The position numbers were made by a program, and so were the translations under genes. The notes under the pieces were generated by a model that made no database searches, was not told where the DNA came from, and saw nothing but the letters and a program-made list of their open reading frames with translations. This document shows, piece after piece, positions 1-64,000 of a DNA stretch of 64,000 nt; the first letter of the stretch is position 1, and each line of letters starts with the position of its first letter. The DNA is taken from contig NZ_JAJQQP010000005.1 of the NCBI RefSeq assembly GCF_028994805.1, positions 310,001 to 374,000 on the forward strand, written 5' to 3'. This stretch comes from Promicromonospora iranensis (GTDB lineage Bacteria > Actinomycetota > Actinomycetes > Actinomycetales > Cellulomonadaceae).

Positions 1-106
1 CAACCGGTTCGGGTCCCCGCGCAAGTCCTGGCTGATCCTGGCCGGGGCGGTCGTCCTGCTGCTGGTCGGCACGGGCTTCCTCATCGCATTCCCGAAGATC
101 ATCTGA
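1..106 (+). CDS. C-terminus of a membrane protein (partial)
   Basis: Only the last 34 codons are inside the window, ending at a TGA at 104-106. They encode a short basic stretch (N-R-F-G-S-P-R-K) followed by about 20 hydrophobic residues rich in Leu, Val and Ala and a short tail ending P-K-I-I. This reads as one carboxy-terminal membrane-spanning segment with positive residues on its amino-terminal side. The family cannot be named from this fragment. It converges on the AI-2E-family permease, whose stop is only 12 bases away. Confidence 0.6.
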   Translation, partial: NRFGSPRKSWLILAGAVVLLLVGTGFLIAFPKII

Positions 107-118
107 CGCCGGAGGCCG

Positions 119-1276
119 TCACGGCGCGCTGGTGGTGCCGGTCTCGCGCGCGGCGTCGCGCCGCCGTCGGACCGGGTCCTGCAGCATGTGGGACTCGATG
201 AGCGTGTGCCGGCGCAGGTAGGTGTTGGCGGTCGCCTGGATCGTGGCGGCGACCGGCAGCGCGAGGAACGCGCCCAGCGCGCCGAAGAGGGCGCCGAAGC
301 CCAGCACGGCGACGAAGCTCACGGCCGGGTTCATCTCCAGGGCACGTGCAGAGACCTTGGGGGAGAAGTACAGGTTCTCCAGCTGTTGGTAGGCGATCAC
401 GAAGGCGAGGACACCGAGCGCCTGGGGCAGGCCCTGGGACGTCAGCGCGACCACGATGGGGAGCGCGCCGCCCAGGTACGTTCCGATCGTCGGGACGAAC
501 TGCGACACCACGCCGACGAACACGGCGAGCGGCAGCGCGTACGGGGTGCGCAGGACGAGCAGGAAGACGAGGGTGAAGGCGCTGGAGAGCGCCGCCAGGA
601 CGATGCGGGAGTTGATGAAGTCCGAGACCTTGACCTGGGTGATCTCCCAGAGGGTCAGGACCTCCTGCTGGCGCTCGGGGGTCAGCCAGCGGCACACCGC
701 CGCCCGGAAGCGCGGGCCGGCCGCGAGCAGGTAGTAGGTGACCAGCAGGATGGTCAGGAGCGCGAAGAGGCCGCCGATCACGGTGGTCCCGAAGACCAGG
801 GCGCCGCTGGCGACGTCGTTGCCGAACGTCGTCAGGATGTCGCGCACCAGGTCGCCGGAGTCCGGGATGACGACGCCGAACCGCTCGGCGGCCAGGTTCT
901 GCACGTCCGCGTAGATGACGGGCACGTTCTCCAGGAGCTGCACGAGCTGCTGGACGAAGAGGTTGCCGAACAGTGCCAGTACCAGCGTGATGGCGCCGAG
1001 GGAGCCGCCGAGGGCGGTGGCCGCGGCGAGGCGGCGGTTCCAGCCCCGGCGCACGCACCAGACGACCACGGGGTCGAGCGCCAGCGTGAGGAAGAAGGCG
1101 ATGAGCAGGTTGACGGCGAGGCCCTGGAGGGTGTCGATCGCGTACCAGCCGAACGCGCCGAGATAGACCGCCACCGCCGCCATGAAGAGCGCCCGGGGGA
1201 GCCACCGTGGCGGACGGCGCGACGTGGGCTCGCCTCGTGCCGGCGCGGTAGTCGACGTGTCGTGTGGAGCTGTCAT
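119..1276 (-). CDS. AI-2E family transporter (PerM/UPF0118)
   Basis: A 385-residue polytopic membrane protein of the AI-2E/PerM family. Members have about eight membrane segments; some export autoinducer-2 or act in Na+/H+ exchange, and most are uncharacterised. Hydrophobic segments occur at about residues 28-80, then a long loop (about 95-190) typical of the family, then closely spaced segments including the glycine/proline-rich stretch V-P-T-I-G-T-Y-L-G-G. The tail is basic and ends T-S-A-P. The ATG at 1276 is chosen because GGGAGG lies just before it; an upstream in-frame ATG at 1330 has no such site. The TCACC-N7-GGTGA palindrome at 1363-1381 lies 87 bases upstream, so it may belong to the membrane-protein regulon of this block. 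Confidence 0.85.
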   Translation of the reverse strand: MTAPHDTSTTAPARGEPTSRRPPRWLPRALFMAAVAVYLGAFGWYAIDTLQGLAVNLLIAFFLTLALDPVVVWCVRRGWNRRLAAATALGGSLGAITLVLALFGNLFVQQLVQLLENVPVIYADVQNLAAERFGVVIPDSGDLVRDILTTFGNDVASGALVFGTTVIGGLFALLTILLVTYYLLAAGPRFRAAVCRWLTPERQQEVLTLWEITQVKVSDFINSRIVLAALSSAFTLVFLLVLRTPYALPLAVFVGVVSQFVPTIGTYLGGALPIVVALTSQGLPQALGVLAFVIAYQQLENLYFSPKVSARALEMNPAVSFVAVLGFGALFGALGAFLALPVAATIQATANTYLRRHTLIESHMLQDPVRRRRDAARETGTTSAP

Positions 1277-1362
1277 GCCCTCGCCTCCCTCGTGTCGGCA
1301 GGGGGCGGCGGTCGGGCCACCCCGCCACACCGGTCAGCCAAGCCCGGGGGAGCCCTGGCATG

Positions 1363-1381
1363 CTCACCTGCTTCGGGTGAA
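1363..1381. promoter_or_regulatory. Candidate operator palindrome, copy 1
   Basis: CTCACCT-GCTTC-GGGTGAA, a 17-bp core TCACC-N7-GGTGA, lies between the LuxR-type gene stop (1431) and the AI-2E permease start (1276). It is one of four close copies in the first 10.4 kb. Here it could also be a weak terminator hairpin, but two other copies sit in divergent promoter regions where no terminator is expected. Confidence 0.5.
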
Positions 1382-1430
1382 GGGCCGGACCAGATCCCCC
1401 GGACGAGACCCGGGACGAGACGGCCCCGGA

Positions 1431-4298
1431 TCAGAGCAGGTGGAAGCTGCGGGCGATCTTCAGGGCCTCGCTGCGGCGGGATGCGGCGAGCTTGGTGTAG
1501 AGGCTCGACACGTGCGTCTTGACGGTGTTCTCCGAGACGAACAGGGCGGCGGCGATGTCCGCGTAGGTGGCGCCCCGGGCCAGCTCGTTGAGGACCTCTC
1601 GTTCGCGCGGGCTGAGGGCCGGCGGGGCGAGGGCCTGGCTGACCTCGTCCAGCTCGCTGGGCGTGGCGGTCATCGACGCGTAGACCGCCGTGACGTCCGG
1701 TTGCCCGGCCCTCGTGGCGGCGAGCTCGTGCAGCCATCTGGTGGCGGGTCGCTTGGTCAGCCGCTGCAGCAGGGTCTCGATGGGCGTGCCCTGGCGGGCC
1801 CAGCCGAAGAACGGCGCGGCGTTCCGGCGGGACTCGGTGACCGCGATCGCCTCGATCAGGCGCTCGTGCGAGCGGGCCGGGTCGCCCAGGGCGTCGAGCA
1901 GCTGCGCCTCGCAGGCCAGGGCGAGCGCGCGGGTGGGCGGCTGCGAGTAGGTGGCGTCCGCGGAGGCCGCCTCGAACGCGGCGACGGCGCCGCGCCGGTC
2001 GCCGTCCCGGTCGGCACGCAGCCCCTGGACGAGCGCCGACTCGCCCACGGCACCGAGCCGGTCGAGGGTGTCGTGCAGGGACTTGAGCGTGTCACGGTCG
2101 CTCGCCAGCGTGGCGACGAACGCCCGCTCGACGAGCAGCGCGACCCGCAGGTGCTCCGGGAGCTGCTCGTCGGTCAGCCGCAGGCACTCGCCGGGGCCGG
2201 AGAGGATGCGCTGTGCCTCGACCACGTTGCCGGCGAGCATCTCCTGCCGGGAGTCCCAGACCCGGAACCAGAAGCGGGTGCACAGGTCACCGCTGTGGTA
2301 CCGGACGCCGGGGAACGGGTCCACGGTGAGCTCGGTGGGCGCGGGCACGTCGAGCAGCCGGGCGAGCAGCCGGGCGAGGTTGGCCCGTGCCGCGACGAAC
2401 CGCACGTTCGTGGCGCCGGGGGCGCGGGCCGCGACGAGGACCTCGCCGGCCAGCTCGACGCACGCGCTCTCCCGCCCCCGCATGAACTGCGTGAAGGCGA
2501 GGTGGCTCAGGGCGCAGGTGCCCAGCGGGGCGAGCCCTTGGCTGCGCGAGAGGCTGACCGCGAGCGTGAGGCTCGCCTCGGCGTCGGTGAGCTCGCCCAG
2601 CCAGTTCTGCGCCGCCCCCAGCTCGTGGGCGAGCACGGGCAGCACCTCGGCGTTCGCCTCGCGCACGGCCGGGCGCGTCTGCGACGCGACGAGCACCCGC
2701 TTCGCGTGGCCGACGGCGGCGTAGGCGGGCTCGAGCCCCAGCGCCACGCGCCACAGCCGGACGCAGGCGACCGTGCCGTCGAGGCCGTCCATGCCCCCGG
2801 GGAGCCAGGCGTGCGACCAGCGGCGCCGAGCGTCCAGGATCCGGTCGCCCCAGTGGCGCGCCCCTTCGACGTCGTCCCGCAGCCAGCAGCCGAGCGCGAT
2901 GGCGAACCAGACGTCGGGCCGGCTCTCGACGACCTCGGGCTCCGCCCGGACGAACTCGGCCACCGCGTCGGGCCCGCACTGGTTCAGCACCATGCGCACG
3001 CCGTCCCGCGCGAGGATGTCGGCGGCCTCGACAGGAGCGCCGACCCGGACGAGCCGGGCGAACGACCTGGACAGGTTCCCGCGTGCCACGTCGAGGCCTA
3101 CTGCCCGGATCACGGTGGCGCGGGCGCGGGCGGCGTCGACGCCCCCTGCGGCGAGGCGCTGCCGGACCACCTCCACCAGGAGGGGGTGCACCCGGAAGCC
3201 GTCCGGTCCGGGTGCGTCGGGCGAGGCGGGTGCGGCGGACGACGCAGGTGGGTCCGGCGAACGGTCGTCCGCCGGGACGACCGGGAGCTCGGCGGTGCGC
3301 GCCTCCAGGTGGTAAGCGTCGCCGGTGCGAAGCACGAGCAGGCCGGTGTCCTCGAGCTCCGTGAGGATCTCGCCCGCGTGGACGTCGTGCGACAGGTGTG
3401 CTGCCGTCGGGACGCTCACCGCGTCCTCGCCGGCGATGCACAGCAGCAGGTGCCGTTGTCGCGGGGTGAGCGTGCTGAAGACCTCGCCCGCCACCCGGTT
3501 GGCGATCGGCTCGGCGTCGGCGGCGAGCAGGCGGGCCGCGGCAGCGGGGTACGGCGTGCCGCGGAGGCCACGGGCCGCGAGGACCGCGGCGGCGCACCAG
3601 CCGTCGGCGTGCCGGGTGATGGCGGCGACCACGTCGGGGTCGTCGGTCCCGGCGTGGTCCGCCACGAGCGACGCGCACTCGGCGTCGCTCAGCCGGAGGA
3701 GGTCTCCGCGCAGGAAGGTGAAGTTGCCGAGGAGCTCGGGGACCAGCCGGGTCAGCGGCAGGGCCCAGCGGCTCAGCAGGAGGACGCGCATGCTGTCGGG
3801 TGCGGCGTTGAGCCGGTCGTCGATGTGCCGCAGCGTCGCGGCCGGGAGCAGGTGGGCGTCGTCGATCACCACCAGGGTGGGCGACAGGGTGGATGACACG
3901 GTGGATGACACGGTGGTGGGCGGCCGGTCCGGGACCGTGGCCGGCACCCGGGCGTCGAGGACGGAACCGAGCTGCTCGGGCGTCCAGGTGTCGTCGGCCC
4001 GCACCCACACGGCACCCGTCGCCCTGGCCGACGCCGTGCAGCGCAGCCATCCGGCCACACCCAGCGTCTTACCGGCCCCCGCCGGGGCCACGACCAGGGT
4101 GACGGAACCCTCGGCCGCCTCGTCCAGCCGTTGCCACAGGCGGGGGCGCGGTACGTAGACGCGCGGCAGGCGTGGCGCGAGGTCGGCGGCGGCCAGCGGG
4201 TGTGTGCTGTCCGCCGGGTCCGGCGCGACCGCGAGCCGGGGAGCTCTGGGCGCGAGGGTCGTCCCGCGCCGTGCGACTGGTATCGGTTCGGGATTCAT
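1431..4298 (-). CDS. LuxR-family transcriptional regulator with N-terminal ATPase (MalT/LAL type)
   Basis: A 955-residue regulator of the large ATP-binding LuxR type: an AAA/STAND ATPase, a helical tetratricopeptide-like middle, and a carboxy-terminal DNA-binding domain. A Walker A motif APAGAGKT is at residues 71-78 and a Walker B VVIDDAH at about 143-149. The last 61 residues are a GerE/LuxR helix-turn-helix (LSPREREVL...SENTVKTHVSSLY). Such proteins are usually switched on by a small inducer in the ATP-bound state. The ATG at 4298 is preceded by GGAGGA. A tandem 12-bp repeat at 3888-3911 gives T-V-S-S-T-V-S-S between the two Walker motifs. Its location among genes carrying a shared palindrome makes it a candidate regulator of them, which is inference only. 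Confidence 0.88.
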   Translation of the reverse strand: MNPEPIPVARRGTTLAPRAPRLAVAPDPADSTHPLAAADLAPRLPRVYVPRPRLWQRLDEAAEGSVTLVVAPAGAGKTLGVAGWLRCTASARATGAVWVRADDTWTPEQLGSVLDARVPATVPDRPPTTVSSTVSSTLSPTLVVIDDAHLLPAATLRHIDDRLNAAPDSMRVLLLSRWALPLTRLVPELLGNFTFLRGDLLRLSDAECASLVADHAGTDDPDVVAAITRHADGWCAAAVLAARGLRGTPYPAAAARLLAADAEPIANRVAGEVFSTLTPRQRHLLLCIAGEDAVSVPTAAHLSHDVHAGEILTELEDTGLLVLRTGDAYHLEARTAELPVVPADDRSPDPPASSAAPASPDAPGPDGFRVHPLLVEVVRQRLAAGGVDAARARATVIRAVGLDVARGNLSRSFARLVRVGAPVEAADILARDGVRMVLNQCGPDAVAEFVRAEPEVVESRPDVWFAIALGCWLRDDVEGARHWGDRILDARRRWSHAWLPGGMDGLDGTVACVRLWRVALGLEPAYAAVGHAKRVLVASQTRPAVREANAEVLPVLAHELGAAQNWLGELTDAEASLTLAVSLSRSQGLAPLGTCALSHLAFTQFMRGRESACVELAGEVLVAARAPGATNVRFVAARANLARLLARLLDVPAPTELTVDPFPGVRYHSGDLCTRFWFRVWDSRQEMLAGNVVEAQRILSGPGECLRLTDEQLPEHLRVALLVERAFVATLASDRDTLKSLHDTLDRLGAVGESALVQGLRADRDGDRRGAVAAFEAASADATYSQPPTRALALACEAQLLDALGDPARSHERLIEAIAVTESRRNAAPFFGWARQGTPIETLLQRLTKRPATRWLHELAATRAGQPDVTAVYASMTATPSELDEVSQALAPPALSPREREVLNELARGATYADIAAALFVSENTVKTHVSSLYTKLAASRRSEALKIARSFHLL
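3888..3911 (+). repeat. 12-bp tandem repeat inside the LuxR-type gene
   Basis: GGTGGATGACAC occurs twice in tandem at 3888-3899 and 3900-3911 and adds four residues (V-S-S-T) per unit to the protein on the minus strand. It is in frame and so length-neutral for reading. It is one of several 12-15 bp in-frame duplications in this window. Confidence 0.8.
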
Positions 4299-4309
4299 AC
4301 CGCGGCGTC

Positions 4310-4328
4310 CTCCACTCGAATGGGTGAA
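4310..4328. promoter_or_regulatory. Weak half-match to the block's palindrome before the LuxR-type gene
   Basis: CTCCACT-CGAAT-GGGTGAA has a perfect right arm (GGGTGAA) at the same spacing as the four better copies, but a poor left arm. It is centred 21 bases before the start codon at 4298. It may be an autoregulatory half-site or chance. Confidence 0.25.
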
Positions 4329-4358
4329 GTGGCGACCGCCCCCTGATCGCCGATGCAT

Positions 4359-4525
4359 GACCGGATAAATCTCACATTGCTGATTACCGTGTATTACGCG
4401 GTCCTCAACAACTTTGCATCAAGAATCGGTCGTGCGCTCGTCGGTCAGGCCGCCGAGAGCCGGGTGTCGCCCATTACTGCCGGTGGAATTCACCCCTTCT
4501 CTCGTGGTTCACGCCGGATCTTCCT
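4359..4525. other. A/T-rich intergenic region upstream of the LuxR-type gene
   Basis: About 170 bases that are clearly richer in A and T than their surroundings and hold no convincing gene. They should contain the promoter of the LuxR-type regulator on the minus strand. I could not assign -35 and -10 boxes with confidence. Confidence 0.5.
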
Positions 4526-4640
4526 GGGCAATAAGTGTGCAAAGTGCCCAGAGAGCGTCGCCAGTACAATTCCAACCAAATGCGCCCATGATTGGCCAGC
4601 GAGGACACCGATTCCCGGCGTGAGCGCCACCGCCCCCACG
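4526..4640 (-). pseudogene. Possible relic of a DUF7144-type membrane protein
   Basis: On the minus strand this stretch can be read without a stop as about 37 residues including G-I-G-V-L-A-G-Q-S-W-A-H and V-G-I-V-L-A-T-L-S. From memory this resembles the late transmembrane part of DUF7144 membrane proteins, where a GxGxLxGQxWAR block precedes VGIxLAxLS. No start codon, no amino-terminal half and no intact tail accompany it. It ends just before the DUF1269 gene stop at 4645 and its base composition is less GC-rich than its neighbours, consistent with decay. It could also be a chance reading. Confidence 0.35.
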
Positions 4641-4644
4641 CGGG

Positions 4645-5142
4645 TCAGTCCTCGCCGAAGACCTCGCGCAGCGCGGCCTCCTGCTCGGTGTTGAGGTTGG
4701 TGAAGATCAGCTCGGGTGCCTCCTGGCCGGCGAAGGCGTCGTGGATCTTGTCCACCACCGCGTCCGACGACATGATGAACAGCGCAGAGGTCCCCGGCGT
4801 GATCTCGTCCCTGACCCGGTTGATGAAGCCGTCGTCGATCCCGACGTCGGTGAGGGCGCCGCTGAGCGCACCGGTCGCCGCACCGATGGCGGCGCCGAGC
4901 AGCGGGACGAAGAAGAGCAGACCGAAGAGCATCCCCCAGAACGAGCCACCGAGGGCTCCCGCGCCGGCGGTCGAGGTGAGCTGGCGGGTCTTCGGCTTCT
5001 TGGCACCTTCCTCCCACCGCACCGTCGCCGCGTCATGGATGGTGACCAGGTTCTCCCTCGAGAGCTGCTGGATGGTCTTCGACGCCGTCTCCGCGCCGTC
5101 CGCGCTCTTGAACTTCCACACGGTCAGTGTTGCCTGAGACAT
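4645..5142 (-). CDS. DUF1269 domain-containing membrane-associated protein
   Basis: A 165-residue protein of the DUF1269 family. The first 60 residues form a mixed alpha/beta ferredoxin-like region (TLTVWKF...). A hydrophobic glycine/alanine-rich segment (A-G-A-G-A-L-G-G to A-L-S-G-A-L) covers about residues 61-95. A charged carboxy-terminal region follows, with the family phrase I-D-D-G-F-I and a tail ending G-E-D. The biochemical role is unknown; these genes often sit beside stress and membrane proteins in actinobacteria. A GGAGCC site lies near the ATG at 5142. It follows the first SulP gene by 95 bases on the same strand, with copy 2 of the block's palindrome in between, so it may be co-transcribed or separately controlled. 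Confidence 0.85.
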   Translation of the reverse strand: MSQATLTVWKFKSADGAETASKTIQQLSRENLVTIHDAATVRWEEGAKKPKTRQLTSTAGAGALGGSFWGMLFGLLFFVPLLGAAIGAATGALSGALTDVGIDDGFINRVRDEITPGTSALFIMSSDAVVDKIHDAFAGQEAPELIFTNLNTEQEAALREVFGED

Positions 5143-5213
5143 GAGTGGCTCCTTCGGTTCACGTTCGGGAGTGGCTTGACGCTGCTACTCCAGCCCGTGG
5201 GCGCGTTCGGCGC

Positions 5214-5232
5214 CTCACCCGTTCCCGGTGAA
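5214..5232. promoter_or_regulatory. Candidate operator palindrome, copy 2
   Basis: CTCACCC-GTTCC-CGGTGAA with the same TCACC-N7-GGTGA core, 72 bases upstream of the DUF1269 start and 6 bases beyond the SulP stop. It could serve as a SulP terminator stem, but sequence and spacing match the copies in divergent promoter regions. Confidence 0.5.
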
Positions 5233-5237
5233 CCTCC

Positions 5238-6935
5238 TCAGGCGGTCTCGTCGCTGTCGTGACCGGCCCGGACGGCCTCGTCGAGCGTGGTGAACAGCGG
5301 TGGCTCGCCCTCCGCACCGACCCGGGCCAGGACGTCACGTACCTGCCCGATTCCCTCGGCGAGCGCCAGGTCGCCGCCGTCGCGTCGGAGGTCACCGCGC
5401 AGCTGGACCAGCATCGCGGCGGCGGTCACGTCGACCGACGGTGTCGCGCGGCCGTCCAGGACCACGAGCCGCAGTCCGGGTTCCTGCGCGGCGAGCTCCC
5501 GGAGGCGGGCACGCACGTACTCGGCGTTCGCGAAGATCAGCGGTCCCTCGACGCGGACCGCGAGCACACCGGGCACCGTCGGGTAGCCGGGGTTGCGTTC
5601 CGCGTCCACCCAGGGGCGGCCGGGCTCGTCGCCGACGGGCGCCAGGACGGTGATGCGCGGACGGGAGCTCCGCGCCAGCAGCAGGATCAGCGAGACGGCG
5701 ATGCCGATGACGAGCCCGGGGAGGGTGTCGAAGATCAGCACCCCCAGCAGGGCGGCACCCGCGGCCATGAAGTCGGCGCGGGCGGTGACCTGGTAGACGT
5801 GCACCAGCCGGCCCGTCCGGACCCGCCACAGGCGGCGCAGCGACCGGACGTCGACCAGCTCGACCACGGCGACCACGACCACGGCGGCCAGCGTCGCCAG
5901 CGGCAGCTGCTCGAAGACCCCGGTCAGGAACAGCAGGGTGAGGATCGTCAGGGCCGCGGCGGTCAGCGCCGAGACCTGGGAGCGGGCGCCGGCGCTCGCG
6001 TTCACCGCGGTCTTGGACAGGCTGCCGTTGACGACCATCCCGGAGAGGACCCCGGACCCGAGGTTGGAGATCCCGAGGCCGACCAGCTCCCGGTTCGGGT
6101 CGACGTCGTAGCCGCGGGTCGCCGCGTAGGTCTTGGCGGCGCCGAGGCCCTCGGCGAAGCCGACGAGCATGAGGCCCACCGCGCCGCCCAGGAGCTCCGT
6201 GAACTGCGGGCCCGTCACGTCGGGCAGCCCGACCCGCGGCAGGCCGGCGTCGATGTGGCCGACGACGGCGAGCCCGCGGTCGCCCAGGCCGAACAGGAGG
6301 GCGGCGCCGATCGCCAGGAGCACCACGACGAGCGAACCCGGCAGGAACGGCATGGTGCGGCGCACGACGACCAGGGCGACCAGGCTCGCCAGGCCGACCA
6401 CGAGGGTGAGCGGGTCGATGTCGCCGAGCTGGCCCAGCAGGGCCCAGGACTTCTCGAAGAAGCTGCCGCGACCGCCCTCGACGCCGATCAGGTCGGGCAC
6501 CTGGCCGATCATGATGGTCAGCGCGAGGCCGATGATGAAGCCCTTGAGCACCGGCTCGGAGATGAAGGCGGCGAGGAAGCCCAGGCGGAGCAGGCCCGCG
6601 ATGATCGCGACGATCCCCGTGGCGAGGGCGAGCGCGGTGGTGAGGGCGACCGGGTCGCCGTCGGCCCCGGCGACGCTCGCGACGATGCCGGCCGAGAGCG
6701 CGGCCGTCGCCGACATGGGCGACACGACGAGCTGGCGGGACGTGCCCGCGATCGCGTAGAGCGCGAGGGCGGGGACCGCCGCGTAGAGGCCGACGACGGG
6801 CGGGACCCCGGCGATGGTGGCGTAGGCGAGCGACTCGGGGACGAGGACGGCCCAGACCGCGAGGCCGGCGATGATGTCGGGGCGCACCGACGTGCGCTGG
6901 TACCCCGAGAAGGACGGGGCGAGGAAGCTGGCCAC
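5238..6935 (-). CDS. SulP family inorganic anion transporter with STAS domain (copy 1)
   Basis: A 565-residue transporter of the SLC26/SulP family, which moves sulfate, bicarbonate or related anions across the cytoplasmic membrane. The amino-terminal family signature (P-D-I-I-A-G-L-A-V-W-A, then P-E-S-L-A-Y-A) is at about residues 17-40. A dozen or so membrane segments follow to about residue 430. A soluble STAS domain, with V-L-D-G-R-A-T-P-S-V-D-V-T, occupies the last 110 residues. The substrate cannot be read from sequence. I choose the GTG at 6935, preceded by GGAGAGG, over the longer reading to 7199, which would cover the divergent promoter. It is divergent from a GAP-family gene with a palindrome between them. 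Confidence 0.87.
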   Translation of the reverse strand: MASFLAPSFSGYQRTSVRPDIIAGLAVWAVLVPESLAYATIAGVPPVVGLYAAVPALALYAIAGTSRQLVVSPMSATAALSAGIVASVAGADGDPVALTTALALATGIVAIIAGLLRLGFLAAFISEPVLKGFIIGLALTIMIGQVPDLIGVEGGRGSFFEKSWALLGQLGDIDPLTLVVGLASLVALVVVRRTMPFLPGSLVVVLLAIGAALLFGLGDRGLAVVGHIDAGLPRVGLPDVTGPQFTELLGGAVGLMLVGFAEGLGAAKTYAATRGYDVDPNRELVGLGISNLGSGVLSGMVVNGSLSKTAVNASAGARSQVSALTAAALTILTLLFLTGVFEQLPLATLAAVVVVAVVELVDVRSLRRLWRVRTGRLVHVYQVTARADFMAAGAALLGVLIFDTLPGLVIGIAVSLILLLARSSRPRITVLAPVGDEPGRPWVDAERNPGYPTVPGVLAVRVEGPLIFANAEYVRARLRELAAQEPGLRLVVLDGRATPSVDVTAAAMLVQLRGDLRRDGGDLALAEGIGQVRDVLARVGAEGEPPLFTTLDEAVRAGHDSDETA

Positions 6936-7016
6936 GAGGTTTCCTCTCCGGGGGTCGGCGGTCCGAGGGGTAGGGCTGGTCAGCGCCGACCGTAGGCGCG
7001 CGGCCTCGGGGCGCAG

Positions 7017-7035
7017 GTCACCCGGAAGGGGTGAC
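7017..7035. promoter_or_regulatory. Candidate operator palindrome, copy 3 (perfect arms)
   Basis: GTCACCC-GGAAG-GGGTGAC is a perfect 7-bp inverted repeat with a 5-base spacer, placed between the divergent SulP (start 6935) and GAP-family (start 7069) genes. The arms are identical to copy 4 at 10374-10392, which lies in the same kind of divergent region. Confidence 0.6.
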
Positions 7036-7068
7036 GCGGACGGCGCCGCCGTGGGCGACAGTCCGCCT

Positions 7069-7758
7069 ATGGCGGAGCTGCTGGTCCAGCTGGTGCCCGA
7101 GATCCTCGGGCTCGCCGCGACACCCGCGGCGATCGTGGCGTGCCTCCTGCTGCTGGGGTCGCACCGTCCGTACCGCAACGTCACGGTGTTCGGCGGCACG
7201 GTGCTGGTGGTCTACGGGGCGCTGGGTGCGGCGGCCCTGGCCGTCGGCCGGGGCGCGGGTGCCCACGACACCGATGACCCCGCGACGGTCCGGGGCTGGA
7301 TCGGGCTGGTCGTCGGCGTGCTGTTCCTGGTCGGCGGTGCCGTGGCGGTCGTCCGGCGGCCGCCGCCGGCGGAGGGTGCCCAGGGGGCGGAGGACCAGCT
7401 GCCGGCGTGGGCGCGCCGGCTGGCCTCCCCGACGCCGCTCACCCTCGCCGGTGTCGCGACGGTGCTGGCGCTCCTGAACCCCAACGTGGCGATCTTCGTC
7501 TCCGGGGTGGGCTCCGTGGTCACCGCCGACCTCCCGCTGGGCCAGCAGGCCGTCGGGGTCCTCGTGCTCGTGCTCGCCAGCGTGCTGGACTACGTGCTGC
7601 CCACGGTGTTCTACGCCGTCACCGGCCTGCCCGGCCGCCGCCAGCTGCACGCGGTGCGCGACTGGCTGCTCCGGCACGACCGGGCGATCGGCGCCGCCGT
7701 GCTCCTCGTCTTCGGCGCGATGTTCACGATCCGCGGCCTGACCCAGCTCCTCACCTGA
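7069..7758 (+). CDS. GAP-family membrane protein (Sap-like, copy 1)
   Basis: A 229-residue protein with about six membrane segments, resembling the GAP/Sap family (sulfolipid-1-addressing protein) known in mycobacteria for glycolipid or peptidoglycolipid export to the cell surface. It starts M-A-E-L-L-V-Q-L-V-P, with a central helix pair, a charged loop (P-P-P-A-E-G-A-Q-G-A-E-D) and the family stretch A-L-L-N-P-N-V at about residues 140-150. The export role in this organism is inference. The ATG at 7069 is chosen because the hydrophobic domain begins there; longer readings run into the divergent SulP gene. No strong ribosome binding site is visible. It pairs with the SulP gene, an arrangement repeated at 8.3-11.1 kb. 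Confidence 0.8.
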   Translation: MAELLVQLVPEILGLAATPAAIVACLLLLGSHRPYRNVTVFGGTVLVVYGALGAAALAVGRGAGAHDTDDPATVRGWIGLVVGVLFLVGGAVAVVRRPPPAEGAQGAEDQLPAWARRLASPTPLTLAGVATVLALLNPNVAIFVSGVGSVVTADLPLGQQAVGVLVLVLASVLDYVLPTVFYAVTGLPGRRQLHAVRDWLLRHDRAIGAAVLLVFGAMFTIRGLTQLLT

Positions 7759-7787
7759 CCTCCCTGGGTTGGCCCAACCATGAAGGG

Positions 7788-8336
7788 TCAGGTGTGGCGG
7801 CCGCGCCGCTGGACGGCGTACCCGACGCCGGCGAGCAGCGCCCAGACCACCAGGACCAGGACGACGCCGGCGGTCGACGCAGGCCGCCACAGGTCCCCGG
7901 CGACGTCGGCCCAGAGGCGCCCGACGCCGGAGAGCACCAGCGCCGCGCCGCCGAACGCCGTGCCCCAGACGAGGAACGGGCGCTCGAACCGGCGAGCCAG
8001 GAACGCGCAGAGGATCGCCACGGCGGGGACCACGATGAGGACGAGGAGCACGTCGGCGCTGCCGCCCTGGACGAGCACGTACAGCTTGGCCCCGATCACC
8101 GCACCGACGCACAGGCCGCCGACGAAGAACAGGAACCGCGCCATCAGCAGCGTCAGCGTGAAGGCCAGGACGGCCCCGCCGAGACCGATCAGCAGCGCCG
8201 TGCCGGTGTCGGCGTCGAGGGCCTCGGCGAGCGTCCACGCGACGCCGAAGCCCGCGGTCAGGACCGCGAGCCGGACGGAGAGCGAGCCGGCCAGGCACAG
8301 CACCAGGCCGACGACGATTGCGGCGAGTGCGGACAT
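7788..8336 (-). CDS. DUF4203/TM198-like membrane protein
   Basis: A 182-residue, almost entirely hydrophobic protein with about six or seven membrane segments and glycine-rich turns (G-L-G-G-A-V-L-A; V-G-G-L-C-V-G-A-V-I-G-A-K). This pattern resembles the DUF4203/TMEM198 fold, whose function is unknown. The ATG at 8336 overlaps the stop of the upstream SulP gene as TGATG, so the two are probably translated together. If so, it falls under the same control as SulP copy 2. It converges on the GAP-family gene with a 29-base gap that contains a short GGTTGG/CCAACC hairpin. Confidence 0.7.
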   Translation of the reverse strand: MSALAAIVVGLVLCLAGSLSVRLAVLTAGFGVAWTLAEALDADTGTALLIGLGGAVLAFTLTLLMARFLFFVGGLCVGAVIGAKLYVLVQGGSADVLLVLIVVPAVAILCAFLARRFERPFLVWGTAFGGAALVLSGVGRLWADVAGDLWRPASTAGVVLVLVVWALLAGVGYAVQRRGRHT

Positions 8337-10216
8337 CAGGTCCCTCCGTCAGGGTCAAGGTCAGGGTCAGGGTCGGGCGACGGGATGTCGCCGGCGGGCC
8401 GTACGTGGTGCACGGGGCCGTGACCGTCCCGGCCGGCGGTGGCCGTGAGCGCGGCCCGGGTGGACTCGCCGAGCCTCGGCGTCGCGGGCACCACCCGGAC
8501 GCCCGCGAGCCGCTGGACCGTTCCGTCGCGCTCCCAGCCGGCGGCCAGTGCGGGGTCGACCCCGGTGAGGTAGAGCGTGCCGTTCGCCTCGTCGAGGAGG
8601 TGGGCGTAGTCGCCGACGACCTTGAGGAACGTCGCGCCGAGGGTGGTGCGGCCGCGCAGGCGCAGGACCACCACCGGGCCGTCCACCCGACCGTTCTGTC
8701 CGGCGGACGCGGAACCGTTCTCCGCGCCGGCCGGCGCCGGGAGGTGGCGCTGCAGCGTCCGGGTGCCCGCGTAGAACAGCGAGCCGTACGCGTCCAGGAC
8801 GACGGTCTGGCCGGCGGTCACGGTCTGCGGCGGGCGGGTCTCGACGAACCCGCCCGCGGCGTCGGGCTTCAGGCGCACCACGCGCAGGTCGAGGGCCTCC
8901 TGGTTCAGCTGCATGATGAGGGAGGCGATGACGCCCACGCCGACGGCCTGGGCGACGGGGAGCACGAGGACCGCCGCGAAGGTGGACCCCATCGCCAGGA
9001 CGGAGATCCGGCCCGCACGGGCCACGGCCAGGAGCTCCCGGGGCTTGAGCGCGCCGACGCCCGCGTAGATGAGCACCGCGGCGAGCGTCGGCATCGCGAC
9101 CATGCCCACCACGCCGGAGAACGCGAGGAGGATGACCCCCATCCACAGGCCGGACCAGATGGCCGCCCAGCGGCTCGCCGCGCCGGCCGCCAGGTTCAGC
9201 GCCGTCTGCCCCACGGACCCACCGACGGGCTGGCCGCCGAACAGCCCGGCGGCCACGTTGGCGACGCCCTGCGCGGTGAAGTCCCGGCTGGTCGACGACC
9301 GGGAGCCGTCCGTGTTCGGGACGGCCTCGGCGACTCCGGCGCCCTGGATCAGCAGGATGGCGGCCACCGCCGCCGCACCGCCGACCAGCTCGGTGCTGAA
9401 CAAGCTCAGGTCCGGGAGCGCGAGGCCCGGCAGTCCCCGGGGCACCGTGCCGGTGTCGTCGACGGACGCCACGGTCGTGGCCCCCAGGACCACCACACCG
9501 ACGGTCGGTACCAGCAGCGCGACCAGCGAGCTCACGATCGACCAGCGCGTCAGGCCGAGCAGCACCAGGGTCGCCAGGGCAGTACCGCCGCAGATCGCGG
9601 ACGCGACGTCGACGGCGCCCAGGTGGCTGACCACGTACCAGGCCTTGGCGACGGACAGGGAGCCCTCCGCGTCCACGCCGAAAAGGACGGGCAGCTGGCC
9701 GAGCACCATGTTGACCGCGACGCCGGAGAGGAAGCCGAGCATGACCGAGTAGGAGACGAACCGGATGTACCTGCTCAGGCGCAGGAGCGCAGCGACGATC
9801 ATCAGCCCGCCCGCCAGCAGGGTCAGGAGCACCATCGCGTCGGACCGCTCGGCCTCCTCGTAGGTCGCGAGCGCGGAGCCGGCCGCCAGGGCTGCGGCAC
9901 TCGTGGTCGTGACCACCATGAGCCTCGTCGAGCTCATGAAGCCGCCCGCCACCGGCCCGACGAACGACGCGTAGAGCCCGTGCGCAGGATTGACGCCGGC
10001 GAGGACGCTCGCCGCCATGCCGTCCGGCACGCTCGAGATCGCACCCGGCAGCCCGGCGACGATGTCCTGGCGCAGATGTCGCCGGCGGGGCAGCACGTCG
10101 GCGGTCCCCAGCTTCAGCCGTCGTCCGGCACGCTGCGCCGTCTGACGTATCTGCGCACCGAACAACGCCCCCAGGCCGCTGCCCGGCCCGTCACCCTTCG
10201 ATCCGTTGGCCGTCAT
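8336..10216 (-). CDS. SulP family inorganic anion transporter with STAS domain (copy 2)
   Basis: A 626-residue SLC26/SulP-type transporter, divergent in sequence from copy 1. Its signature (D-I-V-A-G-L-P-G-A-I-S-S-V-P-D-G-M-A) is at about residues 50-68. Membrane segments run to about residue 440, and a STAS-like domain with V-V-V-L-R-L-R-G-R-T-T-L-G covers about 500-580. The tail is an acidic Asp-Pro repeat encoded by four AGGGTC-type hexamers at 8351-8374. The ATG at 10216 is used. The stop overlaps the next gene by one base. It is divergent from a second GAP-family gene at 10465, giving a duplicated SulP/GAP module. The anion carried is unknown. Confidence 0.85.
   Translation of the reverse strand: MTANGSKGDGPGSGLGALFGAQIRQTAQRAGRRLKLGTADVLPRRRHLRQDIVAGLPGAISSVPDGMAASVLAGVNPAHGLYASFVGPVAGGFMSSTRLMVVTTTSAAALAAGSALATYEEAERSDAMVLLTLLAGGLMIVAALLRLSRYIRFVSYSVMLGFLSGVAVNMVLGQLPVLFGVDAEGSLSVAKAWYVVSHLGAVDVASAICGGTALATLVLLGLTRWSIVSSLVALLVPTVGVVVLGATTVASVDDTGTVPRGLPGLALPDLSLFSTELVGGAAAVAAILLIQGAGVAEAVPNTDGSRSSTSRDFTAQGVANVAAGLFGGQPVGGSVGQTALNLAAGAASRWAAIWSGLWMGVILLAFSGVVGMVAMPTLAAVLIYAGVGALKPRELLAVARAGRISVLAMGSTFAAVLVLPVAQAVGVGVIASLIMQLNQEALDLRVVRLKPDAAGGFVETRPPQTVTAGQTVVLDAYGSLFYAGTRTLQRHLPAPAGAENGSASAGQNGRVDGPVVVLRLRGRTTLGATFLKVVGDYAHLLDEANGTLYLTGVDPALAAGWERDGTVQRLAGVRVVPATPRLGESTRAALTATAGRDGHGPVHHVRPAGDIPSPDPDPDLDPDGGT
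8351..8374 (+). repeat. Hexamer repeat at the SulP copy 2 carboxy-terminus
   Basis: Four AGGGTC-type hexamers (one is AAGGTC) in tandem encode alternating Asp-Pro in the last residues of the transporter on the minus strand. This looks like replication slippage in a tolerant tail. Confidence 0.75.
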
Positions 10217-10373
10217 CGCGGTGCACTCGTCTCCGGCGTGATCAGGTGATCTCGACGAGAGCGGTGAGGCCGAGGTGCGGGGCCCTCGTGATCGCTCGTC
10301 TCATGGTCAAGCTCCTTCTCGTCGAGGGCACAGGGGATCCCGCCCCATCGTCGGCAGCCGCACGTCCGGACGG

Positions 10374-10392
10374 GTCACCCTGTTCGGGTGAC
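10374..10392. promoter_or_regulatory. Candidate operator palindrome, copy 4 (perfect arms)
   Basis: GTCACCC-TGTTC-GGGTGAC lies between SulP copy 2 (start 10216) and GAP-family copy 2 (start 10465). Both arms are identical to copy 3 at the same 5-base spacing; only the spacer differs. Confidence 0.6.
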
Positions 10393-10464
10393 GCCTCCCG
10401 GCACGGCCCGGTCCTAGAGTCGGCGGGACGGGTCGTCAGACCTTTCCTGACGGAGGTGAGGACC

Positions 10465-11136
10465 GTGGGCGCCGCGATCGGTCAGTCGCTGCCGCTGGCG
10501 GTGGGCGTGCTCGTGAGCCCGCTGCCGATCGTCGCGGTGGTGCTCATGCTCGTCAGCGAGCGGGCCCGGTCCAACGCGCTCGCCTTCGTGGCCGGCTGGT
10601 TCCTGGCTGTCCTCGCCGTGGTCGGCGTCGTCGCCCTGGTCGCCGGCTCCGCCGTGTCCGACGACGACGGGCCGGCCGCCTGGACGGGCTGGCTCAAGCT
10701 GGTCCTCGGCGTTCTGCTGCTGCTCCTCGCCGTGCGCCAGTGGCGGGCCCGGCCACGGGGTGCCACCGAACCGCCCCCGCCGAGGTGGATGGCGGCGATC
10801 GACCGGTTCACGCCGCCGAGGTCCGCAGGACTCGGCGTCCTGCTGGGCGCCGTCAACCCGAAGAACCTGCTCCTGGTCGTGTCCGGCGGCACCGCGATCG
10901 CGGCTGCGGATCCCGGTGACACCGGCGCGACGGCGCTCGCCGCGCTCGTGTTCGCCCTGGTGGCCAGCGCCGGCGTCGTCGCGCCGGTCGTTCTCTACTT
11001 CGCGACGGGCGACCGGGCCGCCGGGGTCCTCGACGAGCTGAGGTCGTGGATGGTCCGCAACAACGCGGCGATCATGGCCGTCCTGCTGCTGGTGCTCGCG
11101 ACGAAGATGCTCGGGGACGGCATCTCCGTCCTGTGA
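10465..11136 (+). CDS. GAP-family membrane protein (Sap-like, copy 2)
   Basis: A 223-residue membrane protein with about six hydrophobic segments, related in length and layout to the GAP-family gene at 7069. Family features include V-S-P-L-P-I-V-A-V-V-L-M-L near residues 15-27 and G-A-V-N-P-K-N-L-L-L at about 130-140. In mycobacteria such proteins help deliver surface lipids; here the role is unknown. The GTG at 10465 is preceded by GGAGGTGAG at 10452-10460, a near-perfect ribosome binding site, which decides the start. A tandem duplication of GCATCTCCGTCCTGTG spans the stop codon region (11120-11152). Confidence 0.8.
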   Translation: MGAAIGQSLPLAVGVLVSPLPIVAVVLMLVSERARSNALAFVAGWFLAVLAVVGVVALVAGSAVSDDDGPAAWTGWLKLVLGVLLLLLAVRQWRARPRGATEPPPPRWMAAIDRFTPPRSAGLGVLLGAVNPKNLLLVVSGGTAIAAADPGDTGATALAALVFALVASAGVVAPVVLYFATGDRAAGVLDELRSWMVRNNAAIMAVLLLVLATKMLGDGISVL

Positions 11137-11173
11137 GCATCTCCGTCCTGTGCGCTGAGCCGTCCTGTGCGCT
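11120..11173 (+). repeat. Tandem duplication across a gene end
   Basis: GCATCTCCGTCCTGTG occurs at 11120-11135 and 11137-11152, and a third partial copy CCGTCCTGTGCGCT at 11160-11173 repeats 11142-11155. The first copy includes the end of the GAP-family gene (stop 11134-11136). Confidence 0.75.
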
Positions 11174-12878
11174 ACGCCAGCACGGCACCCGTCGAGGCCG
11201 ACTGGACCAGCTTGGAGTACTTGGCCAGCACACCGCGCGTGTACGAGTGGGGCAGCGGCGCCCAGCCCGCCTTGCGCAGCTCCAGCTCGGCCGGCTCGAC
11301 CAGGATGTCCAGCGTCTTGGACGCCACGTCCAGGCGGATGCGGTCGCCGTCACGTACGAACGCGATGGGACCGGCGTCGACGGCCTCGGGCGCGATGTGC
11401 CCGACGCACAGGCCCGTCGTCCCGCCGGAGAACCGGCCGTCGGTGATGAGCAGCACGTCCTTGCCCAGGCCCGCGCCCTTGATGGCACCCGTGATGGCGA
11501 GCATCTCGCGCATCCCCGGCCCGCCCTTCGGACCCTCGTAGCGGATGACGACGACGTCGCCCGCCTGGATCGTCCCGTCCTCCAGGGCATCGAGCGCGCT
11601 GCGCTCGCGCTCGAACACGCGGGCGGTGCCCTCGAACACGTCGGAGTCGAAGCCCGCCGACTTCACGACGGCGCCCTCCGGGGCGAGCGACCCGTTGAGG
11701 ATGGTGATGCCGCCGGTCTTGTGGATCGGGTCGTCCATGGCGCGCAGGATCTTGCCGTCCGGGTCCGGCGGGGCGATCTCGGCGAGGTTCTCCGCCATGG
11801 TGCGGCCGGTGACCGTCATGACGTCCCCGTGCAGCAGCCCGGCGTCCAGCAGCGCCTTCATCACCACCGGCACGCCGCCGATCCGGTCGACGTCGTTCAT
11901 CACGTACTGCCCGAACGGCTTGAGGTCGCCCAGGTGCGGCACGCGGTCGGCGACGCGCGAGAAGTCGTCGAGGGTGAGCTCGACCTCTGCCTCGTACGCG
12001 ATGGCGAGCAGGTGCAGGACGGCGTTCGTCGACCCGCCGAACGCCATGACCACGGCGATCGCGTTCTCGAACGCCTCCTTGGTCAGGATGTCGCGCGCGG
12101 TGATGCCCCGGCGCAGCAGGTTCACCACCGCCTCGCCCGAGCGGTGCGCCCAGACGTCGCGCCGCCGGTCGGCCGACGGCGGTGCCGCCGAGCCGGGCAG
12201 CGACATACCGAGCGCCTCGGCCGCCGACGCCATCGTGTTGGCGGTGTACATGCCACCGCACGCGCCCTCGCCGGGGCAGATCGCGCGCTCGATCCGGTCG
12301 ACGTCACCCTGGCTCATGAGCCCCCGGGAGCACGCTCCGACGGCCTCGAAGGCGTCGATGATCGTGACCTGCTTCTCGGTGCCGTCCTCGAGCTTGACCC
12401 AGCCGGGCATGATCGAGCCGGCGTAGAGGAACACGCTCGAGAGGTCCAGGCGCGCGGCCGCCATCAGCATGCCGGGCAGCGACTTGTCGCAGCCGGCCAG
12501 CAGCACCGAGCCGTCCAGGCGCTCGGCCTGCATGACGGTCTCCACGGAGTCGGCGATCACGTCGCGGGACACGAGCGAGAAGTGCATGCCCTCGTGGCCC
12601 ATGGAGATGCCGTCGGAGACCGAGATGGTGCCGAACTCCAGCGGGTAGCCGCCCGCCGCGTGCACGCCCTGCTTGGTGGCCTGCGCCAGCCGGTCGAGCG
12701 AGAGGTTGCACGGGGTGATCTCGTTCCAGGAGCTCGCGACGCCGATCTGTGGCTTGGCGAAGTCCTCGTCACCCAGCCCTACTGCCCGGAGCATCCCGCG
12801 GGACGCGGTGGCCTCCAGGCCATCGGTCACCGTGCGGGAACGGGGCTTGACGTCGACAGGGCTCTCGGCATCGATCAT
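11172..12878 (-). CDS. ilvD: Dihydroxy-acid dehydratase
   Basis: A 568-residue IlvD. It dehydrates 2,3-dihydroxy-3-methylbutanoate and its isoleucine-pathway homologue to the 2-keto acids, the third common step of branched-chain amino acid synthesis, using an Fe-S cluster and Mg2+ in the cytoplasm. Cluster and active-site motifs are visible: G-C-D-K-S-L-P-G-M near residue 125, [15 protein letters not shown] near 190, and [14 protein letters not shown] near 465. Length is normal for the family. The ATG at 12878 has GAGGAG upstream; an in-frame start six codons earlier lacks one. The gene stands alone, divergent from terC by about 90 bases, away from other ilv genes. Confidence 0.95.
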
Positions 12879-12969
12879 GAGATCTCCTCGAAACAAAAGA
12901 TATTCAATAATGGCTGTCCTGCAGCATCAGTCCGCAGTTCCGGTGCCGGCCACCCGACGGAGGAACCTC

Positions 12970-13980
12970 TTGTTCGACATCAGTCCGCTCACGTGGGGCG
13001 TGACCATCGGCTTCATCATCCTGCTGCTGGCAGTAGACCTGGTGCTGGCGGCGGCGCGCCCGCACCACGTCGGGTTCAAGGAGGCTACCGCCTGGTCGGT
13101 GTTCTACATCGCGGTGGCCATCGGGTTCGGCGTCTGGTTCGGGCTGCAGTACGGCAACACGGCGGGCACCGAGTACTTCGCGGGCTACATCATCGAGAAG
13201 AGCCTGTCCGTCGACAACCTGTTCGTGTTCGTGATCATCATGAGCACCTTCGCGGTCCCGGACAAGCACCAGCACAAGGTCCTCGTCTTCGGCATCGTGC
13301 TCGCGCTGATCATGCGTGCCGCCTTCATCGCGCTGGGCGCGTCCCTCATCAGCCTGTTCTCGTTCACGTTCCTGCTGTTCGGGCTGCTGCTGCTCTACAC
13401 GGCGGTGCAGCTGTTCCGGCACCGGAACGAGGACCCGGACATCGAGAGCAACGTGATGGTGCGCGGCGCGCGCCGGTTCCTTCCCGTCAGCGAGGGCTAC
13501 ATCGGCGGCAGGCTCTTCGCGAAGGAGGACGGTCGCCGGGTCGTCACCCCGCTGTTCATCGTGCTCATCGCCATCGGCAGCGTCGACCTGCTGTTCGCCC
13601 TCGACTCGATCCCCGCCGTGTTCGGTGTCACGGAGGAGCCGTACATCGTCTTCACCGCCAACGCCTTCGCGCTGCTGGGCCTGCGTGCCCTGTTCTTCCT
13701 CGTCAAGGGCCTGCTCGACCGGCTCGTCTACCTCTCGGCCGGCCTGGCGATCATCCTGGCGTTCATCGGCGTCAAGCTGATCCTGCACTGGGGCCACGTC
13801 GACATCAACGAGTCGATCCCCGAGATCTCGACCCCGGTGAGCCTCGGCGTCGTCCTCGGTGTGCTGGCCGTGGCGACTGTCGCGAGCCTCGTCAAGACGC
13901 GCGGCCTGTCGGACGAGAAGGCGCACGCGGGCTCGCTCACGGCTACCAAGACCACGGCGAAGGACGAGCCGCGGGAGTAG
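12970..13980 (+). CDS. TerC family integral membrane protein
   Basis: A TerC/Alx-type membrane protein, 336 residues from the start chosen here. Family members take part in tellurite resistance or manganese export and cooperate with secreted metalloenzymes. About nine hydrophobic segments are present. Signatures are S-V-D-N-L-F-V-F-V near residue 80 and F-A-L-D-S-I-P-A-V-F-G-V near 210, with acidic residues inside the membrane as expected for metal transport. The TTG at 12970 is chosen because GGAGGA precedes it by six bases and the protein then begins F-D-I-S-P-L-T-W, as homologues do. An ATG at 12910 is in frame but has no binding site. A short charged tail ends R-E. Confidence 0.88.
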   Translation: MFDISPLTWGVTIGFIILLLAVDLVLAAARPHHVGFKEATAWSVFYIAVAIGFGVWFGLQYGNTAGTEYFAGYIIEKSLSVDNLFVFVIIMSTFAVPDKHQHKVLVFGIVLALIMRAAFIALGASLISLFSFTFLLFGLLLLYTAVQLFRHRNEDPDIESNVMVRGARRFLPVSEGYIGGRLFAKEDGRRVVTPLFIVLIAIGSVDLLFALDSIPAVFGVTEEPYIVFTANAFALLGLRALFFLVKGLLDRLVYLSAGLAIILAFIGVKLILHWGHVDINESIPEISTPVSLGVVLGVLAVATVASLVKTRGLSDEKAHAGSLTATKTTAKDEPRE

Positions 13981-14015
13981 GACCGGGGTGTTGCTGCTGG
14001 CCGGCGTCGTGCTAT

Positions 14016-14026
14016 ACATCTGATGT
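14016..14026. promoter_or_regulatory. Candidate FadR-type operator before the fuconolactonase gene
   Basis: ACATC-T-GATGT is a perfect palindrome 31 bases before the GTG at 14057. The 10-base core ACATCTGATG recurs at 18913-18922 upstream of the fuconate dehydratase gene, the other outward end of the cluster. A FadR-family regulator gene lies in the cluster, so it is the likely binder (inference). Confidence 0.5.
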
Positions 14027-14056
14027 TTCTGGGCGACGACGCCAGGGAGGGCAACG

Positions 14057-14965
14057 GTGCAGCTCGACGTGGTGGACGCGCACCATCACCTGTGGGTGCG
14101 CTCGCGCACGCCCCAGGGCTGGATCGATCCGGTCGTGATGGCGGCTCTCGACGCCGACTTCACGCCTGCCGACCTGCCGGCGGCGGCCCACGGGGTGAGC
14201 ACGACGATCGTCGTCCAGTCCGCGAACCTGTGGTCGGAGGGCCGCGAGCTCCTGGCGATCGCGGCGTCCGACGCCGGACGCGCGGCCCGCATCGGCGGCG
14301 TCGTCGCCTGGGTGGACCTCCTGGACCCCGGGGTGGCCGACCGCGTCGGCGCCCTGCGGTCGGGTCCCGGCGGCGCAGCCCTCGTCGGCCTCCGCACGCA
14401 GGTGCAGGCGGAGGCCGACCCGGCCTACCTGGACCGTGCGGACGTACGCCGCGGGATCGCCGCTGCCTGCACGGCCGGCGCGGTACGCCCCGGCGGCCTC
14501 GTGTTCGACCTGGTGGTGCGTGCCGAACAGCTGCCGGCGTGCGCGCGGCTCGCTGCGGCGCTGCCCGAGGTCTCCTTCGTCCTGGACCACCTGGGCAAGC
14601 CCCGCCTCGACTCCGGTGGGGGTGCCGGCAACGCCGTCCGCCTCGCCGCCTGGGAGCGGGACCTCGCCGACCTGGCGGTCCGCCCCAACGTGACCGCCAA
14701 GCTGTCCGGCCTGGTCACCGAGGCGAGGTGGGACGCGTGGCGGCCCGACGATCTGCGGCCCGCTGTCGACCGGGCGCTCGAGGTGTTCGGCCCGGACCGG
14801 CTCATGTTCGGTTCCGACTGGCCCGTGTGCCTGCTCGCGAGCGACTACGGCGGCTGGATGACGACGCTCGGCGACCTGCTCGCCGGGCTGAGCGAGGACG
14901 AGTCCGCAGCCGTGTGGGCCGGGACCGCGCGGCGAGTCTACCAACTGGAGGAGAGTCACGCATGA
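14057..14965 (+). CDS. Amidohydrolase 2 family, probable L-fucono-1,5-lactonase
   Basis: A 302-residue metal-dependent hydrolase of the amidohydrolase-2 fold. In the oxidative L-fucose route this class opens L-fucono-lactone to L-fuconate. Metal-binding and active-site motifs are D-A-H-H-H-L-W at residues 7-13, L-D-H-L-G-K-P near 175-181 and G-S-D-W-P-V near 253-258. The GTG at 14057 follows AGGGAGG. Its stop overlaps the SDR start as ATGA, so translation is coupled. Substrate assignment rests on the neighbours (fuconate dehydratase, fucose-dehydrogenase-like aldo/keto reductase); a rhamnono- or galactono-lactonase is the main alternative. Confidence 0.75.
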   Translation: MQLDVVDAHHHLWVRSRTPQGWIDPVVMAALDADFTPADLPAAAHGVSTTIVVQSANLWSEGRELLAIAASDAGRAARIGGVVAWVDLLDPGVADRVGALRSGPGGAALVGLRTQVQAEADPAYLDRADVRRGIAAACTAGAVRPGGLVFDLVVRAEQLPACARLAAALPEVSFVLDHLGKPRLDSGGGAGNAVRLAAWERDLADLAVRPNVTAKLSGLVTEARWDAWRPDDLRPAVDRALEVFGPDRLMFGSDWPVCLLASDYGGWMTTLGDLLAGLSEDESAAVWAGTARRVYQLEESHA

Positions 14966-15786
14966 CATCCGAGGCCACATCCGAGGCCACATCCGAGTCC
15001 ACATCTGAGTCCACAGCAGGAGCGGGCGCGGGCGAGCTCGTCGGCGTGCGGGCCGTCGTCACCGGCGGCGCGTCAGGCATCGGTGCGGCGATCGTGCGCG
15101 CCATGCTTGCGCGTGGCGCGCAGGTGACCTCCATCGACCGGGTCGCGGACGGCGTCCCCGCGGGCGCCGGGGCCCAGGTGGCCGACGTGACCGACGACGC
15201 GGCGGTGCGCGCTGCCGTGTCGGCCGCTGCGGAGACGATGGGCGGCATCGACGTCGTCGCCAACAACGCGGGGATCGGCGCGCAGGGCACCGTCGCCGAC
15301 AACGACGACGCGGAGTGGCTGCGGGTGCTGGACGTGAACGTGCTCGGGATCGTCCGCGTGACCCGCGCCGCGCTGCCGTACCTGCGTGAGTCGCCGCACG
15401 CCGCCGTCGTGAACACGTGCTCGATCGCCGCGTGGACCGGCCTGCCGAACCGGGCCCTGTACTCGGCGTCCAAGGGCGCGGTCCAGGCGCTCACCCTCGC
15501 CATGGCCACCGACCACGTCCGTGAGGGCATCCGCGTCAACTGCGTCAACCCGGGCACCGCCGACACCCCGTGGGTGAGCCGGCTGCTCGACGCCGCCGAC
15601 GATCCGGCCGCCGAGCGGGCGGCGCTGGAGGCGCGCCAGCCCTCGGGCCGGCTCGTCAGCGCCGACGAGATCGCGCACGCCGTCTGCTACCTGGCGAGCC
15701 CGCTGGCGGCAGCCACCACCGGCGCGATGCTCGCCGTGGACGGCGGATCGCACGCGCTGCGCACCCGCGCCCCCGGACAGGGCTAG
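14962..15786 (+). CDS. SDR oxidoreductase of the L-fucose cluster
   Basis: A 274-residue classical short-chain dehydrogenase. The cofactor motif T-G-G-A-S-G-I-G is at about residues 32-39, N-N-A-G at about 104-107, and catalytic Y-S-A-S-K at about 167-171; a G-G-S tail follows V-D. In known pathways an SDR oxidises either L-fucose or 2-keto-3-deoxy-L-fuconate; the latter fits better because an aldo/keto reductase next door can oxidise fucose. The ATG at 14962 overlaps the preceding stop and is preceded by GGAGGAGAG. Residues 2-17 are a tandem repeat (T-S-E-A, T-S-E-A, T-S-E-S, T-S-E-S) from four 12-base units, an unusual disordered leader before the Rossmann fold. Confidence 0.8.
   Translation: MTSEATSEATSESTSESTAGAGAGELVGVRAVVTGGASGIGAAIVRAMLARGAQVTSIDRVADGVPAGAGAQVADVTDDAAVRAAVSAAAETMGGIDVVANNAGIGAQGTVADNDDAEWLRVLDVNVLGIVRVTRAALPYLRESPHAAVVNTCSIAAWTGLPNRALYSASKGAVQALTLAMATDHVREGIRVNCVNPGTADTPWVSRLLDAADDPAAERAALEARQPSGRLVSADEIAHAVCYLASPLAAATTGAMLAVDGGSHALRTRAPGQG
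14965..15012 (+). repeat. Four 12-bp units at the 5' end of the SDR gene
   Basis: ACATCCGAGGCC twice, then ACATCCGAGTCC and ACATCTGAGTCC, starting directly after the start codon. The units add T-S-E-A or T-S-E-S. Confidence 0.85.
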
Positions 15787-15843
15787 CCAGGGCCGGGAAC
15801 GGGGACGGGAACAGGACCGGAAACAGGAAGGGAACGGCACAGG

Positions 15844-16833
15844 ATGGAGACGACGGCGGTACGCGCCACCGGGGTCCGGCTGACCACGCTCGGTCTCGGT
15901 GCCGCGCCCGCGGGCAACCTGTACCGCGCGACCACCGACGAGGAGGCGCACGCGACGTTCGAGGCCGCCTGGGCCGCCGGGATCCGATATTTCGACACCG
16001 CGCCGCACTACGGTCTCGGCCTGTCCGAGCGCCGGCTCGGCACGTTCCTGCGCACGCGGCCGCGGGACGAGGTGGTGGTGTCCACGAAGGTGGGGCGGCT
16101 GCTCGTCCCGTCGCCGGAGACCGCGCACCGCACCGACCCCGACGTGTTCGAGGTGCCCGCGTCCGCCCGCCGGGTCTGGGACTTCTCGCGCGACGGCGTG
16201 CTGCGGTCGCTCGAGGCCAGCCTGGAGCGCACGGGTCTGGACCGGGTGGACGTGGTCTACCTGCACGACCCGGACGACCACGGGGAGCAGGCGGTGCAGG
16301 AGGCGCTGCCCGCGCTCGTCGAGCTGCGGGACCAGGGGGTCGTCGGCGCGGTCGGCGCCGGGATGAACCAGTCGGCGATGCTCAGCCGGTTCGTCCGGGA
16401 GACCGACGTCGACGTCGTCATGTGTGCCGGGCGGTTCACGCTCCTGGAGCAGCCCGCGCTGGCCGACCTGCTGCCCGCGGCGGCCGAGCGGGGCGTGGCG
16501 GTGGTGGCCGCTGCCGCCTACAACTCGGGCATCCTCGCGCACGACGCCCCGCCGTCGGGCGCGACGTACGACTACGCGCCGGCCTCCGCGGAGCTGCTCG
16601 ACCGGGCCCGGCGGATCGCCGCCGTCTGCGCGGAGCACGGCGTCACGCTCCCGCAGGCCGCGCTCGCGTACGTGCGCACCCACCCGGCGGTCGCGAGCAC
16701 GGTCGTCGGGCTCGGGACGCCGGAGCAGGCGCGACAGGCAGGGGAGCGCGCCGCGGTGCGCGTGCCGGCGGCCCTGTGGCCGGCCCTGGCCGACGTCGGC
16801 CTGCTCGCCGAGGCCGCCCTACCCGCCCCCTGA
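15844..16833 (+). CDS. Aldo/keto reductase, probable L-fucose (D-threo-aldose) 1-dehydrogenase
   Basis: A 329-residue aldo/keto reductase with a TIM-barrel fold and NAD(P) dependence. The expected catalytic set is visible: Asp at about residue 50 and Tyr at about 55 (F-D-T-A-P-H-Y-G-L-G-L-S-E-R-R-L-G), Lys at about 82 (S-T-K-V-G-R) and His at about 141 (Y-L-H-D-P). The G-L-G-L-S-E-R-R-L-G pattern is typical of D-threo-aldose 1-dehydrogenases, which oxidise L-fucose to its lactone. This would be the first step of the cluster's pathway. The 57 bases upstream are a purine-rich run of degenerate GGGAAC units ending in CACAGG before the ATG. Confidence 0.78.
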   Translation: METTAVRATGVRLTTLGLGAAPAGNLYRATTDEEAHATFEAAWAAGIRYFDTAPHYGLGLSERRLGTFLRTRPRDEVVVSTKVGRLLVPSPETAHRTDPDVFEVPASARRVWDFSRDGVLRSLEASLERTGLDRVDVVYLHDPDDHGEQAVQEALPALVELRDQGVVGAVGAGMNQSAMLSRFVRETDVDVVMCAGRFTLLEQPALADLLPAAAERGVAVVAAAAYNSGILAHDAPPSGATYDYAPASAELLDRARRIAAVCAEHGVTLPQAALAYVRTHPAVASTVVGLGTPEQARQAGERAAVRVPAALWPALADVGLLAEAALPAP

Positions 16834-16858
16834 CCCGCGAAGGCACAGGGACCCGGGG

Positions 16859-17554
16859 CTAGGGGAGGTCGTTCCGGCGGGGGAGCGAGTCCTCGACGCC
16901 GAGCAGGTGGCTCGCCATCCGGATGCGGGCCGCCTCGGGGTCCCGCGCGGCGAGCGCGCGCCAGATGGCCTCGTGCTCGTCGTGCGTGCGCTCCTCGATG
17001 CCCTCGGTGTGCAGGACGCGCCACAGGCGCGCGCGGACGGTGCGGCCGGCGAACGACTCGATGAGCGCCTCCAGCACGGGGTTGCCCGTGTGCGCGGCGA
17101 TGACGCGGTGGAACGCGATGTCGATCTCGATGAACGTGTCGTGGTCCACCGGCGAGCCGCGCAGCACGTCGGTGACCTGGTCCAGGATCGCCCGCGCCTC
17201 GGCGACCGCGGCGTCGGACATCCGGCTCGCCGCCAGGCCGGCGGCCTCCGTCTCCAGCACGCGGCGCACGCTGTGGAAGGCGGGCATGGCGCCGTCGTCC
17301 TGGAGGTCCAGGACCAGCGCCATGGGGGAGAGCAGGCGGGCCGGGTCGAGGCTGGTGACGTACGTGCCGTCACCCTGGCGGGTGTGCACGACGCCGAGGA
17401 TGGACAGGGCGCGGACGCCCTCCCGCAGCGAGCCGCGGGAGACCTGGAGCGTGTCGGCCAGGTCCTTCTCGACGGGCAGCCGGTCGCCGGGGCGCAGTCG
17501 TCCGTCGAGGATCATCCTGCGGATGCCGTCGACGACCTCGTCAGTGCGGGACAT
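16859..17554 (-). CDS. FadR/GntR-family transcriptional regulator of the fucose cluster
   Basis: A 231-residue FadR-subfamily regulator. A winged helix-turn-helix (R-L-P-V-E-K-D-L-A-D-T-L-Q-V-S-R-G-S-L-R-E-G) covers about residues 25-48, and an all-helical FCD ligand domain (about 85-220) has D-I-A-F-H-R-V-I-A-A-H-T-G-N-P-V. FCD domains bind sugar acids and similar small carboxylates through a metal site, so L-fuconate or a later acid is a plausible inducer. The ATG at 17554 lies 14 bases inside the end of the fuconate dehydratase gene on the same strand, suggesting co-transcription. The ACATCTGATG motifs at 14016 and 18913 are its likely targets. Confidence 0.85.
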   Translation of the reverse strand: MSRTDEVVDGIRRMILDGRLRPGDRLPVEKDLADTLQVSRGSLREGVRALSILGVVHTRQGDGTYVTSLDPARLLSPMALVLDLQDDGAMPAFHSVRRVLETEAAGLAASRMSDAAVAEARAILDQVTDVLRGSPVDHDTFIEIDIAFHRVIAAHTGNPVLEALIESFAGRTVRARLWRVLHTEGIEERTHDEHEAIWRALAARDPEAARIRMASHLLGVEDSLPRRNDLP

Positions 17555-18896
17555 GGTCGGAAGTATCGCGCACCCAGTACGTCCCGTGCGGGAACCTGAA
17601 CCGGTCCAGGGAGCTCTCGTACATGCGCGTGGAGTAGCCGGGCAGGGTGGGTAGCACGTAGGCGGTGCCCGCGCCGCGGTCGGCGACGCGGCACGGGTCG
17701 GTGAAGTGCTCGTGCAGATGGTCCACGTACTCGGTCACGCGGCCGTCGAGGTCGGCGCCGATCGCCACGTAGTCGAGCACCGAGACGTGCTGCACCATCT
17801 CGCACAGGCCGACGCCGCCCGCGTGCGGGCACACCGGGACGCCGAACTTCGCGGCGAGCAGGAGGACGGCGACGATCTCGTTGATGCTCGCGAGCCGCCC
17901 GGTGTCGAGCTGGCAGTAGTCGATGGCGCCCGCCTGGAAGAGCTGCTTGAACATGACGCGGTTGTGGCAGTGCTCGCCCGTCGCCACCCCGATCGGCGCG
18001 ACGGCGCGGCGTACCGCGGCGTGCCCCAGGATGTCGTCGGGCGACGTCGGCTCCTCGATCCACAGCGGCTCGAACCGGGCCAGCACGCTCATCCACTCGA
18101 TCGCCTGCGGCACGTCCCAGACCTGGTTGGCGTCGATCATCAGCGCGCGGTCGGGGCCCAGCACCTCGCGCGCGATGGTCAGCCGGCGGACGTCCTCGCC
18201 GAGGTCCGCGCCGACCTTGAGCTTCACGTGCTGGTAGCCGGCGTCGACGGCCTCCTGGCACAGGCGCCGGAGCTTGTCGTCGCTGTAGCCGAGCCACCCG
18301 GCCGACGTCGTGTACACCGGGTATCCGGTCCGTTCCAGGGCGGCGATGCGGTCCTGCTTGGTGTCCGCGCGGGCGCGGAGGAGGTCCAGCGCCTCGTCGC
18401 GCGTCAGCGCGTCGGAGAGGTAGTGCAGGTCGGCGACGTCGACCAGCTCCTCGGGCGTCATGTCGACGAGCACGCGCCAGAGCGGCTTGCCCGCCCGGCG
18501 CGCGACCAGGTCCCAGGCCGCGTTGAGCACCGCGGCCAGCGACAGGTGCACCACGCCCTTCTCGGGACCGAGCCAGCGCAGCTGGCTGTCGGACGTCAGG
18601 TCGCGGTGGACGGCGCCCATGTCGGCGGCCAGCTCGTCGACGTTCCGGCCGATCAGAGCCACCGCCTGCTGGCGCGCGGCCTCGGCGACGATGTCGTTGC
18701 CCCGGCCGATGGTGAACGTCAGTCCGTAGCCGCCGAGCGGTGCGCCGCCGGGATCGTCCGGGTCGGGCGCGTCCGTCTCGAGCACGACGTAGGCCGCCGA
18801 GTAGTCGGCGTCCTTGTTCATCGCGTCGGAGCCGTCAGCGGTGACCGACGTCGGAAACCGTACGTCCTCAACCCGGACGCCTGTGATCGTGGCCAT
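17541..18896 (-). CDS. Enolase-superfamily L-fuconate dehydratase
   Basis: A 451-residue mandelate racemase/enolase-superfamily dehydratase. It should convert L-fuconate to 2-keto-3-deoxy-L-fuconate with Mg2+. The catalytic lysine motif K-L-K-V-G is at about residue 221. Metal ligands lie in D-A-N-Q (about 250), W-I-E-E-P-T-S-P-D-D (about 275) and G-E-H-C-H-N (about 303), and P-H-A-G-G follows near 350. Length and the amino-terminal T-S-V-T-A-D-G-S-D-A phrase match fuconate dehydratases rather than shorter family members. It is the first gene of a leftward unit with the FadR regulator. The operator-like ACATCTGATG lies 17 bases before its start, close enough to block transcription. Confidence 0.88.
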   Translation of the reverse strand: MATITGVRVEDVRFPTSVTADGSDAMNKDADYSAAYVVLETDAPDPDDPGGAPLGGYGLTFTIGRGNDIVAEAARQQAVALIGRNVDELAADMGAVHRDLTSDSQLRWLGPEKGVVHLSLAAVLNAAWDLVARRAGKPLWRVLVDMTPEELVDVADLHYLSDALTRDEALDLLRARADTKQDRIAALERTGYPVYTTSAGWLGYSDDKLRRLCQEAVDAGYQHVKLKVGADLGEDVRRLTIAREVLGPDRALMIDANQVWDVPQAIEWMSVLARFEPLWIEEPTSPDDILGHAAVRRAVAPIGVATGEHCHNRVMFKQLFQAGAIDYCQLDTGRLASINEIVAVLLLAAKFGVPVCPHAGGVGLCEMVQHVSVLDYVAIGADLDGRVTEYVDHLHEHFTDPCRVADRGAGTAYVLPTLPGYSTRMYESSLDRFRFPHGTYWVRDTSDHVPH

Positions 18897-18912
18897 GCCC
18901 GCCCCCTCGCAA

Positions 18913-18923
18913 ACATCTGATGA
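18913..18923. promoter_or_regulatory. Candidate FadR-type operator before the fuconate dehydratase gene
   Basis: ACATC-T-GATGA shares the 10-base core ACATCTGATG with the perfect palindrome at 14016-14026; the last base differs. It lies just upstream of the dehydratase start at 18896. Confidence 0.5.
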
Positions 18924-19061
18924 AATGCCAGCAATCTACGGATCGCCGCGTCAAGGGTCAAGGTGGGAGGGTGCGACAGGGGGGATTGGTTTGATCAATG
19001 TGCTGGGGTGCTGGGGTCGGGCGGGCCTACGAGTTCGGTCCCTTGCATCGCCGCGTGGATG
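18924..19061. other. Intergenic region upstream of the fuconate dehydratase gene
   Basis: No gene is seen. It holds G-rich sequence and, at 19034-19046, an outer copy of the TTCGGTC-type motif that forms the nested repeat described at 19062-19125. The promoter of the dehydratase gene should lie in its left part. Confidence 0.4.
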
Positions 19062-19125
19062 ACTTCGGTCGGTTGCCATGAGATCGGTCAGTCAACTGAC
19101 CGATCTCATGGCAACCGACCGAAGT
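19062..19125. repeat. Perfect 31-bp inverted repeat with 2-base spacer
   Basis: Positions 19062-19092 and 19095-19125 are exact reverse complements, with only CA between. Each arm contains TTCGGTCGGTTGC, and looser copies of that motif flank the structure on both sides (19034-19046 direct, 19141-19153 inverted). It lies 71 bases after the amidohydrolase stop at 19196 and 166 bases before the fuconate dehydratase start; both genes run leftward. It may terminate the amidohydrolase transcript, but there is no T-tract and the stem is much longer than needed. Confidence 0.85.
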
Positions 19126-19195
19126 GATGCAGATCCGGGAGCAGCCGACCGAAGTCAGGGGCACTCGGGGCAGCAACCGGGTCGGCGGCGACCCG

Positions 19196-20443
19196 TCAGA
19201 CCAGCACCTCGCCGTCGCGGGCGACGACCCGCCCGCCAGCCACCACGAGTGCCCGGCGCGGGGCGCGGACGACGGCGTCCGGCACGTTCTCGGCGTCGAC
19301 GAGCACGACGTCGGCCGGTGCGCCCACCACGAGGTCGTGCACGGCGCGCCCCACGAAGCGGCCGGCGTCGGCCGAGGCGATCCGCGCCGCGGCGACCAGG
19401 TCCTCGTCGTACCGGAAGCCGGACAGCCGCGCGAGCTGCGTGGTCAGCGTGAGCAGGTCACCGGTTCCGTAGGGGGACCACAGGTCCCGGATGCCGTCCG
19501 TGCCGAGGCCGACGGCGACCCCGGCCTCGCGCAGCGCGTGCAGCGGCAGGGGAGCCGCGCCGATCGGCGCGACGGTGGTCATGGTGATCCCCGCCTCGCC
19601 CATCGCGGCGACCAGCTCGGCCTGGCGCGCGGCAGGCAGCTGGCCGACGGCGAAGCCGTGCGCCACGTTCACCTTGCCCTGGAGCCCGGCGCGCAACGTC
19701 CGGTCGATCATCAGCTCGATCTGGAAGGCGCCCAGGTCGCCGCCGTCGTGCAGGTGGACGTCGATCCCGACACCGTGCCTCTCCGCGATGGCGAACAGCC
19801 CGTCGAGCTGCCCCACCGGGTCACGGTCGATGGTTGCCGGGTCGAGGCCGCCCACGTGCTCGGCGCCGGCGGCAGCAGCGGCGTCGAGCAGCTCCAGGAC
19901 GCCCGGCCGCCGCAGGACGCCGTCCTGCGGGAACGCCACGATCTGAGCCGTCACGGCGCCACCCAGCGCCGCGACCGCCTCGCGCACGACCTCGATGCCG
20001 CGCAGGCCGACGCCCAGGTCCACGTCGACGTGGGTGCGCACGGCGGTGGTGCCCGTGCGGACCGACTCGCGCAGCACGGCGAGCGTCACGTCGACCCCGG
20101 GGATGCCGAGCTCGTCACGGTGTGCTCGCTCGTGCGCGATGCGGCCCTGTACGCCGCCGGCACCGCCGTAGCTCACCCACGGCTTGCCCCACCACGACTT
20201 GTCCACGTGGGCGTGCGCGTTGACCAGCCCGGGCAGCGCGAGCAGGCCGCCGCCCTCGACGACGCCGGCCGTGCGCTCGGCGCCGACGGTGCTTCCGGCG
20301 CCGGCCGCGGCCCCGGCCGGGTCGTGCGGGGTGATCGCCGTGATCACGCCGTCCGCGACGTGCAGGTCGCTGCGCTCGCCGCCCCAGGGGCGCACGTCGC
20401 GCAGCACGGTGACGGGGTGGCCGGCGGAGGTGGGGGAGTGCAT
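19196..20443 (-). CDS. Amidohydrolase, cytosine-deaminase-like
   Basis: A 415-residue amidohydrolase of the cytosine deaminase (CodA-like) branch, which removes amino groups from cyclic amidines or N-substituted triazines. The metal-binding N-A-H-A-H-V-D-K is at about residue 74, I-D-V-H-L-H-D near 205, H-G-F near 245 and a G-L-G-T-D-G motif near 305 supply the remaining ligands. The true substrate is unknown. The ATG at 20443 has no ribosome binding site, but TACCAT at 20451-20456 (minus strand) sits seven bases before it, so the message is probably leaderless. It is divergent from a GntR regulator by 55 bases and probably under its control. Confidence 0.75.
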   Translation of the reverse strand: MHSPTSAGHPVTVLRDVRPWGGERSDLHVADGVITAITPHDPAGAAAGAGSTVGAERTAGVVEGGGLLALPGLVNAHAHVDKSWWGKPWVSYGGAGGVQGRIAHERAHRDELGIPGVDVTLAVLRESVRTGTTAVRTHVDVDLGVGLRGIEVVREAVAALGGAVTAQIVAFPQDGVLRRPGVLELLDAAAAAGAEHVGGLDPATIDRDPVGQLDGLFAIAERHGVGIDVHLHDGGDLGAFQIELMIDRTLRAGLQGKVNVAHGFAVGQLPAARQAELVAAMGEAGITMTTVAPIGAAPLPLHALREAGVAVGLGTDGIRDLWSPYGTGDLLTLTTQLARLSGFRYDEDLVAAARIASADAGRFVGRAVHDLVVGAPADVVLVDAENVPDAVVRAPRRALVVAGGRVVARDGEVLV

Positions 20444-20448
20444 GGGCG

Positions 20449-20464
20449 AAATGGTATCCCAAAT
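20449..20464. promoter_or_regulatory. Candidate promoter and GntR operator between divergent genes
   Basis: TGGTATCCCA (20452-20461) is an imperfect palindrome overlapping the minus-strand -10 hexamer TACCAT (20451-20456) of the amidohydrolase gene. Placement between a regulator and its divergent neighbour suggests an operator; the arms are short. Confidence 0.35.
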
Positions 20465-20498
20465 GCGCTGGCGGGAGCTGCCCTGGCAGGATGACGCC

Positions 20499-21161
20499 AT
20501 GACCATGCCGTCAGCCGAAGCCGCCCTCGGGCCGGCGAGCGGCTTCGAGCCCGAGTCGGCCCGCGTCGCGCGTGTCGTGCGGGAACAGATCGTCGACGGT
20601 ACGCGCGAGCCCGGCAGCAAGCTCGTCGAGCGGGACCTCGCCGCGGAGCTCGGCGTGAGCCGCATCCCGGTGCGGGACGCGCTGCGCGCGCTCGTCGGGG
20701 AAGGGCTGGTGACCCCACGGCCGCGCAGCTGGGCGGTCGTGCGGGAGTTCACCGACGCCGACGTCGCGCACCTGCAGGAGGTGCGCGAGGCCACCGACCC
20801 GCTGCACTTCCGGCTCGCCGCTGAGCGCCGGACGCCGGAGCAGCTCGCGGCGATGACGGAGGCGTGGGAGCGCGAGGCTGCCGCGGCGACCGAGGGCGAC
20901 GGGCCGCGGGCGCGGCGCGCGGCGGCGGACTTCCACGAGGCGGTGGTGAGCGCCGCCGGCAACCCCGTGCTCGCGGAGCTGCACGCCGTCACGGCCAGCC
21001 GGGTGCGGTGGCTGCTGGCCCAGCACGACGACCTCGCGGGCATCGCCGACGAGCACCGGGCGCTGCTCGACGCCGTCCGCGACGGGGACCCGCAGACCGC
21101 CGCCCGGCTCGCCCGCGCACACCTGCGCACGAGTCGGGCGGCGGCCGCGGAACGCCGGTGA
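20499..21161 (+). CDS. GntR-family transcriptional regulator (FCD domain)
   Basis: A 220-residue GntR/FadR-family regulator. The winged helix (L-V-E-R-D-L-A-A-E-L-G-V-S-R-I-P-V-R-D-A) spans about residues 43-62. A short FCD-like helical domain follows, with A-D-F-H-E-A-V-V-S-A-A-G-N-P-V near 145-160 and a conserved D-E-H-R-A-L-L-D-A-V. Start codons at 20499 and 20505 are both possible; the first is used because CAGGA precedes it. It probably controls the divergent amidohydrolase gene, and perhaps the MFS gene that converges with it 51 bases downstream. The ligand is unknown. Confidence 0.82.
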   Translation: MTMPSAEAALGPASGFEPESARVARVVREQIVDGTREPGSKLVERDLAAELGVSRIPVRDALRALVGEGLVTPRPRSWAVVREFTDADVAHLQEVREATDPLHFRLAAERRTPEQLAAMTEAWEREAAAATEGDGPRARRAAADFHEAVVSAAGNPVLAELHAVTASRVRWLLAQHDDLAGIADEHRALLDAVRDGDPQTAARLARAHLRTSRAAAAERR

Positions 21162-21212
21162 AACGGCGAGCGTGCGCGCTACGTCAGCCGTTGCGAGAGA
21201 AGAAGGTGAACG

Positions 21213-22412
21213 CTACCCGCGGCGCTTGCGGTCGGCCTTGCCCGTCCAGTGGCCGACCCAGATCGCGCCGAGCAGCGACAGCACGCCGATGAGCACCGGC
21301 GCGGCGGCGAGCGGGGCGACGGCGGCCACCAGCGAGACGAGCAGCGGCCCGCCCGTGTTGCCGATGTCCCCGCACAGCCGCCAGCCGCCGAGGAACTGCG
21401 CGCGGCCAGCCAGCGGCGCGGCGTCGGCGCCCAGGGTCATCACGATTCCCGAGCCGAGCCCGTTGCCGAGCGCGATGACCGCCATCACCAGGCCGACGCC
21501 GAGCGCGGAGTCGGTGAGCGGCAGCAGCAGGCAGCCGACGCCGACGGCGAGGACCACCGGCACCGCCACCACCTGCCGGCCGCGGGTGTCGAGCAGCCAG
21601 CCGCCCGGCAGGGTCAGCGCGATGTCGATGGTCGCCGCCACCGCGAAGAGCAGGGAGACCACCGCCGCGGAGATGTGCACGTGGTCGGCCCACAGGGGCA
21701 GCAGTCCCGTGCGGACCGAGCGTGAGGCGCCGATGATGATGACCGCCACGCCGAGGGTCAGGAGCGTGCGGCGGTGCTCCCACAGCACCGAGTGCACGGG
21801 CAGCGGGGTGGCGCTGCGCGCCACGCGCCCGAAGTCCGGCATGCGGGTCACGATGAGCGCCGAGGCGAGCGACGCGCACGCCGCGAGCACGAACACCGAG
21901 CGCACCCCGAGCAGGTGGATCAGGAGCGCCCCCAGCAGCGGGCCGACCAGCACGCCCAGGCGCATCGATCCGCCCAGCAGCGCCATCCCGCGCGCCCGGT
22001 GGCTGACCGGCACCGCGTCGATCAGGAATCCCTGCCGGGCCAGCAGGAACGCCGTCCAGCTCATGCCGCTGACGAAGACGCACAGGCACAGCAGCCAGAC
22101 CGAGGGCGCCAGGAAGGCGACGACCATCGCCGCCGCGTCGACGAGCCCGGCGATCACGAGGGTGCGGCGTTCGCCGAGGCGGGCCACCAGCGCGCCCGAC
22201 GGCAGGGAGTTGGCCAGCTGCCCGATCCCCAGGAGCGCGACCACGAACGCCGCCACGGCGGTGGTCGCCCCGAGGTCCCCCGCGTGGATCGCCAGCACCG
22301 GCAGCACGGCGCCGTGACCGATCGAGCTGACGACCGACGGGAGGTACGCGACGACGGCGATGTCGCGGAACCTGAAGTCCGGATCGTCCCCTGGATCGCC
22401 CGTGCTCGTCAC
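21213..22412 (-). CDS. Major facilitator superfamily transporter
   Basis: A 399-residue MFS permease with about 12 hydrophobic segments. The loop 2-3 motif variant G-A-L-V-A-R-L-G-E-R-R is at about residues 73-83 and R-A-R-G-M-A-L-L-G-G near 140. The overall pattern is that of a drug/proton antiporter, so export of a toxic or signalling compound is likely but the substrate is not readable. It begins at a GTG (22412) with AGGA seven bases before it and ends in a basic tail (K-A-D-R-K-R-R-G). It converges on the GntR regulator. Confidence 0.82.
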   Translation of the reverse strand: MTSTGDPGDDPDFRFRDIAVVAYLPSVVSSIGHGAVLPVLAIHAGDLGATTAVAAFVVALLGIGQLANSLPSGALVARLGERRTLVIAGLVDAAAMVVAFLAPSVWLLCLCVFVSGMSWTAFLLARQGFLIDAVPVSHRARGMALLGGSMRLGVLVGPLLGALLIHLLGVRSVFVLAACASLASALIVTRMPDFGRVARSATPLPVHSVLWEHRRTLLTLGVAVIIIGASRSVRTGLLPLWADHVHISAAVVSLLFAVAATIDIALTLPGGWLLDTRGRQVVAVPVVLAVGVGCLLLPLTDSALGVGLVMAVIALGNGLGSGIVMTLGADAAPLAGRAQFLGGWRLCGDIGNTGGPLLVSLVAAVAPLAAAPVLIGVLSLLGAIWVGHWTGKADRKRRG

Positions 22413-22636
22413 CCGAGCATCCTGTCAGATGGTTAGCCGCGGCAACGACCTGTGGTTGTCGGCGCCGTCAGGCCATCTCGGGTACGTGGAGGTGGGCGAA
22501 CGCGACCTCCATCTCCTCGACGGATGTACATGGCGGACTCCCGGTGCTCGTCAGCAGCGTCCGGACAGGGCTGCCGTCACTTCTCACGCTCCGCCGCGAC
22601 ACGTCTCCGGCCAAGGGGTGAGCCGGTGGAGATCCG

Positions 22637-23644
22637 TCAGGCGGGCGGCGCGGCGCCGCCCGTCGACTCCCGCCAGACGATGCGCTGGAGGGCGGAGCCG
22701 CGGGCCGGCGGCTCCTCCCCGCGCAGCGCGGCGACGAGCAGCTGCATGGCGTGGCGGCCCGCCGCCTGGAAGTCGAGGTCGACGGTCGTGAGCGACGGCA
22801 TGGTGTAGGCGCCGAAGGCGGAGTTGTCCCAGCCGGTGACGACCAGGTCGTCGGGTACCGACCAGCCGCGTTCGGCGGCCCCCCGCAGGGCACCGACCGC
22901 CAGCAGATCGTTGGCCGCGATGACAGCGACCGGGCGAGCGTGGTCGGGCAGCGCGAGCACAGCCTGACGGGCTGGCTCCGCGGCCCATTCTCCGCCGAGC
23001 ACGCCGAGGGACTCGACCCCGAGCTGCTCGACGCAGGCGAGGTAGGTGGCGCGGCGGGCACGGGCCGAGGAGTATTCCTCCGGCCCTCCGATGTGCATGA
23101 ACCGGCGGTGGCCCGCCTCGACGAGGGCCCGCACGAAGACCTCCAGCAAGCTGGCGTCGGCCAGCTCGCCTGCGCTGTGCATCTGCTCGTCGAACGCGGT
23201 CGCGGCCATGACCGGAGACCGGCCGTCGACGTCCGACAAGGCCTCGGGGAGCACCGGGACGAGAGTCAGGATGCCCTCGTACTGGCCGCCCGCGGCCAGG
23301 TCGATCACCCGCTCGGTGCGGTCCTTGACCGTGCCGTCGACGCTGCTGGTCTCCATGACGTATCCGGAGTCGTTGGCCACCTGGCTCGCCCCGACGATCA
23401 TTCGCATCTGGTGGTCGGCCGCGCTGACCCCCGTGATCACGGCGAGGCGACCCGACCGGCGGGTGCGCATCGACCGGGCGGCGAGGTTCGGGCGGTAGCC
23501 GATCGAGCCGGCGGCCTCGAGGACGCGCTCGCGTGTGGCGGGGGAGATCGACCCCTTCCCGGTGAGCACGTACGACACCGTGGCCTGTGACACGCCCGCA
23601 AGGCGCGCGACGTCGCGGCTGGTGGGGGGCGGTGCAGCGTTCAC
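22637..23644 (-). CDS. LacI-family transcriptional regulator
   Basis: A 335-residue LacI/GalR repressor. The helix-turn-helix (S-R-D-V-A-R-L-A-G-V-S-Q-A-T-V-S-Y-V-L) is at residues 9-27 and the hinge helix (R-P-N-L-A-A-R-S-M-R) at about 51-60. A periplasmic-binding-like effector domain follows, with W-D-N-S-A-F near 275. The GTG at 23644 has GGAGAG upstream. It is divergent from a sugar ABC operon. Two near-palindromic TGACACGTATCA-type sites in the 132-base gap make autoregulation and repression of that operon likely. The inducer is unknown, presumably the transported sugar or a derivative. Confidence 0.9.
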   Translation of the reverse strand: MNAAPPPTSRDVARLAGVSQATVSYVLTGKGSISPATRERVLEAAGSIGYRPNLAARSMRTRRSGRLAVITGVSAADHQMRMIVGASQVANDSGYVMETSSVDGTVKDRTERVIDLAAGGQYEGILTLVPVLPEALSDVDGRSPVMAATAFDEQMHSAGELADASLLEVFVRALVEAGHRRFMHIGGPEEYSSARARRATYLACVEQLGVESLGVLGGEWAAEPARQAVLALPDHARPVAVIAANDLLAVGALRGAAERGWSVPDDLVVTGWDNSAFGAYTMPSLTTVDLDFQAAGRHAMQLLVAALRGEEPPARGSALQRIVWRESTGGAAPPA

Positions 23645-23686
23645 GTCTCTCCAGTCCCTTGACAGAGGCTCATCTCACCACAACCA

Positions 23687-23718
23687 TAGTGACACGTATC
23701 AGTAGTGACACGTATAAC
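23687..23718 (+). promoter_or_regulatory. Promoter with two LacI-type operators for the sugar ABC operon
   Basis: TAGTGACACGTAT occurs twice in direct repeat (23687-23699 and 23703-23715, period 16). Each contains a near-palindrome with an ACGT centre: TGACACGTATCA in the first, TGACACGTATAA in the second. A rightward promoter fits inside it: GTGACA at 23689-23694, 18 bases, then TATAAC at 23713-23718. A repressor on either site would cover the -35 or -10 box. Confidence 0.6.
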
Positions 23719-23776
23719 TGGTCGTTTCACATGCTGGCCCCGCACACGGGCCGTGACCCTCAAGGAGGAGGTGTCC

Positions 23777-24712
23777 ATGTCTGTCGCCGAGCTGCAACGG
23801 CTGACGAGACGTTCCGGTCGGGTCCGTACGCCACAGGCCACGCCGGACAACAAAGCCGCTCTCGCGTTCCTCGGCCCCTGGGTCCTCGGCGCGCTGGTGC
23901 TGACGCTCGGCCCGATCCTCGCGTCGCTCTACCTGGCGTTCACCGACTACAACCTGCTGCAGAACGCGAACTGGGTGGGCCTGGCCAACTTCGAGCGGAT
24001 GCTCACCGACACGCGGCTGCACCAGTCGCTCGTCGTCACGTTCACCTACGTGCTGGTCGGTGTGCCGGGCCAGCTCGCCGTGGCTCTCGGGCTCGCCCTG
24101 CTGCTCGACCGCGGGCTGCGCGGCCGGGCGCTCTACCGGTCGGCCTTCTACCTGCCCAGCCTGCTGGGCGCGTCGGTGGCGATTGCGGTGCTCTGGCGCC
24201 TGGTGTTCGGGGGAACCGGGCTCGTCAACGCGATGCTCGGCCTGGTGGGCATCCACACAACCACCAGCTGGATCGGCAGTCCCGACACCGCACTGGGAAC
24301 GATCATCCTGCTGCACATCTGGACGTTCGGGTCGCCGATGGTGATCTTCCTCGCCGGGCTCCGGCAGATCCCGGTCGAGCTCTACGAGGCCGCCGCGACC
24401 GACGGCGCGGGACCGTGGCGCCGGTTCCTGGCCATCACGCTGCCGCTGCTGACCCCGATCATCTTCTTCAACCTCGTGCTCGCGACGATCAACTCGTTCT
24501 CGTCCTTCACCCAGGCGTTCATCGTCTCGGGTGGGACGGGCGGGCCGTCCGACTCGCTGCTCTTCTACACGCTCTATCTGTACCAGGAGGGCTTCTCGTC
24601 CTTCCGCATGGGCTACGCGTCGGCGCTCGCCTGGCTCCTGGTCCTCATCATCGGCGTCTTCACCGCCATCAACTTCTGGCTCTCGAAGTACTGGGTGCAC
24701 TATGAGAACTGA
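23777..24712 (+). CDS. Sugar ABC transporter permease (MalF-type, CUT1)
   Basis: A 311-residue permease with six membrane segments. The cytoplasmic EAA loop E-A-A-A-T-D-G-A-G lies at about residues 204-212, where an ATPase docks. It follows AAGGAGGAGG, an excellent ribosome binding site, at 23762-23771. It is the first gene of an operon with a second permease, a binding protein and two oxidoreductases. No ATP-hydrolysing subunit is encoded nearby; in actinobacteria a shared MsiK-type ATPase elsewhere usually serves such systems. Confidence 0.88.
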   Translation: MSVAELQRLTRRSGRVRTPQATPDNKAALAFLGPWVLGALVLTLGPILASLYLAFTDYNLLQNANWVGLANFERMLTDTRLHQSLVVTFTYVLVGVPGQLAVALGLALLLDRGLRGRALYRSAFYLPSLLGASVAIAVLWRLVFGGTGLVNAMLGLVGIHTTTSWIGSPDTALGTIILLHIWTFGSPMVIFLAGLRQIPVELYEAAATDGAGPWRRFLAITLPLLTPIIFFNLVLATINSFSSFTQAFIVSGGTGGPSDSLLFYTLYLYQEGFSSFRMGYASALAWLLVLIIGVFTAINFWLSKYWVHYEN

Positions 24713-25670
24713 TTCGAGAACTGACTCGAGAACTGACTCGGGAACCGAGTCCACGAGCCGCCCCGTGCGGTACCGCTCGGCAGCGACCGCCGGCACCTCG
24801 TCGCCAAGTGCCACCCCGGGGCGTGCGGACGGCCGACAGGTCAGGCTCACGCTGCGCCGAGCAGGCAAGCACGCGCTGCTGATCCTCGGCGTCGTCACCA
24901 CGCTGTACCCGGTGCTGTGGATGCTGGTGAGCTCGCTGCGGCCGGACGGCCAGATCTTCGGCAACCCGTCGCTGCTGCTGACGACCTTCCACACCGAGAA
25001 CTACGCCTACGGCTGGACCGCGCTGGGCAGGCCGTTCAGCGTCTACCTGTTCAACTCGGCCCTCGTCGTGATCGGCTCGATCATCGGCAACCTCGTGAGC
25101 TGCTCGATGGCGGCCTATGCGTTCGCCCGGCTCCGCTTCCGGTTCCAGCGCCCGGCGTTCGCCTACATGCTCGTCTCGATCATGCTTCCCGTGCACGTCG
25201 TGATCGTGCCGCAGTACATCCTGTGGGCGCAGGCGGGGCTGGTGAACTCCTTCTGGCCGCTCATCGTGCCCAAGCTGCTGGCCACCGACGCGTTCTTCAT
25301 CTTCCTCATGATCCAGTTCATCCGCGGGTTGCCCAAGGAGCTGGACGAGGCGGCCCGCATCGACGGGGCCGGGCACGCCCGGATCTTCTTCCAGATCATC
25401 CTGCCGCTGATGAAGCCGGCGCTGGCCACCACAGCGATCTTCACGTTCATCTGGACGTGGAACGACTTCTTCTCCCAGCTGATCTATCTCACGGACCCGG
25501 AGCAGTACACCGTCCCGATCGCGTTGCGCTCGTTCATCGACGCGCAGTCGAGCTCCTCGTTCGGCGGGATGTTCGCGATGAGCGTCGTCGCCATCGTGCC
25601 CCTCGTCCTCGCCTTTGCCCTCGGCCAGAAGTACCTGGTGCAGGGCATCGCCACCACCGGGCTCAAGTGA
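24702..25670 (+). CDS. Sugar ABC transporter permease (MalG-type, CUT1)
   Basis: A 322-residue permease with six membrane segments and the EAA loop E-A-A-R-I-D-G-A-G at about residues 216-224. The start at 24702 overlaps the end of the first permease by 11 bases. The first 50 residues are hydrophilic and unusual: residues 2-17 are repeats of R-T-D-S from 12-base units, before the first membrane segment at about residue 60. The conserved end region (W-T-W-N-D-F-F) is present near residue 262. Forms the membrane channel with the upstream permease. Confidence 0.88.
   Translation: MRTDSRTDSRTDSGTESTSRPVRYRSAATAGTSSPSATPGRADGRQVRLTLRRAGKHALLILGVVTTLYPVLWMLVSSLRPDGQIFGNPSLLLTTFHTENYAYGWTALGRPFSVYLFNSALVVIGSIIGNLVSCSMAAYAFARLRFRFQRPAFAYMLVSIMLPVHVVIVPQYILWAQAGLVNSFWPLIVPKLLATDAFFIFLMIQFIRGLPKELDEAARIDGAGHARIFFQIILPLMKPALATTAIFTFIWTWNDFFSQLIYLTDPEQYTVPIALRSFIDAQSSSSFGGMFAMSVVAIVPLVLAFALGQKYLVQGIATTGLK
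24704..24751 (+). repeat. Four 12-bp units at a permease-permease junction
   Basis: GAGAACTGATTC, GAGAACTGACTC twice, then a degenerate GGGAACCGAGTC. The first unit includes the stop codon of the upstream permease and codons 2 onward of the downstream one. Confidence 0.85.
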
Positions 25671-25696
25671 TCCCTCGGACAAGAAGGAAACCAGCC

Positions 25697-27013
25697 ATGA
25701 AGCGCATCCGTCGTACCGCCGCCGGCACCGTCGCCAGCACTGTCGCGGTGGCCGTGACCCTGACGCTCGCCGCCTGCGGCGTCGCCCAGCCCCAGGCCTC
25801 GACCGAGCTCGCCGACGAGCCCGTCACCCTGCGTGTCACGTGGTGGGGCGGAGACACCCGTCATGCCCGCACCCAGGAGGTGTTCGACCTGTTCGAGGAG
25901 GAGCACCCCAACATCACCATCGAGCCGGAGTTCTCCGACTGGAGCGGCTACTGGGAGAAGCTCGCCACCGCCACGGCGGGCGGCAACGCGCCCGACGTCA
26001 TCCAGATGGACCAGGTCTACCTCGCTTCCTACGCCTCGCGCGGCAGCCTCGTCGACCTCAGCACCATGCCGCAGCTCGACACGTCCGGCCTCGAGCCGTC
26101 CGTGCTGGAGATGGGCAAGTGGAAGGACGCCCTCTACGCGATGCCGGTCTCGACCACCTCGACCGGCCTGCTGGTGAACACGGACCTCGTCGAGGAGATC
26201 GGTGTCTCCCTGCCCGACACCTCGACCTGGAGCTGGGACCAGTTCGAGGCGTGGGCCCAGCAGTTCTCCGAGAAGTCGCCGGACGGCACGTACGGTACGA
26301 GCGTCATCTACAACGAGTTCTCTCTGCAGCTGTTCGCCCGCCAGCAGGGCGACCAGCTGTTCTCCGAGGACGACATAGTGATCGAGCCCGAGACGCTGGC
26401 CGACTACTTCCAGCTCGCCCTCGACTGGACCAAGGACGGCGCCGCACCGTCGGCCTCCATCACCGCCGAGACGCTCACGCTGCCGCTCGACCAGGGTTTC
26501 TTCGCAACCGGCAAGACCGCGGCGATCTTCACGCCCTCGACCATGATCACCGCGTACTCGGCGGCCATGGGCGGTGCCGAGCTGGAGCTCGTGCCGCTGC
26601 CGACCCCCGACGAGGACACCACGAAGTACGACTACTACAAGCCTGGGATGTACTGGTCCGTGTCGGCCAAATCGGAGCACCCCGCAGAGGCGGCGCTGCT
26701 CGTGGACTTCATGGTCAACGACGCCGAGGCGGCCAAGATCATCGGGACCGAGCGCGGCATCCCGGCCAACGCCGCGACCCTTGAGGCGCTCGGTGACGAC
26801 CTCACGCCCGAGGAGCGCAAGGCCGCCGACTTCGCCGAGCAGCGCGCTTCCCATCTGGGCGAGGCACCGGCGATCGTGCCGAACGGCGCCTCCGACATCG
26901 AGACGATCCTGTCCCGCTACCTCCAGGACGTCATGTTCGAACGACAGACACCCGAGGACGCGGCGAACGCATTGATCGCCGAGGTCCGCAGCTCCACCAA
27001 CGCCGCCAACTGA
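25697..27013 (+). CDS. ABC transporter sugar-binding lipoprotein
   Basis: A 438-residue extracellular solute-binding protein (family 1, CUT1). The signal peptide is followed by the lipobox L-A-A-C, with Cys27 as the lipidated residue. The binding-protein phrase V-T-W-W-G-G-D-T-R starts near residue 47, and aromatic-rich segments (D-W-S-G-Y-W-E-K; Y-D-Y-Y-K-P-G-M-Y-W) are suited to stacking on sugar rings. Anchored outside the membrane, it delivers ligand to the two permeases just upstream. The ligand cannot be read; the two downstream dehydrogenases suggest an inositol, glycoside or sugar acid. Confidence 0.88.
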   Translation: MKRIRRTAAGTVASTVAVAVTLTLAACGVAQPQASTELADEPVTLRVTWWGGDTRHARTQEVFDLFEEEHPNITIEPEFSDWSGYWEKLATATAGGNAPDVIQMDQVYLASYASRGSLVDLSTMPQLDTSGLEPSVLEMGKWKDALYAMPVSTTSTGLLVNTDLVEEIGVSLPDTSTWSWDQFEAWAQQFSEKSPDGTYGTSVIYNEFSLQLFARQQGDQLFSEDDIVIEPETLADYFQLALDWTKDGAAPSASITAETLTLPLDQGFFATGKTAAIFTPSTMITAYSAAMGGAELELVPLPTPDEDTTKYDYYKPGMYWSVSAKSEHPAEAALLVDFMVNDAEAAKIIGTERGIPANAATLEALGDDLTPEERKAADFAEQRASHLGEAPAIVPNGASDIETILSRYLQDVMFERQTPEDAANALIAEVRSSTNAAN

Positions 27014-27024
27014 CCGGAGGAACA

Positions 27025-28191
27025 GTGCTCAAGATCGGGATCATCGGGACCGGCGGGATCGCCCGTGCACACATCGACGGGTACCAACGCTTCCCCGCCG
27101 AGTGCGAGATCGTCGCGCTCTGCGACATCACGCCGGGCAAGGCCGCGGCCGTCGGCGCGGAGCTCGGCCTCGCCGGCGCGCGGGCGTACGACAGCGCCGA
27201 GGACCTGCTCGCGGCCGAGAGGCTGGACCTTGTCAGCATCGCGACACCGCCGTCCAGCCACGCCGAGCTCACCATCGCCGCGCTGCGGGCCGGCGTCGAC
27301 GTGCTCGTCGAGAAGCCCATGGCGCCGTCGCTCGAGGAGTGCGACGCGATGCTCGCGGCCGCCGCCGAGAACGGCCAGCTCCTGTCCGTCGTGGCGCAGA
27401 ACCGCTTCCGCGACGACATGGCCACGCTCAAGGAGGTGCTCGACTCCGGCCTGACCGGGCCGGTCTCCCACGCGCAGGTCTCCTCTGCCTGGTGGCGCGG
27501 CACCGCCTACTACGACCTGTGGTGGCGCGGCACCTGGGAGAAGGAGGGCGGCGGGTGCACCCTCAACCACGCCATCCATCACCTCGACCTCACCTCGTGG
27601 ATGTTCGGTGCGCCGAGCGCCGTCACCGCGGTGCTGAGCAACGCCGCGCACGAGAACTCGGAGGTCGAGGACCTCTCGGTGGCAGTGCTGCAGTACGACC
27701 GGGCGCTGGTCGAGGTGACCAGCTCGGTGGTGCACCACGGGGAGGAGCAGGCGATCGTCGTGCAGGGCCGCCACGCCCGCGTGTCCCAGCCGTGGAAGGT
27801 CGTCTCCGACGCGGCTCAGGAGAACGGGTTCCCGGCTCCCGGTGGCGACCCCGGTCGCGTCGCCGAGATCGAGGCGCTCGCGGCGTCGCACACCCCGTTG
27901 GAGCACGAGGGCCACCCCGGGCAGATCGGCGACATGCTCGGGGCGGTGCGCGACCGGCGTCGCCCGGCCGTGGACGGCGCGGACGGACGCCGGGCGATCG
28001 AGCTCGTCACCGCGATCTACGCGGCGGGGATCGAACGACGTACCGTCGACCTGCCGCTGGCGCCGGACGACCCGTACTATCGCGCGGGCACGCTCCTGGA
28101 GCGCGCCCCGCACTTCTTCGAGAAGGCGGAGTCGAGGACCGACCTGCCCGGCGAGATCACCGTGGGCAGCAGCGCGGCCGCCGGCCGCTGA
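27025..28191 (+). CDS. Gfo/Idh/MocA-family oxidoreductase (first)
   Basis: A 388-residue NAD(P)-dependent dehydrogenase. The Rossmann motif G-I-I-G-T-G-G-I-A is at residues 5-13, and the family signature E-K-P-M-A at about 97-101 supplies the catalytic lysine. A conserved histidine pair lies in N-H-A-I-H-H-L-D near 190. Such enzymes oxidise sugars, inositols or glycosides at a ring hydroxyl. The GTG at 27025 follows CGGAGGAACA and lies 11 bases after the binding-protein gene, so it is in the same operon. Confidence 0.85.
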   Translation: MLKIGIIGTGGIARAHIDGYQRFPAECEIVALCDITPGKAAAVGAELGLAGARAYDSAEDLLAAERLDLVSIATPPSSHAELTIAALRAGVDVLVEKPMAPSLEECDAMLAAAAENGQLLSVVAQNRFRDDMATLKEVLDSGLTGPVSHAQVSSAWWRGTAYYDLWWRGTWEKEGGGCTLNHAIHHLDLTSWMFGAPSAVTAVLSNAAHENSEVEDLSVAVLQYDRALVEVTSSVVHHGEEQAIVVQGRHARVSQPWKVVSDAAQENGFPAPGGDPGRVAEIEALAASHTPLEHEGHPGQIGDMLGAVRDRRRPAVDGADGRRAIELVTAIYAAGIERRTVDLPLAPDDPYYRAGTLLERAPHFFEKAESRTDLPGEITVGSSAAAGR

Positions 28192-28273
28192 CTCGACCTG
28201 GGTACGTCTCGAGCGGACGTCCCGACAGACTGCCACCAGAGATACGCCACCAGAGAACAGGACCAGAGACGTC

Positions 28274-29347
28274 ATGACGACGACCAGCGGCGCCGCCTAC
28301 GCGCCTGAACCGATCCCCGATGCCGTGGTGAGCGCCGGCGACTTCCCCATCGCGGCGGTGCGCCTGGACCACGGGCACATCTACGGCATGTGTGAAGGAC
28401 TGATCAGCGCCGGAGCGACGCTCAAGTGGGTGTACGACCCGGACCCGGCGAAGGTCGCGGCGTTCCGCGACAGGTTCCCGGACGTGCGGGTCGCGCGGAG
28501 CGAGGACGAGGTCCTGGACGACGACGAGGTCCGCCTCGTCGCCGGAGCGGCGGTCACCTCGGAGCGCTGTGCGCTCGGTCTGCGGGCCCTCGAGGCGGGC
28601 AAGGACTACTTCACGGACAAGGCTCCGCTGACCACCCTCGACCAGCTCACGGCGGCGCGGGAGGCTACCGCCCGGACGGGGCGCAAGTACGCCGTCTACT
28701 ACTCCGAGCGGATCCACGTCGAGGCGGCGGTCCTGGCCGGCCAGCTCATCGACCAGGGCGCGATCGGCCGGGTGCTGCAGGTCATGGGCCTCGGGCCGCA
28801 CCGTCTGGGCACCGGGCGCCCGGACTGGTTCTTCGAGAAGGAGAAGTACGGCGGGATCCTCTGTGACATCGGCAGCCACAACTTCGAGCAGATGCTGTAC
28901 TTCGCCGGCGCCAAGGACGCCGAGGTCGGCTACTCGGCGATCGCGAACTACCACCACCCCGAGCACCCGGGGCTCGACGACTTCGGCGAGGCGACGATCG
29001 TCATGGACAACGGCGCCAGCGGCTACTGCCGGGTCGACTGGTTCACCCCCGACGGCCTGAGCACGTGGGGCGACGGGCGCACGTTCGTGCTCGGCACCGA
29101 CGGCTACATCGAGCTGCGCAAGTACGCCAACGTCGGCACGGACGAGGGCCCCGGCCACGTGTTCCTCGTCGACGGCAAGGGCGAGCACCACCTCGTCGCG
29201 GACGGGAACGTGGGCTTCCCCTTCTTCGGCCAGCTCATCCTCGACTGCCTCGAGCGCACGGAGACCGCGATGACGCAGGAGCACGCGTTCAAGGCGGCAG
29301 AGCTCAGCGTCCTGGCGCAGCAGGGGGCGCGGGTCCTCACGGCGTGA
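28274..29347 (+). CDS. Gfo/Idh/MocA-family oxidoreductase (second)
   Basis: A 357-residue protein of the same superfamily as its neighbour but atypical. The glycine-rich nucleotide loop is replaced by L-D-H-G-H-I-Y-G-M near residues 34-42, as in a subgroup of bacterial sugar dehydrogenases and isomerases. The usual E-K-P is D-K-A-P near 117-120, keeping the lysine. A D-I-G-S-H-N-F-E-Q motif near 198 carries the histidine. It ends the operon and is followed by a strong terminator hairpin at 29354. An 82-base gap to the upstream gene holds only short CCACCAGAGA-type repeats. It probably acts with the first dehydrogenase on the imported sugar. Confidence 0.78.
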   Translation: MTTTSGAAYAPEPIPDAVVSAGDFPIAAVRLDHGHIYGMCEGLISAGATLKWVYDPDPAKVAAFRDRFPDVRVARSEDEVLDDDEVRLVAGAAVTSERCALGLRALEAGKDYFTDKAPLTTLDQLTAAREATARTGRKYAVYYSERIHVEAAVLAGQLIDQGAIGRVLQVMGLGPHRLGTGRPDWFFEKEKYGGILCDIGSHNFEQMLYFAGAKDAEVGYSAIANYHHPEHPGLDDFGEATIVMDNGASGYCRVDWFTPDGLSTWGDGRTFVLGTDGYIELRKYANVGTDEGPGHVFLVDGKGEHHLVADGNVGFPFFGQLILDCLERTETAMTQEHAFKAAELSVLAQQGARVLTA

Positions 29348-29353
29348 GCCTCT

Positions 29354-29385
29354 GCCTGGCCGCCCGGTTCGCCGGGCGGGCAGGC
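29354..29385. terminator. Hairpin terminator between convergent genes
   Basis: GCCTG and CGCCCGG pair with CCGGGCG and CAGGC around a TTCG tetraloop, with a short internal mismatch. It follows the second dehydrogenase gene and lies 11 bases before the stop of the convergent unknown gene. There is no T-tract. Confidence 0.65.
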
Positions 29386-29395
29386 ACGGGCAGGG

Positions 29396-30565
29396 CTACC
29401 AGTCGCGGGTCGCGTCGACGCCGTCGAGCAGCGCCTGCCGCTCGGCGGTGGCGTCGAGTCCCCGTTCGGCGGCCGCGGCGACGAGCACCCCGACGAGGGC
29501 GTCGTACAGCTCCTCGCGCTCCTCGGTCATGATGAGGTCCTCGCCCGCGGCCTCGTTGATGGCGTTGAAGGCCTCGCCGTACTCCGAGCCGATGCGCTCC
29601 AGGACCGCCGTCCGGTCGGCGGGGGAACCGTCCAGCGCGGCAAGGACCTGTCGGCGGGTGTTCCGGAGCTGCGCCACCGATCTCGTGTAGGCGCGCTTGC
29701 TGACGCCCGCGCGCCCGTCCCAGTCCCGTAGCGGGTTGTCGCGGTTCTTGGCGACCCAGCCCGGTCTGCGCGCGCCCGTCACGCTCAGGTACGTGCCGTT
29801 CGCGGCCTCCGGCCGCCAGACCCGGCGCATCGCCGCGGCGTACTCGTGCGGGATGTCGTGCAGGTCGACATGCTCCAGCTCTGGCGTGCCTGACGGGGTG
29901 ATGTGATCGGCGGCGGTCATCCCGAAGTAGCCGGTGACCGAGAGCGTGCGCAGGCCGGCGAGCTGGTCGAGGGCTGAGGCACCGGTCATCTCGTCGAGCT
30001 CGCCGTAGAGCCGGAGCTCGGTCAGGTTCGGGAAGGTGGCGGCAAGGGCCGCGGCGTCGAGACGTTCGACACCGCTGACGGACAGGCGCCGGACGGTCGA
30101 CGCGTCGACATCGGCCGGGATTTGGAGCTCGGGCCCCTCGATCGACACCTGAGCCGGATCGTCCTCCCAGTCCGTCCGGCCGCTCGCGGCGCGCCGTTCC
30201 CAGTGGAGCGCGTCGCCGACACCCCACCTCAGCCCGTAGCTCTGGGAGGAGCTGGCGACCAGCGGCGTAGCCGTACCGATCACCGTGCAGCCGCGCGGCA
30301 GCACCCAGGGGTAGTGGCAGTGGCTGCGCTGTCCGTTCCAGCTGCCGGCCTGTCGGGACAGCGGACGGAGGACGCCCAGGTCGGCGAGAGCCTCCGGCCG
30401 GTTCGGGCTGGACCAGTCGAGGTCGAGCACGTCTGCCAGCTCCTCGTCCGCATCCAGGCCGGTGACCTGCGCCGCGGCCCACTCACCGAGGTCGGCGTGC
30501 CAGGTCACGACGACGTCTCCCGGCGTGAGCGGGCGGGGTGGGGTCTTGGTGCGCAGGAGAGCCAT
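29396..30565 (-). CDS. Unknown protein with leucine-rich-like repeats
   Basis: A 389-residue soluble protein that I do not recognise with confidence. Residues 1-60 form a compact region with V-V-V-T-W-H-A-D-L-G-E-W. About residues 150-260 carry spaced leucines resembling leucine-rich repeats (V-R-R-L-S-V-S-G-V; L-T-E-L-R-L-Y-G-E-L; L-R-T-L-S-V-T-G-Y). The last 110 are helical and charged. No signal peptide or membrane segment is seen. The ATG at 30565 is chosen because TACGTT lies seven bases upstream, the pattern of a leaderless message; an ATG at 30595 is also in frame. It is divergent from the iron transport operon. Confidence 0.65.
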   Translation of the reverse strand: MALLRTKTPPRPLTPGDVVVTWHADLGEWAAAQVTGLDADEELADVLDLDWSSPNRPEALADLGVLRPLSRQAGSWNGQRSHCHYPWVLPRGCTVIGTATPLVASSSQSYGLRWGVGDALHWERRAASGRTDWEDDPAQVSIEGPELQIPADVDASTVRRLSVSGVERLDAAALAATFPNLTELRLYGELDEMTGASALDQLAGLRTLSVTGYFGMTAADHITPSGTPELEHVDLHDIPHEYAAAMRRVWRPEAANGTYLSVTGARRPGWVAKNRDNPLRDWDGRAGVSKRAYTRSVAQLRNTRRQVLAALDGSPADRTAVLERIGSEYGEAFNAINEAAGEDLIMTEEREELYDALVGVLVAAAAERGLDATAERQALLDGVDATRDW

Positions 30566-30572
30566 GGCCGCA

Positions 30573-30578
30573 AACGTA
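30573..30578 (-). promoter_or_regulatory. -10 hexamer of a leaderless gene
   Basis: TACGTT on the minus strand, seven bases before the ATG at 30565. No Shine-Dalgarno sequence is present. Confidence 0.45.
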
Positions 30579-30698
30579 GCCGTGGTCACTGACATCGGGC
30601 CCGCGCCCGGCACGGTCTGGGCCGGCACCTGGTAGAGCGGGATGCCCTTTCACCCGCACCTTCTCGCGTGCTGAGAGGGTGTCGAAGGTGTGCCAACG

Positions 30699-30717
30699 TA
30701 AGGTTAGGCTTACCTGC
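30699..30717. promoter_or_regulatory. IdeR/DtxR-type iron box
   Basis: TAAGGTTAGGCTTACCTGC matches the actinobacterial iron-box consensus (TTAGGTTAGGCTTACCTAA) at all but a few outer positions. It ends directly at the GTG of the ABC ATPase gene and contains the likely -10 hexamer TAGGCT (30705-30710), so an iron-loaded repressor would block the promoter. Confidence 0.85.
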
Positions 30718-31536
30718 GTGACTCCAACTGCCCTCCGTGGTGACGATCTTGTGCTGGGCTACCAGCGCACCACCGTCGTGCACGGTGTCGCCGTGCACCT
30801 GACGCCCGGCATCGTGACGGCGCTCGTCGGCCCGAACGGGTCCGGCAAGTCCACGGTGCTGCGCTCGCTCGCCCGCCTGCACCCGGTGCAGCAGGGGACC
30901 GTCAGCCTGGGGCCCACGCCCGACGACGCCGTCGACGCCGCACCGCTGTCCGCTCGCGAGTTCGCGCGCCGCGTCACGCTGCTGGCCCAGTCCCGCCCGC
31001 ACCCGGCGGGCCTCGAGGTGCGCGACGTCGTGGCGTTCGGCAGGCACCCGCACCGCCGCCGGTTCACGCCGCTGACCGACGCCGACCACACCGCCATCGA
31101 CCGCGCGATGGACATCACCGGCGTGACCGCCATGGCCCGCCGGGGCGTCGACCAGCTCTCCGGCGGCGAGGTGCAGCGCGTCTGGCTGGCCACCTGCCTG
31201 GCGCAGGAAACCGGCGTCGTGCTGCTGGACGAGCCCACCAACCACCTCGACCTGCGCTACCAGGTCGAGACCCTCGACCTCGTGCGCGACCTGGCCGAGG
31301 AGCACGGCACCGCCGTCGGCATCGTGCTGCACGACCTGGACCACGCCGCGTCCGTCGCGGACTCCGTCGTCCTGCTGCACGGCGGCCGCGTGCTCGCCGC
31401 AGGGGCACCTGCCCAGGTGCTCACGGCGGAGCACCTGTCGCTCGCCTACGGCCTGCCGATCGACGTCACCACCGACCCCGGCACCGGACGGGTCCGCGTG
31501 CACCCGCGCGGTCGCCACCACGGCCGGACGCGCTGA
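30718..31536 (+). CDS. Iron-siderophore ABC transporter ATPase (FecE/FepC-type)
   Basis: A 272-residue ATP-binding subunit. Walker A G-P-N-G-S-G-K-S-T is at about residues 38-46, the signature L-S-G-G-E at about 145-149, Walker B V-V-L-L-D-E-P-T near 165-172 and a switch histidine in V-L-H-D-L-D-H. It powers siderophore uptake with the downstream lipoprotein and double permease. The GTG at 30718 directly abuts the iron box, with -10 TAGGCT seven bases upstream, so the message is probably leaderless. Reading from an earlier in-frame codon would place the start upstream of the promoter. Confidence 0.9.
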   Translation: MTPTALRGDDLVLGYQRTTVVHGVAVHLTPGIVTALVGPNGSGKSTVLRSLARLHPVQQGTVSLGPTPDDAVDAAPLSAREFARRVTLLAQSRPHPAGLEVRDVVAFGRHPHRRRFTPLTDADHTAIDRAMDITGVTAMARRGVDQLSGGEVQRVWLATCLAQETGVVLLDEPTNHLDLRYQVETLDLVRDLAEEHGTAVGIVLHDLDHAASVADSVVLLHGGRVLAAGAPAQVLTAEHLSLAYGLPIDVTTDPGTGRVRVHPRGRHHGRTR

Positions 31537-31611
31537 CCTGGAGAGCCCGCACCGACGCCGTCGGCGCCCGCCGCGCCGGCACCTTTCAGACGTACCCGGC
31601 AGAACCTCGTC

Positions 31612-31640
31612 ACGTGTCACGAAACTCGACGTGTCACGAA
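31612..31640 (+). repeat. Direct repeat before the siderophore lipoprotein gene
   Basis: ACGTGTCACGAA occurs at 31612-31623 and 31629-31640 (period 17), ending 16 bases before the ATG at 31657. Its core GTGACACGT (reverse strand) equals the core of the LacI-type direct repeat at 23687-23715. It could bind a regulator, stabilise the message, or be a slippage product. Confidence 0.55.
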
Positions 31641-31656
31641 GATCAAGGAGAGACCC

Positions 31657-32682
31657 ATGTCCCTGCGCACAACCGCGTCCCTGGTGGGCGCCGCACTGCT
31701 CCTCCCGCTGACCCTGGCGGCCTGCGGCACCACCGACCCCGGAGCTGCCGCGTCGTCGGCCCCGGACGCGGCCGCCTCGGGCGACTGCGCCGACGTCACC
31801 ACCGAGACCGGGCCGGTCTCGCTGACCGACTCGTTCGGCCGCACCGTCGAGCTCGACGAGCCCGCCGAGCGTGTGGCGGTGCTCGAGTGGCAGCAGACCG
31901 AGGACCTCCTCAGCCTGTGCGTGAACCCGGTGGCCGTCGCCGACGTCGAGGGTTATCGCACCTGGGACAGCGCCGAGGAGCTGCCGGACGGCGTGACCGA
32001 CGTCGGTACGCGCGGCGAGCCGAACCTCGACGCCCTGTACGCCACCGAGCCGGACCTCGTCGTCATCGAGGCCTACACGCCCGACGACGAGATCATCGCC
32101 AAGCTCGAGGCCTACGACGTGCCGGTACTGGCCACCAAGGGCGCCGACGCGGCGGACCCGATCGCGAACATGCTCACCACGTTCGACCTCGTCGCGCAGG
32201 CCACCGGCCGCACCGAGCGGGCCGCGGCCGTCACCGAGGAGTTCGAGCAGCACCTGGCCGACGCCGAGGCGGCGATCAGCGAGGCCGCGCCCGAGCACAC
32301 CGACTTCGTGTACTTCGACGGCTGGATCGACGGCGGCAACGTCACCCTGCGCCCCTTCGGCCAGGGCTCCCTGATCGGTGAGCTGGGCGAGGAGATCGGT
32401 CTGACCAACGCCTGGACCGGCGAGGTCGACCCGGCCTACGGCCTGGGCCAGTCCGACATCGAGGGCATGACGGCGGTCGGCGACGCGACCCTCCTGTACA
32501 CCGGCACCCCGGACCCCGACGGCGACTGGACCACCGAGCTGGACAAGAACGACGTCTGGGCGAGCCTGCCCGCCGTCACCGAGGACCGGTCGCACGCGTT
32601 CCCGGAGCGCATCTGGACGTTCGGCGGCCCGCGGTCCGCGCAGCAGGTCGTCGACGCCTACGTCGACGTCTTCACGAAGTGA
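31657..32682 (+). CDS. Iron-siderophore ABC transporter substrate-binding lipoprotein
   Basis: A 341-residue binding protein of the FepB/FhuD class. The signal peptide ends in the lipobox L-A-A-C with Cys23 lipidated. The mature part starts with a low-complexity linker, then the two-lobe fold joined by a long helix (about residues 165-205); the phrase D-S-F-G-R-T-V-E-L near residue 58 and P-A-E-R-V-A-V-L are typical. It captures a ferric siderophore outside the membrane. AAGGAG lies just before the ATG. The gap from the ATPase gene (120 bases) holds the direct repeat at 31612. Confidence 0.9.
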   Translation: MSLRTTASLVGAALLLPLTLAACGTTDPGAAASSAPDAAASGDCADVTTETGPVSLTDSFGRTVELDEPAERVAVLEWQQTEDLLSLCVNPVAVADVEGYRTWDSAEELPDGVTDVGTRGEPNLDALYATEPDLVVIEAYTPDDEIIAKLEAYDVPVLATKGADAADPIANMLTTFDLVAQATGRTERAAAVTEEFEQHLADAEAAISEAAPEHTDFVYFDGWIDGGNVTLRPFGQGSLIGELGEEIGLTNAWTGEVDPAYGLGQSDIEGMTAVGDATLLYTGTPDPDGDWTTELDKNDVWASLPAVTEDRSHAFPERIWTFGGPRSAQQVVDAYVDVFTK

Positions 32683-32686
32683 CGCG

Positions 32687-34825
32687 ATGACGGTCATCCA
32701 GTCGTCGTCCACGACGGACAGCTCGCCGCAGGCGCCGGCGTCGCGCCCCGCCGCCTGGGCGTCGGGCGCCGTCACCCTGGTGGTGCTCGCGCTGGCCGTG
32801 CTCCTCGTCGGCGCCTGGCACCTGACGCAGGGCACGTCCGGCGTCGGTGTGGGCGACCTGCTGCGCCTGGCTGGCGGGCAGCTCGGTGGGCAGAGCGCTG
32901 ACGACGCCGGGGCGGTCCGCGACATCCTCGTCGGCTCCCGGTTGCCGCGCCTCGCGGCCGGCGTGGCCGTCGGGTTCGCCCTGGGCGTGGCCGGCGCGCT
33001 GTTCCAGTCGATCGCCCGCAACGCGCTGGCCTCGCCGGACACGCTGGCGGTGACCGCCGGCTCCTACCTGGCGGTCGTCGTCGTGGCCGCCTTCGGGCTG
33101 GCCGTACCGCTGTGGGCCTCGGGCGCCGTGGCCTTCGCCGGCGGCATCGCCGCCGCCGGGCTCGTGCTCGGGCTGGCCGGAGGTGGCGGGTCGTCCACCA
33201 CGCGCCTGGTGCTCGCCGGGTCCGCCGTCGCACTGGCGCTGCAGGCCGCGGCGTCCGCGCTGCTCATCCTGTTCCAGGCCGAGACCACCGGGCTGTTCGC
33301 CTGGGGGAGCGGCTCGCTGAGCCAGCTCAACCTGACGGCGTTCTGGCGCGCGCTGCCCGTCGTCCTCCTCGCCACCGCGGCCGGCCTGCTGCTCTCCCGG
33401 CGCCTCGACGTGCTCGGCCTCGGCGACGACACGGCCGGCGCGCTGGGCGTCCCCGTGCGCTCGACCCGCGCCGTCGGCGTGCTGCTCGCCGTGCTGCTGA
33501 CGGCCACGGCCGTGACCCTCGCGGGGCCGATCGGCTTCGTCGGCCTCGCCGCGCCCGTCGTCGCGAGGCTGCTCGCCCGGGTGGTCCCCGCGCTGCACCG
33601 GCACACGATCCTGCTGCCGGCCGCGGGCCTGCTCGGTGCCTTCGTCGTCGTGCTGGCCGACGCCGTCGTCCGCGCCCTGCTGGGTGCCGAGGAGGCGCTC
33701 GCCGTACCCACCGGCGTCGCGACGACGCTCGCCGGCGCCCTCATCATGGTCCTGCTCGCGCGGCGCCTGCGCGACGCCGGGCCGTCCCGGACCCCGCCGG
33801 CCGCCACCACCGGGCCCCGCAGCGCCCGCCGGTTCGCCGTCGTGCTGAGCATCTGCGTCGCCCTCGCGGTCGGCGTCGCGCTGCTCGGCCTGCTCGCCGG
33901 GTCCACCTGGCTCCGCACCGGAGACATCGCGCTGTGGCTGCAGGACGAGGGCCCGGCTGTGGTCCGGTTCGCCCTCGACGAGCGCGCGCCGCGCGTGCTG
34001 GCCGCGATCGTCGCCGGGGCGGCACTCGCCCTCGCCGGGACGATGGTGCAGGCCACGGCCCGCAACCCGCTGGCCGAGCCCGGCATCCTCGGGATCACCG
34101 GTGGCGCAGGCCTGGGCGCCGTCGTCGTGGTGACCGCCGTGGCCGGGACCGCCTGGGGCAACGGGATCGCGGCGAGCACCGGCGCCATGCTCGTGGCCGC
34201 CGTCATCGGGGGCCTCGTCGCCTTCGGGATCGTCTACCTGCTCGCCTGGCGGGGCGGGCTCCACGCCGACCGGCTCGTGCTCATCGGTATCGGCCTGGGG
34301 TACCTGACCACCGCGCTGACCACCTTCCTGCTGCTGAACTCCGACCCGTGGAACACGCCGCGCATCTACACCTGGCTGTCGGGCACCACCTACGGGCGTG
34401 ACTTCTCCCAGGTCCTGCCCGTCGTGATCGTGCTGGCACTCGCGGTCCCCCTCGCCGTGGTGGTGCGGCGCGAGCTGGACCTGCTCGCGCTCGATGACGA
34501 CACGCCGCGCCTGGTGGGCGTCCGCCTGGAGCGCAGCAGGCTGCTCGTGCTCGCGGTGGCGGCGGTGCTGGCCGCGACGAGCGTGACGGCCGTCGGCGTC
34601 GTGGGGTTCGTGGGTCTGGTCGCTCCGCACGCGGCGCGGGCTCTGGTGGGCGGCCGGCATGCGCGGGTGCTGCCGGTGGCGATGCTCCTCGGTGCGGTGC
34701 TGCTCGGCCTGGCGGACACCCTGGGACGGACGGTCATCGCACCGGCCCAGCTCCCGGCCGGGCTGGCGGTCGCCCTGCTCGGGGCGCCCTACTTCGTGTG
34801 GCTGCTGGCGCGTTCGCGGGCCTGA
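32687..34825 (+). CDS. Fused double FecCD-type iron-siderophore permease
   Basis: A 712-residue protein carrying two complete FecCD permease domains in one chain, as in FhuB. The first spans about residues 25-360 and the second about 375-712. Each has around nine or ten hydrophobic segments and the repeated motif P-L-A-E-P or L-A-S-P-D after A-R-N. The family phrase G-P-I-G-F-V-G-L near 278 recurs as G-V-V-G-F-V-G-L near 638. It forms the channel for the ATPase and lipoprotein upstream. The ATG at 32687 is four bases after the lipoprotein stop, so the genes are co-transcribed. Confidence 0.92.
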   Translation: MTVIQSSSTTDSSPQAPASRPAAWASGAVTLVVLALAVLLVGAWHLTQGTSGVGVGDLLRLAGGQLGGQSADDAGAVRDILVGSRLPRLAAGVAVGFALGVAGALFQSIARNALASPDTLAVTAGSYLAVVVVAAFGLAVPLWASGAVAFAGGIAAAGLVLGLAGGGGSSTTRLVLAGSAVALALQAAASALLILFQAETTGLFAWGSGSLSQLNLTAFWRALPVVLLATAAGLLLSRRLDVLGLGDDTAGALGVPVRSTRAVGVLLAVLLTATAVTLAGPIGFVGLAAPVVARLLARVVPALHRHTILLPAAGLLGAFVVVLADAVVRALLGAEEALAVPTGVATTLAGALIMVLLARRLRDAGPSRTPPAATTGPRSARRFAVVLSICVALAVGVALLGLLAGSTWLRTGDIALWLQDEGPAVVRFALDERAPRVLAAIVAGAALALAGTMVQATARNPLAEPGILGITGGAGLGAVVVVTAVAGTAWGNGIAASTGAMLVAAVIGGLVAFGIVYLLAWRGGLHADRLVLIGIGLGYLTTALTTFLLLNSDPWNTPRIYTWLSGTTYGRDFSQVLPVVIVLALAVPLAVVVRRELDLLALDDDTPRLVGVRLERSRLLVLAVAAVLAATSVTAVGVVGFVGLVAPHAARALVGGRHARVLPVAMLLGAVLLGLADTLGRTVIAPAQLPAGLAVALLGAPYFVWLLARSRA

Positions 34826-34832
34826 GCGGCGG

Positions 34833-35888
34833 TCAGCTCCGCCGGGCCTTCGCCATCCGCTCCTCGCGGAGTGCCACTTCGAGCGCTGCGAAGGCCAGCA
34901 CGTCCAGGATCAGGCCGAACGCCGCCGTCCACTGCACCGCGCGGAACACGAGCAGCTGCGTGAACAGCAGGCTGACGAGCACCGCGCGGCGCATCCAGAC
35001 GGCGCCGCGCAGATGATTGCGGCGCCCGACCGTGATGCCGACGGCCAGCAACACGACGGACGCGGTGACAGCCGCGAGGATCGCGACACCGGTCCACTGG
35101 GGCAGCCCGGGTACCAGCCCGCGCAGCACGCGGATGCCTACCAGCGCCTCGGCCGCGCCCACGGCCAGGAGCACGCAGATCAGCAGCCACGCGGCCCAGA
35201 CCCGGTCCACCAGCGCGTCCAGCCACCGCACGACGCGGTCGACGCCGCCCCGGACCGGGTCGGGCACATCGGTGTCGTCGTCGGGCACTGCCTCGACCAG
35301 CTCGGCGACCAGGTCTGCGCCGGGCTGGCCCGAGCCCTTGGCGGCGAGCTCGCGTGCCTCCGCACGGGCGGTCGGCGTGAACCCGCCGGCCAGCCCGGCG
35401 GTGAGCCGGTCCGCCGCCACGGCGAGGTACTCGGCAGGATGGTGCGCCCGGCGGCCGTGCAACCCTTCGACGATCAGGACGAGCACCACCGTGACGAAGT
35501 AGATGATCGCCGCGGTCGGCGCGTAGAAGTAGTCGTTGTCCGCGGTCACGAACTTGCCGACCTCGTCGATGAACAGCCCGAAGCCGACCCCGCCGAGCAC
35601 CGCGCCGAGCGACCGCGGCACCGGGCCCACGTAGGACAGCAGCAGCATCATCGCCAGCGCCATGAGCAGCCCTCCCCACAGGACGTGCGCGAGGTGCAGC
35701 CCGCCGCCGCCGATCTGCGGGTAGTCCATGGCGGCCAGGTAGGCGCGGGTTCCGAGCACGGTCACCACGCTCGCCACGAGGAACGTCACCAGGTGCCGTA
35801 CCGCGGCGGTGTCGCGCGGTGCCCCGAGCCGCAGCAGCTGGCCGCGGCCGGCGAGGCCGCCCGGTCCGGTCGTCAGCTCGTTCGTCAC
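34833..35888 (-). CDS. Unknown polytopic membrane protein
   Basis: A 351-residue protein with about eight hydrophobic segments, not assigned to a family. Four segments lie in residues 30-160, including G-G-V-G-F-G-L-F-I-D-E-V-G-K-F with charged residues in a helix. A charged loop (about 165-235) ends in an acidic stretch (V-P-D-D-D-T-D-V-P-D-P), and four more segments follow. It starts at a GTG (35888) preceded by GGGGAGAC; longer readings run into the reductase gene on the other strand. It converges on the iron permease gene with seven bases between stops. Function unknown. Confidence 0.7.
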   Translation of the reverse strand: MTNELTTGPGGLAGRGQLLRLGAPRDTAAVRHLVTFLVASVVTVLGTRAYLAAMDYPQIGGGGLHLAHVLWGGLLMALAMMLLLSYVGPVPRSLGAVLGGVGFGLFIDEVGKFVTADNDYFYAPTAAIIYFVTVVLVLIVEGLHGRRAHHPAEYLAVAADRLTAGLAGGFTPTARAEARELAAKGSGQPGADLVAELVEAVPDDDTDVPDPVRGGVDRVVRWLDALVDRVWAAWLLICVLLAVGAAEALVGIRVLRGLVPGLPQWTGVAILAAVTASVVLLAVGITVGRRNHLRGAVWMRRAVLVSLLFTQLLVFRAVQWTAAFGLILDVLAFAALEVALREERMAKARRS

Positions 35889-35956
35889 GCTGTCTCCCCT
35901 CGTACCGTCCGACGGCGATGAGATTCGCCGTGGTCCCCGGTCTGTATCGACGTACC

Positions 35957-35982
35957 GATCAGGCTTCCCGATCAGGCTTCCC
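35957..35982 (+). repeat. 13-bp tandem duplication in a leader
   Basis: GATCAGGCTTCCC occurs twice in tandem directly before the AGGAGA ribosome binding site of the reductase gene. Confidence 0.75.
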
Positions 35983-35993
35983 AGGAGACCATC

Positions 35994-36581
35994 ATGACCA
36001 CTACCTACACGTTCGACGTGTTCTCGAGCCTCGACGGCTTCGGTGCCGCCGGCGGTGACTGGACGGGCTACTGGGGCAAGCAGGGCCCGGAGCTTCTCGA
36101 GCATCGTCTCGCCCTCTACTCGCGGGACCAGCGGATGGTCCTCGGCGCGAACACGTACCGGGCGTTCGCGCAGATGCTGGCCGAGGGCTCTGAGAGCTCC
36201 GAGGACTCCGACGTGCGCGACCCGTGGGTCACCCGGATGCGGAACCTGCCGACAACGGTGGTGTCGAGCACGCTGGAGAGCCCCCTCGACTGGCCGGACG
36301 CGACACTCGTGAGCGGCGACGCCGTCGACGTCGTCGCCCGGCTCAAGGAGGAGTCGGAGGTACCGTTGCGCTCGCACGGCAGCCTCTCGATGAACCGGGC
36401 GCTGATGGCCGCCGGTCTGGTCGACCGGGTCCAGGTGACCCTCTTCCCGGTGATCACCGGCAGGACCGGCCTGGAGCCGATCTTCCAGGGTGCCGCGGAC
36501 TTCGACCTCGAGCTGATCGACCACCTGACGCTCGACGGCGACATCCAGGAGCTCGTCTACCAGCCGACACTGCATGGATGA
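35994..36581 (+). CDS. Dihydrofolate reductase/RibD C-terminal family protein
   Basis: A 195-residue protein with the dihydrofolate-reductase-like fold of the RibD carboxy-terminal family (V-F-S-S-L-D-G-F near residue 9; L-G-A-N-T-Y near 50; H-G-S near 128; I-T-G near 153). These bind NADPH and reduce small molecules; members near unrelated genes have no assigned substrate, and involvement in riboflavin synthesis is not implied here because other rib genes are absent. The ATG at 35994 follows CCAGGAGACC. A paralogue of the same fold lies at 39856. Confidence 0.8.
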   Translation: MTTTYTFDVFSSLDGFGAAGGDWTGYWGKQGPELLEHRLALYSRDQRMVLGANTYRAFAQMLAEGSESSEDSDVRDPWVTRMRNLPTTVVSSTLESPLDWPDATLVSGDAVDVVARLKEESEVPLRSHGSLSMNRALMAAGLVDRVQVTLFPVITGRTGLEPIFQGAADFDLELIDHLTLDGDIQELVYQPTLHG

Positions 36582-36878
36582 CGAACCCGTGCCGGCGGAG
36601 GCGGAACCGGTGACCACGAGGGGCACCGGCGGTGAGAAAGACAGCGTCTTCTGCTGTGCTGCGGGCCGGGGAGGGCGGACAGCCGTCGTGCCGGTGCCGG
36701 CTCCGGTGTCGGCGGCGCTCGCGGGCATCGCGGTGCCGTTGCCGTCGTCCTGGTGCGCTGCCGGCACTGGCACTGGCACTGGCACTGGTACTTGAGCGCT
36801 GGCGATGCGCGGCTTCACGGGCCTGGTGGTGATGATGACTGTGCTCCTGGCGGGTGCTCGTGAGGGAATCAGCGGTGC
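36582..36878. other. Gene-free region with a hexamer repeat
   Basis: About 300 bases between a reductase gene and the 13E12 HNH gene. The only structure is five GGCACT-type hexamers at 36763-36792 (the last GGTACT). Short open frames here have poor codon use and no binding sites. Confidence 0.5.
36763..36792 (+). repeat. Five tandem GGCACT hexamers
   Basis: Four exact units and one GGTACT, in non-coding sequence. Confidence 0.8.
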
Positions 36879-36913
36879 GAGGCGGCCTGACTGGTCCCAG
36901 GTCAGGCCGCCTC
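36879..36913 (-). terminator. Terminator hairpin of the 13E12 HNH gene
   Basis: GAGGCGGCCTGAC pairs perfectly with GTCAGGCCGCCTC around a 9-base loop. The right arm includes the stop codon at 36902-36904 and the last codons of the gene, so the stem starts inside the coding sequence. No T-tract follows. Confidence 0.65.
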
Positions 36914-38728
36914 AGCGGACGGCGGCGGTGGGTCCGGTGATCGGGTGCCGCCCGTAGCGGAGAGGCTTCCGGCCGACTCGCCGGTTTCACTGGCTTTCCG
37001 GCGTTCGACTTCGATGGGTTCGGGCAGGGTGATGCGGTGTCCGCGGGCGTCGGTGAAGGCCCACCCGGTCTCGATCAGGGCGCCGGGCACGGTGGCGCTC
37101 GTGGTGGTGCCGGTGGTGCTGTCGGCTGTGGTGGTGCCCGTGGTGGTGGGTTTGCCCGTCCAGTGCATGGTGATGCCTCGGGTGTCGACGAGCTGGTGGT
37201 GGTACCAGCACAACAACGCACTGTTGGACACGGAGGTGTCCCCGCCGTGAGCCCAGTGAGTGATCGCGTGGTGCACCTCGCACCGTGATGGTGGTTGATC
37301 ACACCCGGGGAAGACGCAGTGCCGGTCTCTGGCGATCACCGCTCGCCGCATCTGCCCGCTCACCGTCCTCTGCGCCCGGCCGACGTCCAGGACGGCGCCG
37401 TCGGGTCCGAACACGACCCGGGTGACCGCACTGTCGCAGGCCAGACGGCGCAGCAGTGCTCGTGGGGCGCGGTCACCGGTCTCGGTGAACACGGGGCCAC
37501 CACCGGACAGCAGTCCGGACACCGTCAGGGCGCCCACTGGGCCTCTAGTTGCTGGGCCTGCGGCTGGCGGGTCTGCGTTCGTCGGAGCCAGACCCGTGCC
37601 CGTTGCACCTGCACCTGCATCTGTGCTTGTGCTCGGTGCTCCTGTGCCCTTCGTGCGGCCTGGTGCGGTTTGGCCGCAGGTCAGGCACAGGCCTTCGCGG
37701 GTGCGGGTGGCCTGGGCGACCAGCTCGGTCCAGGACACCGTGACATTCAGGTGGGGTGGGATCGCCGCCCCCGGAGAGGCCTGGTTGGTGTCCAACACCA
37801 CCCGGGCCACATCTGCCAGACCCTGTGCGCGGCGTTGTGTCGACGTGCGGGTGTCTTCCGCTGAGGGGGCGCCGAGGATTGCGTTGATCGCCGCGGTGAC
37901 CAGGAGGCTGTGTTCGTCGGTCAGGAAGCCTGCGAGGTGGTAGCCGCCGAAGGTTTTGGCCAGGTCGAGGAACTCGCCCAGGGCTGCTTTGTCGTCGTCG
38001 GTGTCGTCGGTGTCGGGGTCGGTGATCGTCGCGAACCGGCGTGCCACGATCCGGAACTGGTCCGCGTTCAACGAACCGGCCTCGCGCAGGACCAGGCCCT
38101 CACCCGTGACCAGCGTGCCCTCGGTGACCGCGTCCTCCAACACTCGCGTGATGAGCTGACGGGTGTGCTCACCGTCGGGGTCCTCGACCGGGTCGGGGAA
38201 GTCCACGGGCACGGTCTGCACGAACGCCTCCGGGGTGGTCCGCTCACCCGTGCGGGTGTCGATCAGCCAGGCCAACGCGTCGGTGCGGGTCTCGCTGGTG
38301 GGGGCGACCTTGGTCATCACACGGGCATGGTCCGCACCGAGGGTTCCCGCGACCAGGCCTTCCCGGGTCCCGGGCAGCGCGGTCGCGAGGCGGCGGGCCA
38401 TCGTCATGTCCTTGCCCGCTGTCGTCGCCGAGATGCCTTCTCGGATCCGCAGCCAGGTGGTGAACGCGCGGGCCATCCCGCCTGAGCGCCAGGACCCGTC
38501 CGCTTCGATCCTCGACAGCAGGGTGTACCGGACTCCGTCGAGGCGGCCGATCATCCGGCGGATCCGGGTGTGTGCCTCCATCAGCCGGCCCACGGTCGGG
38601 GTGTCCCACCCGTCCAACACCTCCGGATCGGTCAGGACCGCGAGCTCGTCCATCACATTCTCGAACCGGGCCAGCGTCTCCTCGATCGACTCGGCACTGG
38701 GCAGGCCACCGGCTGGCACGCCGTTCAT
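36902..38728 (-). CDS. DUF222 and HNH-endonuclease domain protein (13E12 repeat family)
   Basis: A 608-residue protein of the 13E12 family, common in multiple copies in actinobacteria. An all-helical DUF222 domain fills about residues 10-330. A low-complexity Thr/Ala/Gly/Pro linker follows (about 355-400). An HNH nuclease domain lies near 445-500, with zinc-type cysteines (C-V-F-P-G-C), the V-H-H-A-I histidines, N-S-A-L-L-C and W-Y-H-H. Its biological role is unknown. The start is uncertain: ATG 38728, GTG 38740, or ATG 38815. A GATAAT -10 box at 38792-38797 on the minus strand would exclude 38815. No flanking repeats suggest it is mobile here. Confidence 0.78.
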   Translation of the reverse strand: MNGVPAGGLPSAESIEETLARFENVMDELAVLTDPEVLDGWDTPTVGRLMEAHTRIRRMIGRLDGVRYTLLSRIEADGSWRSGGMARAFTTWLRIREGISATTAGKDMTMARRLATALPGTREGLVAGTLGADHARVMTKVAPTSETRTDALAWLIDTRTGERTTPEAFVQTVPVDFPDPVEDPDGEHTRQLITRVLEDAVTEGTLVTGEGLVLREAGSLNADQFRIVARRFATITDPDTDDTDDDKAALGEFLDLAKTFGGYHLAGFLTDEHSLLVTAAINAILGAPSAEDTRTSTQRRAQGLADVARVVLDTNQASPGAAIPPHLNVTVSWTELVAQATRTREGLCLTCGQTAPGRTKGTGAPSTSTDAGAGATGTGLAPTNADPPAAGPATRGPVGALTVSGLLSGGGPVFTETGDRAPRALLRRLACDSAVTRVVFGPDGAVLDVGRAQRTVSGQMRRAVIARDRHCVFPGCDQPPSRCEVHHAITHWAHGGDTSVSNSALLCWYHHQLVDTRGITMHWTGKPTTTGTTTADSTTGTTTSATVPGALIETGWAFTDARGHRITLPEPIEVERRKASETGESAGSLSATGGTRSPDPPPPSAEAA

Positions 38729-38791
38729 CGACTGATCCACCGGACCCCCACCCCCTTCGTCGCCTCTAGTTCTCACGTCCTCGCTGCATCT

Positions 38792-38797
38792 ATTATC
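38792..38797 (-). promoter_or_regulatory. Possible -10 box of the 13E12 HNH gene
   Basis: GATAAT on the minus strand, within a short A/T-rich stretch. No good -35 box is visible, so this is tentative. Confidence 0.35.
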
Positions 38798-38815
38798 TCG
38801 AACGTCCGTACGCAT

Positions 38816-39186
38816 CGCACGGCCAAAATGAAATCTGTGGATAACCCTTGAAGGTCTCGGTTGGCGTCGGTCGGCCGGCCCGGAGCACCGGCCGAGAGGC
38901 CGCCGCGGAGCCAGCCGAGACCCCGCGCGCCGCCGGCCGTCCGTCGAGGGCTGCGGTCATGGTCGAGTTCGGCGAATACGGCGGCTCACGGGCGCACACG
39001 TGAACCGTGCGCCGGCTTGCTAGCCTCTACCCCGGCACTCGATGAGCCCGCCGCCCGCGCCGAGACGATCGGTCTGGTGAATGCATCGACGAAGACGTCC
39101 GGTCAGGGTTCTCGTGCCTACCACGGTGCCACGGACGGCAGTGCGGGCACCGACCACGCTCACGGCACCGGGATAGCGATGTACTC
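38816..39186. other. Intergenic region without a recognisable gene
   Basis: About 370 bases between the divergent 13E12 HNH gene and the glyoxalase-fold gene. I see no supported gene, repeat or RNA structure. The promoter of the rightward gene should lie in the right part, where TAGCGA at 39174-39179 is a weak -10 candidate. Confidence 0.4.
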
Positions 39187-39771
39187 GTGGACCTGACATC
39201 TCGCGACGCCAAGACGGCCGCCCGGACACTGCGCCGCACGCTCGCCGACACCGGCTTCACCATCAGTCACAGCCGCGCGCTGGAGATCGTCGCGGCTCAG
39301 CTCGGCTTTGCCGACTGGAACACCGCGTCCGCTCGACTGCCGGCGCAGCTGCCGCCGGGACGGATGCCGCCGGGGCGGTCCGGGCAGCCTCCCGGTCCGG
39401 GGTCGGCAGGCTTCGGCACCGCGGTCCCCGTGCTCCGTGTCCAGGACGAGGCGCGCGCACGAGAGTTCTACGTGGACTACCTCGGGTTCGACGTCGAGTG
39501 GGAGCACCGCTTCGAACCGGGCATGCCTCTGTACCTCCGGGCGCGCCGTGGCGAGGCGGTGCTGGACCTGTCCGAGCACCACGGCGACGGGACACCGGGC
39601 ACGGTGGTCTGGGTCCCGGTGGCGAGCGCCGATGCGCTGCACGCGGAGCTGTCGGTTCGGCCGCACGCGCGTCTCCGGCCCGGAATCGACCGTGACGCTC
39701 CCGGCGGGCCGACGATCGAGGTGACCGACCCGTTCGGTAACGTCCTGCGCTTCTGCGAGCCCTCCGGCTGA
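39187..39771 (+). CDS. Glyoxalase/bleomycin-resistance fold protein with N-terminal helical domain
   Basis: A 194-residue protein. Residues 1-50 form a helical domain (A-A-R-T-L-R-R-T-L, then S-R-A-L-E-I-V-A-A-Q-L-G-F-A-D-W-N) found ahead of some glyoxalase-superfamily proteins. A Pro/Gly-rich linker covers about 51-78. A vicinal-oxygen-chelate domain covers about 80-194: A-R-E-F-Y-V-D-Y-L-G-F, then W-V-P-V, and D-P-F-G-N-V-L-R-F near the end. Such folds bind toxins or small metabolites, or act as metalloenzymes; the ligand is unknown. It starts at a GTG (39187) with no ribosome binding site. Confidence 0.75.
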   Translation: MDLTSRDAKTAARTLRRTLADTGFTISHSRALEIVAAQLGFADWNTASARLPAQLPPGRMPPGRSGQPPGPGSAGFGTAVPVLRVQDEARAREFYVDYLGFDVEWEHRFEPGMPLYLRARRGEAVLDLSEHHGDGTPGTVVWVPVASADALHAELSVRPHARLRPGIDRDAPGGPTIEVTDPFGNVLRFCEPSG

Positions 39772-39855
39772 CCCGGCGCCGGCGGACCGTGTTGCTGGTC
39801 TGAGCGAGATGATCCTCTGAACGAGTAGTCGACGTCCAGAAGGGGAGTGACGGCC

Positions 39856-40611
39856 GTGGCCGAGCTCCGAGGTGCCGTCGTGGCCGACCGCGTCGTCCGC
39901 CCGCACGTGGTGGTGCACGTCGCGGTGTCGGTCGACGGCGCTACCACCGGCTTCGCGCCCGACGTCGGCCGGTTCTACGAGCTGGCCCGGACCTGGCACG
40001 AGGACGTCACCCTGGCCGGGGCGGACACGATCCTCGCGCAGGAAGAGGCACTGGCGGCGCAGCCGGGTCCCGGCCCGGCCGACGGCGGACCCCTGCTTGC
40101 CGTCGTCGACAGCCGGCGCCGCGTCCGGGCCTGGCGGGCACTGCGGGACGCCGGGCACTGGTCCGCGGTGGTGGCCCTCCGGTCCAGGGCAGGCGGGGCC
40201 GACGGCGGACCCCTGGCCGCCGAGACCAGTCCCACCCAGACCAGTCCCACCCAGACCAGTCCCGCCGAAACCAACCCCGGAGAAACCGTCCTCGCCGCCG
40301 CCCCGGACGATCCCGGCGCCGTCGACGAGCTGGTCGTGGGTGAGAACCGGGTCGACCTCGGGGCCGCGCTCGATGCGCTGGGGGAGCGCGGCGCGAAGGT
40401 GGTCCGCGTGGACAGCGGCGGGGCCCTGACCGGGGCGATGCTACGGGCCGGGCTCGTCGACGAGATCAGCCTGCTCGTCCATCCGTGCCTCGCCGAGGCC
40501 GCGGACGGGCACCTCTGGTTCGGCACGCACCAGCCGCCGGCGTCGGCCCTGCGTCTGATGGGTGCCGAGACCTTCGACGACGCGGTGGTCTGGCTGCGTT
40601 ACCGCCGCTGA
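39856..40611 (+). CDS. RibD/dihydrofolate-reductase-fold protein with a Thr-Ser-Pro repeat
   Basis: A 251-residue protein of the RibD carboxy-terminal reductase fold: V-A-V-S-V-D-G-A-T-T-G-F near residue 25, G-A-D-T-I-L near 55, and a D-S-G-G-A-L-T near 195. It carries an insertion near residues 124-143 built of T-S-P-T-Q repeats from 15-base units (40224-40283), which probably forms a flexible loop. The GTG at 39856 is preferred because AGGGGAG precedes it by six bases; a GTG at 39847 would overlap that site. Substrate unknown; it is a paralogue in fold of the gene at 35994. Confidence 0.72.
   Translation: MAELRGAVVADRVVRPHVVVHVAVSVDGATTGFAPDVGRFYELARTWHEDVTLAGADTILAQEEALAAQPGPGPADGGPLLAVVDSRRRVRAWRALRDAGHWSAVVALRSRAGGADGGPLAAETSPTQTSPTQTSPAETNPGETVLAAAPDDPGAVDELVVGENRVDLGAALDALGERGAKVVRVDSGGALTGAMLRAGLVDEISLLVHPCLAEAADGHLWFGTHQPPASALRLMGAETFDDAVVWLRYRR
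40224..40283 (+). repeat. 15-bp tandem units inside a reductase gene
   Basis: GACCAGTCCCACCCA twice, then two degenerate units, encoding T-S-P-T-Q, T-S-P-T-Q, T-S-P-A-E, T-N-P-G-E. Confidence 0.85.
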
Positions 40612-40816
40612 CGGTCAGGGCATCGGCCTGCCCCGATACGGTCCGCCGGACTCTTGACTCCTCCTGCCCGCTTCTCGTAACGTCCGTACAGCACGCCGCA
40701 AGAAATTGACAGACAGCGAGCACAAAGCAGTGCGAGTTCTGCAACTTTCTACTCTCGCCGGGCAACGCTGCCCCGCGGCTGGACGAGCCCGCCCTGGCGG
40801 GAGAACGAGGACGTTC

Positions 40817-43800
40817 ATGAGAATCCCCTGGAAGCACACGGTCGTGGCGGGTGCCGCGCTGGCGCTGGTCGCGCCGCTCGGCCTGGGCGCCGTCGCGTAC
40901 GCCGCGGCGGAAGCCACCAACCTCGCGCTCGGCAAACCCATCGCCGCCTCGTCGGTGACGCAGACGTACGTCGCGGGCAACGCGAACGACGGGAACGCGA
41001 GCTCCTACTGGGAGGGAGCCGGCGGCCAGTACCCGGCCCACCTCACCGTCGACCTCGGCGCGGCGGCCGACGTCGAGCGGGTGGTGGTCACGGTGCCGCC
41101 GGCCTCCGTCTGGGCGCCGCGCACACAGACGTTCAGCGTGCTCGGCCGGTCCGACGGTGAGTCGTCGTTCCGGACGCTGAAGGCCTCGGCGGCCCACCGC
41201 TTCGACCCCGCGACCGGCAACAAGGTCGAGATCGCGCTCGGCTCGGAGGTCGGTTCGACGGTCGACGAGCTCCGTCTCGCCTTCAGCGCCAACACCGGAG
41301 CGGGCAACGGCCAGGTGTCCGAGCTGCAGGTGTGGGGCGTCCCGACCGGCGGCGGCGACCCGACAAACCCGCCCACCGACCCGCCGACCGACCCGACCGG
41401 CACCAACTACGCGAAGGACCGGCCGGCCGCGGCGTCGTCGACCGAGTGGTCGTACGTCGCGGCGAACGCCGTCGACGGGCAGACCGGCACGTACTGGGAG
41501 GGCGCGGGCGGGCAGTACCCGTCGACGCTCGACGTCTCCCTCGCGGCACCCACGCAGGTCAGCAGCCTGCGCGTGCGGGTGAACCCCGACGGCGCGTGGA
41601 GCCCGCGGACGCAGACGTTCTCCGTCTGGGGACGCTCCGGCACGGGCGCCTGGCAGGAGCTCAAGGCGTCCGCCGGGTACGCGTTCGCGCCCGGGAGCGG
41701 CAACCTCGTGAACGTCCCCGTGACCGGGACCGTCACCGACGTGCGCCTGCGCTTCACCGGCAACACCGGCGCGGGCAACGGCCAGGTCGCCGAGCTCGAG
41801 GTCTACGGCGCTCCGGCGCCCAACCCGAACCTCGTCGTCACAGCGGTCACCACATCCCCGGCGTCGCCCACGGCGACGACGCCCGTGAAGCTGACGGCGA
41901 CCGTGAAGAACACCGGTGACAAGGCGTCGGCGGGCACCTCGCTCGACGCGAAGCTCGGCGGCACCACCGTGGGCTCGGCGGACGTCGGGGCACTGCAGCC
42001 CGGCGCGAGCGCCCCGGTGGAGGTCGCCGCGGGCACCCGTCCGGCCGGGGAGTACACCGTCGGCGCCGTCGTCGACCCGGCGAACACCGTCGCCGAGCAG
42101 GACGAGACGGACAACGCGTTCACGGCGGCGGCGAAGCTCGTGGTGCGCGAGGCGCCCGGGCCGGATCTCGAGGTCGTCTCCGTGTCCTCGAACCCGGCCA
42201 ACCCCGCCGTCGGCTCGGCGGTGTCGTTCAGCGTCCAGGTCCGTAACCGGGGCACCGAGCCGGCCGCGGCCGGCTCGGTGACGCGCGTCGTGGCCGGTTC
42301 GAGCACCCTGAACGGCACGACGCCGGCAGTCCCCGCGGGCGGGACGGTCACCGTCACGCCGTCCGGCACCTGGACCGCGACCGACGGCGGCGCCACGGCG
42401 ACCGCGACGGCCGACGCCACCGACGTCGTCGCCGAGACCAACGAGGACAACAACTCGAAGACGCTCACGGTCACCGTCGGCCGCGGTGCCGCCGTCCCGT
42501 ACACGACCTACGAGGCGGAGGACGGCCGGTACACGGGCGCGCTCCTCGAGACCGACCCGCTGCGCACGTTCGGGCACACCAACTTCGCCACCGAGTCCTC
42601 GGGCCGCCGGTCCGTGCGGCTCACCAGCACCGGTCAGTACGTCGAGCTCACCTCCACGAACCCGACCAACTCCATCGTCGTGCGCAACTCGATCCCCGAC
42701 GCCCCCGGCGGCGGAGGCCAGGACAAGACGATCAGCCTCTATGCGAACGGCGAGTTCGTGCAGAAGCTGACGCTGTCCTCCAAGCACTCGTGGCTGTACG
42801 GGAACACCGACCAGCCCGAGGGCCTGACCAACACCCCGGGCGGTGACGCCCGCCGCCTCTTCGACGAGTCGCACGCGCTGCTGAGCCGGTCGTTCCCCGC
42901 AGGCACCGTGTTCAAGCTCCAGCGCGACGCCGGCGACGACGCCGCGTTCTACGTCATCGACCTGGTGGAGCTCGAGCAGGTCGCACCGCCCGCGGCCAAG
43001 CCCGCGCGGTGCACCTCGATCACCGAGTACGGCGCGGTGCCGAACGACGGGCGCGAGGACACCGAGGCCATCCAGGCCGCCGTCACCGCCGACCAGAAGG
43101 GCGAGATCGAGTGCGTGTGGATCCCGGCGGGGCAGTGGCGCCAGGAGAAGAAGATCCTCACCGACGACCCGCTCGACCGCGGCATGCACAACCAGGTAGG
43201 GATCAGCGACGTCACCATCCGCGGCGCGGGCATGTGGCACTCGCAGCTCTACAGCCTCATCAAGCCGCACCTCGCGCCGGGCGTCATCAACCACCCGCAC
43301 GAGGGCAACTTCGGGTTCGACATCGACGACAACGTCCAGATCTCCGACATCGCGATCTTCGGCTCGGGCGACATCCGTGGCAACAACGGGCAGGAGGAGG
43401 GCGGCGTCGGCCTCAACGGCCGGTTCGGCAAGGACACCAAGATCACCAACGTCTGGATCGAGCACGCGAACGTCGGCGTGTGGGTCGGGCGCGACTACAC
43501 GAACATCCCCGAGCTCTGGGGACCCGGTGACGGCCTCGAGTTCTCCGGCGTGCGCATCCGCAACACCTACGCCGACGGCATCAACTTCAGCAACGGCACG
43601 CGCAACTCGACGGTCTTCAACTCCACGTTCCGCAACACCGGCGACGACGCGCTCGCTGTCTGGGCCAACCCCTACGTCAAGGACCGCAACGTCGACATCG
43701 GCCACGACAACGCGTTCCGCAACAACACCGTCCAGCTCCCGTGGCGCGCCAACGGGATCGCCATCTACGGCGGCTACGACAACTCCATCGAGAACAACCT

Positions 43801-44230
43801 GATCTCCGACACCATGAACTACCCCGGCATCATGCTCGCGACCGACCACGACCCCCTGCCGTTCTCCGGGACGACGCTCATCGCCAACAACGGCCTCTAC
43901 CGCACCGGCGGGGCGTTCTGGAACGAGGACCAGGAGTTCGGGGCGATCACGATCTTCCCGCAGACGCACGACATCGTCGGCGTCACCATCCGTGACACCG
44001 ACATCATCGACTCCACCTACGACGGCATCCAGTTCAAGAACGGCGGCGGCAACATGCCCGACGTCCGGATCACGAACGTGCGGATCGACAAGTCCAACAA
44101 CGGGTCCGGCATCCTCGCGATGGGCGGCGCCCGCGGCAACGCCATCCTGTCGAACGTGACGGTCACCAACTCCCGTGACGGGGACATCGAGAAGGAGCCT
44201 GGTTCGCCGTTCGTGTTCACCGGGCAGTAG
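40817..44230 (+). CDS. Secreted multidomain GH87-like alpha-1,3-glucanase
   Basis: A 1137-residue exported protein. A signal peptide ends near A-Y-A-A (residues 27-30). Two discoidin (F5/8 type C) carbohydrate-binding domains cover about 34-172 and 195-328, joined by a Pro/Thr/Asp linker. Two CARDB domains follow (about 336-445 and 448-555), then a CBM-like beta-sandwich (about 561-720). A right-handed beta-helix fills 732-1137, beginning T-S-I-T-E-Y-G-A-V-P-N-D-G. In the helix, A-D-G-I-N (Asp920) and N-T-G-D-D-A (Asp943, Asp944) keep the spacing I recall for the GH87 catalytic aspartates. It should hydrolyse alpha-1,3-glucan of fungal walls or dental-type glucans outside the cell. The ATG at 40817 has GAGGAC nearby, and a textbook terminator follows. 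Confidence 0.78.
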   Translation: MRIPWKHTVVAGAALALVAPLGLGAVAYAAAEATNLALGKPIAASSVTQTYVAGNANDGNASSYWEGAGGQYPAHLTVDLGAAADVERVVVTVPPASVWAPRTQTFSVLGRSDGESSFRTLKASAAHRFDPATGNKVEIALGSEVGSTVDELRLAFSANTGAGNGQVSELQVWGVPTGGGDPTNPPTDPPTDPTGTNYAKDRPAAASSTEWSYVAANAVDGQTGTYWEGAGGQYPSTLDVSLAAPTQVSSLRVRVNPDGAWSPRTQTFSVWGRSGTGAWQELKASAGYAFAPGSGNLVNVPVTGTVTDVRLRFTGNTGAGNGQVAELEVYGAPAPNPNLVVTAVTTSPASPTATTPVKLTATVKNTGDKASAGTSLDAKLGGTTVGSADVGALQPGASAPVEVAAGTRPAGEYTVGAVVDPANTVAEQDETDNAFTAAAKLVVREAPGPDLEVVSVSSNPANPAVGSAVSFSVQVRNRGTEPAAAGSVTRVVAGSSTLNGTTPAVPAGGTVTVTPSGTWTATDGGATATATADATDVVAETNEDNNSKTLTVTVGRGAAVPYTTYEAEDGRYTGALLETDPLRTFGHTNFATESSGRRSVRLTSTGQYVELTSTNPTNSIVVRNSIPDAPGGGGQDKTISLYANGEFVQKLTLSSKHSWLYGNTDQPEGLTNTPGGDARRLFDESHALLSRSFPAGTVFKLQRDAGDDAAFYVIDLVELEQVAPPAAKPARCTSITEYGAVPNDGREDTEAIQAAVTADQKGEIECVWIPAGQWRQEKKILTDDPLDRGMHNQVGISDVTIRGAGMWHSQLYSLIKPHLAPGVINHPHEGNFGFDIDDNVQISDIAIFGSGDIRGNNGQEEGGVGLNGRFGKDTKITNVWIEHANVGVWVGRDYTNIPELWGPGDGLEFSGVRIRNTYADGINFSNGTRNSTVFNSTFRNTGDDALAVWANPYVKDRNVDIGHDNAFRNNTVQLPWRANGIAIYGGYDNSIENNLISDTMNYPGIMLATDHDPLPFSGTTLIANNGLYRTGGAFWNEDQEFGAITIFPQTHDIVGVTIRDTDIIDSTYDGIQFKNGGGNMPDVRITNVRIDKSNNGSGILAMGGARGNAILSNVTVTNSRDGDIEKEPGSPFVFTGQ

Positions 44231-44242
44231 GCGGTAACGCGT

Positions 44243-44286
44243 CGTCCGGCGCTGGAGCAGAAGGCGTCCGGCACGGGAGCAGAAGG
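44243..44286 (+). repeat. 22-bp tandem duplication after the glucanase gene
   Basis: 44243-44264 and 44265-44286 are two copies of a 22-base unit, identical at 20 positions, ending where the terminator stem begins. Confidence 0.8.
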
Positions 44287-44327
44287 TTGGTGCCGCCGTC
44301 CGAGGGGACGGCGGCACCAACCCTTTT
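44285..44327 (+). terminator. Rho-independent terminator of the glucanase gene
   Basis: GGTTGGTGCCGCCGTCC (44285-44301) pairs perfectly with 44306-44322 around a GAGG tetraloop, followed by CTTTT. It is the clearest terminator in the window. Confidence 0.92.
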
Positions 44328-44401
44328 CGGTCCAATCCGGTCGCGCCTTGGCTCCGAACCCACTGCACGAGACCGTTGCACGACACGAATGGAGAACTGC
44401 C

Positions 44402-44842
44402 ATGTCCCAGTCCACGCCTTCGACCCGAGCACCGCACCAGCTGATCGCCCTCACGATCGGCGTGGTGTACCTCCTGGTGGGGGCCGCCGGGTTCTTCGTG
44501 ACCGGGTTCGACGGCTTCGCCGAGCACAACCACGACCAGACGCTGCTCGGCTTCGCCGTCAACCCCCTGCACAACATCGTGCACATCCTGATCGGGCTGC
44601 TCGGCCTCGCCATGTGGTCGGTGTCCGGCCGTGCCCGGACGTTCGGGTGGCTGCTCGTCGCCGGCTACGGCGCGACGTTCGTCTTCGGCCTGTTCGCCGT
44701 CAACAACCCGGACATCAACATCCTCAACATCAACGCCGCTGACAACGTGCTGCACATCGGCAGCGTCGTGATCGGCCTCGCCATCGCGCTGTGGCCGCAG
44801 CGCCAGGCCAGCACCGCCTCGCCCGAGCTGGAGCGGTTCTGA
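44402..44842 (+). CDS. DUF4383 membrane protein
   Basis: A 146-residue protein with four hydrophobic segments and the DUF4383 phrase N-P-L-H-N-I-V-H-I-L-I-G near residue 60, mirrored by N-A-A-D-N-V-L-H-I-G-S near 108. The paired N-x-x-H motifs inside helices suggest a metal or cofactor site, but the family has no known function. The ATG at 44402 is preceded by GGAGAA; an earlier in-frame ATG at 44348 lies in the hydrophilic leader and is less likely. Confidence 0.85.
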   Translation: MSQSTPSTRAPHQLIALTIGVVYLLVGAAGFFVTGFDGFAEHNHDQTLLGFAVNPLHNIVHILIGLLGLAMWSVSGRARTFGWLLVAGYGATFVFGLFAVNNPDINILNINAADNVLHIGSVVIGLAIALWPQRQASTASPELERF

Positions 44843-44924
44843 CCGACGGAGTGCCGCTCCGGCACAGCCCTCGTGCGCGGGCTGTGCCGGCGGTGGCCGC
44901 TCCTGGCGCACCCGTCGCATGTTC

Positions 44925-44930
44925 CACAAT
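44925..44930 (+). promoter_or_regulatory. -10 hexamer of a leaderless gene
   Basis: CACAAT six bases before the ATG at 44937. No Shine-Dalgarno sequence is present. Confidence 0.45.
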
Positions 44931-44936
44931 GGGTCG

Positions 44937-45341
44937 ATGATCTCCACCGAGCTTGCCGTGAAGCTGCGCGACGCCGGCCTGGTCTGGACGCCGGTCGACG
45001 GCGACCAGTTCCGTATCGCCGCGCCGGAGCTCGCGGGTGACGTGTTCACCGTGAGCACGATGACCATCGAGGCGCACGAGTTCCCGACCGGCACGATCCT
45101 CGGCTTCAACGGAACCACCGAGTGGGCGCTCGACTCGGTAGCGATCGAGGACACCCTCTGGCTGCCGCGCGAGGACCAGCTGCGTGCGCTCCTGCGCTCG
45201 AGCTTCCGCGCGCTGCGCCGCGTCGACGGCAGGTACGAGGTCGATGTCGAGCTCCTCGGGCAGCCTCGTGTGTTCGCCGCCGAGGAACCGGTCGATGCCT
45301 ACGGCCAGGCGTTGCTCGCCCTGATCGAGCTCAGCCGCTGA
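44937..45341 (+). CDS. Conserved actinobacterial protein of unknown function
   Basis: A 134-residue soluble protein. It starts M-I-S-T-E-L-A-V-K-L-R-D-A-G-L and contains F-N-G-T-T-E-W-A-L-D-S-V near residue 55 and W-L-P-R-E-D-Q-L-R near 74. Very similar proteins are often annotated in databases as a pilus assembly protein CpaE, from memory and without good support, since no P-loop is present. The ATG at 44937 is favoured because CACAAT sits six bases upstream, as in a leaderless gene; an ATG at 44919 is also in frame. It has no evident link to its neighbours. Confidence 0.7.
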   Translation: MISTELAVKLRDAGLVWTPVDGDQFRIAAPELAGDVFTVSTMTIEAHEFPTGTILGFNGTTEWALDSVAIEDTLWLPREDQLRALLRSSFRALRRVDGRYEVDVELLGQPRVFAAEEPVDAYGQALLALIELSR

Positions 45342-45418
45342 CCGACGCTCTGCCCTCGACCGACCATCGGCGGGGAGCTGCACCGTGGCGTCGTAACGCA
45401 AGACCGGTCCATGAGCGT

Positions 45419-45424
45419 TACATT
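45419..45424 (+). promoter_or_regulatory. -10 hexamer of a leaderless gene
   Basis: TACATT six bases before the ATG at 45431. Confidence 0.5.
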
Positions 45425-45430
45425 TCGACG

Positions 45431-46069
45431 ATGGTCCCACCGCATGCCGACTGGCCCGTCCGGCTCTCTCCTCGTGCCGCCGCACGGCGGACCGCGGCGA
45501 TGATCAACGTACTGGCCGCTGACCCGACAGCGGAAGCCCTCCGCGAGGTCCTGCTCGCCCACGGCGAGAACGAGTCGCTGACCATCACCGAGGACGACGT
45601 CGAACCGCTACGGCGTGCGGCCCAGAAGCTCCGGCCGGTCTTCGACGCCGACGACCTCGGGACGGCGACGGTGCTGCTCAACCAGCTGCTCGCCCGGCAC
45701 ACGCAGCGCCTGCGGCTCACCGCTCATGATGGCGCGGCATGGCATCTCCACCTGGATCGTGACGACGACGGTCCGATCGGCGAGTGGTTCCTGGCGTCGG
45801 CCTGCCTGGCCATGGCCGTGCTGATCTGGGACCGGCAGGAGCTGCCGGGCGGGGTCTGCGCCGCGACCGGGTGCGATCAGGTCTTCCTCGCCGTCGGCAA
45901 CGGGCCGGACCAGCGGTACTGCTCACGGCGGTGCGCCACCCGCGAGCGGGTCGCCGCCCACCGCGCCAGGGCCGCCGGACAATCGCTCGGGCAGCGGTCT
46001 GCGCAGTCCGAGCGGCCCGAGCGGGATGGCGTCAGCGCAGCACCGCGGCGATCGCGCTCACCTCGATGA
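45431..46069 (+). CDS. CGNR zinc-finger / ABATE-domain protein (first)
   Basis: A 212-residue protein of the ABATE/CGNR family of predicted actinobacterial transcription regulators. A helical amino-terminal domain covers about 1-135. A cysteine-rich finger follows (about 138-178): C-A-A-T-G-C-D-Q-V-F, then R-Y-C-S-R-R-C-A-T-R. The last cysteine loop reads C-A-T-R where the family has C-G-N-R. The basic tail may be extended artificially: its last 38 bases overlap the convergent RidA gene. Predicted leaderless (TACATT before the ATG). A second member lies at 46726. Confidence 0.75.
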   Translation: MVPPHADWPVRLSPRAAARRTAAMINVLAADPTAEALREVLLAHGENESLTITEDDVEPLRRAAQKLRPVFDADDLGTATVLLNQLLARHTQRLRLTAHDGAAWHLHLDRDDDGPIGEWFLASACLAMAVLIWDRQELPGGVCAATGCDQVFLAVGNGPDQRYCSRRCATRERVAAHRARAAGQSLGQRSAQSERPERDGVSAAPRRSRSPR

Positions 46070-46433
46070 GTGCGCCCGGCACGCCCAGCCCGGCGACCCG
46101 CGCACCGAGCACCAGGGGTGGTTCGTCGGACGCCAGCAGGGGAGCGATCGCGCCGTAGGCGGCAGCGAGGTCGACACCGTCGACGAAGAGCACGGTCCAC
46201 TGCACGACGTCGGCGAAGGTCGCGCCGGCCGCGGCGAGCGCGACTCCGGCGTTCTCCAGGGCGCGCACCGACTGCGCCGCGACGTCGTCGGCGCCGACCA
46301 GCGCGCCGTCGGCATCGACGGAGTTCTGGCCGCCGACGTAGATGGTGGTCGCCCCGGGCGGCACGACGGCGACGTGGCTGAACGCAGGGCTGGTGACGAG
46401 CCCGTCCGGACGGAGGTGCTGGATGAAGTCCAT
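46032..46433 (-). CDS. RidA/YjgF-family protein
   Basis: A 133-residue RidA-family protein, a trimeric cytoplasmic deaminase fold. RidA itself hydrolyses reactive enamine/imine intermediates from PLP enzymes; this member belongs to a more divergent subgroup. Family features are Y-V-G-G-Q-N-S near residue 37 and A-R-V-A-G-L-G-V-P-G-A-L-I-E-V near the end, where the arginine that binds the carboxylate is kept. The ATG at 46433 is used, five codons after another in-frame start. Its end overlaps the first CGNR gene by 38 bases. Confidence 0.82.
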   Translation of the reverse strand: MDFIQHLRPDGLVTSPAFSHVAVVPPGATTIYVGGQNSVDADGALVGADDVAAQSVRALENAGVALAAAGATFADVVQWTVLFVDGVDLAAAYGAIAPLLASDEPPLVLGARVAGLGVPGALIEVSAIAAVLR

Positions 46434-46474
46434 ACCCGATGCTTGCACGAGCCACTGACACGAAGCCGTCGTCG

Positions 46475-46699
46475 TCAGCGCTCCGCCGCGGACCCGCCGC
46501 CGACCACCCGGCTCAGCGGTGCGGGCGGCGTCTCACGGTGCCCCTGGAGGTCCACCCGGTGGTCGCCGCACGTCGTGCACCTGACGTAGAGCACGAGACC
46601 TGCGGAGGTCGCGTGGCGTGATGTCGTCGCCCACGCGTGCTCGTGCCCGGCCTCCTGGGTGCTGGTGTGCGGTGCGGGACGGGTGTCGGTCGTCGTCAT
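46475..46699 (-). CDS. Small conserved actinobacterial protein
   Basis: A 74-residue hydrophilic protein with a Thr-rich start, a segment H-E-H-A-W-A-T-T-S-R-H-A-T-S and one R-C-T-T-C-G-D-H-R-V motif. The paired cysteines and histidines could bind zinc, but only two cysteines are present. GGGAGG precedes the ATG at 46699. It is divergent from the second CGNR gene by 26 bases. Function unknown. Confidence 0.55.
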   Translation of the reverse strand: MTTTDTRPAPHTSTQEAGHEHAWATTSRHATSAGLVLYVRCTTCGDHRVDLQGHRETPPAPLSRVVGGGSAAER

Positions 46700-46713
46700 G
46701 CCTCCCACGATGC

Positions 46714-46719
46714 TGTAAT
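46714..46719 (+). promoter_or_regulatory. -10 hexamer of a leaderless gene
   Basis: TGTAAT six bases before the ATG at 46726. Confidence 0.5.
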
Positions 46720-46725
46720 GGCCTT

Positions 46726-47244
46726 ATGCATCTCAACCCTTACGGGGAGTACGCGGTCCTGCTCGCCGCTTCGCTCGCCAACGAGTGGCCGGCCGACCGT
46801 GCGGGGATCGAGGCGCGGACGCGTGAGTTCGGCATGGCGATGGAGTTCCAGGAGGAGCCCGAGGACCACGCGCGCTCGCGCCTCGTCATCGACGACTGGC
46901 TGCGCGTCGTGGACGCGACCGGTCCCGCGGCCCGTGCCGCGCTGCTGAACGCGCAGATGGCAGCGGTCGCGGCCTACCCGCGTCTCACGGACCACGACGG
47001 CGAGGGCTGGCACCTCCACTACCGGGACGACAACCAGGTGCTGTCCTCGGTCCTGCGCGCCGTGATCAGCGTGGGTACCTCGCTCCACCTGGTCACTCGC
47101 GGGATGCACCGGCTGGGGCGGTGCGCGTCGGAGCCCTGCACCAACGTGGTGGTGGACGTGACGCGCAACGGGCGGCAGCGGTACTGCTCCGTGCGCTGCG
47201 CCAACCGCGCGGGCGTCCGACGGCACCGGGAGCGAGCTGCCTGA
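46726..47244 (+). CDS. CGNR zinc-finger / ABATE-domain protein (second)
   Basis: A 172-residue protein of the same predicted regulator family as the gene at 45431. The amino-terminal domain begins N-P-Y-G-E-Y-A-V-L-L-A-A-S-L-A-N and includes G-E-G-W-H-L-H near 90. The finger (about 130-160) reads C-A-S-E-P-C-T-N-V-V-V-D, then R-Y-C-S-V-R-C-A-N-R, ending C-A-N-R close to the family's C-G-N-R. Predicted leaderless from TGTAAT six bases upstream. Target genes unknown. Confidence 0.8.
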   Translation: MHLNPYGEYAVLLAASLANEWPADRAGIEARTREFGMAMEFQEEPEDHARSRLVIDDWLRVVDATGPAARAALLNAQMAAVAAYPRLTDHDGEGWHLHYRDDNQVLSSVLRAVISVGTSLHLVTRGMHRLGRCASEPCTNVVVDVTRNGRQRYCSVRCANRAGVRRHRERAA

Positions 47245-47360
47245 CCGGGCGCGAGCGCAGACGCCAAGTCGGCCTTCGTCGCCGGGCTGCACGTCAGGGG
47301 AGCCGTGGCCGGCGCGCTCCACCTCGCGCTGGGTCTCGTCACGCTGCGCTGGTTGCCCCG

Positions 47361-49337
<1,977 letters not shown>

Positions 49338-49393
49338 CCCTCCAGCCTGACATCTCACGCCGCGACTCGCGGCAAGCGGTGACGCACGACCTG

Positions 49394-49723
49394 ATGTCCT
49401 TCGGGGTACCGAGTGACCACTGGGCTCGCCCGGTGTCCTTCACAGCGGCAGACCAGGCGTTGTGCGAGGTCATGACCAGCATGTCGCGCCGGGTCCTCGT
49501 ACCCGCCGGCGATCCGTCCACGATCGGCCTGGACGCGATGGGCGAGATCGCGCGCAGCGTGATCGACACCGCCGAGCACGGGGGTGGTGCGTACCTCCTG
49601 TGTGCCGAGCTCACGGATGTCGCGGACCATCCCTGTGTCGCGAGCCCGCAGTGGTGCGTCGCGAGCGACCCGGTGCTGTGTGACCTCGCCGAGGTCCCGG
49701 TGTCCGAGAGTGCCGGGCGCTGA
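49394..49723 (+). CDS. Small unknown protein
   Basis: A 109-residue soluble protein that I do not recognise. Codon use is typical of this genome (mostly G or C in third position), which supports a real gene. It has four scattered cysteines and [14 protein letters not shown] near the end, and no membrane segment. An in-frame GTG at 49379 is an alternative start. It begins 57 bases from the divergent DUF255 gene. Confidence 0.5.
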
Positions 49724-49786
49724 GTTTCACCCGGACGGTGCGGCTCCATACCGTCTCTTTTCGGGCGCCGGGCCGGGCGGGACATC

Positions 49787-49792
49787 TACGCT
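49787..49792 (+). promoter_or_regulatory. -10 hexamer of a leaderless gene
   Basis: TACGCT six bases before the GTG at 49799. Confidence 0.5.
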
Positions 49793-49798
49793 CATATC

Positions 49799-50971
49799 GT
49801 GAGCGCGCCCGAACCGACGCAGGACCGTCCGACGCAGGACCCGAGTTTCGCGGCGCCGGCCCCGCCGCCCTACCAGCCGCCGCCCACGGCGCCGTACCAG
49901 CAGCCGCCGTCCTACCAGCAGCCCCCGTATCACCAGCAGCCGTATCACCAGCAGCCTCCGTATCACCAGCAGGCGCCGTCGCACGGGCCGTACGCGCCCG
50001 CCGCCGGGCCGCAGGGCCCGACCAACCCCCAGGCGACCGCGAGCCTCGTGCTCGGGATCGTCTCGCTGGTCCTGAGCGTGCTGTTCGTCCCCGCCATCAT
50101 CGGCGTCGTGCTCGGCATCGTCGGTCTCGTCCGGTCGCGCCGCACCGACCCGCCGGTCGGGCGCGGAGCGGCTATCACGGGCATCGTGCTGTCGGTGGTC
50201 GGCGCGGCGCTCGGCGCCGTCCTCGTGGTGACCGCGTCCAGTGCCCTGACCGACCTGGCGGAGACGATGTCGCAGGAGAGCAGCTCGTCCGCGACGGAGG
50301 GGGGCAGCGGCGGTACGGCCGACGCCCCGGTGTTCGACCCGAAGGACTTCGCCCAGGTCGACGCGCGGCAGTGGGACGCCATCGCCAAGCACCCCGACCG
50401 GGCTGAGGGCGACAAGGTCGTGGTGTTCGCCGAGGTCATGCGGTTCGACAGCAGCACGGGTTCCGACCGATTCCTGGCGATCGCCGGGATCGACCAGCCT
50501 GGCCACTCCGGCGAGCTGCGGTCCGGCTCGGTCTTCATCGGTGAGGAGCCGCTGCTCGGCGGTGTGCAGGAGGACGACGTGCTGAAGATCCATGCGGAGG
50601 TGAGCGGCTCGCTCGAGCTCGAGACCCAGCTCGGCGGCGTCTCGAGGGTTCCGGTGCTGATCATCACGAAGGTCGAGGACGTCGGCTTCGCGGACCTGAG
50701 GAAGGACTTCACGGTCGGCGCGGCCGAGACCGACCAGCTCGGCATCCTCTCGGTCCCGGTCACCGTGACCAACAGCGGCGGGCGGAATTTCACGTACAGC
50801 GCCTCGGTCGTCGCCGAGAGCAAGGACGGCAAGAGCTCCTACGGGACGGGGACGGTGTTCATCGAGAACATCAAGCCCGGCAAGAAGGTGGAGGTCGATG
50901 TCGACTTCTTCGACGATATCCCGGCCGACGCCGTCTACCGGGTCGAGGTGACGGGCCGGTACATCGAGTGA
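49799..50971 (+). CDS. DUF4190-type membrane protein with Pro/Gln/Tyr-rich N-terminus
   Basis: A 390-residue protein. The first 75 residues are disordered, with repeats such as Y-H-Q-Q-P and Y-Q-Q-P-P. Two membrane segments follow at about 82-150 in the DUF4190 arrangement (A-S-L-V-L-G-I-V-S-L, then G-A-A-I-T-G-I-V-L-S-V-V-G). The rest is an extracellular domain of about 220 residues of beta character, ending like a domain that stabilises cell-surface proteins (V-P-V-T-V-T-N-S-G-G-R). Function unknown; a surface role is inferred. Leaderless start predicted. Confidence 0.78.
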   Translation: MSAPEPTQDRPTQDPSFAAPAPPPYQPPPTAPYQQPPSYQQPPYHQQPYHQQPPYHQQAPSHGPYAPAAGPQGPTNPQATASLVLGIVSLVLSVLFVPAIIGVVLGIVGLVRSRRTDPPVGRGAAITGIVLSVVGAALGAVLVVTASSALTDLAETMSQESSSSATEGGSGGTADAPVFDPKDFAQVDARQWDAIAKHPDRAEGDKVVVFAEVMRFDSSTGSDRFLAIAGIDQPGHSGELRSGSVFIGEEPLLGGVQEDDVLKIHAEVSGSLELETQLGGVSRVPVLIITKVEDVGFADLRKDFTVGAAETDQLGILSVPVTVTNSGGRNFTYSASVVAESKDGKSSYGTGTVFIENIKPGKKVEVDVDFFDDIPADAVYRVEVTGRYIE

Positions 50972-51088
50972 GTCGAGGTCTCGTGCCTGACCGTGAGCGA
51001 TGGACCTGCCCGTGAGCGACGGAAGTGTGCCAGGAGATGGGCCGGTTCGGGCGGGACGCGCTGTTCTTGACGAAGCGCCCGCGACGAC

Positions 51089-52498
51089 CTAGCTCGGGAA
51101 CGGCTGCCCGGGGAACGCCTTGCCGGGGTTGAGCAGCCCGCGCGGGTCCAGCGCGCTTTTGATCGCCCGGTGCATCGCGAGGGCCACGGGGCTGAGCTCC
51201 GCTGCCGCGCCCGGCAGCTTGAGGAGCCCGACGCCGTGCTCGCCGGTGACCGTGCCGCCGAGCGACCGGCACTCGTCGACGATGCGGTCGAACGCCGTCT
51301 TCGCGCGGGACCTCGCCTCGTCGTCGCCCTCCGGCGCGATGATGAGCGGGTGCAGGTTGCCGTCGCCGGCGTGCGCGATGTTGGCGATCACGACGTCGGC
51401 CTCCTGGGCGATGGCCTCGATGCGGCCGAGCATCTCCGGTACGGCGCCGCGCGGGACGCAGACGTCCTCCGTGAGCACGGGGCCGAGCCGTTCGAGCGCG
51501 GGGTACGCGAGCCGGCGGGCGAGGAAGAGCCGGTCCACCTCGTCGGGCGCGAAGGCGCGTTCCACGTGGGTACCGCCCGCCGTCTCGAAGAACGCGGCGA
51601 CCCGCTCCGCCAAGGCCTCTCCGGCTGCGCCGGGCTCGTCGACCTTCGCCAGCAGCAGGGCCGCCGCCCCCTCGGGGAGCGTCCACTCCTGCCAGTCGGC
51701 GACGGCGCGCAGACAGGTGCTGTCGATGAGCTCCAGGGCGGCGGGCACGATGCCGGCGGCCGAGACGGCGGCCACGGCTGTGCCGGCGTCCGCGAGCGAC
51801 GGGAACCAGCCCACTATCGCCCGGTCCTCTCGGCCGCCGAGCGGGCGGAGCTTCAGCGTCACGTCGACGATGATGCCCAGCGTGCCCTCGGAGCCGACCA
51901 TGAGCCCGGTGAGGTCGTAACCCGTGACGCCCTTCGCCGTGGTCCGGCCGAGGCGGGCGACCGAGCCGTCGGCGAGCACCGCGGTCATGCCCAGCACGTA
52001 GTCGCGGGTGACGCCGTACTTGACGCAGCACAGCCCGCCCGCGTTGGTCGCGACGTTGCCGCCGATCGTCGAGATCGCCTGGCTCGCCGGGTCCGGCGGG
52101 TACCAGAGCCCGTCCTCGGCCACCCGACTGCGCAGGTTGTCGTTGAGCACGCCCGCCTCGACCACGGCGTAGCGCTCCGCGGCGTTGACCTCACGGATCC
52201 GGGTCATGCGTTCGAGGGAGAGCACGACGGAGCCCGCCATCGCGTTCGCCCCGCCGGACAAGCCTGTCCCGGCACCCCGCGGCACCACCGGCGCGTCGTG
52301 CGCGGCGGCGATCCGTACGGTTGCGACGACGTCATCGAGGCTCGTCGCCAGCACGACGGCGACGGGCGTCGCGTAGTCCGCCCACTCGGCGTCGTCGTGG
52401 GCATAGGGCTCGAGCGCCGCGTCGTCGGTGAGGACGGTGCCGTCGGGCAGGGCGTTCGTCAGGGCCGCGGTGAGCGCGGAGTGTTCGGTGCGAGGCAT
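51089..52498 (-). CDS. FAD-binding oxidase, glycolate oxidase GlcD/D-lactate dehydrogenase type
   Basis: A 469-residue flavoprotein of the FAD_binding_4 plus FAD-oxidase C-terminal class, which oxidises 2-hydroxy acids such as glycolate or D-lactate. The FAD-binding P-R-G-A-G-T-G-L-S-G-G-A is at about residues 74-85, I-S-T-I-G-G-N-V-A-T-N-A-G-G-L near 142-156, and the carboxy-terminal G-E-H-G-V-G motif near 430. No iron-sulfur subunit gene is adjacent, so it may act as a single-subunit dehydrogenase. The ATG at 52498 is used. It lies next to arfB on the same strand with a 74-base gap. Confidence 0.87.
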   Translation of the reverse strand: MPRTEHSALTAALTNALPDGTVLTDDAALEPYAHDDAEWADYATPVAVVLATSLDDVVATVRIAAAHDAPVVPRGAGTGLSGGANAMAGSVVLSLERMTRIREVNAAERYAVVEAGVLNDNLRSRVAEDGLWYPPDPASQAISTIGGNVATNAGGLCCVKYGVTRDYVLGMTAVLADGSVARLGRTTAKGVTGYDLTGLMVGSEGTLGIIVDVTLKLRPLGGREDRAIVGWFPSLADAGTAVAAVSAAGIVPAALELIDSTCLRAVADWQEWTLPEGAAALLLAKVDEPGAAGEALAERVAAFFETAGGTHVERAFAPDEVDRLFLARRLAYPALERLGPVLTEDVCVPRGAVPEMLGRIEAIAQEADVVIANIAHAGDGNLHPLIIAPEGDDEARSRAKTAFDRIVDECRSLGGTVTGEHGVGLLKLPGAAAELSPVALAMHRAIKSALDPRGLLNPGKAFPGQPFPS

Positions 52499-52572
52499 GG
52501 CGTCCGGATCCTAGCTCTCCTCGTCGCGGGAGCGGGTGATGGTTCGGGAAGCACTCCCGGGCCCGCGGGCCG

Positions 52573-53019
52573 TCAGTCCTCGCGCCGGGGCTTCGACGAG
52601 CGCAGCTGCTTGGTCGCGGAACGCTGCTTCTTGGCGGTCAGCCGCCGCTCCTTCGAACCTCGGGTGGCGCGTGTGGCGCGGCGGGCCCGCGGGGGAGGGG
52701 CCAGCGCCTCGGCCACCAGAGCCGTCAGGCGCCGGGCTGCGGCGTCCCGGTTGCGCCGCTGCTCCCGGTTCTCCGAGGCGACGACGGTGAGGACGCCGCC
52801 GGCGAGGCGGTCCGCGAGCCGGCTCATGACGCGCTGGCGCTGCGCATCGCTCAGGACGGCCGACCGGCCGATGTCCCAGGACAGCTCGACGCGCGAGTCG
52901 GTGGTGTTCACGCCCTGGCCGCCCGGGCCGGAGGCGCGAGAGAAGCGCTCCGTGAGCTCGGCCCGGGGGATGGTCAGCGCGGGGGTGACCGTGAGGCCGG
53001 GGCGGACGGGTGAGGGCAT
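52573..53019 (-). CDS. arfB: Alternative ribosome-rescue factor ArfB (peptidyl-tRNA hydrolase)
   Basis: A 148-residue ArfB/YaeJ-type protein. It rescues stalled ribosomes by hydrolysing peptidyl-tRNA without a stop codon. The catalytic G-G-Q is at residues 33-35 (S-G-P-G-G-Q-G-V-N), and the tail (from about 110) is rich in Arg and Lys, as needed to enter the empty mRNA channel. Length is normal. The ATG at 53019 is chosen because the domain starts there; an in-frame start at 53094 would overlap the symporter's upstream region. Confidence 0.9.
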   Translation of the reverse strand: MPSPVRPGLTVTPALTIPRAELTERFSRASGPGGQGVNTTDSRVELSWDIGRSAVLSDAQRQRVMSRLADRLAGGVLTVVASENREQRRNRDAAARRLTALVAEALAPPPRARRATRATRGSKERRLTAKKQRSATKQLRSSKPRRED

Positions 53020-53157
53020 GCATCCATCGTCTCGTGATCGGCCGGGAGAGTCACGATCGGAACGCGCCCCGAATTCACCTCCACACCAGGTCACCCGCTA
53101 GTGTGCCGCCATTGCTGGTCCGTGCGTGTGTCCGAACGTCCCCTTCCAGGAGTCACT

Positions 53158-54714
53158 ATGAGTTTCGCCGATCGCATCGTCGCTGCGAACGAGCTGATCT
53201 GGTCGATCCCCCTGATCGCCCTCTGTCTGCTCGCCGGTCTGTACTTCTCCCTCCGCACCGGCTTCCTCCAGGTCCGGCACCTCCCCGACATGCTCAGCCA
53301 GCTCAAGAAGGGCAAGGAGTCCGAGGACGGCACCTCCTCCTTCCAGTCGCTGATGATGTCGCTCGCCGGTCGCGTGGGGATGGGCAACATCGGCGGCGTC
53401 GCCACGGCGATCGCCTTCGGCGGCCCTGGTGCGGTGTTCTGGATGTGGACCTCCGCGTTCCTCGGCGCCGCCACCTCGTTCGTCGAGAGCACCCTCGGCC
53501 AGATCTACAAGGAGAAGGACCCGGACACCGGTGAGTACCGCGGTGGCCCGGCCTACTACTTCGAGAAGGCGTACCAGCACAAGGCCCGTGGCCTGTCGCT
53601 GGCCTACGGGATCCTCTTCGCGGTCGTCACCATCCTCGCGATGAGCTTCTTCCTGCCGGGCGTGCAGGCCAACGGCATGGCCTCCGCGATCAACAACGCC
53701 TGGGGTGTCCCCACCTGGGTCACGGCCATCGGCCTGGTGATCCTGCTGGCCTTCATCGTCATCGGCGGGGTCAAGCGCATCGCGCACTTCACGGTGGTCG
53801 TGGTCCCCACGATGGCCCTGCTCTACGTCATCATCGCGCTGGTCGTGTTCTTCCTGAACTTCACCGACATCCCCCGCGTGTTCTCGCTGATCTTCGGCAG
53901 CGCCTTCGGCGCCCAGCCGGTGTTCGGGGCGATCCTCGGTCTTGCCGTCAAGTGGGGGGTGCAGCGCGGCATCTACTCCAACGAGGCCGGCCAGGGCACG
54001 GGGCCGCACGCCGCTGCCGCCGCCGAGGTATCGCACCCGGCCAAGCAGGGCTTCGCGCAGTCCTTCGCGGTGTACGTCGACACGCTCTTCGTCTGCTCCG
54101 CGACCGCGTTCATCATCATCTCGACCGGCATGTTCAACACGTTCTCGGGCGAGACGTGGCCGAGCGACGTGATCCACGAGGGACACGGCGGTCTGAGCAC
54201 CGACGTCGAGCCCGGCCCTGGCTTCGTGCAGCAGGGCCTGGACTCGGTGTTCCCGGGTGCCGGGCCGACGTTCATCGCCATCGCCCTGTCGTTCTTCGTG
54301 TTCACCACGATCGTGGCGTACTACTACATGGCCGAGACGAACCTGAACTACCTCACCCGCAAGATGAAGAACCGTCTCGCGGCGCGGGGCATGCAGCGGG
54401 TGCTGCAGGCACTGGTGCTGGTCTCGGTGGCGTACGGCGCCGTGACGACCGCCGGCTCGGCCTGGGGCCTCGGCGACATCGGTGTCGGCTCGATGGCCTG
54501 GCTGAACATCGTCGGCATCCTGTTCCTCCAGGGCCCCGCCATGAAGGCGCTCAAGGACTACCGCGAGCAGAAGCGGCAGGGCCTGGACCCGCAGTTCGAC
54601 CCCCGGAAGGTCGGCATCGAGGGCGCGACGTTCTGGGAGCTCCGCGCCGACGGGAAGCTCCAGGAGGGCGCAGCCGACGGAGGGACGCCCGAGAAGCAGC
54701 TCGACCGGGGCTGA
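53158..54714 (+). CDS. Alanine/glycine:cation symporter (AGCS family)
   Basis: A 518-residue sodium-coupled amino acid symporter. Around eleven hydrophobic segments are present, with the family's R-V-G-M-G-N-I-G-G-V-A near residue 79 and the signature Y-S-N-E-A-G-Q-G-T-G-P near 274. Alanine or glycine is the expected substrate. The ATG at 53158 follows CAGGAG. A long perfect hairpin at 54724 terminates it. The carboxy tail (about 60 residues) is hydrophilic. Confidence 0.92.
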   Translation: MSFADRIVAANELIWSIPLIALCLLAGLYFSLRTGFLQVRHLPDMLSQLKKGKESEDGTSSFQSLMMSLAGRVGMGNIGGVATAIAFGGPGAVFWMWTSAFLGAATSFVESTLGQIYKEKDPDTGEYRGGPAYYFEKAYQHKARGLSLAYGILFAVVTILAMSFFLPGVQANGMASAINNAWGVPTWVTAIGLVILLAFIVIGGVKRIAHFTVVVVPTMALLYVIIALVVFFLNFTDIPRVFSLIFGSAFGAQPVFGAILGLAVKWGVQRGIYSNEAGQGTGPHAAAAAEVSHPAKQGFAQSFAVYVDTLFVCSATAFIIISTGMFNTFSGETWPSDVIHEGHGGLSTDVEPGPGFVQQGLDSVFPGAGPTFIAIALSFFVFTTIVAYYYMAETNLNYLTRKMKNRLAARGMQRVLQALVLVSVAYGAVTTAGSAWGLGDIGVGSMAWLNIVGILFLQGPAMKALKDYREQKRQGLDPQFDPRKVGIEGATFWELRADGKLQEGAADGGTPEKQLDRG

Positions 54715-54723
54715 CCTGCGGTC

Positions 54724-54766
54724 AAGGCCACGACGCCGACCTGGACGAGGTCGGCGTCGTGGCCTT
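54724..54766 (+). terminator. Hairpin terminator of the symporter gene
   Basis: Two perfect 19-base arms (54724-54742 and 54748-54766, AAGGCCACGACGCCGACCT and its complement) around GGACG, directly after the stop at 54714. There is no T-tract. Confidence 0.85.
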
Positions 54767-54792
54767 CGCCGCGCACGCGTCCGAGGCGGGCC

Positions 54793-56646
54793 TCAGCGGC
54801 CCCTGGCCGTGAGGAACTGGTCCGGCCGCAGCGCGCGGGAGACGATCCTCGTGTCCCCGATCCAGCCGTAAAACCCCTGCCCGTACCGCTCGGCGGACTG
54901 GGTGCCGCCGATGGCGAACGGCTTGCCGAGCGTCGAGATGCCCCGTGACTCCTCGGCGGCGTTGCGCACGATCTTCGAGCCGTCGACATACATCACCGTG
55001 TGCCGGCCGTCGTTGACGAGCGCGACGTGCATCCACCGGCCGACCGGGATCGCGTGGCTCCACGACGTCGGGTCGGCGTCGACCGGTACGGGGTAGACGA
55101 CGAACTGCAGGAACCGCTCGCCCGACAGGTTCAGGCTGCACGTCGGCTCGTCGTCGGACCATCCGCTGTGCTTGCCCGCGTCGCCCGCCCGACCCTCCCA
55201 GCTGAGGATGCCCATCCAGGCGTGGTCACCGTCGAACGGCTCCGGCAGCTTGAGGAACGTCTCGATCGTGTAGCCGGATTCGAACGTCGCGCTGTTGACC
55301 GGCGCGTCCGGACCGGTCCGCAGCACCGCACCGCGATCGGGACCCTTGCCACCGTCGAACCGCAGGCTCGCGCGGGCCGGCTGGGCGTCGTGGTGCTCGG
55401 CCGACCAGGTCAGCGCCGCCGGGGCGCTCGCGTGCAGCAGCTCGGAGGTGAGGTCGTTGCCGTTGCCGGTGAGGTCGCGCGCGACGGTGCCCGGCGCGAC
55501 CGGGGCGCCGTCGGCCACCGTGGTGGCGAGCCCGGTCTCGTCGAACCGCCAGTACGCGACGGTGCCGCGCGGCATCACCGCGGACGGCGGGAGCGGTGCC
55601 GGCAGCACCGGCGGCGCGAACGCGGCGAAGCGCTCGTCGAAGTCGATGTCGACGGTGAACCGGTCGACGTCGCCGCTGAGCTCGACGTGCTCCGCCTCCA
55701 GCGGCGTGCGGTCGTCCTTGCCCAGCAGCCAGGGCGAGAAGGTCTCGACGTCGATCACGCCGCGTGCCAGGTCGAACGAGTAGTACCGGACCATCCCCGC
55801 GCCGCCGTAGTAGCGCTCCTGGTAGTTCGTGATGTGCAGGTGCACCGGGTTGCCGGCGTCGTTGGTCATCGTGGTGCGGCCGGAGGGCCAGTAGTGCCCG
55901 CCGAGCGCGAGGAAGATCTGGTCGTTGCGCCGGATCAGGCGGTCCCAGAGTCGCTGTCCGTTGGTGGACAGGTGCGCCTTGCCGTCGTCCTCGGCCCAGA
56001 CGAGGTCGTGGGTGGTCAGGATGGCGGGGAGCGGGTGCTCGTCGAGCACGTCCTGGGCCCACGCGAGCCCGGCGTCGGACGCCCGCCAGTCCAGCGCGAG
56101 CACCAGCCACTTCCGCCCGCCGCCCTGGATGACGTGGTAGCTGTTGTAGCCGTCGGGGGAGGAGCCGCCGTACGTCTTCATCCGGGAGAACCGCTGCGGT
56201 CCGAAGGTGCGCAGGTACGGCGTGTCACCCCGCTGGTCGTCGCCGCTGACGTCGTGGTTGCCGGCCAGCACGCTGTACGACAGCCGGCCGGCGGCGTCGA
56301 AGGCGCGGCTCGCGGCCCGCATCTCGGTCGCCGTGCCGTGCTCGGTCACGTCGCCGAGGTGGGCCATGAAGACGATGTTGTCCCGCGCCTGCTCCCGCAC
56401 GAGGTGGCGCAGCGTGGCGCGCACCGGCTCGGCGTCGGAGCCGCCGTCGTCCAGGAGGTACTGCGTGTCGGGCAGGACGGCGAACGTGAACCGCGGGTCG
56501 GCGGTGTCCGGCCGGCCGCCGTTCGCCGTGGCGGACACCGGTGCTGCGGACGCGGCCGTCGCACCGGTGGTCGCGGAGGCTGCGGACAGGATGGGGACGG
56601 CCGCTGCTGCCTGGAGCAGGGACCGGCGGGAGAGCTTGTTTTCCAC
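54793..56646 (-). CDS. Tat-exported metallophosphoesterase with LamG-like domain
   Basis: A 617-residue exported protein. A twin-arginine signal (S-R-R-S-L-L) is at residues 6-11, followed by an Ala-rich hydrophobic stretch. A calcineurin-like phosphoesterase domain spans about 50-330. Its metal motifs are P-D-T-Q near 59-62, G-D-V-T-E-H near 97-102, G-N-H-D near 128-131, and T-T-H-D and G-G-H-Y further on. A LamG/concanavalin-like domain covers about 355-610 (Y-W-R-F-D-E-T-G, L-R-F-D-G-G-K, V-D-G-S). It could remove phosphate from extracellular substrates after binding a glycan; no substrate is known. The start is a GTG without a clear binding site. Confidence 0.82.
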   Translation of the reverse strand: MENKLSRRSLLQAAAAVPILSAASATTGATAASAAPVSATANGGRPDTADPRFTFAVLPDTQYLLDDGGSDAEPVRATLRHLVREQARDNIVFMAHLGDVTEHGTATEMRAASRAFDAAGRLSYSVLAGNHDVSGDDQRGDTPYLRTFGPQRFSRMKTYGGSSPDGYNSYHVIQGGGRKWLVLALDWRASDAGLAWAQDVLDEHPLPAILTTHDLVWAEDDGKAHLSTNGQRLWDRLIRRNDQIFLALGGHYWPSGRTTMTNDAGNPVHLHITNYQERYYGGAGMVRYYSFDLARGVIDVETFSPWLLGKDDRTPLEAEHVELSGDVDRFTVDIDFDERFAAFAPPVLPAPLPPSAVMPRGTVAYWRFDETGLATTVADGAPVAPGTVARDLTGNGNDLTSELLHASAPAALTWSAEHHDAQPARASLRFDGGKGPDRGAVLRTGPDAPVNSATFESGYTIETFLKLPEPFDGDHAWMGILSWEGRAGDAGKHSGWSDDEPTCSLNLSGERFLQFVVYPVPVDADPTSWSHAIPVGRWMHVALVNDGRHTVMYVDGSKIVRNAAEESRGISTLGKPFAIGGTQSAERYGQGFYGWIGDTRIVSRALRPDQFLTARGR

Positions 56647-56720
56647 GGGTGCATCGTGGCGGGGCTTGCTGGCGCGGGGATGACGTGGAGTCGAACGGAA
56701 CCTGACGATCGGACCCGAGC

Positions 56721-57530
56721 TCAGGGCGGTGGTGCGCCCGGCACGTAGAACCAGCCGTGGAACGCCGTCCGTGCGCGCTGGGGGAGTACCGAGGCGATCG
56801 CGACCATCGCCTTGGCCTGCAGGCCGGGGACGACCTCGGCCCGGCCGGCGAGGAGCCCGTCGACCGCCTGGCGGGCCACCACCGCGGGCGTGGACTTGGG
56901 GGCTCGCCCGATGTGCGTGTCCTCCATCTCGGCCGCGCGGAAGAACGGCGTCCGGGTCCCTGACGGCAGGACCGTCGTCACCGTGACCCCGGTGCCGGTG
57001 AGCTCGCCGCGCAGGGACCAGCCGAACGAGCGCAGGAACGCCTTCGAGGCCGCGTAGGTGCTGAACCGAGGGGCAGGCATCGTGGCGGCGATCGACGACG
57101 TGAGCAGGATCCGCCCCGAGCGGGCGGCGACCAGGTCGGGCAGGACGAGGTGCGCGAGGTGCACCACGGAACGCACGTTGAGGTCGACGAGCCGCAGCTC
57201 GTCCTCCAGCGGGGTGTGCAGGAACGGCCCGTGGACCCCGACGCCGGCGTTGAGCACGAACATTCGCAGGTGGAGGTCGCGGGCGCGGGCAGCGGCCTCC
57301 ACGACGCCGGCCGGCGAGGCGAGGTCGACCTCCAGGCCCGTCACACGGGCAGCGGTGTGCTGGCCCAGCCGGCGCACGGCCCCGTCCACGTCCCGCTCGG
57401 CGACGACGAGGACGTCGTGGCCCCGCTGTGCGAGCTCACGGGCGATCGCGAAGCCGATGCCGCTGGATCCGCCGGTGACGAGGGCGGCGGGCGGCCTCGC
57501 CGGTGGGTGCTGGCGCACGTGCTCGGTCAT
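56721..57530 (-). CDS. SDR-family oxidoreductase
   Basis: A 269-residue short-chain dehydrogenase: V-T-G-G-S-S-G-I-G near residues 18-26, N-A-G near 94, S-S near 144, Y-A-A-S-K near 157-161. Substrate unknown; the carboxy part is hydrophobic and rich in Ala, suggesting a membrane lipid or ketone substrate. AGGGGCG precedes the ATG at 57530. Its first 95 bases overlap the 3' end of the CtaG gene in another frame, an unusually long overlap. Confidence 0.82.
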   Translation of the reverse strand: MTEHVRQHPPARPPAALVTGGSSGIGFAIARELAQRGHDVLVVAERDVDGAVRRLGQHTAARVTGLEVDLASPAGVVEAAARARDLHLRMFVLNAGVGVHGPFLHTPLEDELRLVDLNVRSVVHLAHLVLPDLVAARSGRILLTSSIAATMPAPRFSTYAASKAFLRSFGWSLRGELTGTGVTVTTVLPSGTRTPFFRAAEMEDTHIGRAPKSTPAVVARQAVDGLLAGRAEVVPGLQAKAMVAIASVLPQRARTAFHGWFYVPGAPPP

Positions 57531-58377
57531 CGGTCGCCCCTTCGGTCCGATCCGCGCCCCGTCTCGAGGTCGTCTCCCCGACCGTAGGCACGATCGACCC
57601 CGCACGCACGCCGCTCCTGCGGCCGGTCACGCGGTACCAGTCGGCGGCCAGCAGCACCATGAGCGTGACGTCGACCATGTCGCCGCCGTAGTACATGAGC
57701 TGGGCGCCTGCTCGCCCGTCCTGCGTGCCGACCCCGGGCGGTGGATGGGCATAGAGCCACTTGGCGAGCACCGAGTGCGTGGCGACGAAGACGACGAGGA
57801 CAGCGGCGCGCACGCGCAGGGACACGGGGTGCAGGCGAGAGTCGGGCCCGACGAGCGACGCGGTGAAGAGACCGCCGGCCAGGAGCACGTGAGCGTGCAC
57901 CGCGAGGCCGAGGAGCGCCGACGCGTGGGCGTGATGGAACAGCTCCGTGGTGTACAGCAGCCAGAGGCCGCCGGCGTTCAGCAGGCTCGCGGTCACCGGG
58001 TGCGACACGACGCGAGCCCACGGGCTGCGCAGGATCCCGGTGACGGTCCGGGCCCGGTCGACGGGCAGCGCGCGCAGGAGCAGCGTGACCGGAGCTGCGA
58101 GCACGAGCAGCAGCGGCGCGAGCATGCCGAGCAGGACGTGCCCGAGCATGTGCGCGGTGAAGCTCGTCCGCGCGGCGGAGGCCACCGGGCCCAGGGCAGC
58201 CGCCGCGCAGGCCAGTCCGAGGTACCACAGCGCCGTCCGGTGCGTGGGCCACGGGCTGCGCCGTCGCGACGCCACGAGCGCGACCGCGTAGCCGGCCGCG
58301 GCAGCGGCCAGGACCAGGACCGTGAGCACGTCCCACGGCGTGGTGCCGAGGTCCTGGCTGTGGTGGTGGTCCGTCAC
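57436..58377 (-). CDS. Cytochrome c oxidase assembly protein CtaG (caa3 type)
   Basis: A 313-residue membrane protein of the caa3_CtaG family, which helps insert copper into cytochrome c oxidase. About seven hydrophobic segments are present, with conserved histidines such as H-M-L-G-H-V-L-L-G-M near 80 and F-H-H-A-H near 140. The carboxy tail of about 60 residues is Arg/Thr/Pro-rich and overlaps the SDR gene, so the tail may not be the original one. It starts at a GTG (58377) five bases after the DUF2243 stop; the two are almost certainly co-transcribed. Confidence 0.82.
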   Translation of the reverse strand: MTDHHHSQDLGTTPWDVLTVLVLAAAAAGYAVALVASRRRSPWPTHRTALWYLGLACAAAALGPVASAARTSFTAHMLGHVLLGMLAPLLLVLAAPVTLLLRALPVDRARTVTGILRSPWARVVSHPVTASLLNAGGLWLLYTTELFHHAHASALLGLAVHAHVLLAGGLFTASLVGPDSRLHPVSLRVRAAVLVVFVATHSVLAKWLYAHPPPGVGTQDGRAGAQLMYYGGDMVDVTLMVLLAADWYRVTGRRSGVRAGSIVPTVGETTSRRGADRTEGATDDRARAPAPTGEAARRPRHRRIQRHRLRDRP

Positions 58378-58382
58378 CGCGC

Positions 58383-58883
58383 TCAGCCGCCGGCGGGCAC
58401 CGGCCGGGCATGGCGCAGCACGAGCACACCGGCGACCAGGATCACGAGGGCCGAGCCGATCCACACCGCGTCGTAGGGCAGCAGGTCCACCCCGTACCGG
58501 ATCTGGTGGATCCCCAGGACCTTGTGGTCGATCACGCCGTCGAAGAGCTGGAAGGCGCCCACGCCCGCGAGTACCGCCCCGGTCCACCGTCGCCACACCA
58601 CCTCGGCCCGACGGCGGACGTCGGCCAGCAGGAACAGCGACCATACGGTGATGAACCAGCCGACCGCGTGGAGCACGCCGTCGGCGGCCAGCGCCACCTC
58701 CGTCGTCGACAGGTCGTAGAAGTGGTGCCACTGCAGACCCAGGTGGAAGACGAGCAGGTCGATCATCGACGCCGCGATGCCGCACCCGAACAGGAACCCG
58801 GACAGCACGGTCCGTCGGTCCGTGTCGTCCGGAGGGCTGGCAGGATCGCCCGGGGAGCGTCCGGTCGGAGCGGCGGCGGGCAT
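58383..58883 (-). CDS. DUF2243 membrane protein
   Basis: A 166-residue protein with four hydrophobic segments. Its histidines (H-L-G-L-Q-W-H-H-F-Y near residue 47; D-H-K-V-L-G-I-H-Q-I near 120) are the hallmarks of DUF2243, a family found next to CtaG. AAGGGGAA precedes the ATG at 58883. The histidine-rich helices and the CtaG neighbour suggest a role in copper handling or heme-copper oxidase assembly, which is inference. Confidence 0.85.
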   Translation of the reverse strand: MPAAAPTGRSPGDPASPPDDTDRRTVLSGFLFGCGIAASMIDLLVFHLGLQWHHFYDLSTTEVALAADGVLHAVGWFITVWSLFLLADVRRRAEVVWRRWTGAVLAGVGAFQLFDGVIDHKVLGIHQIRYGVDLLPYDAVWIGSALVILVAGVLVLRHARPVPAGG

Positions 58884-59002
58884 CGGGTTCCCCTTCCGTG
58901 GGCGGCGTCGTCGGCCTCACCTCGACGGTAGACGAGGACGCGCGATCGAGACACCCGCGCGGACGCCGTCGGCCTGCGGGTTGCCAGTGCCCGCGACCTC
59001 GT

Positions 59003-59008
59003 TAAGGT
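59003..59008 (+). promoter_or_regulatory. -10 hexamer of a leaderless gene
   Basis: TAAGGT six bases before the ATG at 59015. Confidence 0.5.
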
Positions 59009-59014
59009 CAGAGC

Positions 59015-59476
59015 ATGGTGACCGTCACGCGGGCCGCCCGATGCACTCCCGACGCGGTCCTGGGTGTGCTCGCCGACGGCTGGTCGTACTCGAGCTGGGT
59101 GGTCGGCACGGCACGCATCCGGGCCGTCGACCCGGCATGGCCGGAGCCGGGCGCCCGCATCCTCCACTCGGTCGGTATGTGGCCCGCCCTGCTCGACGAC
59201 GAGACGGTCGTGCGTGCCTGGGACCCGCAGCGGTCGATCGAGCTGCAGGCGAGGGGCTGGCCGGCGGGCGAGGCGCGCGTGCTGATCGAGGTGGAGCCGA
59301 CGCCGTCGGGAGCCGGCTGCAGGATCCGCGTCACGGAGGACGCCGACAAGGGCCCCGGCAAGATCCTGCCCAGGCCGGCCCGTAGCGCGGTGATCGCCCC
59401 CCGGAACATCGAGACGCTGCGCCGGCTCTTGCTCATCGCCGAGCGACAAGCACCCGAGCAGGGGCGTCCGGGCTGA
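59015..59476 (+). CDS. SRPBCC-fold (polyketide cyclase/START-like) protein
   Basis: A 153-residue protein resembling the SRPBCC lipid/ligand-binding fold: V-T-V-T-R-A-A-R-C-T-P-D-A-V at the start, D-G-W-S-Y-S-S-W-V-V-G-T-A near 21-33, and R-N-I-E-T-L-R-R near the end. It probably binds a hydrophobic ligand; members next to membrane-lipid genes are common. It lies next to the FAD oxidoreductase of the phenolic-lipid cluster but on the other strand; membership of the cluster is possible, not shown. Leaderless start predicted (TAAGGT). Confidence 0.7.
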   Translation: MVTVTRAARCTPDAVLGVLADGWSYSSWVVGTARIRAVDPAWPEPGARILHSVGMWPALLDDETVVRAWDPQRSIELQARGWPAGEARVLIEVEPTPSGAGCRIRVTEDADKGPGKILPRPARSAVIAPRNIETLRRLLLIAERQAPEQGRPG

Positions 59477-59496
59477 CCCGAGCAGGTCCCGGCGAC

Positions 59497-59526
59497 GGTG
59501 CCGACCGTGGTGGTGCCGACCGTGGT
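59497..59526 (+). repeat. 15-bp tandem duplication after the SRPBCC gene
   Basis: GGTGCCGACCGTGGT occurs twice in tandem in the gap before the convergent oxidoreductase gene. Confidence 0.75.
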
Positions 59527-59537
59527 GCCGTGCGCGC

Positions 59538-61133
59538 TCACGGGTCCCGCAGCAGCCGTCCCCAGGCGCTGCGTACGAGCGCCCGGGGGAGCGTGCCCCA
59601 ACGGCTGGACGCGGCCAGGGCGACGCGTGCGGCGTTCCACCCGCAGGCGCCGTGCACACCACCGCCCGGGTGAGCCGCCGCGCTCGCGAGGTAGAGCCGT
59701 TCGACCGGCGTCTCAGGTCGGCCGAGCCCGGGCGTGGGCCGGAAGACGAGCTGCTGATGGACCGCCGACGTGCCGCCGTTGATCGCGCCGTCGACGAGGT
59801 TGGCGTCCGCCGCCTGGAGATCCGCCGGGCTCTGGACGGAGCGGCCGACCACCGTGCCGCGAAAGCCGGGGGCGACGCGGTCGAGGGCGTCCTCCATGCG
59901 CTGAGCCTGACCGGCGACGGCGTCCTCGGTCCAGCGCACGCCGTGCGGCACGTGGGTGTAGGCCCACGCGGACTCCGTGCCGCGGGGAGACCGCGTCGGG
60001 TCCGAGGTCGTCATCTGCCCGAGGACGAGGAACGGGCGCGCGGGGACCTCCCCCTTGGACAGGGCCGCTGCGACATCGACGAAGCCTCGGCGGTCCACGC
60101 CGAGATGGACGGTCCCGGCCCCGTGCGCCGCACCGGCCGCCCACGCGAGGGGGCGGTCGAGCGCCCAGTTGATCTTGAACGTCGGGTGGTCCCACTGGAA
60201 CCGGCCGAGGTCGCGCACGAGGCGGGGCGGCAGGTGTTCCGTGCCGACGAGGTCCCGGTACAGGGCCGGGGCGCTCACGTCGGCGAGCACCGCACGCCGG
60301 GCACGGACGAGCTCGCCGCGGGCCGTCCGGACACCGACCGCTCGGTTGCGTGCGACGAGCACGCGTTCGACGCGCGTCCCGGTGACGACGTCACCCCCGC
60401 CGGCGCGAACTCGTGCGGCGAGCGCGTCGGCGAGCGATCCGGCACCGCCCACGGGCACGGGAAAACCGACGTCCTGGCCCAGCATCGTCAGTAGCCAGCC
60501 GAAGAGGCCGCTGCCCGCGGCGTCGGGTGGGACGTCGGAGTGCATCGCGTTACCGGTGAGGAGCAGCCCGCCACCCTCGCCCCGGAACGTCTCGTCCGCG
60601 AGCCGGCGCACCGGCAGGACGCCGAGGCGGCCGAGGTCGAGCGTTCCGCCGACACCGAGCCGGCTCAGCAGCCGCAGGGCCGGGCGGGCGGCGGGCAGCG
60701 GGCTGAAGAGGGCGTCGAGCAGCGGGTCGCGTACTCGCTCCCAGCCGGCGAACATGCGGAGCCAGGCGTCGCCGTCGCCCGGACCGAGCTCTTCGAGTCC
60801 CGCGGCGGTGTCCTCGGGCTCGGTGCGCAGCACGACGGACCCTCCGTCGTCGAGGACGTGGGCCAGGACGGACGGTGCCCGCGACCAGGCCAGCCCGTGC
60901 TCCTCCAGGTGCAGGCCCCGGATCACCGGCGAGCCGGCCGCGAGCGGGTAGAACGCGCTGAACAGGTCGGTGCGGAAGCCCGGCGCCTCGGTCTCGGCCG
61001 TGCGCACCGCTCCGCCGACGGCGTCCTGCTCCTCGAGCACCAGCACGTCCCAGCCGGCGTCGACGAGCGCGTTCGCGGCGACCAGCCCGTTGGGACCGGC
61101 GCCGACGACCACCGCGTCGACCGTCCTCACCAT
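59538..61133 (-). CDS. FAD-dependent oxidoreductase (PYROXD2/phytoene-desaturase type)
   Basis: A 531-residue flavoprotein. The FAD-binding V-V-V-G-A-G-P-N-G-L is at about residues 7-16, with E-E-Q-D-A-V-G-G-A near 37-45. The carboxy part includes the second FAD contact G-G-G-V-H-G-A-C-G near 492-500. The overall layout resembles PYROXD2 and carotenoid desaturases, which act on isoprenoid or other long hydrophobic substrates. The gene runs on the same strand as UbiA after a gap of about 140 bases, so it may desaturate, oxidise or reduce the prenylated product of the cluster (inference). The ATG at 61133 is used; upstream in-frame codons encode only low-complexity Gly/Pro. Confidence 0.8.
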   Translation of the reverse strand: MVRTVDAVVVGAGPNGLVAANALVDAGWDVLVLEEQDAVGGAVRTAETEAPGFRTDLFSAFYPLAAGSPVIRGLHLEEHGLAWSRAPSVLAHVLDDGGSVVLRTEPEDTAAGLEELGPGDGDAWLRMFAGWERVRDPLLDALFSPLPAARPALRLLSRLGVGGTLDLGRLGVLPVRRLADETFRGEGGGLLLTGNAMHSDVPPDAAGSGLFGWLLTMLGQDVGFPVPVGGAGSLADALAARVRAGGGDVVTGTRVERVLVARNRAVGVRTARGELVRARRAVLADVSAPALYRDLVGTEHLPPRLVRDLGRFQWDHPTFKINWALDRPLAWAAGAAHGAGTVHLGVDRRGFVDVAAALSKGEVPARPFLVLGQMTTSDPTRSPRGTESAWAYTHVPHGVRWTEDAVAGQAQRMEDALDRVAPGFRGTVVGRSVQSPADLQAADANLVDGAINGGTSAVHQQLVFRPTPGLGRPETPVERLYLASAAAHPGGGVHGACGWNAARVALAASSRWGTLPRALVRSAWGRLLRDP

Positions 61134-61272
61134 GGGCGCGGCACCCGGCCCACCATCCGGCCCACCACCGACCTGTCCACCAGCAGCTCCTCCATCGGGT
61201 CCCGTCCAGCCTGCCCACGATCGGCCGCGGTCGCCAGCGCGCCGACGACGCCCGTGGGGTCCGGGCCGGTGT

Positions 61273-62130
61273 TCAGGGGACCACCGCGATGTCGGACGCG
61301 GCCAGGGCAAGCAGCACCACGCACACCACGGCGACCCCCATGCTGAGACCGAACGGCGCGCGGCTGCGCGGCCGCGCGAGCGCCGTGGCACCCGCGGCAA
61401 GAGCCAGGCAGGCAGCGACCGCGCCGCCGAACCAGGCGGCCGGAGCCGGAGGGCCGCCCGGGCCGGTGACGACCAGGCCGACCGCGGCGAGCAGGAGGCA
61501 CGGGGCCAGCACGCCGCATGCGCGGCGGCCGAGCCGGTGCGGCAGGCCCCGGACGCCTGTCGCGGCGTCGTCCTCCAGGTCCGGCAGCGTGTTCGCGACG
61601 TGTGCTCCCGTACCCAGCAGCGCTGCCGCGGCGACCGCCCAGCCGGCGGGTACGCGCGGACCCGGCGCGGCGAGGACGACGAAGACCGCCAGCAGCCCGA
61701 AGGAGAGCGCGTAGGGCAGCCACGACCACACGGTCGCCTTGAGCCGCGCGTTGTACGCCCAGGCTCCGCCGACCGCCACGAGATGCGCGGCGCCCGGCGC
61801 GAGACCGAGCGCGAGCGACGCGGCGACGCACACGGCGAGCGCCGCCAGGGCGGCGGCACGCAGGCCGCGGGCGGTGACGAGTCCTGCGACCACGGGCTTG
61901 TCGATGCGGCCGACGGTCGCGTCGCGCGCGGCGTCGATCCAGTCGTTGGACCACCCGACGGAGAGCTGACCGGTGCCGACAGCTGCCGTGACCAGCGCGA
62001 CGGTCGTCCCGTCGGAGCCGAGGGCAGCGGCCAGCGCGGCGGACAGGCCGGTCACGACGACGGTCGGAGCGGCATGGCTCGCGAGCACGAGGCCGCGGGC
62101 CAGGCGACGGACTTCCTTGCCGGACATCAT
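61273..62130 (-). CDS. UbiA-family prenyltransferase
   Basis: A 285-residue integral-membrane prenyltransferase. The two Asp-rich motifs are intact: N-D-W-I-D-A-A-R-D at residues 62-70 and D-L-E-D-D near 180-184, which bind Mg2+ and the prenyl diphosphate. About eight hydrophobic segments are present. Family members join a polyprenyl chain to an aromatic acceptor such as hydroxybenzoate, naphthoate or chlorophyllide. Divergent from a type III polyketide synthase gene by 67 bases, so the acceptor may be its phenolic product. ATGs at 62127 and 62130 are both possible. Confidence 0.85.
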   Translation of the reverse strand: MMSGKEVRRLARGLVLASHAAPTVVVTGLSAALAAALGSDGTTVALVTAAVGTGQLSVGWSNDWIDAARDATVGRIDKPVVAGLVTARGLRAAALAALAVCVAASLALGLAPGAAHLVAVGGAWAYNARLKATVWSWLPYALSFGLLAVFVVLAAPGPRVPAGWAVAAAALLGTGAHVANTLPDLEDDAATGVRGLPHRLGRRACGVLAPCLLLAAVGLVVTGPGGPPAPAAWFGGAVAACLALAAGATALARPRSRAPFGLSMGVAVVCVVLLALAASDIAVVP

Positions 62131-62185
62131 GGGCGGCACGCTAGTCGTGCCGCGTCCTCGGCGCGCGGGTGGCGTGGTCCTGCGT

Positions 62186-62191
62186 CACGAT
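62186..62191 (+). promoter_or_regulatory. -10 hexamer of the polyketide synthase gene
   Basis: CACGAT six bases before the ATG at 62198, as for other leaderless genes here. No Shine-Dalgarno sequence is present. The intergenic gap of 67 bases must also contain the divergent ubiA promoter. Confidence 0.35.
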
Positions 62192-62197
62192 GCTGAG

Positions 62198-63307
62198 ATG
62201 TCGTGTGTCGTGGCGGTCGAGCCCGTTCTGCCCGCGAACGTGTACGCCCAGGAGGCGGTCACCGACGTCGTGGGGCCGCTGGTGGCGCCGGACCCGGCAC
62301 GGACCGCGCTGCTGCGGCGGCTGCACGCGAGCGCCGGTGTGGAGCACCGGCACCTGGTGCTGCCGCTGGAGGAGTACGCGGACCTGCACTCCCTGGGTGC
62401 GACGAACGCGGTCTTCATCCGGGAGGGGGCCCGGCTGGCCGAGCGTGCGTGCCGCCGGGCGCTGTCCACGGCGGGCCTCAGACCGGAGGACGTCGACCAT
62501 GTCTTCGCCACGTCGGTGACCGGGGTCGCAGCTCCGTCGCTGGACGTGCTGCTCGCGGAGCGGCTCGGCCTGCGGAGCGACGTGCGGCGCACGCCGTCCT
62601 TCGGGCTCGGCTGTGCGGGTGGCGCCGGCGGGCTGGCGCGCGTGCACGACCATCTGCTGGGCAGACCGCGCGACGTGTCCCTCCTGGTGTCCGTCGAGCT
62701 GTGCTCGCTGACCCTGCAGCACGGGGACGACTCCCCGGCCAACATGGTGGCGTCCGGCCTGTTCGGCGACGGCGCGGCCGCCGCCGTCGTCGTCGGTGCG
62801 ATGCACCCGCTGGCGCTGGCGCCCCCGGGCGGTACCCCGGGGCGCCGGGCAGGCCGTCGGCGCACGGCCACGGTGGTCGACACACGCTCGCGGTTGTATC
62901 CCGGCACCACGGACGCGCTGGGCTGGGAGGTGCGTGACACCGGGTTCGCGATCGTGCTCTCCGCCGGCCTGCCGGGCCTGCTGCGTGCGCACCTGCTCGC
63001 CGACGTCAAGGGGTTGCTCGCGGAGCACGACCTGACCCCGGTGGAGGTGCCCACGTGGGTCGTGCACGCGGGTGGTCCGCGGGTCATCGATGCCGTGCGG
63101 GATGCGCTCGGGCTGGCTGAGGACGCGGTCCGGGAGAGCCGGGCGAGCCTCGCGTGCGCGGGCAACCTGTCGTCCGCGTCCGTGCTCGATGTGCTGGCCA
63201 GGACGCTGGCGAGCGCTGACGCCCCGTCGGGCTCGCCCGCCGTGCTCATGGCGTTCGGCCCGGGTGTCTCGTGCGAGCTGGTGCTGCTGAACCTGGAGGG
63301 CCGCTGA
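62198..63307 (+). CDS. Type III polyketide synthase (alkylresorcinol/alkylpyrone-type)
   Basis: A 369-residue chalcone-synthase-fold enzyme. The catalytic triad is intact: Cys139 (G-L-G-C-A-G-G-A), His290 (V-V-H-A-G-G-P) and Asn323 (C-A-G-N-L-S-S-A). It extends fatty-acyl starters with malonyl-CoA and cyclises the chain to an alkylresorcinol or alkylpyrone; the starter is not readable. The two genes behind it (methyltransferase, FAD oxygenase) reproduce the srsABC order of Streptomyces griseus. Predicted leaderless at 62198; the next gene starts one base after its stop. Confidence 0.88.
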   Translation: MSCVVAVEPVLPANVYAQEAVTDVVGPLVAPDPARTALLRRLHASAGVEHRHLVLPLEEYADLHSLGATNAVFIREGARLAERACRRALSTAGLRPEDVDHVFATSVTGVAAPSLDVLLAERLGLRSDVRRTPSFGLGCAGGAGGLARVHDHLLGRPRDVSLLVSVELCSLTLQHGDDSPANMVASGLFGDGAAAAVVVGAMHPLALAPPGGTPGRRAGRRRTATVVDTRSRLYPGTTDALGWEVRDTGFAIVLSAGLPGLLRAHLLADVKGLLAEHDLTPVEVPTWVVHAGGPRVIDAVRDALGLAEDAVRESRASLACAGNLSSASVLDVLARTLASADAPSGSPAVLMAFGPGVSCELVLLNLEGR

Positions 63308-63308
63308 C

Positions 63309-63836
63309 ATGCTGGTGTTCTATGTCGTCCTGGTGGGTGCGACGGCGCTCGAGCGGCTCGCCGAGCTCGTCGTGTCGGCCCGCAACGCCCGGTGGTCCTT
63401 CGCCCGCGGTGGCGTCGAGTCGGGGCGAGGGCACTTCCCGGCGATGGTGGTGCTGCACAGCGGCCTCCTGGTGGCGTGCGTCGCCGAGGCGGTGCTCGCC
63501 GAACGGCCGTTCCTGCCGTGGCTCGGCTGGCCGATGCTCGTCCTGGTGCTCGCGAGCCAGGCCTTGCGGTGGTGGTGCGTGGCGACGTTGGGGCGCCGCT
63601 GGAACACCCGCATCATCGTGGTGCCGGGCCTGTCGCTCGTGTCGGCGGGTCCGTACCGGTGGATGCGCCACCCGAACTACGTGGCGGTGGTGGTCGAGGG
63701 CATCGCGCTGCCGCTGGTGCACACCTCATGGGTCACGGCCCTCGTGTTCACGGTGCTGAACGCGGTGCTGCTGGCGCGGTTCCGGATACCTGCCGAGGAA
63801 CGGGCGCTGCGGATGTCCGCGGTCGGCGAGCGGTGA
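63309..63836 (+). CDS. Isoprenylcysteine carboxyl methyltransferase-like enzyme (SrsB-like)
   Basis: A 175-residue membrane methyltransferase of the ICMT/PEMT class. Four hydrophobic segments are present; the SAM-binding signature G-P-Y-R-W-M-R-H-P-N-Y is at about residues 115-125, with an E-E-R motif near 163. In the srs pathway such an enzyme O-methylates the alkylresorcinol. It starts one base after the synthase stop and overlaps the next gene by GTGA, so the three are one transcript. Confidence 0.85.
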   Translation: MLVFYVVLVGATALERLAELVVSARNARWSFARGGVESGRGHFPAMVVLHSGLLVACVAEAVLAERPFLPWLGWPMLVLVLASQALRWWCVATLGRRWNTRIIVVPGLSLVSAGPYRWMRHPNYVAVVVEGIALPLVHTSWVTALVFTVLNAVLLARFRIPAEERALRMSAVGER

Positions 63837-64000
63837 GCAGCGTGGGATCCGGCACCACCGACGTGGACGTCCTGGTGGTGGGTGCCGGGCCGGTCGGGCT
63901 GGCGGCGGCGGTACGTGCGCGGGCCGCCGGGCTCGACGTGCTGGTCGTCGACCGGCGGTCGGGCACCCTGGACAAGGCCTGCGGCGAGGGCCTGCTCCCC
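63833..64000 (+). CDS. FAD-dependent monooxygenase (SrsC-like), amino-terminal part
   Basis: The first 56 codons of a flavoprotein, cut by the window edge. The Rossmann motif V-V-G-A-G-P-V-G-L is at about residues 15-23 and ends in D-R-R, with D-K-A-C-G-E-G-L-L-P further on, typical of geranylgeranyl-reductase/hydroxylase-type monooxygenases. In the srs pathway a flavoprotein hydroxylates the methylated resorcinol to a quinone. The GTG at 63833 overlaps the preceding stop; a second GTG at 63842 is possible. Confidence 0.8.
   Translation, partial: MSSVGSGTTDVDVLVVGAGPVGLAAAVRARAAGLDVLVVDRRSGTLDKACGEGLLP

Follow-up and report, generated by a model that had tools for sequence, protein, structure and literature searches.

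Does a palindrome repeated ahead of several transporter and membrane-protein genes mark a single regulon, and which protein would read it? The question is raised by a gene block in a 64,000-nucleotide stretch of the Promicromonospora iranensis genome, here called the window. A sequence-only reading had joined AI-2E, DUF1269, two SulP and two GAP-family genes into one candidate regulon through four copies of TCACC-N7-GGTGA, and had proposed a MalT-type regulator in the same block as candidate binder. The analysis supports the regulon reading of the shared palindrome. With a probability of roughly 0.75, TCACCYG-N3-CRGGTGA serves as a promoter-embedded operator, most likely read by the LAL/MalT-type regulator of the block, which would activate a SulP/GAP/AI-2E/DUF1269 regulon.

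The palindrome and the genes it precedes

Shuffled sequence predicts 0.15 copies of TCACC-N7-GGTGA in the window, and none of 100 shuffles reaches the four that are present. The copies are 17-bp cores, to which the earlier coordinates had added one flanking base per side; the 7-base arms GTCACCC and GGGTGAC described at 7017 and 10374 are confirmed. All four are intergenic, ahead of AI-2E, DUF1269, SulP1/GAP1 and SulP2/GAP2, and the gene starts agree with the proposed placement upstream of membrane-protein genes, twice in divergent promoter regions (Table 1). The symmetry of the site means that a single copy can serve both genes of a divergent pair.

Across the 5.84-Mb genome the palindrome occurs at 17 places, seven of them packed into 25.4 kb (binomial P ~5.5e-13; P = 2.5e-10 once the number of stretches is allowed for). 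The three further copies in this cluster lie left of the window at C27:294992, 300045 and 308894 (window positions -15008, -9955 and -1106). The spacer had been said always to contain TTC, which is absent at 300045 (CGCAACG) and 308894 (CGAGGTG). Two genome copies (C31) match the tRNA-Gly anticodon arm seen in locus L097.

In the window, the predicted regulon would include the SulP and GAP transporters, the AI-2E transporter and the DUF1269 protein. To the left, it may take in PutP, a DUF6069 membrane protein and a small putative lipoprotein, as well as an unnamed membrane protein after which come a sulfatase, a formylglycine-generating-enzyme-type protein and a HAD phosphatase; operon extents are likewise predicted. 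The candidate regulon thus exceeds the six genes originally grouped. This list of targets suggests a role in ion or anion transport or envelope homeostasis. The TM7S3/TM198-like gene adjoins SulP2 and is read in the same direction. An ORF called opposite GAP1 (317018-317677, minus strand) was dropped because the Pfam-supported GAP gene is on the plus strand.

Table 1. Sites, -10-like elements and genes of the block, in window coordinates
Feature	Position	Strand	Remarks
Operator palindrome TCACCTGCTTCGGGTGA	1364..1380	no strand	ahead of AI-2E family transporter gene
Operator palindrome TCACCCGTTCCCGGTGA	5215..5231	no strand	ahead of DUF1269
Operator palindrome TCACCCGGAAGGGGTGA	7018..7034	no strand	common to divergent SulP1 and GAP1
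Operator palindrome TCACCCTGTTCGGGTGA	10375..10391	no strand	common to divergent SulP2 and GAP2
-10-like TTGGCT (AI-2E)	1336..1341	-	31 bases from centre; fails strict NANNNT
-10-like TGGAGT (DUF1269)	5187..5192	-	31 bases from centre; fails strict NANNNT
-10-like TACGGT (SulP1)	6989..6994	-	strict NANNNT
-10-like GACAGT (GAP1)	7057..7062	+	strict NANNNT
-10-like GACGAT (SulP2)	10347..10352	-	strict NANNNT
-10-like TAGAGT (GAP2)	10415..10420	+	strict NANNNT
AI-2E family transporter, candidate target	119..1276, ATG 1276	-	PF01594 E=1.3e-55 for 119-1273
LAL/MalT-type LuxR regulator, 955 aa, candidate binder	1431..4298	-	PF00196; MalT-like N-terminal part
DUF1269 protein, candidate target	4645..5142	-	PF06897 E=1.4e-36
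SulP1 transporter with STAS domain, candidate target	5238..6935	-	PF00916 and PF01740
GAP (Sap/SfLAP) family membrane protein, copy 1	7069..7758	+	PF11139 E=1.4e-27
TM7S3/TM198-like membrane protein	7788..8336	-	PF13886 E=2.5e-6, below curated cut-off
SulP transporter, copy 2, candidate target	8336..10216	-	PF00916 E=6.2e-52
GAP (Sap/SfLAP) family membrane protein, copy 2	10465..11136	+	PF11139 E=4.1e-46

Promoter geometry

A set of 155 distinct sites, from which copies in the tRNA-Gly anticodon arm were dropped, shows C at the sixth half-site base with a frequency of 0.87 and G at the seventh with 0.67, the first five bases being fixed by the search itself. The prevailing half-site is the BldM-type TCACCCG. 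Equal abundance inside genes had been named as evidence against a regulon; instead, 143 of the 155 lie outside predicted genes, though genes take up 86% of the DNA examined, as judged by a rough, simple GC3-based caller.

The sites also stand at a fixed distance from a -10-like hexamer, NANNNT. Its first base lies 31-32 bases from the centre of the palindrome on 65.7% of 99 gene-facing sides versus 3.9% elsewhere, orthologous sites being counted more than once, and at +31/+32 on 71.7% of 46 versus 4.1% in loci outside the family; both figures keep the tRNA-Gly copies. Counted by site, with those copies dropped, the hexamer is found at 25/35, 3/5 and 30/37, and in Cellulomonas-like loci at 25/28; displaced centres, used as a control, give 353/4576 (7.7%). 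The strict hexamer is absent at two of the four window sites, those of AI-2E and DUF1269, and TTGGCT at the former keeps the T of the last base and not the A of the second.

At 31-32 bases from the hexamer, the site centre falls near -43/-44 relative to the inferred start, as with a class II activator, so that the predicted activator site covers the -35 region at a fixed distance from the -10-like element. NarL/DevR-type class II promoters likewise have a dyad near the -35 region, read by a GerE domain, with the -10 element downstream; they differ from the present ones in half-site sequence and regulator type. Two GerE-type DNA-binding domains, most likely of the 955-aa LAL, would occupy both half-sites in place of a -35 element, and RNA polymerase would be recruited in the manner of class II activation. 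The GAP1 transcript would start at about the ATG, giving a leaderless message.

A repressor bound at -43 would use the same geometry, covering the -35 region until a signal frees it. Repressor sites, however, are usually variable in position, and the fixed 31-32 base distance points to an activator that must touch the polymerase. MalT is an activator. BldM, too, activates its targets (PMC4125116), and repression is accordingly considered improbable.

The candidate regulator

The 955-aa LAL is a large protein with a C-terminal GerE helix-turn-helix (PF00196, E=3e-16, residues 894-948). Pfam identifies no N-terminal domain at E<=0.001 and no receiver domain, setting it apart from BldM-type receiver proteins. 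A profile of 14 relatives matches the N-terminal part to residues 17-346 of MalT structure 8bob (E=4.3e-11), and the Walker-A-like APAGAGKT and the motif LVVIDDAH are present, consistent with a MalT-related ATPase. The protein thus resembles MalT and other LAL regulators in its length near 900 aa, its N-terminal part, its Walker-A-like motif and its C-terminal GerE domain. MalT binds asymmetric repeated boxes in maltose promoters, whereas the sites here are single and symmetric and keep one position across many promoters. By analogy with MalT, the signal may be a small ligand that is perceived together with ATP.

BldM has a LuxR/GerE-type DNA-binding domain and controls development as an orphan response regulator, unlike the LAL/MalT-type regulator here with its transport and membrane targets. 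BldM of Streptomyces venezuelae binds TCACcCgnncGgGTGA, and its Group I operator is a 16-bp palindrome with the half-site TCACcCg and two free central bases (PMC4125116); the present operator shares the half-site and has 17 bp with three free bases. The sequence-only reading knew no described operator of this sequence for these families; the half-site, though, is not wholly new, since BldM recognizes it with one base less in the spacer (PMC4125116). Outside Promicromonospora and Myceligenerans, the longer form stands out in 25 LAL loci, with 41 copies at gap 7, 4 at gap 6 and 6 at gap 8.

The site stands ahead of the LAL gene itself in loci L083, L085, L087, L089 and L100, and the strict site does so in none of nine Promicromonospora loci. 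A half-match reported before the LuxR gene is intact in two of nine aligned upstream regions of Promicromonospora, while the remaining seven have lost 1-2 of its bases or carry changes, and it was rejected as an autoregulatory site in this genus; the conserved part of these regions is the stretch immediately before the start codon.

Conservation and co-occurrence with LAL genes

Orthologous promoters in the nine Promicromonospora LAL loci retain the site ahead of DUF1269 (9/10), SulP1-type genes (7/7) and GAP2 (4/4). TCACCTGCTTCGGGTGA is unchanged ahead of AI-2E in P. iranensis (G006) and also in G105, there ahead of a SulP-type gene that precedes AI-2E. The 17-mer TCACCCGTTCCCGGTGA is identical ahead of DUF1269 in five of the nine loci and in Nocardioides sp. 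Iso805N (L087). The nine Promicromonospora genomes with LAL have 1-8 TCACCC-N5-GGGTGA sites and the four without it 0-1 (P=0.005), a comparison confounded because the latter also have no DUF1269 match and the entire cluster may be gained or lost as a unit. Myceligenerans indicum (G037) has LAL (59%), yet no strict site in 34 kb.

Of the 25 wider LAL loci, 15 hold the 41 copies (39 once two tRNA-Gly arms are removed), with Nocardioides, Ornithinimicrobium and others among them, while 19 permuted arms average 0.53 copies with a maximum of 2. The strict site is absent in the other ten (L088, L090, L092, L093, L095, L098, L099, L103, L106 and L109), some of them short, and the palindrome is absent in 16 loci with only the HTH in common, seven of which are from other phyla. 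Within 250 bases, a site accompanies only 5/27 DUF1269 and 6/26 LuxR matches in the wider loci.

These controls bear on whether the element is a terminator, an RNA element or a chance GC palindrome. Permuted arms are nearly absent, the position relative to the -10-like hexamer is fixed, and the sites precede genes and also stand between divergent genes, where a terminator would not be expected. On the other side, CGGCG (73), CGCCG (66) and CGTCG (52) outnumber TCACC at gap 7 in LAL loci, probably reflecting codon composition; TCACCC-N5-GGGTGA occurs at least once in 112/200 family genomes, often with a G+C-only spacer; and the tRNA-Gly matches belong here as well. Such an origin is very improbable. 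Presence of the palindrome alone was rejected as a marker, given the 112/200 count, and the distinguishing features of the operator are its position and its -10 spacing.

In the class survey, LAL is present in 6/296 genomes, all six with 3-11 operator-plus-hexamer matches, versus 63 of the 290 LAL-less genomes (E<=1e-40) with any (P=1.4e-4). Those 63 would suit an operator that is real and read by another GerE-type protein, BldM-like orphan or NarL-type, with LAL a mere cluster member. BldM binds the half-site TCACCCG (PMC4125116), and the LAL HTH is similar to the GerE domains found in response regulators. The one-base difference in spacing argues against this, as do LAL-type genes standing in such clusters across families, some with a site in their own promoter, and another reader seems unlikely. 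LAL is the likely reader, and the proposed regulon with its MalT-type candidate binder agrees with the intergenic position, the conservation in orthologous promoters and the co-occurrence with LAL.

Among 80 DUF1269 neighbourhoods, with tRNA-Gly copies dropped, a site is found in 13/20 with a LAL-type ORF versus 7/60 without (P=9e-6), 17 of the 80 having been chosen for carrying a site; the 63 not so chosen give 2/9 versus 1/54 (P=0.05). Seven of nine loci opened for their sites (L250-L256, L259 and L260) held a GerE ORF of at least 600 aa; L251 continues L250, and L260 has no GerE ORF. Such an ORF is absent in 5/16 Cellulomonas-like loci. LAL counts in L156-L171, L235 and L250-L263 are not unbiased because these loci were chosen for sites or LAL: L156-L171 and L235 mainly for sites already seen there, and L257, L258 and L261-L263 for holding LAL. 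L172-L175 are DUF1269 places without a nearby site, and L176-L234 come from the DUF1269 match list; this set is poor in sites because the list was only partly taken, the site-bearing G167:C11 and G183:C124 being left out.

Implications

It is fairly probable that these clusters represent an undescribed regulon of class Actinomycetes, in which MalT-like ATPase activators use BldM-type half-sites at 17 bp to switch on a recurring set of transport, sulfatase and uncharacterized membrane proteins (SulP, GAP, AI-2E, DUF1269, DUF6325, DUF6069 and SHOCT), with a site before nearly every cluster transcription unit in some genomes; G363 carries 13 strict sites in ~17.4 kb. A literature search, with subscription papers mostly outside it, returned no paper joining two of DUF6325, DUF1269, SHOCT, GAP family protein and LuxR and none on DUF1269 with Actinobacteria, which is no proof of absence in print.

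For poorly understood families (DUF1269, GAP, AI-2E, SulP, DUF6069 and neighbours), the analysis predicts a common regulon with an operator, a promoter position and a candidate regulator, so that one deletion or one binding assay would test them jointly. A further suggestion is that the half-site TCACCCG may be common to GerE-type regulators that differ in architecture, with one base of spacing to distinguish them.

Operator palindromes and the candidate regulator

The palindrome TCACC-N7-GGTGA occurs in the window at the four places where the sequence-only reading had placed it (table), against a mean of 0.15 in dinucleotide shuffles, none of 100 of which reached four. The genome (5.84 Mb, 31 contigs) holds it at 17 places and a reversed control pattern at 2. 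Seven of the 17 fall within C27:294992-320391, on the contig that contains the window: the window's four and three further left. The chance of this is about 5.5e-13 for one such stretch, or about 2.5e-10 corrected for the number of stretches. All seven are intergenic, a count that ignores one spurious gene prediction opposite GAP1.

Left of the window, one site lies between putP and the gene for a 470-aa membrane protein, which is followed by sulfatase, formylglycine-generating-enzyme-type (FGE) and HAD phosphatase genes; the other two precede genes for a DUF6069 membrane protein (mem157) and a small putative lipoprotein. The cluster also includes a gene for a 2407-aa secreted-looking repeat protein (C27:300712-307935).

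Regulator gene and operator palindromes in the window
Feature	Position	Strand	Size	Remark
LAL regulator	1431-4298	-	955 aa	GerE domain at the protein's end
Operator palindrome	1364-1380		17-bp core	before AI-2E
Operator palindrome	5215-5231		17-bp core	before DUF1269
Operator palindrome	7018-7034		17-bp core	between SulP1 and GAP1
Operator palindrome	10375-10391		17-bp core	between SulP2 and GAP2

LAL, the MalT-type LuxR regulator of the cluster, shows all tested features of the LAL/MalT family, and its N-terminal part matches MalT structure 8bob (E=4.3e-11, profile built from 14 relatives). Between the LuxR and DUF1269 genes (4300-4640), a stretch present in relatives is mostly missing here; in the relatives it appears to be the end of a small membrane-protein gene.

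Two of the ten remaining genomic palindromes (C31:87392 and C31:90642) are identical to tRNA-Gly(GCC) anticodon-arm sequence. In Brachybacterium locus L097 (8372 and 8867; ARAGORN), TCACCTTGCCAAGGTGA is that arm, a false match of the operator pattern to be excluded from scans, and the two C31 copies are probably the same element. Separately, TCACC-N6-GGTGA occurs at 47 genomic places versus 2 for its control, and TCACCGAGACCGGTGA, on either strand, six times, once within the window (37473-37488).

Promoter anatomy

A -10-like hexamer, NANNNT, starts at +31 or +32 from the palindrome centre in 65.7% of 99 gene-facing directions, compared with a mean of 3.9% (maximum 13.1%) when the three-offset test is applied to other positions of these sequences, and in 71.7% versus 4.1% for 46 directions outside the family; these percentages count orthologous sites more than once. 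Counted by site, the hexamer is present on at least one side at 25/35 sites in Promicromonospora (both sides 7), 3/5 in Myceligenerans/Puerhibacterium, 30/37 in far loci (both sides 9) and 25/28 in Cellulomonas-like loci (both sides 0), against 353/4576 (7.7%) when centres are shifted by 15-40 bases. In the organism's own genome, five of the seven clustered sites carry the strict hexamer; the AI-2E and DUF1269 sites have TTGGCT and TGGAGT, respectively, in its place. Two of eight other copies tested also carry it, one intergenic on C12 and the other within a predicted gene. On C12, two operator copies (289535 and 290811; L019:8536 and 9812), one with a mismatch, have correctly spaced hexamers and precede genes for a flavin amine oxidase and a DUF998 membrane protein, possible regulon members beyond the cluster.

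If the hexamer occupies -12 to -7, the site centre would lie at about -43/-44. Since the spacing is fixed, class II activation is the most likely mode of action. GAP1 transcription would start on its ATG, giving a leaderless transcript. Across 155 distinct sites, the half-site TCACC (set by the search) continues with C (0.87) and G (0.67), and the flanks hold nothing comparable to the half-site bases. An equal frequency inside genes, which the sequence-only reading named as evidence against a regulon, is not seen: 143 of the 155 lie outside predicted genes, though our own rough gene caller assigns 86% of the DNA to coding sequence.

Conservation among relatives

LAL is found in 16 of 200 family genomes (E<=1e-40, own genome counted). 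Of the 15 genomes besides the own one, 13 (all but G028 and G128) contributed a total of 15 LAL surroundings to the comparison, among them Promicromonospora, Myceligenerans, Puerhibacterium, Actinotalea and Cellulomonas. Within nine Promicromonospora loci from eight genomes, strict sites recur at most 250 bases upstream of the gene families first proposed as targets: DUF1269 (9/10), SulP1-type (7/7, two of these only 33-35% alike), SulP2 (2/2), GAP1 (2/2), GAP2 (4/4) and AI-2E (2/4); the two AI-2E genes without their own site have a site-bearing SulP-type gene immediately upstream. Sites also precede lipoprotein (5/7), putP (2/2), mem157 (2/2), TM198 (3/5), mem471 (2/4), sulfatase-like (3/9; 0/6 among close ones) and DUF6325 (1/4) genes, and in the same interval none precedes LuxR (0/9), FGE (0/5), HAD (0/6), mem228 (0/3), SHOCT (0/4) or IlvD (0/2). 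The spacer tends to stay constant by position; TCACCCGTTCCCGGTGA precedes DUF1269 in 5/9 Promicromonospora loci and also in Nocardioides sp. Iso805N. Myceligenerans indicum (G037) is a clear negative, with LAL present and no strict site in 34 kb. One Promicromonospora genome (G097:C1, L056-L059) has two separate LAL clusters with operators in both, and the recognition helices of its two LALs differ.

A search for relatives gave 50 loci, of which 25 from genera other than Promicromonospora and Myceligenerans include a LAL relative (L083-L109 minus L086 and L108; 513 kb). These contain 41 palindromes, 39 after removal of two tRNA-Gly arms, with at least one copy in 15 loci and none in 10; 19 other permuted arms average 0.53 copies (maximum 2). 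Gap 7 stands out, with 41 copies versus 4 at gap 6 and 6 at gap 8. TCACC ranks fourth among 1024 arms, G+C-rich arms such as CGGCG (73) being commoner, which we take to reflect codon composition. No palindrome occurs in 262 kb of 16 HTH-only loci, a weak control with 7/16 from other phyla. In 23 of the 25 loci with a LAL relative, a site lies within 250 bases of only 6/26 LuxR and 5/27 DUF1269 matches, so targets there differ from those in Promicromonospora.

Co-occurrence of regulator and operator

The expected association of site and LuxR-type gene is found. Nine Promicromonospora genomes with LAL hold 7, 8, 1, 4, 3, 5, 6, 2 and 4 copies of TCACCC-N5-GGGTGA, and four without it hold 0, 1, 0 and 1 (P=0.005), but the same four have no DUF1269 match either. 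In a class-wide draw, LAL is present in 6/296 genomes, all six with operators and correctly spaced hexamers (8, 11, 6, 4, 3 and 4 matches), against 63/290 genomes without this LAL having at least one (P=1.4e-4); a reversed control pattern matches in 6/296.

Genomes without this LAL reach 19 matches, chiefly in family f26. SulP, GAP, DUF1269, DUF6325, mem157 and mem471 genes recur in the f26 clusters examined closely (L250-L251, L252, L253), and FGE and SHOCT genes are in two or more of them. All six f26 loci opened (L250, L252-L255, L259), chosen because of their sites, hold an ORF of LAL size, and in each the A1 model matches the N-terminal part (E 4e-18 to 2e-28). Cellulomonas-like loci have a GerE ORF of 600 aa or more in 11/16, with N-terminal parts that the A1 model does not recognize. 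Among 63 DUF1269 neighbourhoods not picked for a site, it is present in 2/9 with a LAL-type ORF and 1/54 without (P=0.05), the latter having a GerE ORF close to the contig edge. Across all 80, the counts are 13/20 and 7/60 (P=9e-6), in a case-control design with 17/80 selected for having the site.

Reading of the operator

The BldM DNA-binding domain is of GerE type. BldM of Streptomyces is an orphan response regulator that, according to PMC4125116, binds the 16-bp palindrome TCACcCgnncGgGTGA, interpreted by the authors as bound by a homodimer. Its half-site, as given there, is identical to that of the present operator, which has one extra central base. The common half-site supports a GerE-type reader in general; membership in the BldM Group I regulon is rejected by the spacing (17 bp, not 16).

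The feature is real: an operator that lies within the promoters of a regulon of several genes and is conserved across several families. The single regulon of the sequence-only reading is supported by clustering, conservation and fixed hexamer spacing, and its candidate binder, LAL, is the most likely reader, at roughly three chances in four, because of the 17-bp spacing, its location and co-occurrence. GerE-type activators with dyad operators are already known as a kind of system; the literature searched gave no description of this regulon. In the f26 genome G363 (C9:128024-145424; L250, L251), 13 strict operators lie within about 17.4 kb, near one per transcription unit, beside a LAL. This cluster is a good experimental model.
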